From: Coriobacteriales bacterium
GTDB lineage: Bacteria > Actinomycetota > Coriobacteriia > Coriobacteriales > UBA8131
Direction of reading: 5' to 3'
Length of the DNA stretch: 48,618 bases
NCBI GenBank assembly: GCA_031290175.1
Contig: JAITOC010000031.1
Coordinates: 1 to 48,618, forward strand
Notes under the pieces: generated by a model
The model's database searches: none
The model's input: the letters and a program-made list of their open reading frames with translations, nothing else
Told to the model about the DNA's origin: nothing
Shown here: positions 1-48,618 of the stretch, in pieces
How the letters are laid out: each line of letters begins with the position of its first letter
How positions within the stretch are numbered: the stretch's first letter is position 1
Made by a program: the position numbers and the translations under genes

Positions 1-1
1 T

Positions 2-133
2 GCTGAAGGCACAGACGCACCCGCAAAGACTGCAAAGGCTGAGAAGCCAACCAAGCCTGTGGCCGAAAAGCCTGCCAAGCCCACAGCTGCAAAGAAGACC
101 ACAAAAGCAAAAGAGGATACAGCAGCCGAATAG
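2..133 (+). CDS. rplU: C-terminal end of upstream CDS, probably ribosomal protein L21 with Lys/Ala/Pro-rich tail (5' truncated by window)
   Basis: Open frame ...[43 protein letters not shown] ending TAG 131-133, directly upstream of rpmA; identity inferred from the rplU-rpmA-obgE order. Confidence 0.6.
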
Positions 134-162
134 TCGGCTCGTAAGGATAGGGAGCACGAATC

Positions 163-417
163 ATGGCACATAAGAAGGGTCTCGGCTCATCAAGGAACGG
201 ACGCGATTCCAAGGCAAAGCGTCTCGGCGTCAAGCGTTTTGCTGGTGAGCAGGTTACGACCGGCAATATCATCGTGCGTCAGCGCGGTACACACATCCAT
301 CCTGGTGAGAATGTGGGCAGGGGCAGCGACGATACGCTGTTTGCGCTCAAGGATGGCGTCCTTGAGTTCACCAGAGGCGAGAAGCGTAAGGTGCACGTGC
401 GACCGGTGCAGGTCTAA
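163..417 (+). CDS. rpmA: 50S ribosomal protein L27
   Basis: [31 protein letters not shown], canonical L27. Confidence 0.97.
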
Positions 418-442
418 CGGGCCTCCTCCTCAAGAATGCTAA

Positions 443-3012
<2,570 letters not shown>

Positions 3013-3029
3013 GGAGACACCGGTTAATT

Positions 3030-3060
3030 CCGTCATTGCGGGTCAAGTCCTGGGTGACGG
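3030..3060. repeat. Degenerate REP-like palindromic sequence in proB-proA gap
   Basis: CCGTCAttgcgggtcaagtcctgggTGACGG; minus strand reads ...HPGLDPQ as typical REP-type elements do. Confidence 0.35.
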
Positions 3061-3126
3061 GGTGGGGAGCAATTGATCGGTGCTTTTCTAGTGCTTTGCA
3101 GAGTACTGACGTTCCAGGGAGGAACA

Positions 3127-4398
3127 ATGTCTGTAGTTTTACAGAAGGCACAGCAGGCAAAGGCTGCCGCACAGGCGATGGCCCATCTTGCTGCCACCAT
3201 GCGCAACGATGCCCTGCTCGCCTTGGCTGATGCGCTCGAGCATGAACAGGCGTACCTTTTGACTGAAAACGAGCTGGATGTGAAGGATGCCCGCGAGAAG
3301 GGGACAGACGAAGCGCTCGTCGACCGCCTCATGCTTGACTCCGGTCGCATTGCGGGCATGGCGGATGCGCTTCGGACGCTTGCCCGGCAAAGCGACCCTC
3401 TCGGCACCGTAACCGAGGGGCGCACCCTCTACAACGGGATACGCCTGAGGCGGGTGCGGGTTCCGCTCGGTGTCGTTGCCATGATCTACGAGGCGCGCCC
3501 CAACGTCACGGCGGATGCTGCGGGGTTGACCCTCAAGACCGGGAATGCCTGTCTACTCAGGGGCGGATCGCTTGCCAGCCGCTCGAATATCTCCTTGACC
3601 AGGGTGCTCGCAGAAGCCGGCATCAAAGCTGGTCTGCCCGAGCATTGGCTTCAGTCCATCGAGACGACCGACCGCGAGGCGACCTATGAGCTCATGCAGC
3701 TCCGAGGGCTTATTGACGTGCTCATCCCACGGGGCTCAGCCTCGCTTATCGCATCAACGGTCGAGCAGGCAAAGGTGCCGGTCATCGAGACGGGCGAGGG
3801 AAACTGTCATCTCTATGTGCACAAGGATGCTGACCCGGCGATTATCGCACCCATCGCGGTCAACGCCAAGACGCAACGTCCGGGCGTATGCAATGCCATC
3901 GAGTCCATCCTCATTGACGAAGTGGCGGCAGAGCGGTTCGCGCCGCTTATCATTGAGGCGCTTGCGCCTTACGGCGTGGTTTTTCATGCGGATTCGACCA
4001 TCTATGCCCTGGCGCAGGGGCTGGACACCAAGCCGTCTCTCAAGCTCACACCTGCAAACGAGGACGACTGGGGCAGGGAGTACCTTGCCCTTGAGATTTC
4101 AATGAAGTGCGTCAGCGGGGTGGATGAGGCCATCCAGCATATCAATGCCTACAGCACCCATCACTCTGAAAGCATTCTGAGCAGGGATTATGAGGCGGTT
4201 AGCCGCTTTTTGGAGGAGGTTGACTCAGCGGCGGTCTACGCCAATGCATCGACGAGGTTTACGGATGGTGGAGAGTTCGGGCTTGGTGCGGAGATCGGTA
4301 TAGCAACACAGAAGCTGCATGCACGTGGCCCTATGGGTCTTGAGGCGCTCACCTCCACGAAGTTTCTGCTTGAGGGGGATGGCCAGATCCGTGCCTGA
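3127..4398 (+). CDS. proA: Glutamate-5-semialdehyde dehydrogenase
   Basis: VPLGVVAMIYEARPNVTADAAGLTLKTGNA; ATG 3127 with SD gggagga. Confidence 0.95.
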   Translation: MSVVLQKAQQAKAAAQAMAHLAATMRNDALLALADALEHEQAYLLTENELDVKDAREKGTDEALVDRLMLDSGRIAGMADALRTLARQSDPLGTVTEGRTLYNGIRLRRVRVPLGVVAMIYEARPNVTADAAGLTLKTGNACLLRGGSLASRSNISLTRVLAEAGIKAGLPEHWLQSIETTDREATYELMQLRGLIDVLIPRGSASLIASTVEQAKVPVIETGEGNCHLYVHKDADPAIIAPIAVNAKTQRPGVCNAIESILIDEVAAERFAPLIIEALAPYGVVFHADSTIYALAQGLDTKPSLKLTPANEDDWGREYLALEISMKCVSGVDEAIQHINAYSTHHSESILSRDYEAVSRFLEEVDSAAVYANASTRFTDGGEFGLGAEIGIATQKLHARGPMGLEALTSTKFLLEGDGQIRA

Positions 4399-5059
4399 GT
4401 GCATCTCCCCACGCTTCGATGCACGAATAGCGGCATGCACTGCTGCCGCCCCGTCTAACAGGCAGTTCAGGCTTGGTCTGCTTGGCGGCACCTTTGACCC
4501 GGTGCATATCGGTCATCTTATCCTTGCGCAGACTGCCTATGAGCAATTCGCCTTGGATGGGGTGTTGTTCGTACCGACTGGTCGGCCAGTGAGAAAACTC
4601 GATACACTCAGCACAGATGCAGAGGCGCGCTATGCTATGATACAACGCGCTATTGCTGGAGATGAGCGGTTCGATGTCAGTCGCATTGAGATCGACCGCC
4701 CCGGAGCGACATACACAATCGACACCTTGCGTGCGATGTGTGCGTTGTACGGTTGCGGGGCACAGGTTTTTCTGATAGCAGGGGCCGATGCGATGGTTGA
4801 CCTCAAAACGTGGAAAGACGCCGACGAGATCGCGTCGTCGGTTATCGTTTTGGGTGCCCATCGAGCTGGTACCAAGAGAGAAGCGTTCACCCGAGGGCTT
4901 GAAGACGGAAGTTTTGACATACGCTTGCTTGCCATGCCGCAGCTCCCCGTCTCTTCTCAGGAGATTCGAGAGCGTGTCCGTGGCGGGCGCTCGGTGCGCT
5001 ATCTGGTCGTAGATGACGTTCGTACGTACATCGAGGATTACCGCCTGTACCAGCAGTAA
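4379..5059 (+). CDS. nadD: Nicotinate-nucleotide adenylyltransferase
   Basis: LGLLGGTFDPVHIGHLILAQTAYEQF; start uncertain (ATG 4379 or GTG 4391). Confidence 0.92.
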   Translation: MARSVPECISPRFDARIAACTAAAPSNRQFRLGLLGGTFDPVHIGHLILAQTAYEQFALDGVLFVPTGRPVRKLDTLSTDAEARYAMIQRAIAGDERFDVSRIEIDRPGATYTIDTLRAMCALYGCGAQVFLIAGADAMVDLKTWKDADEIASSVIVLGAHRAGTKREAFTRGLEDGSFDIRLLAMPQLPVSSQEIRERVRGGRSVRYLVVDDVRTYIEDYRLYQQ

Positions 5060-5079
5060 AGTAGAAAGAGTGTGAGGCA

Positions 5080-5673
5080 TTGCAAGACGAGTACCAGCAG
5101 ATATATAACGAGGCGCGTTTGATCCTTGAGACGCGCTTGAACGAATACAGGCTACTCCATTCCATCAGTGTGGCTGACACCGCTGCTTCCATGGCAAGAC
5201 AGTATGGCGTAGATGTCGATAAGGCCTGCGTCGCCGGGCTCCTGCACGACTGGGACAAGAACCTCTCAGACGAGGAGCTTGTCGAGCGTGCGCGGGGATT
5301 CGGTATTGAGATGGCCGACCGCCTTGAGGATCTCGCCTTCCTGCTTCATGCGCAGACAGGCGCCATGGCCGTGAAGCAACAGTTCCCTGGGATAGACCCT
5401 GAGATCACGCAGGCTATAGCCCGACACACTTCTGCCGCACCTGATATGACCGAACTCGATATGATCATCTATATCGCAGACATAATCGAGCCGCTGCGCT
5501 CACGGGGCAATCTGACCCCTTTGCGTACGATAGCCGGTAAAGTCCCCCTTGAATTGTTGTTCCTCAAGTCGCTGGAGATGACCATGGAGCACCTCATCAA
5601 GCGTCATCGCTTCATCCACCCCGACTCGTTGCAGGTCTGGAACTCCTATATCGCCCGGGAGCGGGGCATGTAG
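5080..5673 (+). CDS. yqeK: HD-domain hydrolase, YqeK family
   Basis: HSISVADTAASMARQYGVDVDKACVAGLLHDWDKN; between nadD and rsfS; TTG start. Confidence 0.9.
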   Translation: MQDEYQQIYNEARLILETRLNEYRLLHSISVADTAASMARQYGVDVDKACVAGLLHDWDKNLSDEELVERARGFGIEMADRLEDLAFLLHAQTGAMAVKQQFPGIDPEITQAIARHTSAAPDMTELDMIIYIADIIEPLRSRGNLTPLRTIAGKVPLELLFLKSLEMTMEHLIKRHRFIHPDSLQVWNSYIARERGM

Positions 5674-5759
5674 TTCGACTCGACTGCTTCACGGAGAGGT
5701 GTTATTATCAAGAAAAGCCCTTTCGGGCGTCAGTGTTACAGGAAGCAACAGGAGGATGT

Positions 5760-6209
5760 GTGACATCTAAGGATTGGGCACGTATCGCCGCACGAGCGGC
5801 TGACGACAAGAAGGCATTCGATATCGTTGTGCAGGAAGTACGCGAGGCGCTGGTCATAACGGATTATTTTGTCATCGCAACCGGAGCAAACAACCGTCAG
5901 GTCGACGCCATAGCTGAAGGGATTGAGGAGGCGCTTCGCAAAGAAGCTGACATCAAGCCCATAGGGCGTGAAGGTAGGGATGATCTTACCTGGGTTCTTC
6001 TTGACTATGGTGACCTTGTTATCCATGTCTTCCAGCCCGAGATACGTGAGTTTTATCGCCTTGAAGCCCTTTGGAGCGATGTACCCACACTTGACCTTGC
6101 AGAGGCAGGAATCATCGACCCGGTGTATACCGAGCGTATCGCAAAACTCCTGGGGCTCAACGGAACACCGAGTGTCTCACAGGTGGCTGCGCTCGACACC
6201 GTCGAGTGA
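5760..6209 (+). CDS. rsfS: Ribosomal silencing factor RsfS
   Basis: ITDYFVIATGANNRQVDAIAEGIEEAL; GTG 5760 preceded by AGGAGG. Confidence 0.93.
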   Translation: MTSKDWARIAARAADDKKAFDIVVQEVREALVITDYFVIATGANNRQVDAIAEGIEEALRKEADIKPIGREGRDDLTWVLLDYGDLVIHVFQPEIREFYRLEALWSDVPTLDLAEAGIIDPVYTERIAKLLGLNGTPSVSQVAALDTVE

Positions 6210-7619
6210 TTCAGGTAGCAAGGGGTCTTTGTAGTCGTCTTTCTTCTGGGCGATGGTGCCGGTGTCGCGCTCCCGGAATTTCAGTTCACGTCCATAACTG
6301 ACTGCCTGCTCCCCAAAGCGATCCTTCACCTTGTCCGTTGCCTCGACAAGCGAGCGCTTTTTGGGGCGGGGCGAGACCGCGGGCAAGGAGCCCGCAGGAG
6401 CCGCATGCTGCGTGGTTCTCGCGTTTGTGCCTGTGCTCATGCTCGCGTTCGTATTCGTTCTGAGCTCCGCCGCCCCCCGGCCACCCCGTGCAGGCGCGTC
6501 AAGGGAGTCGAAAAGGGAGTCGAAAAGGGATAATTGCTCGGGTCGTTTTTCAAAGGATGAGATGGCAACCCCAACCAGACGGAGCTTGTCGCCCGGAGAC
6601 CAGACCTGCGGGAGCAGGGCATGCAGCAGGGGGGTAAAGACCTGTTCATCATCCACAGCATGGTCGACCGTCGTTTGTGCGGTGCGGATGCTGAGGTCAT
6701 CGTAGCGCACCTTGAGTGTAACCGTGTACCCCGTTAAACCCTTCCGCCGCAACCGTCGCCCAACTTTTGTGGCGAGCATGGCCACCGCCTGTCGTATCTC
6801 CGCAAGCTCTATGAGATCCGTCGAGAAGGTCAGCTCATTCGAGATCGATTTAACCGTGTCGTCCGCCTCAACAGGCGAGGCATCGAGCCCGAGACAGCGA
6901 TTGCGCATCATCTCGGCATTCTTGCCATAGATGCTTTTGAGCAGTGCTTCGTCAGCTTGCGCCATATCACCAAGCGTGAGGATGCCAAAGGTGTTGAGCT
7001 TCTTTTCCGCCTGGCGCCCGACTCCTGACATCGTGCGTATCGGCAAAGGGGAGAGAAAGTCTATCTCGCGTCCGGGATAGACCACCGTGAGCCCGTTGGG
7101 CTTGTCGATATCAGAGGCAATCTTCGCGACGCTTTTTGATGTGCCGAGACCTATCGAGCACGTTATCCCGAGCTTCGCGACACGCTTGCGAATATGATAG
7201 GCGAGTTTGATGGGGTGTTCTCTGACAAAGCGCCCGGGAGAGACATCGAGAAAGGCCTCATCAATGGATACCTGCTGCAGGTGAGGGGAGACGGCGAACA
7301 TGATTTCCATAACCTGCTTGGACAGGGAGATATACCGGGGAAAATTGCCGGGAGTCCAGATGGCATCGGGGCAGAGCCGTGCAGCTTGAGCCGATGCCAT
7401 CGCAGAGCGCACGCCGAACTTCCGAGCCTCGTAGGAACAGGTGGACACAACGCCGCGCCGCGCGCGGTCACCTCCGACGATAACGGGTTTGCCTCGCCAA
7501 TCGGGATGGTCGAGCTGTTCGACTGAGGCAAAGAAGGCATCGAGGTCAAGCAACAGCACCGCAGCTCCTTCCCACGGAAGCAGCGCATCCAAACTCGTGG
7601 TTTCCTCAGATACCGTCAT
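6177..7619 (-). CDS. dinB: DNA polymerase IV (Y-family) with extended C-terminus
   Basis: VLLLDLDAFFASVEQLDHPDWRGKPVIVGGD, SIDEAFLDVS, clamp motif QLSLF; ATG 7619 preferred to GTG 7634, which overlaps the -10; 33-nt tail overlap with rsfS. Confidence 0.94.
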   Translation of the reverse strand: MTVSEETTSLDALLPWEGAAVLLLDLDAFFASVEQLDHPDWRGKPVIVGGDRARRGVVSTCSYEARKFGVRSAMASAQAARLCPDAIWTPGNFPRYISLSKQVMEIMFAVSPHLQQVSIDEAFLDVSPGRFVREHPIKLAYHIRKRVAKLGITCSIGLGTSKSVAKIASDIDKPNGLTVVYPGREIDFLSPLPIRTMSGVGRQAEKKLNTFGILTLGDMAQADEALLKSIYGKNAEMMRNRCLGLDASPVEADDTVKSISNELTFSTDLIELAEIRQAVAMLATKVGRRLRRKGLTGYTVTLKVRYDDLSIRTAQTTVDHAVDDEQVFTPLLHALLPQVWSPGDKLRLVGVAISSFEKRPEQLSLFDSLFDSLDAPARGGRGAAELRTNTNASMSTGTNARTTQHAAPAGSLPAVSPRPKKRSLVEATDKVKDRFGEQAVSYGRELKFRERDTGTIAQKKDDYKDPLLPESLDGVERSHL

Positions 7620-7625
7620 AGCGGT

Positions 7626-7654
7626 AGTATACACGAACAGATGTTCTATGAAAA
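7626..7654 (-). promoter_or_regulatory. Predicted SOS promoter of dinB: -35 TTTTCA (7649-7654), -10 TATACT (7626-7631), 17-nt spacer holding LexA-type box CGAACAGATGTTCT (7634-7647)
   Basis: GAAC-N4-GTTC core, agreeing with the Gram-positive LexA/DinR consensus CGAACRNRYGTTYC at all but the last position. Confidence 0.7.
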
Positions 7655-7682
7655 CAGAACGCAGCGAGCGGTGCCCAAAAGT

Positions 7683-8993
7683 CTATCCAAAGCGAAGAAC
7701 AAGATAGATGCCGCTGATCACGATGGAGATAAGCATGAAGGGCACGCCAACTTTAAGGAAATGCAGAAACGTAAGGGGGTATCCCTCACGGTTGCTGATG
7801 CCCGAGAGCACGACGTTTGCGCTGGCTCCGATCAAGGTGCCGTTGCCACCGAGACAGGCCCCTAACGAGAGCGCCCACCAGAGCGGGGTGACGTCCACAC
7901 CACTGGCACCCATGGTCAAGAGCACGGGTATCATCGTAGCCACAAAGGGGATGTTATCCAATATCGCAGAGATGATAGCTGACGCTACGAGGACGACAAG
8001 AATGGCGAGAATCATCTGACCTTGCGTAGCTGTAACGAGGAAGTGTGCAAAGGTATCGATAAGTCCCGTCTCGACCATACCGCCCACAACGATGAAGAGA
8101 CCTCCAAAAAAGCCGATGGTCGTCCACTCGACGCCGAGAATGACTTCTTCGACATCCTGACGACCGAGAAGCATCATGATAGCTGCAGCCGTAAGGGCGA
8201 TGACGGAGGATTCAAGGTGGAGCACCCCATGGAGCATGAAGGCCACTGTGACGACCCCGATCATGACAACGCTTTTAATGAAGAGGCTCCTAGAGACGAT
8301 AGCCTCGTTCTCATCGAGTTGCATGATGCCCTCAAGGTATTCGGGCTCCACTTTGAGCTTGCGTCCATAAAGGAGGCGAAAACCGAGAATGGTGACCGCA
8401 AGGATGACGAGTACGATAGGCGCGTCAACGGCGATGAAGTCAAAGAAGCTCAGACCCGTTGCTGAGCCAATCATGATGTTCGGTGGGTCTCCGATGAGGG
8501 TAGCGGTGCCGCCGACGTTTGATGCGATGATCTGAGTGATGAAGAAGGGTACCGGGTCGAGCTTGAGTTCGCGGCAGATCATAAAGGTCATGGGTCCGAT
8601 AAGTAACACGGTCGTCACATTGTCAAGCAAGGCGGAGAGCACGGCGGTGATGAGCACCAGGGCAACCATGATGAGCCAGGGGTCGCCCTTGACCAACTTT
8701 GCCGCCTTGATGGCAACGAACTCAAAGAGCCCCGAGCGCTTTGCCACCGATACGAAGAGCATCATGCCAACGAGTACCCCTAGGGTGTTGAAATCGATGT
8801 GCTCAAGCGCCGCATCAAAAGGGAGGATCCCAAGGCTGACGGAAGTAACCCCGTCTGCCGTGGATAGCACAGGAAAGATGAACAGGAGAGCTGCGCCGAG
8901 CAGGGCGGCAACGGTACGATGCACCTTCTCGGAGACAATGAGCACCATGACGCCAAGGAAGATGACTAGAGCTATGATCTGCACTGCGGTCAT
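7683..8993 (-). CDS. ArsB/NhaD-like (ion transporter superfamily) membrane permease
   Basis: Polytopic protein with duplicated LDNVTTVLL / LDNIPFVATMIP and GGTATLIGDPPNIMIG / GGNGTLIGASANV motifs. Confidence 0.85.
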   Translation of the reverse strand: MTAVQIIALVIFLGVMVLIVSEKVHRTVAALLGAALLFIFPVLSTADGVTSVSLGILPFDAALEHIDFNTLGVLVGMMLFVSVAKRSGLFEFVAIKAAKLVKGDPWLIMVALVLITAVLSALLDNVTTVLLIGPMTFMICRELKLDPVPFFITQIIASNVGGTATLIGDPPNIMIGSATGLSFFDFIAVDAPIVLVILAVTILGFRLLYGRKLKVEPEYLEGIMQLDENEAIVSRSLFIKSVVMIGVVTVAFMLHGVLHLESSVIALTAAAIMMLLGRQDVEEVILGVEWTTIGFFGGLFIVVGGMVETGLIDTFAHFLVTATQGQMILAILVVLVASAIISAILDNIPFVATMIPVLLTMGASGVDVTPLWWALSLGACLGGNGTLIGASANVVLSGISNREGYPLTFLHFLKVGVPFMLISIVISGIYLVLRFG

Positions 8994-9875
8994 CTATATA
9001 TCAACTCCAAGCAGCGTTTTTGCGGCAAGACCGATCAGGAAGGAGACCAGCGCCACGCCGAGGCTGATGGCAGCCATCTGCCCGAACCTGCTCCAGAACG
9101 GTAGGCGCTGGGCAACGGATATGTAGTAGTTGAAGAAGAAGATAATCAGTACGACACAGACCGACATGATGATCAGCGCAGTGAAGTAAAGATGATCATC
9201 GAGCAACAGGTAAGGGAGTATGAGGATCGCAACGGTTATCAGATAGGCGCATCCGGTATAGAGCGCTGCCTTGAGGGCGTGAGGGTTGCCGTTGGCCTTC
9301 TCGGCAAGGTAGTTGGACGCAGCCATCGAAAACGTGGCGGCAATGCCGGTGATGATCCCCGAAAGCGCCACAAGCCTTGTGCTCGCCAGAGCAAAGGTCA
9401 GCCCGGCGATGACACCCGTCAACTCGACCAAGGCATCGTTTAGCCCGAGGACAATCGCCCCAACATATTGGAGGCGTTCCTCGTCAAGCATGTCGACGAG
9501 CTGCTCCTCGTGCTCCTGCTCCCGAGCGATGACGGCTTCTATTTCAGGGACGGCGGCGGAGAGCTGACCGTAAGCGAGGGCAGTCTTGTCCTCGCCCTTT
9601 TCCATAAGGCGCAGTACGAAGGTGTAGCCCAGAAGGCAGAGCAGCAGCGTGTACCAGGCAACCTTGAGATGGTTGGGGACGACGGCTTCGTTCGTATAGG
9701 ATTTCCACGTGTTATAGTGATCCTGCTCATCTTGCGCAATCTGCTCGAGGATCAATTTGTGCTTGGGGTGCTTTTCCGTTTTGGACATGCGCGCATACAC
9801 GAGGCAATCGGTCGCCTCGGCCTTCTGGAATGCGAGCAGGGTCTCGCGTGTGCTGCTGTCGATGTGTACTGCCAA
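8994..9875 (-). CDS. Ferritin-like (rubrerythrin-type) domain fused to VIT1/CCC1-family transporter
   Basis: N-terminal E...DEQDH...EIE...EQEH diiron-type pattern followed by GLNDALVELTGVIAGLTFALAS typical of VIT1; stop directly abuts next ATG. Confidence 0.85.
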   Translation of the reverse strand: MAVHIDSSTRETLLAFQKAEATDCLVYARMSKTEKHPKHKLILEQIAQDEQDHYNTWKSYTNEAVVPNHLKVAWYTLLLCLLGYTFVLRLMEKGEDKTALAYGQLSAAVPEIEAVIAREQEHEEQLVDMLDEERLQYVGAIVLGLNDALVELTGVIAGLTFALASTRLVALSGIITGIAATFSMAASNYLAEKANGNPHALKAALYTGCAYLITVAILILPYLLLDDHLYFTALIIMSVCVVLIIFFFNYYISVAQRLPFWSRFGQMAAISLGVALVSFLIGLAAKTLLGVDI

Positions 9876-9878
9876 GAC

Positions 9879-11948
9879 CTACTTGTTGGCCTCCTCACGG
9901 CGCGTCTGATAGTCCGCGATAAGTTTTTTGGCAACATCGCCTGGGACTTCTTCGTAGCCATCAATCTCTACGGTATAGGAGCCGACGCCGCGGGTCATAG
10001 ACCTGAGGTCACGTGCGTAGGTAACCACCTCTTTATAGGGGACACGGGCTTTGATAACGGTGCGTCCGCTCTCGTCCGTGGACATGCCGGCAACACGACC
10101 GCGGCGGGTTGAGAAGTCGCCCATGATCGTGCCCGCGTACTCCTCGGTCACCGTGACCTCGAGGTTCGCCATCGGTTCGAGCAGGTAGGGATCGGCTTTC
10201 TCGCAACAGGCGCGAAACGCAAGGCGTCCAGCCTGCTTGAATGCCATCTCATTGGAGTCAACGGGGTGGTAGGAGCCGTCGTAAACAGCCGCTTTCACAT
10301 CGACGAAAAGATCCTCTGTCAAAAAGCCCTCAAGCATGGCCTCGCGGATACCCTTATCAACTGCCGGGATGAGTCCCTTGGGGATCTTGCCTCCTACGAC
10401 CTGGTCGAGGAACTCATAGCCGCCGCCGGGGTTGGGCTCTATGCGCACCCAACAGTCACCAAACTGCCCGGCGCCCCCTGTTTGTTTCTTGTGACGCCCT
10501 TGTGCCTCCGCCCTCTTGCGGATGGTCTCACGGTAGGGAACCTTGACCTCGAGCAACTTAGCTATGATGTTGTTGCGCTCCTTGATGCGGGACAGAATCA
10601 AGTCGACCGCTCCCTCGCCAAGGGTGGTGAGGATGGTTTGATGGGTCTGCTCTTCGCGATGCAGGGTAACACAAGGGTCGATCTCCGCAACTTTGGCAAG
10701 CAGGTCGCCGAGCTTATCCTCATCCTTAGGGTTCGATGCCTCAATGGCTACGGGATACAGCGGCCGCGGGAAGGGGAGTGGGGCTATCTCAATTGAACCA
10801 GAGTGACTGAGTGTATCGCCCGTGTGTGTCTCTGTGAGCTTGGGGATGACGATGATGTCGCCGGCTTTTGCGGACTTAATCTCCTCGGTCTCCTTGCCTG
10901 TCATACTGTAGAGATGTGCGATGCGATCCTTCTTCTTGCTCTTGGCGTTTATGAGTTCCACGCCGGGAGCTATAACGCCAGAGAGCACTTTTACAAAGCT
11001 CAGTCGTCCGACAAAGGCATCCGATACGGTCTAGAAGACGAAACAAGCCGCTTCACCATTCTCATCGATATGCAGGTCTTCACCATTGGTCAGCGGAATT
11101 GGTCCGTGCGCGTCAGGAGCAGGGAAGTACGTGATGATGTCTTCGAGCACACCTTCGATTCCCTGCTCGATAAGGGTTGAGCCGACGAAGAGAGGGATAA
11201 AGAGCTCCTGGGCTATGGCTTTGCCGAGCAGACTCTCAAGCTCCTCCTGTGTGAGCTGCTCCTCGCCATCGAGATACTTCATCATGAGATCATCATCGGC
11301 TTCAGCGACCAGGTCACAGAGTTTGTCGCGAGCGGCCTGCGCGGCCTCAAGATAGTCGGCGGGAATCTCTTCGATATTCTCCGCACCATCAATATGATAG
11401 CGAGCCTGCATGCGGATGATGTCGATGACGCCCTTGAACCCCTTGTCCACACCGATGGGGATGGTTACGGCTCCAACGCGCTGGCCATATTGCTTGACGA
11501 GCGCTTCGAAAGCGGAATCAAAATCCGCGTTCTCGCGGTCTATATGGTTAATGAATATCGCACGGCATAGGCGCTCACGCTCGGCCTCCTGCCAGAGCTT
11601 GGTGGTGTTTATCTGAGGACCGGCCACGGCGTCGATAACGAAAAGCGCCATCTCAGCAGCCTCCATAGCAGCAATGGTGTCGCCGAGGAAGTCATCAGCG
11701 CCCGAGGTGTCGAGCATGTTTATCTTAAAGCCTTTCCAGGGGATAGGTGCCAGAGAGGCAGAAACGGTAAACTGACGCTTGATCTCCTCTGGGTCATAGT
11801 CGAGGTTTGATTTACCATCGTGCGTCGTCCCAAGACGTGTGGTCTTTCCTGTGACGTGGAGCATGGCCTCGGCTAAAGAGGTCTTTCCTGCCCCGTCCTG
11901 ACCAACAAGGACGATGTTGCGAACCTGCTCTGTACTCGGCGCTGCCAA
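9879..11948 (-). pseudogene. EF-G-like translation GTPase (EF-G2-type paralog) interrupted by one in-frame TAG at 11031-11033; pseudogene, recoding or sequence error
   Basis: 11031..12041 (VGQDGAGKTS...CFVF*) and 9879..10988 (..VLSGVIAPG...GGAGQFGDCWVRIEP) are in the same frame; sequence between stop and second ORF start reads TVSDAFVGRLSFVK, normal EF-G domain II; TTG 11948 has SD GGAGGAGG. Confidence 0.85.
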
Positions 11949-12259
11949 ATGACTCGACCTCCTCCTGTGCGGACATTCCCTGTCCGATAGAGTAAAAACC
12001 GATGATGAAGCGGTAAAAACGCGTACGACACATAATAGCAAAGAACCCGCTCAGGTTCGTGGTGATATCTGAGTGGATTTGGCATCGGATTTGATGTCCG
12101 CACATCCAGAGGTTGCCAAATGCGAGACTTATTATAAAAACATGCATAGTGATGGGTGAATGCCCTATAATGTGATTGCATCTATGGTTCATTTGACATT
12201 TTGGCCTAGTTTGCCCATAGAAAGGCTCGGGGCGTACCTTACTTTAGTTGGAGGATGAC

Positions 12260-13345
12260 GTGGCAAAGCGATTCGAGATCATCAAGAGGGTTATTGAGCC
12301 GTATTGGTTGGAAGGCTCACCGATTGTCATGCAGGCTCATGCAGTGGTGCTTGATGCAGTGACTAATGATGTTTTTGCACAGATGAAGTTCCTGAACAAG
12401 GCGGAAAAACCGCTTTCTGGTATGGATCTCTCAGTCCTGCCACTATCGCCTGAAACAGGCGATAGAGTAGGTACAATAGATGGCACCTACAGTGGCTTAT
12501 CGGTCTCGAAGGATGAGACCTTTGGATCCGATAAGCTTTTTCTGCTCCCACAGCGTGATATTCGTAGTTATGCAGTGCTCATAAAGAAAGTCAGCTTCAC
12601 GGATGGGGAAATATGGGACTACAAGGCTGGCTTCATATTGAAATCAACCGTCCCCACAGATCCTGGAGCGGAGGTCTCGTCTGTTCCAACGACGATCTTA
12701 GAGCCAACACCCGCACAAGATCTTCCTGAATCGAGCCCGGTGCTCGAAGCCACGCCTGTGGCAGTTCAAGACCTGCCCGAGCAGCTATCTGAACCTCTAG
12801 CTACTCCTCTGCCTGACCTGGCTTCGGTTCTTACGGCCGAAACTATATTTGTTCGTGTTGACCCTGAGCCCATCGCGGCGCCCTCACCACCTTTGGCGCC
12901 GAAAGAGATGTCCGTCGATGCAGTTGTCTCGACTCCCGAGCCCGCCTCAGAGCCGGTGCCTGTTGCTGAGGCGGCAGCTGAGCCCTTTGCAGCAACAACC
13001 ACCGAGCCTATCGTGGCCGTGGTGGTCGAGCCGGTTGCGGAGACAACCACCGAGCATTTCACACCAACGGTAGTCGAGCCTGTTGAGGCAGTGACGCCTG
13101 TCGCAAAGCCGGTCTCTCTTGAGTCTGCGCCTGCCCTTACATCTGTGGCAGTGGCCACCGACGCTGATCAGGTTAAACTTGTTCAGCCTGAGGGGCTCGG
13201 CATCGAAGAGAACAGCGATGCCGAGCCTTTCAAAAAGCCGTCGAGCTCAGCATTGCGGAACTTCTTGATGTTTTTACTGGTGGTTCTTGTGCTGGTGAAC
13301 GTCGTCGTCTTCTCCATATTTGCCTATGTGCGCTTCTTTGAGTAG
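12260..13345 (+). CDS. Uncharacterised protein with soluble N-terminal domain, Pro/Glu/Thr-rich linker and C-terminal TM anchor
   Basis: GTG 12260 with SD GGAGG; linker EPxxxTTTEPIVAVVVEPVAE; C-terminus NFLMFLLVVLVLVNVVVFSIFAYVRFFE. Confidence 0.75.
   Translation: MAKRFEIIKRVIEPYWLEGSPIVMQAHAVVLDAVTNDVFAQMKFLNKAEKPLSGMDLSVLPLSPETGDRVGTIDGTYSGLSVSKDETFGSDKLFLLPQRDIRSYAVLIKKVSFTDGEIWDYKAGFILKSTVPTDPGAEVSSVPTTILEPTPAQDLPESSPVLEATPVAVQDLPEQLSEPLATPLPDLASVLTAETIFVRVDPEPIAAPSPPLAPKEMSVDAVVSTPEPASEPVPVAEAAAEPFAATTTEPIVAVVVEPVAETTTEHFTPTVVEPVEAVTPVAKPVSLESAPALTSVAVATDADQVKLVQPEGLGIEENSDAEPFKKPSSSALRNFLMFLLVVLVLVNVVVFSIFAYVRFFE
12443..12465. repeat. Perfect 10-bp inverted repeat with 3-nt loop inside CDS
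   Basis: CTATCGCCTG-aaa-CAGGCGATAG. Confidence 0.8.
12995..13090 (+). repeat. Two degenerate 48-bp (16-aa) tandem units
   Basis: TTTEPIVAVVVEPVAE / TTTEHFTPTVVEPVEA; acaaccaccgagc restarts at 12995 and 13043. Confidence 0.7.
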
Positions 13346-13359
13346 TTCGAATTGATGGA

Positions 13360-13830
13360 TTACTCATCTTCAAGGCTCAGGCAGAGTGCATAAACCTGTC
13401 GATAGTCTTCCTGGTAGGCCAATATCTCCTGTTCGAGGGCGGTGAAATCCTCATCTGACAAGGCATAGTCCTCAAGTGGGTCGTCGAGGTGCAGAGCGAT
13501 CGCCTCTAGCAGTTTTCGTAGATCGCTTTTTGCGCGCTGCTCCGGTGCCAGCCGAAGAGAGATTAGCTCACTGTATGCGCGCACGATGGAGAGGTTTCGT
13601 GCCTCGCCTTCATGGTCATCCGCATCTGCTGCTTTCTTTGCGTCGCGCAAAGCAGCGTTGTAGGTGTTCTGGTAGTCCTTCAATTCCTTTTCGAGAATCC
13701 GGGCGAGCTTATCTGCCTTTAGGAGCCGGCGCGCCTCCCGAGCCCTCATGAGACGCGCATCTTTTTCCTGTATAACAGGGAGCAGGGAAACCAGTTCATC
13801 AAGTCGTGCAAACGCAGCATCAGCATCCAT
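13360..13830 (-). CDS. Small charged alpha-helical protein of unknown function (possibly YlbF-like)
   Basis: MDADAAFARLDELVSLLPVIQEKDARLMRAREARRLLKADKLARILEKELKDYQNTYNAALRDAKK; ATG 13830; 14-bp gap to convergent neighbour. Confidence 0.6.
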   Translation of the reverse strand: MDADAAFARLDELVSLLPVIQEKDARLMRAREARRLLKADKLARILEKELKDYQNTYNAALRDAKKAADADDHEGEARNLSIVRAYSELISLRLAPEQRAKSDLRKLLEAIALHLDDPLEDYALSDEDFTALEQEILAYQEDYRQVYALCLSLEDE

Positions 13831-13942
13831 AATCGTTCCTATCTTATTTATAGCACTTCGCGTCTTAGCGCCAAATGATGGGATTAGTCGTTGTCTCTCT
13901 CTATTTAACCATACAGACAGAGGTATTGTAACAGGAGTCAGA

Positions 13943-13974
13943 CAGCGGCCTGCCAGGATACTGACAGGCCGCTG
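13943..13974 (-). terminator. Stem-loop downstream of the flavoprotein gene
   Basis: CAGCGGCCTG(13943-13952)/CAGGCCGCTG(13965-13974), 12-nt loop. Confidence 0.65.
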
Positions 13975-13999
13975 GTGGTGGATCTTGCAAGCCGAAGAC

Positions 14000-15862
14000 C
14001 TAGAACGGAGCGTCGGCTGGCGGCTCTTTCGGGAAGCCGTCAGCGGTCCAGCGGTTGACGCTACCAACCTTCAGGCCGGGCATCGGGTCGCCGGGCTTCA
14101 GAGCTGGCTCATACTGGCCGGTGAGCTGCTTGCCGAGGTCATAGCCGTAGGTGATGCAGCGGCCATGGCTGTTGCCGGCGACGTTGATCGGATAGTCAAC
14201 GGCGATGCAGCTGCCAACCATGTTGCCGCTTACATAGAGACCCTCGATCGGGTTGCCATCAGTATCGAGGACGGCAAAATCCTCGTTGCACTTCAGGCCA
14301 GCGGGGATGGCGAGAACAGCCGGGCCAACCTTGGTTGCATAGAATGGCGGCGTCTTGATGGGCGTCAGGAAGGTATCCTCTTTGAAGAAGTCGATGTCGG
14401 ATTTTGCGTCACAGAGCGTGTTGTAACGATCGATCGTTGCTTTGAGCGTGTCCGCAGGTACATGGATGAGCTCGGCGAGCTCCTCAAGGGAGTTGGCCTC
14501 CCATGCCGGCTGCGTCCACGTAACGGGATCGGTTGCTGCATCCGGCTCCTTGCCAGCCTCAAGCCATGTCGGCATCTGACCGGCAAAACTCTCGGCGGCT
14601 GCCGAGGTTGGGGTGCCAAAGGGGCGGAAGCTGTCCCAGAACATACCGCCACCAAAGCCGACGGTATTCTCAATATCCTTCAGCCAGTTGCTGTCAAAGA
14701 TGGCAAAGGCGCGTTGCTCGGGCTGGCGAACCATGTTGTTCGACTTGCCCTGAACCCAGGTGTCCTCACAGAAGAAGCGCTCGCCATTGATGTTGACGAA
14801 GAGGAACGCCGCGTGAAACCAAGTAAAGGCCTGTGGGTGCATCATGGTCGGGCCGGGGTCACCTTGGATATCGGCGCCGACCCAGAAGCCCATCTTATGA
14901 CCCTCGCCGTTATTGACGGCGGCACCACTGTTCCAGCCAGAACCGACTTCAGTGGGCGTGTACTGGGTGCGCTCCAGTGGATAGGGCAGTGCGATGGGGG
15001 CGTAGGCCTCGACCATGTCCTTGTCGCCTGAGATGTCACCAGTGGCGAGCACAACGCCTTTGCTGGCGTTGATACGCTTGTAGGTAGTGGCGTCTGTCTG
15101 AACGACGGCACCAACAACCTTGTCGCCTTCCTTTATGAGCTGAACCGCGGGTGTGTTGAACAGGAACTCGGCTCCGGCATCAACGGCATCTCTATGGCAG
15201 AGCGTCGCGGGCAGGAAGGGGTTGTATTCGAACAGCGGGGGCTCGGTGCTCTCGGGGTCTTCCATCAGGAAGGTCATGTGATACCCCGGAACCTCAGACC
15301 ATACCGTGTCCTTGCTGAAGAAGTCGCCCACCATAACAAAGGCACCTACAGAATCCACCTTATCGAGCATCCAGTTGGAGGCACGCTCGCTGTCGCGGAA
15401 GAACTTCGCGACGAGCTTCTCGGTTGCGCGGCTGCCCGTCTGAGCGATCCAGTGCGCATAGGCATCCGTCTTGTCAAAGGTGGCACCCACCGCCTCCATA
15501 TACCGTGAGTTGATGGCACCAAAACCGCCGCCGCGTCCGTTGAAGTTCGCACACTTCTCGACGACGATGACCTTGCCGCCGCTCTCAGCTGCCGATGCGG
15601 CTGTCGCGAGACCGGACATGCCAGCGCCGATGATAAGAACCTCGGTGTCGATGGTCTCCGCGAAGTCGGTGATGGGCTCGGGAGCCGTCAGCCAGGGGTA
15701 GGCACCGGGTGTTGCCGCCGGAGCACCTCCGCCCGTGTTGCCGCCGCCGCCCTCCGTTGTGGGCGTGCAGCCAGCGAGTCCGGCTGCGGCTACCGCACCG
15801 GCTGCTGCCGCGCCCGTCAGAAACGAGCGCCTACTGATAGATTTCTTTCCCAGGTCTTCCAT
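14000..15862 (-). CDS. FAD-dependent fumarate-reductase-type flavoprotein with Tat/lipoprotein-like signal
   Basis: SRRSFLTGAAAAGAVAAAGLAGC (twin-Arg plus lipobox-like LAGC), FAD motif VLIIGAGMSGLATAASAAESGGKVIVVEK; ATG 15862 with SD AGGAGGAAAC. Confidence 0.9.
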   Translation of the reverse strand: MEDLGKKSISRRSFLTGAAAAGAVAAAGLAGCTPTTEGGGGNTGGGAPAATPGAYPWLTAPEPITDFAETIDTEVLIIGAGMSGLATAASAAESGGKVIVVEKCANFNGRGGGFGAINSRYMEAVGATFDKTDAYAHWIAQTGSRATEKLVAKFFRDSERASNWMLDKVDSVGAFVMVGDFFSKDTVWSEVPGYHMTFLMEDPESTEPPLFEYNPFLPATLCHRDAVDAGAEFLFNTPAVQLIKEGDKVVGAVVQTDATTYKRINASKGVVLATGDISGDKDMVEAYAPIALPYPLERTQYTPTEVGSGWNSGAAVNNGEGHKMGFWVGADIQGDPGPTMMHPQAFTWFHAAFLFVNINGERFFCEDTWVQGKSNNMVRQPEQRAFAIFDSNWLKDIENTVGFGGGMFWDSFRPFGTPTSAAAESFAGQMPTWLEAGKEPDAATDPVTWTQPAWEANSLEELAELIHVPADTLKATIDRYNTLCDAKSDIDFFKEDTFLTPIKTPPFYATKVGPAVLAIPAGLKCNEDFAVLDTDGNPIEGLYVSGNMVGSCIAVDYPINVAGNSHGRCITYGYDLGKQLTGQYEPALKPGDPMPGLKVGSVNRWTADGFPKEPPADAPF

Positions 15863-16066
15863 GTTTCCTCCTCTTGTACACACGATTAACCACGGTACCC
15901 GTGTTCCGAATACCTCTTTTATAAGATTACCACGATATGAGACAAAACCACACACATAAAACGGGTGATTGTGTCCGTACCCTCTCTATCTCAATTCGCG
16001 GAAAAACCCTACAATGGTAATTTACTGTTTGCAGGAGTACGAGCGCCGAGCACTGAAAGGACAATC

Positions 16067-18904
16067 GTGGCATCGGATTACAAGGATACGATGAATCTGC
16101 CGCAGACCGAGTTCCCCATGCGGGCGGGTCTGCCAGTCAATGAACCAAAGCGTCTTGCCAGATGGGCGGAGATGGATCTCTACCACAAGGCGCTGGAGAA
16201 GAATGCGGGAAACCCCTCTTACGTGTTGCATGATGGCCCGCCCTATGCCAACGGACCCATCCATATTGGTCACGCCTTCAATAAGATACTCAAGGACATC
16301 ATCGTCAGGTATAAGACGCAGCGGGGCTTTTTTGCTCCCTATGTACCAGGCTGGGACTGTCATGGGCAGCCTATCGAACATATGGTTGAGACGAAGCTTG
16401 GACAGGAGAAGATGGCGAGGATCGATCAGCCTACCCTGCGTCGGCTGTGTCGCGATTGGGCGACCGAACACATCGACTTGCAACGCGACGGTTTCAAGCG
16501 TCTTGGCGTCATCGGCGAATGGGATAAGCCCTATCTCACCTATAACCCTGCCTACGAGGCAGGAAACGTGCAGATATTCAAGGAGATGTACGAACAAGGC
16601 GCTATCTATCGAGGCCGTAAGCCCATCCATTGGTGTCGTCACTGTCACACCGCGCTTGCAGAGGCTGAGATCGAGTATGGTGACGAGGTAAGCCCAAGTA
16701 TCTATGTCGCATTTAAGCTGGTTGACCAAAAAGCGAATAAACTTCCAGATTCCGAACAGCCCCTCCATGTGCTTATTTGGACTACAACACCATGGACGCT
16801 TCCAGCAAATACGGCGGTGGCTTTGGCTCCGTCTGCTGCCTATGTTGCAGTAAAAGCCGACGGCAAGGCTTTAATCATGGCCGAGGCTCTGCTCGATACC
16901 GTTGCGGCAGCAGCGGGGTGGCAAGACTACGAGCTGGTCAGAGAGCCAGATGGAGAGACGTGGACAGCCAGAGGAAGAGAACTTGAGGGTCTTCGGTATG
17001 AGCACCCTGTGCACAAGCACATGCAGGGGGTCATCGTCACGGGCGAGCATGTTGAGCTTTCGACGGGTACCGGCGCCGTACACACGGCTCCTGGCCATGG
17101 CCAGGATGACTACCAGGTTGGGCTGGACTGGAATCTTCCCCTGTTGATGCCGGTCGACGACAATGGGATTTTTGATGCTGGTGGTGGTCCTTTTGAGGGG
17201 CTCGGCGTCGATGAGGCTAATCCGGTCATCATCGCTTGGCTCCGTGATCGCGGGAGCCTTATCGCTCAGACGGATATAAACCATAGCTACCCGCATTGCT
17301 GGCGCTGCCATAACCCCGTCATCTTCCGTGCGACCGACCAATGGTTCGTTTCCATGGATGCAACCGGGCTGCGGGCAAGGGCTATCATCGAGATAGAGAA
17401 GCTGAACTGGTACCCCGATTGGGCGGCAAACCGTTTGCGCTCGATGGTCGAGGGGCGTCCAGATTGGTGTATATCACGCCAACGTTCCTGGGGTGTTCCC
17501 ATCCCAGTATTCAAGTGCGCAAGCTGCTCTCAGACCGTTGCCACGGCCGAAACCTTTGATGCGGTTATCGAGCTTTTCAAGCGAGAGGGAGCGGACGCCT
17601 GGTTTTCAAGGAAGCCTGAAGAGTATTTACCGGCAGATACGCGTTGTGCTCATTGTGGATCGAAAGATTTCCTGCCTGAGAAGGACATCCTCGATGTCTG
17701 GTGGGAAAGCGGCGTCTCCCACACAAGCGTTCTCGAAACCTATGATGAGCTGAGTCGGCCGGCGGATCTCTATCTCGAAGGCTCTGACCAGCATCGCGGC
17801 TGGTTCCAGTCCTCCCTGCTCACAAGTGTGGGCACCTATGGTGTCGCGCCCTATCGAGGAGTCATGAGCTGCGGCTTTACGGTGGATGAAGAGGGTCGCA
17901 AGATGTCCAAATCACTCGGCAACGGGGTCGACCCCGCCGATGTCATCAAGGAGAGCGGTGCCGATGTGCTGCGCCTTTGGGTGGGCAGTGTCGATAGCTC
18001 GCAGGATGTGAGCATCTCCAAGAACATCCTCGACCGTACCTCGGATGCCTACCGACGGTTCCGCAACACCTTCCGCTTCCTGCTCTCCAATCTCTACGAC
18101 TTCGATGAGGAGCAAGACTTCGTGCGTTGGGATGAGTTGGGCACGATCGATCGTTGGGCGCTCGCGCGACTCCAGCAGCTTGCGCATGAGGTTGATGAGG
18201 CATACGACGCATTCCGCTTTCATGCTGCCTATCATGCAATCTACGACTACGTGATCACCGACCTCTCTGCGGTCTACCTCGATGCTCTGAAGGACCGTCT
18301 CTATTCCGATGCCCCCAAGAGCGTTGGTCGGCGCGGCGCACAGACCGTACTGTTCAACATCCTTGAGGTTCTGGTGCGCCAGCTGGCACCTATCTTGAGC
18401 TTTACCTGTGACGAAGTGCTTGAGAATTACCCCCCTGGCTTACGGTCTGAGGGTTTTGCGCAGAATGTCCTGCTTGCCGGGTGGCCGTATGATGACGACT
18501 ATACCCCCGCCATCCCTGCGGGAGAAGCGGAAGGTCTGCTGTCAGACTATCGCGTTGCGCTCGCCGTGCGTGATGCGGTGACCCGACAGCTTGAGACAGC
18601 CCGCAATGAGAAGGTCATGGGCAAGAGCCAGGAAGCACGGGTCACCATTAGGCTTGCACCTATCGCTCATGATGAGCTTGCCGATTTGCCCCAGGGTACG
18701 CTTGAGGAGTTGTTCATAGTTGCCGAGGTGGAGCTTGTCAGTACAGATGGTCTGCTCGAACCCGAGGTCAGCGTAGAGGTCGCAGCAGGGGAGAAGTGTC
18801 CCCGCTGCTGGAATATCCGCACCCTCGCTGAGGATCCGGCACATCCGGAGGTTTGCTCACGCTGTGCTGCCGTGCTGACCGAGATAGGTTTTGTGAAATC
18901 GTGA
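16067..18904 (+). CDS. ileS: Isoleucyl-tRNA synthetase
   Basis: HDGPPYANGPIHIGHAFNKILKD, KMSKSLGN, C-terminal CPRCWN..CSRC zinc motif; GTG 16067 likely start. Confidence 0.97.
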   Translation: MASDYKDTMNLPQTEFPMRAGLPVNEPKRLARWAEMDLYHKALEKNAGNPSYVLHDGPPYANGPIHIGHAFNKILKDIIVRYKTQRGFFAPYVPGWDCHGQPIEHMVETKLGQEKMARIDQPTLRRLCRDWATEHIDLQRDGFKRLGVIGEWDKPYLTYNPAYEAGNVQIFKEMYEQGAIYRGRKPIHWCRHCHTALAEAEIEYGDEVSPSIYVAFKLVDQKANKLPDSEQPLHVLIWTTTPWTLPANTAVALAPSAAYVAVKADGKALIMAEALLDTVAAAAGWQDYELVREPDGETWTARGRELEGLRYEHPVHKHMQGVIVTGEHVELSTGTGAVHTAPGHGQDDYQVGLDWNLPLLMPVDDNGIFDAGGGPFEGLGVDEANPVIIAWLRDRGSLIAQTDINHSYPHCWRCHNPVIFRATDQWFVSMDATGLRARAIIEIEKLNWYPDWAANRLRSMVEGRPDWCISRQRSWGVPIPVFKCASCSQTVATAETFDAVIELFKREGADAWFSRKPEEYLPADTRCAHCGSKDFLPEKDILDVWWESGVSHTSVLETYDELSRPADLYLEGSDQHRGWFQSSLLTSVGTYGVAPYRGVMSCGFTVDEEGRKMSKSLGNGVDPADVIKESGADVLRLWVGSVDSSQDVSISKNILDRTSDAYRRFRNTFRFLLSNLYDFDEEQDFVRWDELGTIDRWALARLQQLAHEVDEAYDAFRFHAAYHAIYDYVITDLSAVYLDALKDRLYSDAPKSVGRRGAQTVLFNILEVLVRQLAPILSFTCDEVLENYPPGLRSEGFAQNVLLAGWPYDDDYTPAIPAGEAEGLLSDYRVALAVRDAVTRQLETARNEKVMGKSQEARVTIRLAPIAHDELADLPQGTLEELFIVAEVELVSTDGLLEPEVSVEVAAGEKCPRCWNIRTLAEDPAHPEVCSRCAAVLTEIGFVKS

Positions 18905-19506
18905 TACGACGTCATGGACGCACAACAGCGCTCGTCGCCTTCGCTTTGCTCGCCATCATGGTCGTCTTCTTGGATCGTCTTACGAAGACAATTGCGGTTA
19001 CACAGCTCAGCGATGGTCACGCGGAGCCTTTTATCCCCGGGGTTGTCGATTTCCAGCTCGTCTATAACAGCGGAGCTGCCTGGGGCGTACTCGATGGTGC
19101 GCGTCTGTTCTTCGTTGTGCTGGCCGCCGCAGCCGTCATCGCTTTCATCGTCTATCTTTGGGTTGCCCGCCCCCACGCAACGCTCCATCTGCTTGCACTG
19201 GGGTTCATTGCGGGTGGGGCTATCGGCAACGCTGTGGATCGCGCCCTCTACGGGGAGGTCACTGACTTCATCCACACGCTTTTTATCGCCTTCCCCTACT
19301 TCAATGTTGCCGACAGTGCTATCACCATTGGGGCAATCTTTCTCATAGCGTCGATACTCTTTTCCGGCAGGAGTCAGGTGGTGGCGGAGAAACCGGAAGC
19401 CGCTGAGAGCGACGTGGGGGATGTTGGAGATATGTCAGAGGATGCCGCTGAGACCGCCGCAGCGGACGCTTCCGGCGCGTTAGAGGAAACTGACGATGCA
19501 CGTTAG
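18901..19506 (+). CDS. lspA: Signal peptidase II with acidic C-terminal extension
   Basis: VYNSGAAWGVL, GGAIGNAVDRALYGEVTDFI, FNVADSAITIG; GTG 18901 overlaps ileS stop (GTGA). Confidence 0.94.
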   Translation: MIRRHGRTTALVAFALLAIMVVFLDRLTKTIAVTQLSDGHAEPFIPGVVDFQLVYNSGAAWGVLDGARLFFVVLAAAAVIAFIVYLWVARPHATLHLLALGFIAGGAIGNAVDRALYGEVTDFIHTLFIAFPYFNVADSAITIGAIFLIASILFSGRSQVVAEKPEAAESDVGDVGDMSEDAAETAAADASGALEETDDAR

Positions 19507-20488
19507 CCACACGGTTGCCAGCGACGAGCAGGGGCTACGCATTGACGCGCTCCTTGCGCGTTTTGATGACGTGCCCAGCCGCTCAGTTGCTGTGCGGCTT
19601 ATCGAGCAGGGGGCACTGGTGATCAACGGCTCGGTTGTCACGAGCAAGAAACGTATTGCGCTTGCAGGCGATGTCCTGGAATACGCTGTCGAGTCCGAGG
19701 CTCCTCTGGGGCTCATCGCCGAATCGATCCCTCTCGACATCCGTTTTGAGGATGAGCACCTCATCGTGTTGTCCAAGCAGGCGGGGCTCGTCTGCCACCC
19801 TTCACCCGGCCATGACTCGGGGACGCTGGTAAACGCCCTCATTGCACATGTCGGGTACGACAATCTCGCCCAACTGCAGGGAGATGAGCGCCCCGGTATC
19901 GTACATCGACTTGACAAGGATACCAGCGGTCTCATGCTTGTGGCCAAAAGCGATGAGGCGGGGCTGCTCTTACAAGACGAGATCCGCCTGCGCGCCATCG
20001 ACCGACGGTATCTTACGCTCGTTCACGGATACATCGCTCCCGATACTGGATTGATCGACGCGCCGATTGCGCGTGGAGGGGCAAACCGGAGTCAGATGGT
20101 TGTTTCCGACGCGCTGGACGCACGACAAAGCGTAACCACCTTCACGGTGCTCGAGCGCTTTGACGCAGGGCGCTTCGATGACGGCTATACGCTCATAGAA
20201 TGCAAGCTCTATACCGGTCGCACGCACCAGATACGCGTACATCTTGCCTACATCAATCATCCCTGTGTGGGGGATCCGCTTTACGGCACGGGCACTGGTC
20301 GCCCCAAAGCCCAACTGAGCCTTGATCGGCAATTCCTCCATTCGTGGAAACTCGAGTTCACCCATCCTTTGACCGGCGAGGATCTCAGCTTCAGCTCCGA
20401 GTTGCCCGATGACCTGCGTGATGCCCTCGGGCGCATCGCGGGCGACTCTCTGGGAAGAACCGAAGCGGGCACCGGACTGCTCGGATAA
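19496..20488 (+). CDS. rluD: RluA/RluD-family 23S rRNA pseudouridine synthase with S4 domain
   Basis: RPGIVHRLDKDTSGLMLVAK, TGRTHQIRVHLAYINHPCVGDPLYG; overlaps lspA by 11 nt. Confidence 0.92.
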   Translation: MHVSHTVASDEQGLRIDALLARFDDVPSRSVAVRLIEQGALVINGSVVTSKKRIALAGDVLEYAVESEAPLGLIAESIPLDIRFEDEHLIVLSKQAGLVCHPSPGHDSGTLVNALIAHVGYDNLAQLQGDERPGIVHRLDKDTSGLMLVAKSDEAGLLLQDEIRLRAIDRRYLTLVHGYIAPDTGLIDAPIARGGANRSQMVVSDALDARQSVTTFTVLERFDAGRFDDGYTLIECKLYTGRTHQIRVHLAYINHPCVGDPLYGTGTGRPKAQLSLDRQFLHSWKLEFTHPLTGEDLSFSSELPDDLRDALGRIAGDSLGRTEAGTGLLG

Positions 20489-20508
20489 AGGGTAACTCAC
20501 TGTCTGTG

Positions 20509-22386
20509 TCAGAATACCCGGTTTTCAGAGCCGTCGAGCCGCAGCATCCAAAGCTTGTCATTATCGTCCTTGTTCTGGTAGATAATCCAGTCGCTGGCAA
20601 CGCAGAACTTACCGCAGCCACTCTTTAAGAGAATAAGGCGACTTTCGCCGTCATAACTTATGAGTTCCAATGGGTTGTTTTTCGTCGAACTACCGGCAAG
20701 AATTCCCTGCGGGGTGGGGCAGAGGCTGGAAAACGTCTCGAAACTGATGCTGACGGGGGCAGACCCATCAAGACCTGTCTGCAATAAGCCGCCGTCAACA
20801 GCATACACTGTAAAATAGAGAGAGCTGTTGTAAACATAGACATAGTAGATAGCATCGTCAAAGATCACGATATCCTCGCCTGTTGCAAGGTCGATACGAT
20901 GGACTTTCCAAGCATCAAATTGGTCTGAATAGAACAGGTAGCCCTCCCCAAAACTGATATAGAGATTGGGTTTTTCAGTGTGGGTTTTGAGGTCAGAGCC
21001 ATCCAGGGCAATGGATTTGACAAGAAGATCGCCGTAGCTATCTTCAAAATAGATACGATCGTCTGTGAAGTATATCCTGTCGGCGGCCTCTTCGCTGACT
21101 TGCATGACAGTATCGGTTTTTGGGTCAAGACGGAAGATCCCTTTGTCGGTGCCATAGTAGAGGTACCCCTTATAGAAGTTGAGACAAGCAGCGCCTTTTG
21201 CTTCAGTGACCTCTTGTTTATTCTCACCGCTCAAATCCATGACGTAAAGCTTGTTTCCCTCTGTGATGTAGATGGCGTCATTGGTCTCAACCGCAAAACC
21301 TCCGTTGTGGATATTGCCGGAAATATTACCGGTAACCTCGGAGTCGAAGAGAGGGTCGCTTGGATCAGGCGATTTGGGTGGATCTGCCTGCGTGATGGTT
21401 GCGGGAGCATCGACCGGCGGATCGTCCACGGGTTGTTTGTCCGCAATGAGTTGGCTTACGACAAACCAGCTACCCACGCCCACAAGTATCAGCAGAACAA
21501 CTCCTGCGCTCAGACCAGCAAGCAGCTTTTTGGGTTGGGACTGCGCCTTGTCCACAAAGCTCAAAACCTGATCGACCGAGGCAAAGCGATCCTTGGGATC
21601 AAAGGCGATACACTTCTCGATAAGCGCTCTCAGTCGTTTGTCGGTGATGCGCCGTTGGAGATCCTGGCGATTGGGGCCTCCCGTTGCGAGGTAGATGAGG
21701 ACGATGCCGAGAGCATAGATATCGGTCTGTGGTGTCGATTGAGCATAGCCATATTGTTCAGGGGGAGCATAGGGGAGTGTCCCCACGTATTCGGTGTCAG
21801 AATCAACACCCGGCTTGAACGTGCGCGCGATGCCAAAGTCGGTGAGAACCAGTGTGCCATCCGGTTTGAGGATGATGTTCTGTGGTTTTAAATCGCGATG
21901 CACGACTGGTGGATCTAGGCTGTGTAGATACCCGAGTATGGTGCAGAGTTTTCGGGCTACTTGATAAATGTCATTTGAGGGGAGCGTCCCCTGTGATACG
22001 ACAAGGTCGAGTGGCTGTCCGGGGATATACTCGCGAACGATATAGCTGCGTGTTGCATCCCTGAAGACGCCAAGCGAACGAGGGATGCTCGGATGCTGCA
22101 GTAAGGAAAGAATTTCACCCTCGGCATCAGCGCGCTCGCCAGAATCATTGCTCGTAGCTCGCAGGATCGCCTTCTCGCCGGTGCGCTTGTCGATGACAAG
22201 GTAGACCTCTTTACCGCCCTTGTGCTTCAAGCAACTCTCAAAAACGTAGGTTTCCGTGATGACCTGTGGCCAGCCATCATCCTGGAGAGAAGTGGTCAGG
22301 GAGTCCTTATAGTCTTTGAGAAATTCATCAGTGTCGTTCACGATAGCTTCCCCATCTATCTTGAAATCAAACGTTATATGTTTCAT
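20509..22386 (-). CDS. Membrane-anchored Ser/Thr protein kinase with C-terminal DUF5050-like beta-propeller sensor
   Basis: VVHRDLKPQNIILKPDGTLVLTDFGIA kinase motifs, TM AGLSAGVVLLILVGVGSWFVV, repeated YFTDDRIYFED/YLFYSDQF blades; ATG 22386. Confidence 0.92.
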   Translation of the reverse strand: MKHITFDFKIDGEAIVNDTDEFLKDYKDSLTTSLQDDGWPQVITETYVFESCLKHKGGKEVYLVIDKRTGEKAILRATSNDSGERADAEGEILSLLQHPSIPRSLGVFRDATRSYIVREYIPGQPLDLVVSQGTLPSNDIYQVARKLCTILGYLHSLDPPVVHRDLKPQNIILKPDGTLVLTDFGIARTFKPGVDSDTEYVGTLPYAPPEQYGYAQSTPQTDIYALGIVLIYLATGGPNRQDLQRRITDKRLRALIEKCIAFDPKDRFASVDQVLSFVDKAQSQPKKLLAGLSAGVVLLILVGVGSWFVVSQLIADKQPVDDPPVDAPATITQADPPKSPDPSDPLFDSEVTGNISGNIHNGGFAVETNDAIYITEGNKLYVMDLSGENKQEVTEAKGAACLNFYKGYLYYGTDKGIFRLDPKTDTVMQVSEEAADRIYFTDDRIYFEDSYGDLLVKSIALDGSDLKTHTEKPNLYISFGEGYLFYSDQFDAWKVHRIDLATGEDIVIFDDAIYYVYVYNSSLYFTVYAVDGGLLQTGLDGSAPVSISFETFSSLCPTPQGILAGSSTKNNPLELISYDGESRLILLKSGCGKFCVASDWIIYQNKDDNDKLWMLRLDGSENRVF

Positions 22387-22456
22387 TGTACTAAACCTCT
22401 GTCTCCTGGCAAACAGACCACAATCCCGATGAGCATACACGATGTAACGCAGTGCT

Positions 22457-22477
22457 TTGTCTGCTCAGAGCAGACAA
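22457..22477. promoter_or_regulatory. Perfect 21-bp palindrome, candidate operator in kinase/HTH divergent region
   Basis: TTGTCTGCTC-A-GAGCAGACAA. Confidence 0.6.
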
Positions 22478-22628
22478 TTGATCATCGACAACGCAAGAGC
22501 CTACCAGCCGCAAGCACCGCAAGCGTCTTTACAGAGTGTTTGCGCGGAGAGGGGCTCTATGAAAGCAAGCTGTGATACACTTTCACCATGCTTTCTGGGT
22601 AATGGATAGCGGCAGACAGGCTAAACGC

Positions 22629-23096
22629 ATGACTGACCTTGGTGCTGAACGCACAGATAGACAAAAACCGAATAACCCGGATTCACAGGCCATGCTGAAT
22701 CGACTTAAAGAGAATCAGTTCCCGGCAGATGGCTGGGAGACCTTCCTTGATCCTGACATCCGCAACTTCTTTGACGAGTTGTTCTTCAAAACCGGCCTCA
22801 AGCGTAGCGCGGTGATACGTGATGCAAATGTCTCACGCACCTATGGCTATCAACTCATGGATGGCTCACGCAGAGGGCAACGTGATTACTATATCAGCAT
22901 CGCTTTGGCGATGTGTCTCGACCTGCGCATGACCCAGCGCCTGCTTGCCGTCACGAATACCGGGGGACTCCATCCCCTTATCAAACGCGACGCCGCCATC
23001 ATCTTTGCAGTCAACCATGGCTATGACAATGACAAGCTCTACGCCTTCCTCATTGAACTCGGACTACCGCCGCTTGATACCGGCCTCGAGGAGTGA
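22629..23096 (+). CDS. HTH (XRE-like) regulator of the family found beside Ser/Thr kinases
   Basis: LKRSAVIRDANVSRTYGYQLMDGSRRGQRDYYISIALAMCLDLRMTQRLLAVTNTGGLHPLIKRDAAIIFAVNHGYDND; start uncertain (22602/22629). Confidence 0.75.
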   Translation: MTDLGAERTDRQKPNNPDSQAMLNRLKENQFPADGWETFLDPDIRNFFDELFFKTGLKRSAVIRDANVSRTYGYQLMDGSRRGQRDYYISIALAMCLDLRMTQRLLAVTNTGGLHPLIKRDAAIIFAVNHGYDNDKLYAFLIELGLPPLDTGLEE

Positions 23097-23106
23097 TAGT
23101 CGCTCG

Positions 23107-24204
23107 ATGATGGCGTTCAGCAGACACGACAAGACAGGCATCATGCTTGTCAATACGGGAACGCCCGACGCTCCTACAAAAGACGCGGTCGTTCCCTATC
23201 TCCGACGCTTTCTCATGGATCGCCGTATCGTTGATATTCCCCCTTTCTTTTGGAAGCCGATACTCAACTGGTTTGTCCTGAGGGTGCGCCCGGCAAAGAC
23301 TGTCGCCATCTACAAGCGAATATGGACGGAAGCTGGTTCGCCCTACACCTTGTATTCCGAGGCTCTGGAGCGCGCCCTTGCAGAAAGAGCCTTCGTGTCC
23401 GAGGCCTCCCTGGCACCGGATGCCCCGTATGCTTCTACGTGTGCGTCTGAAGTGGAGGTGCCCCTACTGCAAGGCTGCCATCTCCGCATGGCACAGCGAT
23501 ATGGGAACCCTTCCATCGAATCCGCTATTCGTGATTTCAAGCATCGGGGGATAGAGAAGCTTGTTGTTTTGCCCCTCTATCCACAGGAGGCTCTAGCCAC
23601 TACCGCAAGCGTCCACGATGAATTGCTGATCCAGCTTGGCAAACAGGACTTCCATCCCATGTTGCACTTCATTCAGAACTACTACGACAACGATGCTTAT
23701 AGCGCGGCGGTGGCGGAGAGCATCAGACCCCACCTTGAACAAAAGGATCCCGCCGATACACACCTCGTCTTCTCGTTCCACTCGATCCCTCTCAAGGATC
23801 GGCGCCGGGGCGATCCGTACCCTGAACAGGTGAAAGCAAGCACCACTGCGATAGCCGCAGGTCTCGGGCTTGCCGACGATGCGTGGTCATTCGCCTACCA
23901 ATCCCGTTACGACGACGCACAGCGTTGGCTTGGACCCTTCCTCGACCGGCACGTTGAAGAACTCCTTTTGGCCGGAACCCGCAACCTCGTTATTGCCTGT
24001 CCGGGATTTGCCGTCGATTGCACCGAGACACTGTACGATATCGACTATAACTTCCGCACAGAAATTCGTGCTTTCGCCAAAGCGAGCGGAATAGCCCCCG
24101 AGACCCTCAGTATCTCCTGCGTACCCTGCCTCAACGACAGCCAGGCACACGTTGCTGTGCTCGAACAAGTACTCATAAGCAAAACCTCGCTTCTTGGGAG
24201 CTGA
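23107..24204 (+). CDS. hemH: Ferrochelatase (protoporphyrin or coproporphyrin type)
   Basis: GIMLVNTGTPDAPTKDAVVPYLRRFLMDRRIVDIPPFFW, VFSFHSIPLKDRRRGDPY, ACPGFAVDCTETLYDI. Confidence 0.93.
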   Translation: MMAFSRHDKTGIMLVNTGTPDAPTKDAVVPYLRRFLMDRRIVDIPPFFWKPILNWFVLRVRPAKTVAIYKRIWTEAGSPYTLYSEALERALAERAFVSEASLAPDAPYASTCASEVEVPLLQGCHLRMAQRYGNPSIESAIRDFKHRGIEKLVVLPLYPQEALATTASVHDELLIQLGKQDFHPMLHFIQNYYDNDAYSAAVAESIRPHLEQKDPADTHLVFSFHSIPLKDRRRGDPYPEQVKASTTAIAAGLGLADDAWSFAYQSRYDDAQRWLGPFLDRHVEELLLAGTRNLVIACPGFAVDCTETLYDIDYNFRTEIRAFAKASGIAPETLSISCVPCLNDSQAHVAVLEQVLISKTSLLGS

Positions 24205-24430
24205 AGAGGAAGACTGAGGTTCTATTTGGTTACAGCCCACTGACCCTGTGAACTGTAACTTTATTTGGGGTTCAGGGGGTCAATTCGTCTCCTCGTCTTG
24301 TGGTCGGGCGAGATAATCTCTATACTTAATAGTTCGTCCTCGTTGTATATCCGGCAGCGAGGTTGGTAATTATTGGCCCCGAGACATGTTTTCACGTAGC
24401 GCCCACTGTTGTGCGTTTATGGAGGCGAGC

Positions 24431-24454
24431 ATGACGGACGGGGCCCCTATTTGA
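24431..24454 (+). CDS. Putative micro-ORF MTDGAPI* in rpsA leader
   Basis: ATG 24431 with GGAGG (24421-24425) upstream; TGA 24452-24454 in the loop of the SD-sequestering hairpin; in frame with ATG 24419. Confidence 0.4.
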   Translation: MTDGAPI

Positions 24455-24463
24455 AAGGGGTCC
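24441..24463 (+). promoter_or_regulatory. 8-bp hairpin sequestering the rpsA Shine-Dalgarno
   Basis: GGGCCCCT(24441-24448)/AGGGGTCC(24456-24463), one G-U pair, 7-nt loop; rpsA SD AAAGGGG lies in the 3' arm. Confidence 0.6.
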
Positions 24464-24467
24464 ACTC

Positions 24468-25976
24468 TTGAGTGAGATCAAGAACACTTCAGTCATCATA
24501 CTGGAGGAGGTTGGGGATGAGGAACTCAACCGGCTTATCGACCAGACCATCACAGACTTCGATGAAGGCGATCTGGTCACTGGAACCGTTGTAAAAATTG
24601 AGCATGACGAGGTTCTGCTCGACATCGGTTTTAAGTCCGAAGGTGTTATTCCCGCGCGTGAACTTTCTATTCGGAAGGATCTTGATCCCTCTGAAATCGT
24701 CTCATCTGGCGATAAGATCGAAGCCCTGGTGCTCCAAAAGGAGGACAAGGATGGGCGACTCATTCTCTCAAAGAAACGAGCCGAGTATGAGCGTGCCTGG
24801 ATAGATATTGAAGAGAAGTTTAACTCCGGTGAGAATGTCATCGGCGAGGTCATAGAGGTCGTCAAGGGTGGCCTTATCCTCGACATCGGCCTGCGCGGCT
24901 TCCTGCCCGCATCTTTGGTTGATCTGCGTCGTGTGAAGGATCTCGAGAGCTTCACGGGTGAGCAGATAGAGGCTCGCGTTATCGAGATGGATCGCAATCG
25001 CAATAATGTTGTGCTCTCTCGCCGCGTCGTGCTGGAAGAAGGTCGCAAGAGCGAGCGCAATGAGATACTCGAAAAACTCGCCAAGGGTATGCGCCTCAAG
25101 GGCAGCGTCTCATCCATCGTCGACTTCGGTGCCTTTGTCGATCTTGGCGGCATAGACGGTCTCGTCCACATCAGCGAGCTTTCTTGGAACCACGTAAGCC
25201 ATCCGTCAGAGGTTGTCAAGGTTGGCGATGAGGTTGAGGTCGAGGTGCTTGAGGTCGAGCTCGACCGCGAGCGTATCTCCCTTGGTTTGAAGCAGACCAC
25301 CGAGGATCCATGGCGTCAGCTCGTCAAGAACTACCCGATTGGCACCATCATTGAAGGCAAGGTGACAAAGCTCGTGACCTTTGGCTCCTTTGTTGAGCTT
25401 GGTGATAATATCGAAGGCCTGGTTCATATCTCTGAGATGGCTGGTAAGCATATCGAGTCTCCCGCACAGGTCGTGCATGTTGGCAATACGGTGCATGTCA
25501 AGGTCATGGACATCGACCCCGAGCGTCGTCGTATCTCCCTCTCCATGAAGGCTGCGGCTGAGACCCTCGGTATTGAGATTGAGGTTGCCGAGCCGGATCC
25601 CAACATGCCGAAGCCCAAGCCCAAGACGCGCAAAGACAAGGACGACGGCGAGATTGACGATGTCGAAGGTGAAGCTCCCGAGACAGATGCCGAAGAGGTA
25701 GCGGACGACGAGGCTCCGAACGAGGAAGCTCCCATTGAGGAGACCGTTACCGAGGAAGCCACAGCCGAGGAAGCCACAGAAGCGGCGGTTGAGGAAACAC
25801 CCGACAAGGCAGTTGCCGTAGCTCCCGTAGAGGAGCTTGCTGAGGCTGCTGCTGAAGAGGTCGTAGAGTCCGAAGAGGCTCCAGCCGAAGAAGAGGCACC
25901 AGCGGTCAAGGAAGAAACCCCTGACGTAGAGGCGGAAGAGACTTCCGCAGAGGAAGAGTCCGCTGCCAAAGCATAA
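24468..25976 (+). CDS. rpsA: 30S ribosomal protein S1 (four S1 domains) with long acidic C-terminal tail
   Basis: Repeated S1 motifs GLILDIGLRGFLPASL, VDFGAFVDLGGIDGLVHISELSW, FGSFVELGDNIEGLVHISEM; TTG start. Confidence 0.95.
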   Translation: MSEIKNTSVIILEEVGDEELNRLIDQTITDFDEGDLVTGTVVKIEHDEVLLDIGFKSEGVIPARELSIRKDLDPSEIVSSGDKIEALVLQKEDKDGRLILSKKRAEYERAWIDIEEKFNSGENVIGEVIEVVKGGLILDIGLRGFLPASLVDLRRVKDLESFTGEQIEARVIEMDRNRNNVVLSRRVVLEEGRKSERNEILEKLAKGMRLKGSVSSIVDFGAFVDLGGIDGLVHISELSWNHVSHPSEVVKVGDEVEVEVLEVELDRERISLGLKQTTEDPWRQLVKNYPIGTIIEGKVTKLVTFGSFVELGDNIEGLVHISEMAGKHIESPAQVVHVGNTVHVKVMDIDPERRRISLSMKAAAETLGIEIEVAEPDPNMPKPKPKTRKDKDDGEIDDVEGEAPETDAEEVADDEAPNEEAPIEETVTEEATAEEATEAAVEETPDKAVAVAPVEELAEAAAEEVVESEEAPAEEEAPAVKEETPDVEAEETSAEEESAAKA

Positions 25977-26017
25977 GACCCCAAGCAATTATCGACGGAC
26001 TTATTAGAGCGATAACA

Positions 26018-26053
26018 CAAACGAGGCGGAGAACTACCAAACCGCCTCGTTTG
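26018..26053 (+). terminator. Stem-loop after rpsA (12-bp perfect stem)
   Basis: CAAACGAGGCGG/CCGCCTCGTTTG, loop agaactaccaaa. Confidence 0.8.
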
Positions 26054-26226
26054 CATTTGCAAGAGAGCTGCCTAACTGCTCACGTTTCAAACGACCGTCA
26101 TTAAGGCGACATCATACGAACTGTGGGACTGGAGAAAATTCACACAATAATTACTACGGAAGCTTCCAATCCCAGATAAGCATGAACGACCTACTCGAGC
26201 TCTAAGAATGGTATCATTTCAAAGCT

Positions 26227-28029
26227 ATGACTACAGCAGATCACATCAGGAACTTTTCGATAATCGCTCATATCGACCACGGTAAGTCTACCTTGGCCGA
26301 TCGTGTCCTTGAGCTGACACATACCATTGCGGATCGGGATATGGTCGAGCAGGTGCTCGACTCCATGGATATTGAGCGTGAGCGAGGTATCACTATAAAG
26401 TCGCAGGCCGTTCGCGTCATGTATGATGCCTCCGACGGGCAGACCTATCAGTTCAACCTCATAGACACACCGGGGCACGTGGACTTCACCTACGAGGTGA
26501 GCCGCTCGCTCGCCGCCTGCGAAGGGGCAGTCCTTGTCGTGGATTCGACACAGGGGGTCGAAGCGCAGACGGTTGCAAATGCGCTCATGGCCATGAACGC
26601 TAATCTTGAGATCATCCCGCTCATCAACAAGATTGACCTCCCGGCAGCTGATGTGGAGCGTGTGCGGCACGAGATAGAAGAGGGGCTCGCCATTCCTGCT
26701 GATGAGGCGATCCTCGCTTCCGGGAAGACCGGTCAGGGCATCGATGAGCTTCTTGAGGCAGTTGTTGCGCGCATCCCGGCACCCAAGGGCGATGCGGATG
26801 CTCCGCTCTCCGCCCTCATCTTCGACTCCTACTTTGACGCCTACCGCGGTGTCGTGGCGCTCATCCGCGTTGTGGACGGCGCGATTAGCGCCGGCATGAG
26901 GATCCGCTTCATGGCAACCGATGTTCTCGCACAGGTCGAAGAGGTAGGCGTACGCAGACCCGCCAACGAGCCGATGGAGAGCCTGGGGGTGGGAGAAGTT
27001 GGCTATCTCATCACCGGCCTGAAGGATCCTGCCGACGTGAAGGTTGGCGACACGGTGACGCTTGCCAAGGGGGGTGTCACGACGCCTTTGCCGGGCTATC
27101 GCGAGGTAAAGCCCATGGTATTCACGGGCATCTTCCCGCTCGATGGCGACCAATACGCCGATTTGCGCGACGCTCTCGACAAGCTGACGCTGAACGACCC
27201 GGCTCTGATCTATGAACCCGAGACGAGCCACGCGCTCGGTTTTGGCTTCCGTGTCGGTTTTCTGGGGCTTCTCCATATGGAGGTGGTCAAGGAGCGCCTT
27301 GAACGCGAGTTCTCCCTCGACCTGCTCGCCACGGCTCCGAGCGTCGAGTACCACATCTACCGCACGAATGGCGAGATGCTGACCATCCACTCCCCACAGG
27401 ATATGCCCGACGCCGCGAGCATCGAGCATATCGAGGAGCCCTATCTCACGGCAACCGTCCTCATCCCGCCCGATTACGTAGGTGCGGTCATGGATCTTAG
27501 CGTTGCGCGAAGGGGCACCTTTGAGACAATGCAGTATCTTTCTACGACGACGGTGGAAATGAAGTGGTCCATCCCGCTCTCCGAGCTTATCATGGACTAC
27601 TTTGACCAGCTCAAGAGCCGCACCAAGGGCTATGCCTCACTGGATTATGAGTTCTCCGATTACAAACCCTCGCAGCTTGTCAAACTCGACATCCTGCTCT
27701 CGGGCAAGGCCGTCGATGCCCTGAGTTTTATCGTGCACAAGGACAAGGCGTATGCTACCGGTAACGTGCTGGCACAGAAGCTCAAGGCAATCATCCCCCG
27801 ACAACTCTTCGAGGTTCCCATACAGGCAGCTGTGGGCGGACGCGTGCTTGCGCGCACCACCGTGAAGGCGCGCCGCAAAGACGTGCTCGCAAAGTGTTAT
27901 GGCGGCGACATCAGCCGCAAGCGTAAACTGCTTGAGAAGCAGAAGGCGGGCAAGAAGCGCATGAAGAATATTGGGAATGTCGAGGTTCCGCAGGAGGCGT
28001 TCATGGCGATCCTGAAAGTGGACGAGTGA
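26227..28029 (+). CDS. lepA: Elongation factor 4
   Basis: [23 protein letters not shown]; LepA-type C-terminal domain ([24 protein letters not shown]). Confidence 0.97.
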
Positions 28030-28057
28030 TACCGGAGAAGATGGGGAGCGGCGTACG

Positions 28058-29020
28058 ATGATCTCCGAGACGACATGCGCACAACTCCCAAAGGAATCTC
28101 ACACGCTGCCTCCCCACGGGGTGTTTCTGGCGCCGATGGCGGGTGTGAACGACCCGGTGTTCCGACGCATATGCAAGCGTCTGGGGGCAGACCTCACCTA
28201 CACGGAGATGATCTCAGCCAAGGGTCTGAGCTATAACAATACCAGAACCGAGCGCATGCTCTCCCTCGATGAGACGGAGAGCCCCGTGGCAGTCCAACTC
28301 TTTGGGAAAGACCCCCATACTCTTGCGGAGCAGGCGCAGGCACTCGAGGCGAGCCACGGCGCGGACATCGCGCTCATCGACATCAACATGGGGTGCCCCG
28401 CGCGTAAGATAGCCGGAAAGGGAGAGGGCGCGGCTCTGATGCGTGACCCTGAGCTTGCCGCCGCCATCCTGCGTGCTGTCGTTGGCGCCGTTAAGCTCCC
28501 GGTTACCGTGAAGTTCCGGAAAGGCTATGAGCTCGATGCCGACGATGCGGTGGCGTTTGCGCAGCGAGCGGAGCAATGTGGGGTGGCGGCGGTGGCAGTG
28601 CACGGACGGACGGCTCAGCAGTTCTATCACGGAAGGGCCGATCGTGCACTGATAGGACGCGTGAGGCAGGCGGTAACCATCCCCGTGATTGCCAGTGGGG
28701 ACGTGTTCACGCCTGATGACATCCGCGCGTACTTCGAGGAACAAGGTGCCGATGCCGTCATGGTTGCTCGTGGTGCCCAGGGCAATCCTTGGATATTCTC
28801 CGCATCAGAGCCCACCCTAGAGGAGCGCGTCCGCATCGCCTGGGAGCACACGGAGGGGCTGCATGGGTGCCAGCCGCAGCGCCTGGCGTCGATGCGCAAG
28901 CACGTGTCCTGGTACTTCTGCGGTGTATCGCACGCTGCCACCATCCGTCGCCTGGCCAATGACTGCGTCACGCTCCTCGATTACCAAGCCCTCTTCGAGC
29001 AGATACTCGCGTGGCGGTGA
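28058..29020 (+). CDS. dusB: tRNA-dihydrouridine synthase
   Basis: FLAPMAGVNDPVFRRICKRLGADLTYTEMISAKGL, DINMGCPARKIAGKGEGAALM. Confidence 0.93.
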   Translation: MISETTCAQLPKESHTLPPHGVFLAPMAGVNDPVFRRICKRLGADLTYTEMISAKGLSYNNTRTERMLSLDETESPVAVQLFGKDPHTLAEQAQALEASHGADIALIDINMGCPARKIAGKGEGAALMRDPELAAAILRAVVGAVKLPVTVKFRKGYELDADDAVAFAQRAEQCGVAAVAVHGRTAQQFYHGRADRALIGRVRQAVTIPVIASGDVFTPDDIRAYFEEQGADAVMVARGAQGNPWIFSASEPTLEERVRIAWEHTEGLHGCQPQRLASMRKHVSWYFCGVSHAATIRRLANDCVTLLDYQALFEQILAWR

Positions 29021-29028
29021 GGGTTTTG

Positions 29029-30114
29029 ATGGGTGCATACCGAGCGCTCTATATCCACATCCCCTTCTGCAAGCAGCGCTGTGGGTACTGCGACTTTACC
29101 ACGGAGGCGCGCGCGCAGGACGATCCCGCGCTCGACGCTTATCTTGACGAACTTCTGCGTGCTGTCAGGAGCGCATCCCGCAACGGCGAACTGGGGAGCG
29201 CAGAGAGCATCTATATTGGAGGTGGGACGCCGACGCACCTCGGGCACAAGCGGCTTGTGAACCTCGTTTACACACTCTCCCTGAGCTTGAATCTCCACGA
29301 TGACACGGAGTTCACCGTCGAGGCAAACCCCGAATCCCTCACCGCGCCTCTGGTGCGAGACCTTTTTGCTCTGGGTGTGAACCGCTTCTCAATCGGGGTA
29401 CAGAGTTTCGATGACCGGGAACTTGCCGCGCTCGGTCGCGTGCATGATGCGCAGCAGGCACGTGCTGCTGTCGAGATAGTGCGGGAGCGTTGCGAGAACA
29501 TCTCGCTTGACCTTATGTGCGGCATTCCACTACAGACCCCTGGGAGTTGGGAGCAGTCGCTTGCGACCGCGCTTGCAACGGGGGTGAACCACGTTTCTGT
29601 CTACCCACTGAGCATTGAGGAGGGCACGCCCCTTGTGGGCTTTGCGGTGGATGAAGATATCCAGGCAACGATGATGGAGGATGCGGCAGCCATGCTTGGA
29701 GCTGCCGGTTTGGAGCGGTATGAGGTAGCGTCCTACGCCCGCCCCGGTTTTGCATGCAGGCACAACACTGCGTACTGGACGGGGCTTGCGTATCTGGGGC
29801 TGGGCAAGGGAGCGCACGGTATGCGCATGACCGCCGAGGGCAGGGAGCGTCTTGTTGACGGAGCGGTACAGGAGCTCTTGACCTTTCCTGAGGCGGCAGC
29901 TGAGGATCTGATGCTCGGCATGCGCAGGGCGCAGGGCGTCTCCCTTGAGCAGGTGGCAGCAGCATCCACGCTTCTGCCCAATATGCAGCAGGCATTCGAG
30001 CAGGCGCTTGACCGAGGGTTGGTACGCGTGAGCAACGGACGCTATCAGCCCACCGACCTCGGCTGGCTCAACGGCAACGAACTCTACTCCACCATCTGGG
30101 ATGCCCGTTCATAG
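29029..30114 (+). CDS. hemW: Radical SAM HemW-family protein
   Basis: ALYIHIPFCKQRCGYCDFTT (CxxxCxxC), YIGGGTPTHL; start 29011 or 29029. Confidence 0.9.
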   Translation: MGAYRALYIHIPFCKQRCGYCDFTTEARAQDDPALDAYLDELLRAVRSASRNGELGSAESIYIGGGTPTHLGHKRLVNLVYTLSLSLNLHDDTEFTVEANPESLTAPLVRDLFALGVNRFSIGVQSFDDRELAALGRVHDAQQARAAVEIVRERCENISLDLMCGIPLQTPGSWEQSLATALATGVNHVSVYPLSIEEGTPLVGFAVDEDIQATMMEDAAAMLGAAGLERYEVASYARPGFACRHNTAYWTGLAYLGLGKGAHGMRMTAEGRERLVDGAVQELLTFPEAAAEDLMLGMRRAQGVSLEQVAAASTLLPNMQQAFEQALDRGLVRVSNGRYQPTDLGWLNGNELYSTIWDARS

Positions 30115-30118
30115 ATCC

Positions 30119-30162
30119 CGGAAGCCTCTTTTGTCACATTCGCGTGACAAAAGAGGCTTCCG
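30119..30162. terminator. 19-bp perfect inverted repeat between hemW and hrcA
   Basis: CGGAAGCCTCTTTTGTCAC-attcgc-GTGACAAAAGAGGCTTCCG. Confidence 0.75.
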
Positions 30163-30218
30163 AGCTTTCAGCCTGCTACCATGTACGGTTGTCTTGATAG
30201 CGGCGTAAGGATTAGGAA

Positions 30219-31049
30219 TTGCTCGGCATGCTTTCTCAGCGGAGACAAAGGGTCTTGAATGCGTTGGTCGACGAGTATGTCGCCAGCGCTGCACCTGTCG
30301 GCTCCCAGACACTTGTCAGGCATTACCTGACCGATGTCTCTTCGGCCACCGTTCGCAGTGAGCTCATGCGCCTTGAGGCAGAAGGATATGCGTTGCAGCC
30401 ACATACCTCTGCAGGGAGGATTCCGACCCATTGTGGCTATCGCATGTTCGTTAACAAACTTCTGCTCCATGAGGCTTCTGATTACCCTACGCCTGAAGAG
30501 CCTGTTGGCAGAACTCCACGCGTCAAAACACCAGCTTTGGCGACTGCTTTGCCTCTCAGGGTTGAAGCGCTGGAGGCGTTTGGGGCAATCGGCGCTGCTG
30601 AATATGAAGGTTCTCACCACGAGCCGGTTGATACGTTGAGCGCCTCAACCGGGCTGCTCTCGCTTCTTCTGATCCAGCAACCGTCGTCTGCCCTGTATCT
30701 CCGCGGGTTGGCGCGTCTGCTTGCACAGCCTGAGTTCCGCGATAGCGCCGTTCTCGTCCCCTTGCTCCAGGTGCTTGAGAGCACTTCAGCCCTTACCTCT
30801 CTTCTGGAGACAAGCCTCAGAAAGCGGCGTTTCTCGGTCTGTGTGGGCATTGAAAGCGAGAGGGGTCAACTCTCGTCATTCTCGCTTGTGGCGGAGCGCG
30901 TGAGGAACGAGCACTATTCTGGCGTCCTCGCAGTGCTTGGTCCTATGCGTATGGATTATCGTAAGGCGATACGATCTGTTGACCTGGTGTCACGGATTAT
31001 CGATTGTGGGGGAAGGCATGACGTGAGAAGGGATACGCTTGGCTGTTGA
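30219..31049 (+). CDS. hrcA: Heat-inducible transcription repressor HrcA
   Basis: LSQRRQRVLNALVDEYVASAAPVGSQTLVRHYLTDVSSATVRSELMRLEAEGYALQPHTSAGRIPTHCGYRMFV; followed by dnaJ. Confidence 0.92.
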   Translation: MLGMLSQRRQRVLNALVDEYVASAAPVGSQTLVRHYLTDVSSATVRSELMRLEAEGYALQPHTSAGRIPTHCGYRMFVNKLLLHEASDYPTPEEPVGRTPRVKTPALATALPLRVEALEAFGAIGAAEYEGSHHEPVDTLSASTGLLSLLLIQQPSSALYLRGLARLLAQPEFRDSAVLVPLLQVLESTSALTSLLETSLRKRRFSVCVGIESERGQLSSFSLVAERVRNEHYSGVLAVLGPMRMDYRKAIRSVDLVSRIIDCGGRHDVRRDTLGC

Positions 31050-32166
31050 TTATTACAAGACCTTAGAGGTTTCGCAGGATGCAAATGAAACTGAAATAAA
31101 GAAGGCCTTTTACCGCAGAGCGCGGGAACTGCATCCTGATGTGAACAAGGCTCCTGATGCCGAAGAGCGCTTCAAGGAGCTCAACGAGGCATACGACGTG
31201 CTTTCCGATTCCAATAAACGTGCGCACTATGATCGTTTTGGCACGGCAGGTGGATCGGGTGGTGGCGGTGGTTATCAATACGTTGATTTTGACGACCTTT
31301 TTGGTTCGGGCTTTGGCATGGGTGACCTCTTCAGCCAGTTCTTTGGTGGCTCTGCCTACGGGCGGACGGCTGTCCGCAAAGAGGGTCGCGACATGGGGGT
31401 TGGGCTCAAGCTCACCTTGGAAGAAGTGGCCACCGGTACAAAGAAGGAGCTCGTATACGACAGGCTCGCTCCCTGTGAGACCTGTGATGGCACGGGCGTT
31501 GGCGCTGGCGGCAAGACAGTCGAGTGCGGTAGCTGCCATGGCTCAGGACGCGTTGTCACCGTGCAGCGGACTTTCCTCGGTGATATGCAGACCCAGACCA
31601 CCTGTCGGGACTGCGGCGGAACCGGCAAAGCCATCGATATCCCTTGTCCGGACTGTGATGGCCAAGGACGTCTTCCCGACCGGCAGCGCGTCAATATAGA
31701 CGTACCGCATGGTATCCGCGATGGGCAGCAGCTGCGGCTTTCCGGCTATGGTGAAGCAGGCATGCACGGAGCACCGGCAGGCAACCTTATCGTCACGGTA
31801 CGCATCGAGCCGCATCGTGAGTTCAAGCGCGATGGCGATAACCTGCATGTGAGCAGGGATATACCCATAACCCAGGCGACGCTTGGTGCGCGCATCACCA
31901 TCCCCGGCATCATGCCTGATGAGAAGATCGAGGTCGAGATACCGCAGGGCTGTCAGAACGACCAGGTGGTGCGGGTTCGAGGATACGGCCTTCCGCGCTT
32001 CAAGAAGGAGACGCGCGGTGACCTTTCAGTGCATGTACGTGTTGTGATCCCCAAGAACCTCACCAAGCGACAAACCGAGCTGCTTGAGGAGTTGGCACGT
32101 GAGTTCGGGGATGAGGTCGGAGCCAAGAAGGGTCTGGGGCAACGACTTAAAGACGCGCTCTCCTGA
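31039..32166 (+). CDS. dnaJ: Chaperone DnaJ
   Basis: J domain with HPD, Gly/Phe region, four CxxCxGxG zinc motifs; TTG start, 11-nt overlap with hrcA. Confidence 0.96.
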   Translation: MAVDYYKTLEVSQDANETEIKKAFYRRARELHPDVNKAPDAEERFKELNEAYDVLSDSNKRAHYDRFGTAGGSGGGGGYQYVDFDDLFGSGFGMGDLFSQFFGGSAYGRTAVRKEGRDMGVGLKLTLEEVATGTKKELVYDRLAPCETCDGTGVGAGGKTVECGSCHGSGRVVTVQRTFLGDMQTQTTCRDCGGTGKAIDIPCPDCDGQGRLPDRQRVNIDVPHGIRDGQQLRLSGYGEAGMHGAPAGNLIVTVRIEPHREFKRDGDNLHVSRDIPITQATLGARITIPGIMPDEKIEVEIPQGCQNDQVVRVRGYGLPRFKKETRGDLSVHVRVVIPKNLTKRQTELLEELAREFGDEVGAKKGLGQRLKDALS

Positions 32167-32176
32167 CACCTGTGTT

Positions 32177-32983
32177 ATGACGATACCGCATTTCTTCATA
32201 GAATCGTCCCTTGTGGCAGGCTCCGATGGCTACCTCAGTGTGCCTATTGAGCGGGAAACGCTCGACCACATGCGGAGCCTGCGCCTGAAAGCGGGGGAGC
32301 ATATCGTTCTTGTCCCCGGTGACGTACCTGGGCAGGGGACTGAACTGGAGCTTACAGGCGAGCCTGTGCGCGGAGATACGCATATACAGGGTCGCATGGT
32401 CAGAATCCTGCACGACTGCATTCGTGAACGGCTCACGCTCGTGCAGGGCATATCGGCAAGCGAGCGTATGGATCAGACGATACGACAGGTAACCGAACTC
32501 GGGGTCGAGCGCATCATCCCTTTGCAAAGCGAGCGCTCCACGGTGCGGCTTGACGCGCACGCCGCCGGGGCAAAGCTCGAACGGTGGAAGCGCATCGCGC
32601 GCTCGGCAGCGGAGCAATCCGCCCGGCTCACACTCCCTGAGCTGCTCACCCCCGGTGGTCTTGCGGGCGCCCTTGAGTTGCTTGCCGAGTATGACGGCAT
32701 CATCGTTGCCTGGGAGGAGTCGGAGGGTCACTCCCTCGGCGAGGCGGTGGCTCGCATTGTTGCCACCACCGCGGTATCCGCGTCTTCCACAGCATCTGCT
32801 GCTCCCCGGGTTGCCCTCTCTATCGGTCCTGAGGGTGGCTTCTCGGCCCAGGAGATTGCGATATTGACAGAAGCAGGCGCTCAGGTGGTCAGCCTTGGTG
32901 CAACCATACTCCGCACCGAGACAGCGGCTGTCGTCGCCAGTGCGCTCGTGCTCTATCACCTCGGTGCTCTCGGAGCACGCTGA
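32177..32983 (+). CDS. rsmE: 16S rRNA (uracil1498-N3)-methyltransferase
   Basis: LTLVQGISASERMDQTIRQVTELGVERIIPLQSERSTV, LSIGPEGGFSAQEI; ATG 32177. Confidence 0.93.
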   Translation: MTIPHFFIESSLVAGSDGYLSVPIERETLDHMRSLRLKAGEHIVLVPGDVPGQGTELELTGEPVRGDTHIQGRMVRILHDCIRERLTLVQGISASERMDQTIRQVTELGVERIIPLQSERSTVRLDAHAAGAKLERWKRIARSAAEQSARLTLPELLTPGGLAGALELLAEYDGIIVAWEESEGHSLGEAVARIVATTAVSASSTASAAPRVALSIGPEGGFSAQEIAILTEAGAQVVSLGATILRTETAAVVASALVLYHLGALGAR

Positions 32984-32986
32984 GCC

Positions 32987-34219
32987 ATGTTTCACGTTAT
33001 CAATCTGGGATGCAAGGTGAATCGCGTTGAGGCCGACGCACTGACGGCGGATCTGCTTGCAGCCGGAGCGCAGATAGCTGCCGCGGATACCGCAACCGTC
33101 ATAATCGTGAACACTTGCACGGTCACAGCCGAAGCCGACACCAAGGCGCGTAAGGCTATCAGGCAGGCAGCCCGCCAGCCCCAGAGCCCCTGGGTCATAG
33201 CAACGGGTTGTGGTGTCAATCTGGATCCTGTTGTCTGGGAAGCTCTGGGGAAGCGCATCATCGCCGAACCCAACAAGGATGTGGTCGTCCAACGGGCACT
33301 CGAACTCCTGAGTGGGCAGACGCTTTCTGATACAGAAGCTCCCCCTATCCACTCGACGGAGTTTCGGGCGCGGCGCGGGGTCAAAGTGCAGGATGGCTGC
33401 GATAACCACTGTAGTTACTGCATAGTTCCCGCTGCACGTGGAGCAGCGCGGTCAGTTCCCCTACAGCAGATACGTGAGACGGCGCAGGCTCTGGAAGCCG
33501 AGGGGGTACGCGAGATTGTGCTTACCGGCATCAACCTCGGACGTTTCAGGGATGTGGACAAAGGGCTACGTTCCCTGCTTACTGAGCTGCTTCAGGCAAC
33601 ACGGAGCGCACGCTTCAGGCTCTCTTCCCTGGAGCCCCCTGATTGCAGCCGTGAACTCCTTGAGCTGATAGCCGCCTCGGACGGTCGCCTCTGTGCACAT
33701 CTCCATCTTCCGCTTCAAAGTGGCTCAGTGGAGGTTCTGGAGGCTATGGAACGTCATTATGACCTTGCGGCCTACGAGGCTCTTGTCCATGAGGCGCGGG
33801 CAACCGTGCCGGGTATCGCCCTGACGACCGATGTTATGGTCGGATTCCCTGGAGAGACGGACGCCCAGCACAAGAAGAGCCTGGCTTTCTGCCGGAAGAT
33901 GGCTTTCTCAAGGATGCACGTCTTTCGCTACTCCCTGCGCCCCGGCACAACTGCCGCGCTGCGTGGTGACCAGATAGACCCCACGGTAAAGGCGCAGCGG
34001 GCCTGCGAGATGCGCGCACTTGCCCAGGAGCTTATGCGGCTTGACCTCAAAGCGCGCGTCGGTACCCTTGAGCGTGTGCTCATCGAGCGAAGCGGCAGGG
34101 GTATGAGCGAGAGCTACCATCAGGTTCGCGTCGATGCCCAACTCCCGCCCGGTTCACTTATCACGATGCAGTTCGAGCGTTTGCGTGATACCCTGTTAGA
34201 AGGCATTGAAACCCCTTGA
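32987..34219 (+). CDS. mtaB: tRNA threonylcarbamoyladenosine methylthiotransferase MtaB
   Basis: INLGCKVNRVEADAL, VNTCTVTAEAD, VQDGCDNHCSYCIVPAARG. Confidence 0.92.
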   Translation: MFHVINLGCKVNRVEADALTADLLAAGAQIAAADTATVIIVNTCTVTAEADTKARKAIRQAARQPQSPWVIATGCGVNLDPVVWEALGKRIIAEPNKDVVVQRALELLSGQTLSDTEAPPIHSTEFRARRGVKVQDGCDNHCSYCIVPAARGAARSVPLQQIRETAQALEAEGVREIVLTGINLGRFRDVDKGLRSLLTELLQATRSARFRLSSLEPPDCSRELLELIAASDGRLCAHLHLPLQSGSVEVLEAMERHYDLAAYEALVHEARATVPGIALTTDVMVGFPGETDAQHKKSLAFCRKMAFSRMHVFRYSLRPGTTAALRGDQIDPTVKAQRACEMRALAQELMRLDLKARVGTLERVLIERSGRGMSESYHQVRVDAQLPPGSLITMQFERLRDTLLEGIETP

Positions 34220-35208
34220 TGAGCCACAAAGCTAGAGAGGAAGGGTCTACTTTGGATTTTGCCCAGGTATCGTTAAGTATTCCGGAGCGCATAGATGTGG
34301 CTCGTCTGGTTGGCGTGAACGATCAGTTGCTTCGCGCTATCGAGGATTCTTTTGATGCACGGATAACGCTACGTGGGAATACCATCGATATCAGCGGCGA
34401 AGCTCTGGAGATACAGATATTGACCGCCCTGTTCACTGACATGATGAAGATGGCAGAAGCCGGGCAGGACATAACGCTCAACGTACTCGCGCAGTCTATA
34501 GACCTTATTCGGCAGGGAGAGTTTACCCCTTCGATATTGCGTGAAGACATTTTGTTGACCTACAGAGGCAAGGCGATACGAGCGAAGACAACGGGGCAAA
34601 AACGCTACGTGGACGCTATCCGCACGCACACGGTCACCTTTGGCATCGGCCCTGCCGGTACGGGAAAGACCTACCTAGCCATGGCCATGGCGGTGGCCGC
34701 GCTCAAGCGCAAGGAGGTCGGGCGTCTCATATTGACCCGCCCGGTCGTCGAGGCGGGGGAGTCCCTCGGCTTTTTGCCGGGCACCCTCAACGAGAAAATC
34801 GATCCCTACATACGCCCGCTCTACGATGCCCTCTTTGACATGACGGACATGGAGCGCGGAAACCAACTTATCGAGCAGGGCATCATCGAGATAGCGCCCC
34901 TCGCCTTCATGCGCGGGCGGACCCTCAACGATAGCTTCATCATCCTTGACGAAGCGCAGAACACGACCGGCGAGCAGATGAAGATGTTCCTCACGCGCCT
35001 TGGCTTTGGCTCCAAGATGATTATTACGGGAGATGTTACCCAACTTGACCTGCCTAAAAAAGTTTCTGGACTGAAGAATGTCCGGCAGATACTGGAAGGT
35101 CTTGAGGACATCGCCTTTGCAGATCTGACGGGCAAGGATGTCGTCCGTCACTCGCTTGTCCAGCGTATTGTAGCCGCGTATGAGAGTGCAGAGAAGGAGC
35201 GCGCCTGA
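34216..35208 (+). CDS. phoH: PhoH family ATPase
   Basis: FGIGPAGTGKTYLAMAMAV, FIILDEAQNTTGEQMKMFLTRLGFGSKMIITGDVTQLDLP. Confidence 0.94.
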   Translation: MMSHKAREEGSTLDFAQVSLSIPERIDVARLVGVNDQLLRAIEDSFDARITLRGNTIDISGEALEIQILTALFTDMMKMAEAGQDITLNVLAQSIDLIRQGEFTPSILREDILLTYRGKAIRAKTTGQKRYVDAIRTHTVTFGIGPAGTGKTYLAMAMAVAALKRKEVGRLILTRPVVEAGESLGFLPGTLNEKIDPYIRPLYDALFDMTDMERGNQLIEQGIIEIAPLAFMRGRTLNDSFIILDEAQNTTGEQMKMFLTRLGFGSKMIITGDVTQLDLPKKVSGLKNVRQILEGLEDIAFADLTGKDVVRHSLVQRIVAAYESAEKERA

Positions 35209-35210
35209 AC

Positions 35211-35657
35211 ATGCAGGTCTTTATCGACAACTCCTATGGCAAGGTTGATGACCTGCCCAACCTTGAGGGTTTGGCGCTCTACGCGTTGGAGCAGGAGGGT
35301 GCCCCCGAGGCTGCTGAACTCAGCGTTTCGCTTGTCGATACCGGGCGTATCTGGGAGTTGAACCGCCAGTACCGAGGCGTCGATGCCCCAACGGATGTGC
35401 TCTCCTTCGAGTGTGAACGCGAGGCGGAGGACGGGCTTTCTGAGGTCGTGCTGCTCGGAGATGTGATCATCGCCATCGACGTCGCCCGCGAAGACGCCCT
35501 TACCTACCGATCGAGCTTTTCAGACGAGATGGAGCTGTTGCTCGTGCATGGCATCCTGCATCTGCTCGGCTATGACCATGTGCACGATGACGAGGCCGAT
35601 GCCATGGAGGCGCGCGAGGACGCCCTTTTGAAGGGGTGGCGTGCGCATGAAGCCTGA
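35211..35657 (+). CDS. ybeY: Endoribonuclease YbeY
   Basis: APTDVLSFE, LLVHGILHLLGYDHVHDDEADAM. Confidence 0.95.
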   Translation: MQVFIDNSYGKVDDLPNLEGLALYALEQEGAPEAAELSVSLVDTGRIWELNRQYRGVDAPTDVLSFECEREAEDGLSEVVLLGDVIIAIDVAREDALTYRSSFSDEMELLLVHGILHLLGYDHVHDDEADAMEAREDALLKGWRAHEA

Positions 35658-36012
35658 GCGCACTTCAATGCGGAAGGTCTTTGGCTATGCGCTTTCAGGC
35701 ATTGCCCATACGGTGCGCACCCAGCGCAACATGCGCATACACCTCGTCGTTGCCGTGCTCGCGCTCGTCGCTGCCGCCGCCTTGCGGCTGACGCCGGGCG
35801 AGTGGGCGATTATCCTTATCTGTATCGGTCTGGTGCTTGCAACCGAGATGCTCAATACCGCCATCGAGGCGATTGTGGATCTGAACTCCCCGGATATCCA
35901 TCCCCTTGCCAAGATCGCAAAAGATGTCGGAGCTGGCATCGTTCTGATCTTTTCATTCGTCGCCGTCGCCGTCGGTCTCGTAATCTATATCTCCGCCTGG
36001 ATGAGATTCTGA
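35641..36012 (+). CDS. dgkA: Diacylglycerol/undecaprenol kinase
   Basis: Three-TM protein with ATEMLNTAIEAIVDL and KIAKDVGAGIVLI; position between ybeY and era. Confidence 0.9.
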   Translation: MRMKPERTSMRKVFGYALSGIAHTVRTQRNMRIHLVVAVLALVAAAALRLTPGEWAIILICIGLVLATEMLNTAIEAIVDLNSPDIHPLAKIAKDVGAGIVLIFSFVAVAVGLVIYISAWMRF

Positions 36013-36028
36013 TAAGGGAGTAAAACGC

Positions 36029-36958
36029 ATGACTCATGAATTGCAGCAATTCTCTAAGGAAACTCCCTTCTGCAGTGGCTTTGTTACGCTTGTCGGACGC
36101 CCAAACGCGGGCAAATCCTCCCTCATCAACGCGGTTATCGGCACGAAGGTAGCCATCATCTCAAACACGCCCCAAACAACGCGCCATCGCTTCCGCGCAG
36201 TCTACAACAACGCCTCCTATCAGCTCGTACTCGTTGATACGCCAGGGATACACAAGCCGCATGACGCACTTGGCGAAGAATTGAACCACTCCGCTGCAAA
36301 AGCCTTCGAGGCAGTTGACGTCATTGCCTTCGTGCTCGATGCAAGCAAGCCGTTTGGCACGGGCGACGAGTGGGTGCTGCACGCTATCAGCCGCTCACCT
36401 GCGCGCAAGCTCCTGGTCATCTCCAAGACCGACCTGGTGGACGCTGCCACCATTGAGCAGCAACGGGTTGCGGCTTCGGCAGAGTTTACCTTTGATGCGA
36501 CGGTCGCTTTGAGCGCGCTGACAGGCGCTCACGTGGATGAGTTCATAACAACAGCTTCCGCCTTCCTGCCCGAGGGGCCGCGCTGGTTCCCGCTCGACAC
36601 CACGACCGATCAACCCCTTGAGGTCATCATAGCCGAGTTCATCCGCGAGAAGATACTGAACGCGACCTTTGACGAGGTGCCTCATGCGGTCGGCGTACAG
36701 GTCGAAGAGCTCAGCTTTGATAAAAAGCGCAACCTGCACAGCATCTATGCCACCATCTTTGTCGAGCGGGACTCCCAGAAGGGGATACTCATCGGCCATC
36801 AGGGGGAGAAGATCAAGCAGGTCGGCACCCTGGCGCGCAAGGAGCTCGACCGCTTCCTTGACACACGTGTCTACCTTGATCTGCGCGTCAAAGTACGCAA
36901 GGGCTGGCGCAAGGACGCAAACCAGATACGACGCTTCGGCTATGGTGAAGGCGCCTGA
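36029..36958 (+). CDS. era: GTPase Era
   Basis: FVTLVGRPNAGKSSLINAVIGTKVAIISNTPQTTRHR, C-terminal KH domain. Confidence 0.97.
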   Translation: MTHELQQFSKETPFCSGFVTLVGRPNAGKSSLINAVIGTKVAIISNTPQTTRHRFRAVYNNASYQLVLVDTPGIHKPHDALGEELNHSAAKAFEAVDVIAFVLDASKPFGTGDEWVLHAISRSPARKLLVISKTDLVDAATIEQQRVAASAEFTFDATVALSALTGAHVDEFITTASAFLPEGPRWFPLDTTTDQPLEVIIAEFIREKILNATFDEVPHAVGVQVEELSFDKKRNLHSIYATIFVERDSQKGILIGHQGEKIKQVGTLARKELDRFLDTRVYLDLRVKVRKGWRKDANQIRRFGYGEGA

Positions 36959-36965
36959 TGGTCTG

Positions 36966-37796
36966 ATGCCCACCTACCCGGCCACCCTAATCGTGCTCAA
37001 GAAGACCAAGCTCGGAGAATCCGACCTCATCATCACTGGCTTCACCGACGAAGGATATCAGGTTCGTGCGGTTGCCAAGGGGGCGCGCAAGCCCAGTTCG
37101 CGCATCGGTGCTCAACTTGAGCTGTATACCGTGGCAAAGACATTGCTCCAGAAGGGGCGCTCGCTCGATATCGTACGAGAAGCCACCGTGCTCATCAGCA
37201 ACGCGGGCTGCCGGAGCGATGTTGAGCACTCTGCCGCAGCGGCGGTAATCGTCGAGCTGCTCGACAAGGTCACGCGGGACAGCGACCAGGAGGAACGGCT
37301 TTTCGCGCTTGGCAAAGAGGCTCTGCGCTGCGTTGGAGCAGTCGAGCTGGAGGGCCTGCGGCTCATCACGGCAGGAGCCCTTCTGAAGATCGTGGCACAG
37401 CTCGGCTTCAGACCCGTGCTCGATGTCTGTGTGGTGTGCGCCGCGCCGCTCGATGGCGGGCAGGGGGGTGCTCGGGAAGTGGAGGGCGTTCAAGGAGAGA
37501 TGAACACGCAGGGAGCCGCACCCCCTGCACCCATCGCCTTCTCCCATGCACAAGGCGGCGCCCTCTGCTCCCGCTGCGCCTCCCTTGAGCCCGAGGGGAG
37601 CCTTGTGCTCATGGCGCCCGCTCTGTTAAACTGGCTGCGCACGCTCATGGGGAGCCGCTTCGTTGCTCTTGAGACACACGCCCATGCGGGCACCGAGGGA
37701 GTGGCAACTGAGATACTTCTCTTCTCAAAGAATTGGCTGCGGGCGCACCTTCTCGTTTATCTGAAATCCCTCGACTTCCTCGTTAACTTACGCTAG
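36966..37796 (+). CDS. recO: DNA repair protein RecO
   Basis: TYPATLIVLKKTKLGESDLIITGFTDEGYQVRAVAKGARKPSSRIGAQLELYT, CVVC...CSRC; start 36942 or 36966. Confidence 0.9.
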   Translation: MPTYPATLIVLKKTKLGESDLIITGFTDEGYQVRAVAKGARKPSSRIGAQLELYTVAKTLLQKGRSLDIVREATVLISNAGCRSDVEHSAAAAVIVELLDKVTRDSDQEERLFALGKEALRCVGAVELEGLRLITAGALLKIVAQLGFRPVLDVCVVCAAPLDGGQGGAREVEGVQGEMNTQGAAPPAPIAFSHAQGGALCSRCASLEPEGSLVLMAPALLNWLRTLMGSRFVALETHAHAGTEGVATEILLFSKNWLRAHLLVYLKSLDFLVNLR

Positions 37797-37890
37797 AATA
37801 ACAAGGTTGTGTTAATTGCCTTCTGCTTGGAGTGATGCTGCCACCAGCGCACGTCTCGGCTTGAGGCGGACAAAAGAAAGCAGGTGGAGC

Positions 37891-38166
37891 ATGCCGCTCA
37901 CAAAAGAAAGAACGGCGGAACTTGTCGCGGAGTATGGCAAAGACGCCAAGGACTCCGGTTCAGCCGAGGTACAGGTCGCAATCCTCACCCAACGAATCAG
38001 GGATCTCACGGAGCACCTCAAGGTGCACAAGAAGGATCATCACACCCGCCGTGGCCTGTTGATGCTCGTTGGTAAGAGACGCAGGCTTCTGACTTATATC
38101 AAGAAACGCGATGTGACGCAGTATCGCGAGCTCATCGCTCGGCTTGGAATCCGTGACAACGTTTAG
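37891..38166 (+). CDS. rpsO: 30S ribosomal protein S15
   Basis: [49 protein letters not shown] 37891. Confidence 0.97.
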
Positions 38167-38175
38167 ACGTGTGTT

Positions 38176-38204
38176 AAAGGGAGTGCTGGGGCACTCCCTT
38201 TTTT
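38176..38204 (+). terminator. Intrinsic terminator/attenuator between rpsO and pnp
   Basis: AAAGGGAGTGC-tggg-GCACTCCCTTT followed by a T-tract. Confidence 0.9.
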
Positions 38205-38225
38205 GTAGAAGAGGAAGAGAAAAAG

Positions 38226-40421
38226 ATGCCTAAAATTACTGAGACCTTTGAACTGTACGGAAAAGAATACACGCTCACAACAGGTGAAGTTGCCCGTCAG
38301 GCCACCGGTGCCGTCGTCGTCTCACAGGGGGATACGGTTGTGCTTGTCACAGCGGTTGTCTCCAAGGAGCGCAAGGATTACGACTTCTTTCCGTTGACCG
38401 TCGATTTTATCGAGCGCATGTATGCGGTGGGGAGGATTCCTGGCGGCTACCTCAAGCGCGAGTCACGGCCTTCTGACAAGGGCACGTTGACGGCTCGTAT
38501 GATAGACCGCCCCATACGCCCCGGCTTTGCCGACGGCTTCCGTAATGAAGTACATATCGTTGTTACGACACTTTCTGCCGACCAGATCAATCAACCCGAC
38601 GTCATATCCATCATGGGTGCGTCCACGGCTCTGCTCGTTGGCGGAGTGCCTTTTGATGGTCCCGCTGCCGGCGTACGCATCGGCCGCGATAAGGATACGG
38701 GTGAGTTCATCGTGAACCCAACCTTTGATGAGGAGGCAAACTCGGATCTCGAGCTTACCCTTGCAGGCACCGCTGAGTATATCTCGATGGTGGAGGCGGG
38801 TGCTGATGAGATCTCCGAGGAAGACATGCTGGCAGCCATGGCATTCGGACAGAAGGTCATAGGCGAGCTCTGTGCCATCCAGAGGCTCTTCGTGCAGCGA
38901 GTGAACCCGGAGCCCAAGGTCTATCCAATCGATGAGAGCAATCCCGAGATAGCCGAGCGCGTTGCTCCCTACTTCGACGCAATGAGCGCCGCTTTGCGCG
39001 ATGCAGACAAACAGGCAAGAATGGAGAAGGTTGCTGCTCTGAAAGAGGAGGTCAAGGCCACCTTTACAGAGGAGGAACGTGCATCCTGGGGCAAGGAGGT
39101 AGCGGCTCAACTCAAAGCCCTTGAGAAGAAGGCCATGCGCGAGATGGTGCTCACAACAGGTGAGCGCGTTGACGGTCGTGCCGTTGATGAGATTCGTCCC
39201 ATAACCATCGAGCCGAGCTTCCTGCCCCGCTCCCATGGCTCCGGTCTCTTCACGCGTGGTCAGACACAGGTGCTCTCGGTGTTGACACTCGGTATGCTCA
39301 ACGAGTGGCAGCGTCTCGACACCATCGACCCTGCCCCCGGCAAGCGTTACATCCATCACTATAACTTCCCACCTTATTGCACGGGTGAGGCTGGACGCAT
39401 GGGTGCGCCCAAGCGTCGTGAGATCGGTCACGGCTTCCTCGCCGAGCGTGCGCTTTACCCTGTTTTGCCGGATGAGAAGGAGTTTCCCTACACCATCCGC
39501 ATCGTCTCTGAGGTAACCGAGTCCAACGGTTCATCCTCCATGGCATCTGCCTGTGGTTCAACGCTGGCGCTCATGGATGCTGGTGTGCCCATCAAGCGAC
39601 CCGTCTCAGGTATCGCCATGGGTCTCATCAAAGAAGGCGACCGCACGGCTATCCTCTCGGATATCCAAGGTCTCGAAGACTTCCTTGGTGACATGGACTT
39701 CAAGGTCTGTGGAACCGAGAAGGGCATAACCGCCCTCCAGATGGACAACAAAGCAAAGGGTCTCACGATAGACATCCTCGCCCAGGCACTCACGCAGGCC
39801 AAAGTGGGTCGTTCCTTCATCCTCGGCAAGATCGTCGAGGCTATCTCAACGCCACGTGAGGAGCTCTCCCAGTATGCGCCACGCATCATCTCCATCCAGA
39901 TACCGGTCGATAAGATCAGGGACATCATCGGCACGGGCGGAAAGGTCATCCGTGGCCTCCAGGAGGAGACCGGCGCTACCATCGAAGTCACTGAGGACGG
40001 TACGGTCTACATCGCCTCAAAGGACACCGGCGGCGAAGAGGCAAAGCGCCGCATAGAGCTCATCATCAAGGTTCCTGAGATAGGGGAGGAGTACAACGGA
40101 ACGGTTGTCTCCGTGCAGAGTTTTGGTGCCTTTGTGCAGCTTCTGCCCGGTAAAGACGGTTTGCTGCACATCAGCAAAGTCGCCAATGGGCGTGTTGATA
40201 AGGTCGAGGACGTGCTCAATATCGGAGATACGGTGCGCGTGAAGATCACAGATATCGACGACAAGGGCAAGGTATCCCTTGATCGTCTCGATAAACCCGA
40301 TGCGCCCCCGAGCTCAGGCAATCGCTCAGGTGGCTATGACTCACGCTCGCGTGACGACCGCAACTCTGGGCGCTCGAATGATCGGAACTCCGATAATCGT
40401 CGTCCGCGCAGAAGGGACTGA
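38226..40421 (+). CDS. pnp: Polyribonucleotide nucleotidyltransferase (KH + S1)
   Basis: GGYLKRESRPSDKGTLTARMIDRPIRPGF, KH and S1 domains, Arg/Ser/Asp-rich tail. Confidence 0.97.
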   Translation: MPKITETFELYGKEYTLTTGEVARQATGAVVVSQGDTVVLVTAVVSKERKDYDFFPLTVDFIERMYAVGRIPGGYLKRESRPSDKGTLTARMIDRPIRPGFADGFRNEVHIVVTTLSADQINQPDVISIMGASTALLVGGVPFDGPAAGVRIGRDKDTGEFIVNPTFDEEANSDLELTLAGTAEYISMVEAGADEISEEDMLAAMAFGQKVIGELCAIQRLFVQRVNPEPKVYPIDESNPEIAERVAPYFDAMSAALRDADKQARMEKVAALKEEVKATFTEEERASWGKEVAAQLKALEKKAMREMVLTTGERVDGRAVDEIRPITIEPSFLPRSHGSGLFTRGQTQVLSVLTLGMLNEWQRLDTIDPAPGKRYIHHYNFPPYCTGEAGRMGAPKRREIGHGFLAERALYPVLPDEKEFPYTIRIVSEVTESNGSSSMASACGSTLALMDAGVPIKRPVSGIAMGLIKEGDRTAILSDIQGLEDFLGDMDFKVCGTEKGITALQMDNKAKGLTIDILAQALTQAKVGRSFILGKIVEAISTPREELSQYAPRIISIQIPVDKIRDIIGTGGKVIRGLQEETGATIEVTEDGTVYIASKDTGGEEAKRRIELIIKVPEIGEEYNGTVVSVQSFGAFVQLLPGKDGLLHISKVANGRVDKVEDVLNIGDTVRVKITDIDDKGKVSLDRLDKPDAPPSSGNRSGGYDSRSRDDRNSGRSNDRNSDNRRPRRRD

Positions 40422-40436
40422 GCCGAGGGAGGCTCC

Positions 40437-40499
40437 GGTTTATCTCCGTCGTTCTGCGCTCAGTGTGCAGCAGGGAGGCGCAGAACGACGCGGTAAACC
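40437..40499. repeat. Large interrupted inverted repeat downstream of pnp
   Basis: GGTTTA-tctc-CGTCGTTCTGCGC ... GCGCAGAACGACG-cgg-TAAACC, 18-nt loop. Confidence 0.8.
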
Positions 40500-40650
40500 A
40501 GCAGGTCTGGAATACATGACTTAGTTCAGCCGTGCGTGCAGGCCGACTTAAAATGAATGGTTCGATGACAGTTTATCTCTCTCGTATCTGTTTGCTTGCG
40601 CATTGGGTAGAATGTGTGTATTGAAAGGCTCAACGAACAAAGGAGTTATC

Positions 40651-41142
40651 ATGAGCGATCCCAACACGCCTGAATCGGGAGCACCGGGCTCTTTTCCTGC
40701 GCCACCAAGCTACGAAGCACCTCCCGCCCAGCCGACCCCAACCTATGAAGTCCCTGGCACGCAGGCTGCTCCCAACTATGGCTACCAGAGCGGGCAGCCT
40801 GGCGCTGATTATGGTCAGCAGTACGGTCAGCAATATGCTCAGCCGCAGTATCAGCAGCCGGTACCCGTTCGCGAGCCGGGATTCGGGAGTGCGGAAAAGC
40901 TGTATTGGAAAGCTGCCCTCATGGCTATCTTTCTTGGCACCTGGGGCGTTCACAAGTTCTATCTTGGCTACAAAACAGAAGGTATTATCATGCTGGTCAT
41001 TGGAACAGTCGGCATACTCTGCGCTGGTCTTGGACCTCTCGTGATGCTCATAATCTCCTGGATTGAAGCCGCCACCTACCTCGGTCATAATCAAGAGGAC
41101 TTCAACGCGAAGTACGTTGTTGGCAAGAAAGCCTGGTTCTAA
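40651..41142 (+). CDS. TM2 domain protein with Pro/Gln/Tyr-rich N-terminus
   Basis: AALMAIFLGTWGVHKFYLGYKTEGIIMLVIG; N-terminal YGQQYGQQYAQPQYQQP. Confidence 0.88.
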   Translation: MSDPNTPESGAPGSFPAPPSYEAPPAQPTPTYEVPGTQAAPNYGYQSGQPGADYGQQYGQQYAQPQYQQPVPVREPGFGSAEKLYWKAALMAIFLGTWGVHKFYLGYKTEGIIMLVIGTVGILCAGLGPLVMLIISWIEAATYLGHNQEDFNAKYVVGKKAWF

Positions 41143-41145
41143 CCA

Positions 41146-42408
41146 GTGTTTTACGCAAAAACGGTTCTCAAAAACGGCATAACTGTCATCACTGAGCGTA
41201 TGGATGCCGTGCGCTCAGTCTCTTTGGGTTTGTGGTTCAGAGTAGGCTCGCGCGATGAGAACTCGGATCAACTCGGTCTCTCGCACTTCATGGAACACAT
41301 GATGTTCAAGGGAACCAAGAAGCGCGATGCGCTGGCGCTCTCTCAGGATTTCGAGAGCCTGGGTGCCGAGCAGAACGCCTTTACCTCCAAGGAATACACC
41401 TGCTACTACGCACGCGTCATAGATGAGCATCTCCCCGAGGTCTTTGAGCTGCTCGCTGACATGGTGACCTCTTCAGTTTACGCCCCTGAGTCCATCGAGT
41501 CTGAACGAGAGGTCGTTATCGAGGAGATAGCCCGCTCGGAGGACAATCCGGAAGACTATATCTTCGAGGTATTCACCAAGGCGATCTTCCCTGAAGATCA
41601 ACTGGGACTGCCTGTCATTGGCACGCGCGAACTTGTCGGTTCCTACGTCCAGGATGATTGCCGTGCTTATCATGCACGGCATTATCATGCGGGCAACTGT
41701 GTTGTTGTTGCGAGTGGCTCGGTCGATCACGCGCAGATCGTTGCGCTTTGCGAGCGTTCTCTCTCTGACATGCCCCAAGGGGTATGCAATCCGCGCCCAA
41801 CCGTCGCCTACGCCCCCCGCCCTCGTTTCAGCTTTCTCAAAAAAGAAACCGAGCAGGCACATCTTATCTATGGGATGCCGGGGATACCCTTGGGCGACGA
41901 CGATCGTTTTGCCTCGTCCATCCTTGACACAGCTCTTGGCGGCGGCATGTCCTCGCGCCTGTTCCAGGAGATACGCGAGAAGCGTGGCCTGGCCTATGCG
42001 GTCTTTTCAACCACCATGCCTTACGTGGGAGCAAGCCAATTTGGTGTATATGTAGGCACGCGACCTTCGAATATCGAGGAGGCCGTGGAGATAATCCAGC
42101 GGGAACTGGCAAAGCTGCTTGCAGGTGGGCTTGACTCAGATGAGCTTGAGCGTATGCGTGAATACATAGTTGGGCATGTCGTGCTTTCCAGCGAGTCCAC
42201 CTCATCCCGTATGCTACGGCTCGGTAAAAATGCAATCGCTGACCTTGAGATACTCTCGCTTGACGAGACCATTGAGCGCTATCGCGCCGTTAAACTCGCT
42301 GATGTACAGAGGGTTGCCGAGCGCGTGTTGGCTCAAGAGCCCTCGCTTGCCATAATCAGCCCGCGCGAAAGTGAAGAGCTACAGGGGAGGTTTGACTTCC
42401 TCCGATGA
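41146..42408 (+). CDS. M16 family (insulinase-like) zinc peptidase
   Basis: GLSHFMEHMMFKGTKKRDA (HxxEH), GGGMSSRLFQEIREKRGLAYAVFS. Confidence 0.93.
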   Translation: MFYAKTVLKNGITVITERMDAVRSVSLGLWFRVGSRDENSDQLGLSHFMEHMMFKGTKKRDALALSQDFESLGAEQNAFTSKEYTCYYARVIDEHLPEVFELLADMVTSSVYAPESIESEREVVIEEIARSEDNPEDYIFEVFTKAIFPEDQLGLPVIGTRELVGSYVQDDCRAYHARHYHAGNCVVVASGSVDHAQIVALCERSLSDMPQGVCNPRPTVAYAPRPRFSFLKKETEQAHLIYGMPGIPLGDDDRFASSILDTALGGGMSSRLFQEIREKRGLAYAVFSTTMPYVGASQFGVYVGTRPSNIEEAVEIIQRELAKLLAGGLDSDELERMREYIVGHVVLSSESTSSRMLRLGKNAIADLEILSLDETIERYRAVKLADVQRVAERVLAQEPSLAIISPRESEELQGRFDFLR

Positions 42409-43226
42409 TCAAAGTGTTCGTGAACGGATTCAAGGGGCGTATGGGTTCCGGGATTGTTGAGGCTGTGAGCGCCGATTCAGACTTTGTGGTCGTCGGCGGC
42501 TATGATCCCAAAGCAGCAGAGGGAACCCCGGTGCTTGTTTCTGTGGGCGTTACACCCGCTCCAGCGGTCGCGGCACCCGTATTCAGAGATCTCGCCGAGG
42601 GTCTGGAAGCAACCAAACCTGACGTCATGGTGGACTTCACACATCCCAGTGCGGTGGCAGAGAACATCGAGATCGCCCTCCGTCACAACATCCATTGCGT
42701 TGTGGGCACAACCGGGCTCGCCCCCGATGACCTCACTGCTTTGTATGAGAGGGTACCGACAAGCGCAAACCTCTTCTACGCACCCAACTTCACGATGGGT
42801 GCCGTTCTCATGATGGCCTGTGCCCAAAAGGTCGCACGCTATTTTGCGGATGCGGAGATTATCGAGTTCCACCACAACGGCAAGGCCGACGCCCCGAGCG
42901 GAACAGCCATCAACACGGCGCTGGCGATAGCCTCTGTGCGTGAGCAGGCAGGTATACGCACAACGGCTCCTGGCAAGGAGACGGAACTTCCAGGCAAGGA
43001 GGGGGCGCGCGGCACTTCGGTGCAGGGTGTTTTGGTGCACTCCGTCCGCTCGGATGGTTTTGTCGCACATCAGGAGGTCATTTTTGGATCCGCGGGAGAA
43101 ACACTGACCATCAGGCATGATTCGATAAGCCGCTCAGCCTATATGCCCGGCATTCTGCTCGCAATCCGCTCTGTTCCCACGCGCAGAGGGCTTATAATCG
43201 GCCTTGACAAACTACTTGACCTCTAA
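42405..43226 (+). CDS. dapB: 4-hydroxy-tetrahydrodipicolinate reductase
   Basis: VNGFKGRMGSGIVEAV, FHHNGKADAPSGTAI; ATGA overlap with M16 gene. Confidence 0.95.
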   Translation: MIKVFVNGFKGRMGSGIVEAVSADSDFVVVGGYDPKAAEGTPVLVSVGVTPAPAVAAPVFRDLAEGLEATKPDVMVDFTHPSAVAENIEIALRHNIHCVVGTTGLAPDDLTALYERVPTSANLFYAPNFTMGAVLMMACAQKVARYFADAEIIEFHHNGKADAPSGTAINTALAIASVREQAGIRTTAPGKETELPGKEGARGTSVQGVLVHSVRSDGFVAHQEVIFGSAGETLTIRHDSISRSAYMPGILLAIRSVPTRRGLIIGLDKLLDL

Positions 43227-43257
43227 AGAAATAAAAATCAAGGAGGAATGTACTCGC

Positions 43258-44154
43258 ATGACCAAGACACCGGCGTTCGGACGACTCATCCCGGCGATGA
43301 TCACTCCCTTCAAGCCCGACCTCGACCTCGACCTCGCGCGCGCGCAGCAACTTGCTGTACGTCTCGTTGAGGGAGGAGCCGATGCCCTTGTCGTTAATGG
43401 AACAACAGGGGAGTCTCCAACCGTCTTCTATCCCCAGAAGATAGATCTGTTCAAGGCCGCCATCGAGGCAGTGGGGGAGAAGGTGCCCCTTATCGCCAAT
43501 GTGGGGGATAACTGCACTGCTGACTCGATAGACTTTGCGTGCGAAGTCGCCGAGTTGGGGATTGATGGGATCATGCTCGTCGTCCCGTATTACAACAAGC
43601 CTCCCCAGGAGGGTCTGTATCGGCACTTCAAGAGTATTGCGCAGGCAGTTGAGGTACCGGTCATCCTCTATAACATCCCCGGACGCTGTGTCATCAACAT
43701 GGAAGTCGAGACCACCCTGCGTCTTGCGCACGAGGTTGAGAATATCGTTGCCATAAAGGAGGCGAGCGGAAACTTCGAGCAGATTAAGGCCATCATAGAC
43801 GGTGCGCCTGAAGGCTTTGCCGTCTATTCCGGTGATGACGAGGCAACCCTGCCCATCATGGAGCTGGGCGGCTGGGGAGTCATCTCGACTATTGCGAACG
43901 TAGCCCCTGCGCGTATGAAAGAGATCATCACCGCCATGGTGCAGGGCGATCACACAAAGGCACTGGCGGCGCACTTGAAATTGCAGCCGCTGATGAAAGA
44001 ATTATTCATAGCAGCGAACCCCATCATGGTGAAGGAAGCGATGAAGCTTCTCGCCTTTGACTGCGGTGGAGTCCGCCTGCCACTCGTTGACGCAACTGCT
44101 GAGCAGAGCGCCGGATTGGCAGAAGTCATGCGCGCTGTAGGCGTGCTCGAATGA
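43258..44154 (+). CDS. dapA: 4-hydroxy-tetrahydrodipicolinate synthase
   Basis: GRLIPAMITPFKPDLDLDL, VNGTTGESPT, YNIPGRCVINM; SD AAGGAGG. Confidence 0.95.
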   Translation: MTKTPAFGRLIPAMITPFKPDLDLDLARAQQLAVRLVEGGADALVVNGTTGESPTVFYPQKIDLFKAAIEAVGEKVPLIANVGDNCTADSIDFACEVAELGIDGIMLVVPYYNKPPQEGLYRHFKSIAQAVEVPVILYNIPGRCVINMEVETTLRLAHEVENIVAIKEASGNFEQIKAIIDGAPEGFAVYSGDDEATLPIMELGGWGVISTIANVAPARMKEIITAMVQGDHTKALAAHLKLQPLMKELFIAANPIMVKEAMKLLAFDCGGVRLPLVDATAEQSAGLAEVMRAVGVLE

Positions 44155-44161
44155 GGGAAAC

Positions 44162-45970
44162 GTGAGTGAAAAAACTTTAACGCAACAAGCAAGACAAGAA
44201 CCAAGGCAACAGAGCAACAACCAGGGAAAACAGAATAACCAGCGGAACTTCAGGCGCGATTCAGGGCGGAGGCGCAAGCCCCAGGCTCAGCAGGGCAATG
44301 CGCCAAAGAACAGCCCTCAGGTAAAGATTATCCCTCTTGGAGGCCTTGACGGTATCGGCAAGAACATGACCGTCTTTGAGTACGGCAATGACATGATTGT
44401 CGTGGATGCCGGGCTCATGTTCCCTGACGACGACCATCCGGGTGTAGACCTTATCCTGCCGGATTACACCTATATTCTTGAGAATGCCGAGCGCCTGCGT
44501 GGCATCGTCATAACTCACGGACACGAGGATCATACGGGAGCCTTACCCTATCTCTTGAAGGATTTGGCGCTCACCAGCGTACCTATCTTTGGCAGCAAGC
44601 TGACGCTGGGCTTTATCGAGGGCAAGTTTGCCGAGCACCGCATCAGCAATGCCAAATTCCGCGAGGTTTCTGCTGGGCAGCATGTGCCCATAGGAGCCTT
44701 CACCTGCGCTTTCTTTGCCGTTAACCACTCGATTCCGGCATCCATGGGGCTCTTTATCCAGACCCCCGCCGGAAACGTCCTGCATACGGGTGACTTCAAG
44801 CTCGATCAGACACCCATCGATGGAGTCTATACGGATTTTGCCTCGATTACCCGTTTTGCCCAAACGGGCGTGGATCTCATGCTCTCCGACTCCACGAATG
44901 CCATCAATACGAGCTTCACGAAATCTGAAGCCGAGGTAGGAAAAGAGCTGCGCCGCATCATCGCAGGCGCAAAGCAGCGGGTCATTGTCGCTGCCTTCTC
45001 CAGTCATATCCATCGCATCCAACAGGTATGCGATGCGGCATCGGCGGCTGGACGCAAGGTTGCGGTCACCGGACGTTCCATGCTCACGAACACGAAGATT
45101 GCACGTGAGCTCGGCTACCTCAACGTTGATGAACGGAATATCGTAGACGCCTATGGAGCCAACAATATCCCACCTGAAAAAGTTGTTATCCTCTGCACAG
45201 GGAGCCAGGGCGAGCCTCTCTCCGCCCTCGCACGCATGGCAAACGGGGAGCACCGCACGGTTGCCATTGAAGAGGGTGACGTCGTCATCATCTCCGCCAC
45301 GCCGGTGCCCGGCAACGAGAAGGCTGTTACACGTGTGATAAACGCACTTGCGAAGATCGGCGCGGATATCTACGACAAGAAGCGGGCGCTTGTGCACGTG
45401 TCGGGTCACGCAAGCGCAGAGGAGCTGAAACTCGTGCTCGCCATGGCACATCCCAAAAACTTCGTGCCCGTGCACGGCGAGACCATGCACCTCAAAGCCC
45501 ACGCACAACTAGCGCATGATGTGGGTGTCCCCAAAAAGAACATCTTTATCATGGAGAACGGCGATACGCTCCTGCTCAACGAGAGCGGCGTGGTAAAAGG
45601 CGAGCCCGTTGAGAACGGCGTTGTCTATGTCGATGGGCTTTCAGTGGGAGACGTGTCGGCGGTTGTGCTTAAGGATCGCCAGACGCTTTCATCCGACGGG
45701 ATCGTTACCGTGGTCTGCATGATTCGCAACAAGGACTCTTCGGCTGTTGGAAAACCCGAGGTCATCATGCGTGGCGTGAGTGGGGGAGACGACCCTGCTC
45801 TGATTGCCGATGTTATCGCTGCCGCCGAGGCAACGGTATCTAAGGCCGCTCACGAACACCGCTCCAACCCCAACCGCCTGAAACGAGCCCTGCGCGAGTC
45901 CATCGCAAGCCTCATCTGGGAGCGCTGCCGTCGTCGCCCCATGGTAATCCCGCTCATAATGGATGTGTGA
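44162..45970 (+). CDS. rnj: Ribonuclease J
   Basis: KIIPLGGLDGIGKNMTVFEYGNDMIVVDAGLMFP, THGHEDHTGALPYLL, Q/N-rich N-terminus; GTG start. Confidence 0.94.
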   Translation: MSEKTLTQQARQEPRQQSNNQGKQNNQRNFRRDSGRRRKPQAQQGNAPKNSPQVKIIPLGGLDGIGKNMTVFEYGNDMIVVDAGLMFPDDDHPGVDLILPDYTYILENAERLRGIVITHGHEDHTGALPYLLKDLALTSVPIFGSKLTLGFIEGKFAEHRISNAKFREVSAGQHVPIGAFTCAFFAVNHSIPASMGLFIQTPAGNVLHTGDFKLDQTPIDGVYTDFASITRFAQTGVDLMLSDSTNAINTSFTKSEAEVGKELRRIIAGAKQRVIVAAFSSHIHRIQQVCDAASAAGRKVAVTGRSMLTNTKIARELGYLNVDERNIVDAYGANNIPPEKVVILCTGSQGEPLSALARMANGEHRTVAIEEGDVVIISATPVPGNEKAVTRVINALAKIGADIYDKKRALVHVSGHASAEELKLVLAMAHPKNFVPVHGETMHLKAHAQLAHDVGVPKKNIFIMENGDTLLLNESGVVKGEPVENGVVYVDGLSVGDVSAVVLKDRQTLSSDGIVTVVCMIRNKDSSAVGKPEVIMRGVSGGDDPALIADVIAAAEATVSKAAHEHRSNPNRLKRALRESIASLIWERCRRRPMVIPLIMDV

Positions 45971-45972
45971 TC

Positions 45973-47949
45973 TCAGAACACCAGGTCTCTGACGGCGAGG
46001 TAGCCGTCTGTGGTGGCGTTCATGATGCGGCCGGGTTTATTGGCATCGCCGATGGCGATGGCGTTTGGCATCTGAGCCTTGACCCCCTCGACAAATGTCG
46101 TGTCGGGGCGGGTGCCAAGGGAGATGACAAAGGCATCGAAGGCGTCCGATACCGCGCTGCCGCCGTCCTTCTCAAACGTGGCAACGCTGCCCTCTATCCC
46201 CAGCAACTTGTGCGAGGGGAAGAACTGCACGTTATGCGCTCCGAGCTTGGGCATGATGTCCATCATGTTCTGGAAGTAGACACCCGGGCCTATCTCAGAG
46301 ACCATCTCGTAGAGCGAGAGATCGCAGCCTGCTTCTGCGAGAAGCTCCGTGGTCTCTATGCCGGTCATGCCGGAGCCGACGACGGCTACCTTCCTGCCCG
46401 CGAGGTCAACGAGGCCCGTGAGCACTGCGGGGGGCAGATGCACGTTGTCCTGCTCGAGCCCGGGGATGGCGCGGGGCAAGATGGGCTCACTGCCGCTTGC
46501 AACGATGACGGCGTCGGCACCGAGAGCCGCTACCTGCTCAACGGTGGCTGTCGTATTGAGCCAAAGATCGATACCATAAGCGGCGATGCGGTCTGTGTAA
46601 TACTCCATGACCCAGTCTATCTTGGCTTTCCCTGGGGGCTTGTTGGCATAGTTGAGCTGTCCGCCTATCTGGCTTGCCTTCTCGAAGAGTATGACCGAGC
46701 AGCCGCGTTCAGCCGCCGTTACCGCCGCTTCAAGCCCAGCCGGGCCAGCACCGATGACGACGACCGTTTTGCCGGCACCATCCCGGGGGAGGGCAAGCAG
46801 TTCTCGCCCAGTGCGTGGGTTGATGGCGCAGGCGGCGGGCTCGTTGGTCAAGTCGGCGGCTACCAAGGTCTCCATGCAGGCGAGGCAGGAGATACAGCGC
46901 CTGATGGAGCTGGCGGCACCGGTGCCAGCGCGATCCGAAGCCTTGGCAGACCACTGCGGGTCGGCAAAATGGGCACGTGCGGAGCCGACGAAGTCGAGTT
47001 TTCCCTCATCCAACAGCTGCTCGACATATGCGGGATTGCGGTAGACCGCCACACCGATGACTGGCACATCCACGACCTCCTTGACGCGCGCAGCGAGATG
47101 GGTCTTCCAACCCTCATCATAGGGGAAGGGCTCCCACGCCGCGTTCATCGTCTCATAGATGCCGCTGCTGATGTCGAGCGCGTCTGCGCCCGCTGCCGCG
47201 ATCTCCTGGGCGATACGGATCCCCTCATCAAGCGTGATACCCTGCTCGGGCTTTCCGGCAAGCGCAAGGTACTCGTCGGCAGAGGTACGCACGAGAATGG
47301 GGAAGTCCGCGCCGCAGGCAGCTCGGACGGCGTCGATAATCTCTCGCACAATGCGAGCGCGCCCCTTTGTATCCCCGCCATACTCGTCGTCACGCGCATT
47401 GGAGTACGGGCTCAGGAAGCTGTTCAGGAGATAGCCGTGGGCGGCATGGAGCTCCACCGCGTCGAAACCAGCCGTCTTGACCCTGTGGGCAGCCGCCGCA
47501 AAGGAGGCGATAAGCTCGGCTATCTCCGCCTTGCTCATGGCATGGACCGCCTGCTGCGTCATCGCATCGACGAGAGCGCTTGGCGCTGGCATGGAGTCAA
47601 CGCCGTTGAGGGCGGTGAAGCCCTGGCGTCCGGGGTGGTAGATCTGTGCCGCTATCTTTGCGCCGTTGGCATGGACGCTCTCAGCAAGGCGCGTGAGACC
47701 GGGGATCTTGTCATCGTCACAGACGGCAACCTGATGCAGGTTGCCACGGCCATTCTTCCAATCGATGATTATGCATTCCGTGATGATGAGTCCAACGCCA
47801 CCGCGCGCGCGCTCGGTGTAGAATGCGATGGCAGCATCGGTGACGCTGCCGTCCGTTGCCCCCAGTGCGTTGCCCATCGCCGTCATGACGATACGGTTTG
47901 GCACCGTAAGTGTGCCGATCCGCCCTGCAGAAAAGAGCTGCTCGCTCAT
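45973..47949 (-). CDS. NADH:flavin oxidoreductase (Old Yellow Enzyme; FadH/BaiH-like) with Fe-S motif and FAD/NAD domain
   Basis: OYE barrel VPNRIVMTAMGNALG, CISCLACMETLVAADLTNEPAACAINP, dinucleotide motif VVVIGAGPAGLEAAVTAAERGCSVILFEK; ATG 47949. Confidence 0.93.
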   Translation of the reverse strand: MSEQLFSAGRIGTLTVPNRIVMTAMGNALGATDGSVTDAAIAFYTERARGGVGLIITECIIIDWKNGRGNLHQVAVCDDDKIPGLTRLAESVHANGAKIAAQIYHPGRQGFTALNGVDSMPAPSALVDAMTQQAVHAMSKAEIAELIASFAAAAHRVKTAGFDAVELHAAHGYLLNSFLSPYSNARDDEYGGDTKGRARIVREIIDAVRAACGADFPILVRTSADEYLALAGKPEQGITLDEGIRIAQEIAAAGADALDISSGIYETMNAAWEPFPYDEGWKTHLAARVKEVVDVPVIGVAVYRNPAYVEQLLDEGKLDFVGSARAHFADPQWSAKASDRAGTGAASSIRRCISCLACMETLVAADLTNEPAACAINPRTGRELLALPRDGAGKTVVVIGAGPAGLEAAVTAAERGCSVILFEKASQIGGQLNYANKPPGKAKIDWVMEYYTDRIAAYGIDLWLNTTATVEQVAALGADAVIVASGSEPILPRAIPGLEQDNVHLPPAVLTGLVDLAGRKVAVVGSGMTGIETTELLAEAGCDLSLYEMVSEIGPGVYFQNMMDIMPKLGAHNVQFFPSHKLLGIEGSVATFEKDGGSAVSDAFDAFVISLGTRPDTTFVEGVKAQMPNAIAIGDANKPGRIMNATTDGYLAVRDLVF

Positions 47950-48133
47950 AGCGTTCTCCTGACTGGTTTTCAATTGGTCTTTTCGGTAGCGCTGGTACTT
48001 TCCTGACTCGCTGTCCCGTATAATTATAGGTGTACAACGATTCTTTGCTATCAGTCTACAGGTACTAACGATAAAGGATATCCGTGTACCGGGATTAGGC
48101 TCCAGGCAGCGAAAGTGGACAAAAAGGACAAGG

Positions 48134-48618
48134 ATGAAAGGCTCAACGCCTAGGCAAGCCACGGAGCCAGCCCAGAGTTATCTGGTTATGGCGGGGGTTG
48201 TCGTGTTGGCAGGCATCTTCTCCGCTTTGATCGAGTGTAAGGTGCCCAGCATCCTGGAGCCGTTGAGTGCTCAGTTTGGTATGGACGCCGCCACGGGCTC
48301 CCTGATGATGTCCTCCTTTACCATCATGGGTCTCTTCTTCTCCATTCCGGCATCCAAAGTCATCCAGCATCTTGGCGCCAAACGTATCCTGGTTGATTCC
48401 GTCGTTCTCATGTTGGCGGGTTCGCTTCTGGGCACCTTTGCCCCCAATGCCGTGGTTCTGATTATATCGCGAAGCATCGAGGGTGTTGCGCTTGTCTCGA
48501 CGACTATTGCCGGGGCAGCGTATATCCGTGACAGTGCCCCTCCTGCCAATATGGGCACAGCTATCAGCATCTGGAGCATCTGGTTTGCGCTGGGCTCATT
48601 CGCCGCCGGCGTCTTGTC
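48134..48618 (+). CDS. MFS transporter, N-terminal portion (truncated by window end)
   Basis: ATG 48134 with SD AAGGACAAGG; MKGSTPRQATEPAQSYLVMAGVVVLAGIFSALIECKVPSILEPLSAQFGMDAATGSLMMSSFTIMGLFFSIPASKVIQHLGAKRILV. Confidence 0.85.
   Translation, partial: MKGSTPRQATEPAQSYLVMAGVVVLAGIFSALIECKVPSILEPLSAQFGMDAATGSLMMSSFTIMGLFFSIPASKVIQHLGAKRILVDSVVLMLAGSLLGTFAPNAVVLIISRSIEGVALVSTTIAGAAYIRDSAPPANMGTAISIWSIWFALGSFAAGVL

Follow-up and report, generated by a model that had tools for sequence, protein, structure and literature searches.

In a review (PMC10931766), the gamma-proteobacteria are the only group for which autogenous control of ribosomal protein S1 is described, with an rpsA leader that has no strong Shine-Dalgarno (SD) sequence; in E. 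coli, whose leader is without a canonical SD, adding one abolishes control. Eckert and Weinberg (2020) reported 20 ribosomal-protein leader (r-leader) candidates, including an L31 leader in Coriobacteria, and no S1 leader is among the r-leaders named in the text of that paper (PMC7247131). Here we analysed a window of 48,618 nt (the whole stretch of DNA under study, contig C71 of a 1.78 Mb Coriobacteriia draft genome) whose rpsA gene is preceded by an apparently undescribed leader. This leader shares with the gamma-proteobacterial (E. coli) system its place in the translation-initiation region, a structured 5' leader and S1 as the effector, here presumed, but it comes from a different phylum and has a strong SD, GAAAGGGG, that a hairpin hides, together with an upstream strand that competes with the hairpin. 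The SD is complementary to the class anti-SD, unlike that of the E. coli type, and the view of a first-pass annotation of this DNA that the arrangement differs from the E. coli S1 leader is thereby supported.

The rpsA gene (positions 24468-25976; this and all features below are on the forward strand) starts with TTG, as in 51 of 83 class leaders, and encodes a 502-aa product with four S1 domains and a long acidic tail, whose top NCBIfam matches are without exception to 30S ribosomal protein S1. The Ala/Glu-rich C-terminal tail (24468 frame, 25600-25976) is long in the window family, where S1 open frames are mostly ~440-670 aa vs ~390-450 aa in most other families. The upstream gene, ending at 24204, appears from its translation to encode a ferrochelatase-like protein, and by eye an inverted repeat that ends in a T-rich stretch (GTTACAG..CTGTAAC TTTATTT) comes after it. 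A putative rpsA promoter lies at 24298-24327, with TTGTGG (24298-24303) and TATACT (24322-24327) separated by an 18-nt spacer; TTGTGA-18-TATAMT stands at the equivalent place, by eye, in the three near relatives L008, L010 and L012. A consensus promoter scan, which requires TTGACA-like hexamers, did not return TTGTGG-18-TATACT, as its first hexamer has little in common with TTGACA. Transcription would most likely start near 24334, 5' of all leader elements, so that the hairpin and the short open reading frame discussed below would both lie wholly within the transcript; a start downstream of 24441, which the annotation had named as fatal to its proposal, is thus not what the putative promoter predicts.

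The SD-sequestering hairpin (24441-24463) consists of arm b, GGGCCCCT (24441-24448), the loop ATTTGAA (24449-24455) and arm c, AGGGGTCC (24456-24463), which form eight pairs including one G.U, and direct reading places it where the annotation had put it, over the SD of the TTG-started gene. The SD itself (24453-24460) is complementary, with one G.U, to the class 16S 3' end CCUCCUUUC, taken from L225 and L226. The stem is kept in relatives, as the annotation's proposal would require: the SD GGGG is able to pair fully with an upstream C-rich arm in 81/83 non-redundant and 150/152 total Coriobacteriia rpsA leaders, and this arm sits 6-18 nt upstream of the SD G's. The arm-b positions b+2 and b+3, for which pairing is possible only with arm c and not with element a (see below), are C in 83/83 and C or T in 81/83 leaders, respectively. 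Being so conserved, the hairpin is far beyond chance. No covariation is detectable for it, since there is hardly any variation in its columns and the SD strand does not change, and both covariation and swap tests are uninformative for a hairpin that varies so little; its support is the conservation of the SD-pairing arm.

A second conserved element, GGCCCCGAGACATGTTT (24375-24391), lies upstream of the hairpin; the annotation has neither this element nor the long-range stem that it forms, the putative promoter or the 5' hairpin P0 (see below). It belongs to conserved element a (24367-24391; TAATTATTGGCCCCGAGACATGTTT), which holds the 5' strands of two stems, P1 (24375-24381) and P2 (24385-24391); the class consensus is CTGTTGGCCCCCGAGACATGTT and the window block, TTGGCCCCGAGACATGTTT, is ~65 nt upstream. 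The 3' strands lie within 24427-24445, GAGCATG (24427-24433) for P2 and CGGGGCC (24439-24445) for P1. P2 (CAUGUUU:GAGCAUG) is a long-range stem whose 3' strand stands just before arm b, and P1 (GGCCCCG:CGGGGCC) joins element a to the same arm that otherwise hides the SD. P1 and the SD hairpin are mutually exclusive, arm b being common to both. A variable middle separates the P1/P2 strands, the stretches CTGTNGG and GAGA are conserved and unpaired, and the covariance model matches the window leader at 24367-24479 with 92.9 bits.

The covariation that the annotation had proposed as a check was found for P1+P2; for the SD-hiding hairpin, which hardly varies, there was none. On alignment A2 (86 rows), 89% of P1+P2 cells are paired, and 37 cells are double-changed vs 12.9 +/- 2.8 on shuffling (0/500) and at most 13 with partners slid, a count that leans towards P1/P2 because A2 is fitted to that structure. 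Covariation counts from the MAFFT alignment A1 by itself were not significant, and the near set varies too little to decide. An alignment-free swap test, in which each species' element a was paired with the arm region of every other species, gave -19.6 kcal/mol for native duplexes vs -18.4 kcal/mol for swapped ones (0/5000 permutations), with -9.9 for a control region, and native duplexes were again the stronger when four clades were tested one by one (5 to 56 of 5000). The signal lies mainly in P2; P1 alone shows none in this test and varies too little for such testing. Single compensations in P1 were seen by eye, namely GGACCU:AGGUCC (L105), GGUCC:GGACC (L013), CCGGA:UCCGG (L174) and GGCCCCAAG:CUUGGGGUC (L033), together with the individual compensations CAUAUUGG:CCAAUGUG (L068) and CGAGUAA:UUAUUCG (L096). 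In many Eggerthellaceae, P1 contains a C x U mismatch or forms only in a shifted register, which tells against it.

The leader is restricted to the class Coriobacteriia, of which nearly all members carry it just 5' of rpsA. Covariance model R1 found it in 273/300 class genomes and 260/272 high-quality ones, with about one match each, and it stands upstream of rpsA, its only linked gene, with few exceptions among the class rpsA genes inspected. In family f14, rpsA lacks the leader in two genomes (L187/L200 and L188/L201), apparently through loss within the class. Outside the class, a phylum search with covariance model R2 gave marginal matches only (E 0.02-0.09, mostly short), 22 rpsA upstream regions from other classes held nothing similar on inspection, and the leader was not found in phage records. 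Rfam 15 (4227 covariance models) gave no credible match, the weak ones being far below gathering scores, so that the leader falls in no known Rfam family; one of these, to CRISPR-DR16 (E 0.45), falls beyond the leader in locus L150. No S1 leader in Coriobacteriia was found in the open-access literature, the scope of the search. The leader shares with r-leaders its character of a class-restricted structured RNA 5' of one ribosomal protein gene, with covariation and sequestration of the SD or start. Its placement upstream of a ribosomal protein gene is consistent and its 5' UTR structure is conserved, with covariation in P1+P2 on the structure-fitted A2. In conservation, covariation and linkage to its gene it matches a ribosomal-protein leader, for which binding and repression by the encoded protein, here putatively S1, is the defining biochemical trait.

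When P1 or the hairpin was enforced in turn, the two ensemble energies differed by a mean of -0.65 kcal/mol (sd 2.16; 78 leaders), and in 63/78 leaders the two states were within 3 kcal/mol on total energies of ~-19 to -80, a near-equal stability that is partly built in, since arm b belongs to both helices. Prior to transcription of arm c the computed median probability of P1 is 0.93. With more coding sequence the window fold gives 0.98 for the hairpin and 0.006 for P1, a strong preference for the OFF state that tells against balanced folds. The kinetic default would then be an exposed SD and the relaxed state a hidden one, an order inferred from the computed folds. We consider it somewhat better than an even chance that this class-wide structured S1 mRNA leader is a two-state translational switch with S1 as its most likely ligand. 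In the ON state, element a would pair first, during transcription, with the P2 3' strand and arm b (P1+P2), leaving the SD arm c partnerless; in the OFF state, element a would be captured and arm b would pair with arm c, burying the SD. The most likely captor would be free S1, which binds single strands and has four S1 domains, and the outcome would be autogenous repression. The occurrence of both folds in cells, the direction of switching and S1 as the ligand are inferred parts of this scheme. Like translational riboswitches and anti-SD/anti-anti-SD switches, the leader has two exclusive helices with a common arm, one of which hides the SD; it differs from riboswitches in having only a long-range two-helix element without a compact aptamer-like core, and in that the controlled gene encodes a ribosomal protein. 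The annotation's interpretation is partly supported: the SD-sequestering hairpin and probable control of S1 translation stand, whilst translation of a micro-ORF as the switch is not supported.

According to that proposal, ribosomes on a seven-codon micro-ORF would melt the hairpin, terminate in its loop, and either pass on to the rpsA SD or lay it open. The components are real in the window: the micro-ORF (MTDGAPI*, 24431-24454) has its ATG at 24431, a GGAGG at 24421-24425 with 5-nt spacing and its TGA (24452-24454) in the loop, all as annotated, and overlaps of stop and start of the TTGA or TTGAGTGA kind occur in some relatives. However, an ATG at this place is present in 61/83 non-redundant leaders and missing from 22 (3 with GTG instead), its frames relative to rpsA (0/1/2) are 17/20/24, the lengths run from 1 to 36 codons with five ATG-stop cases, and an SD-like 4-mer precedes the ATG in only 5/61; a micro-ORF with some SD is confined to the window and a few nearest relatives. 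The ATG is moreover part of the covarying stem P2, and in the window is predicted to be paired (unpaired probability 0.01-0.02), and the GGAGG, within GGAGGCGA, can be aligned by eye with the TGTAGGCGA element that other families have. Stops near the rpsA start arise because the TTGA(GTGA) sequence creates them, about two thirds being expected by chance; this context at the start (24468 in the window) gives stop codons in both other frames. Conservation of the micro-ORF, the check that the annotation had suggested, thus goes against it, as neither start, SD, frame nor length is kept, and coupling of this kind is very improbable as the general mechanism. Erm-type leader-peptide coupling also has a short ORF ahead of an SD-hiding hairpin, but here the ORF has no conserved start, SD, frame or peptide and its start codon lies inside a conserved stem. 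The micro-ORF is probably incidental to the leader; coupling through it may operate in the window's closest relatives, the conserved function lying elsewhere.

Two further readings keep the two helices. The same switch might answer to another signal, such as another ribosomal component, a small molecule, an sRNA or temperature, given that the conserved unpaired CTGTNGG and GAGA, and the copies of ACCTGTAGGCGACGGA repeated in other families, are suggestive of specific recognition. Against this, the leader occurs about once per genome and is linked to rpsA, which is the usual sign of autogenous ribosomal-protein control (an argument made in PMC7247131), and we hold a signal other than S1 to be unlikely, if still the weightiest of the alternatives. 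The leader might also be static, its structure fixing a constant translation rate and mRNA stability without regulated switching. E. coli S1 can unfold structured leaders on the ribosome, which would favour such a role. Element a, however, can pair with the SD-hiding arm, and the class as a whole keeps the a:b stem as well as those arm-b positions for which arm c is the only possible partner; a constant structure would not need both, and a static leader is therefore improbable. We thus favour a class-specific S1 leader that probably switches SD exposure autogenously. A class-wide leader of this kind in Actinomycetota, working through a strong SD and two mutually exclusive helices, would show that evolution has arrived at a separate RNA-based route to S1 homeostasis. 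Culturable Slackia, Adlercreutzia or Collinsella, or a heterologous reporter, would allow the proposed switch to be tested directly.

In the variable middle, many families that lie beyond the window's order have 1-3 copies of ACCTGTAGGCGACGGA. In L148-L173, L190 and L191 these copies lie between element a and the P2 3' strand, spaced ~15-50 nt, and in those genomes they cluster at the rpsA leader. Element a (CTGTNGGC) resembles a further degenerate copy. In r-leaders the binding site often, though not always, resembles the site of the protein on rRNA. The likeness of the repeats to 16S rRNA is weak: AGGCGACGA occurs also in the 16S of G103 and is absent from those of G058 and G033, with no longer match. 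A rather doubtful reading, covering families outside the window's order, is that S1 reads the repeated CUGUNGGC..CGA (up to 4 per leader including element a), matched by its four S1 domains, and that binding of the element-a copy would free arm b to close the SD. If true, CUGUNGGC..CGA would be a sequence-specific S1 operator, for a protein thought to have little sequence preference.

Transcription attenuation was also considered and rejected, arm c being followed, by eye, by ACTCTTGAG without a T-run; a scan reported a single terminator-like site, at 24351-24366. Directly after the expected transcription start, predicted folds give a 5' hairpin, P0 (24338-24362; CCTCGTTGT/GCAGCGAGG), and a stable fold at this place is common in relatives despite a lack of sequence conservation there (mean z -1.6 relative to mononucleotide shuffles, 56/83 below -1). 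At this position, where the rpsA mRNA is expected to begin, P0 is possibly a 5' stem that protects the mRNA.
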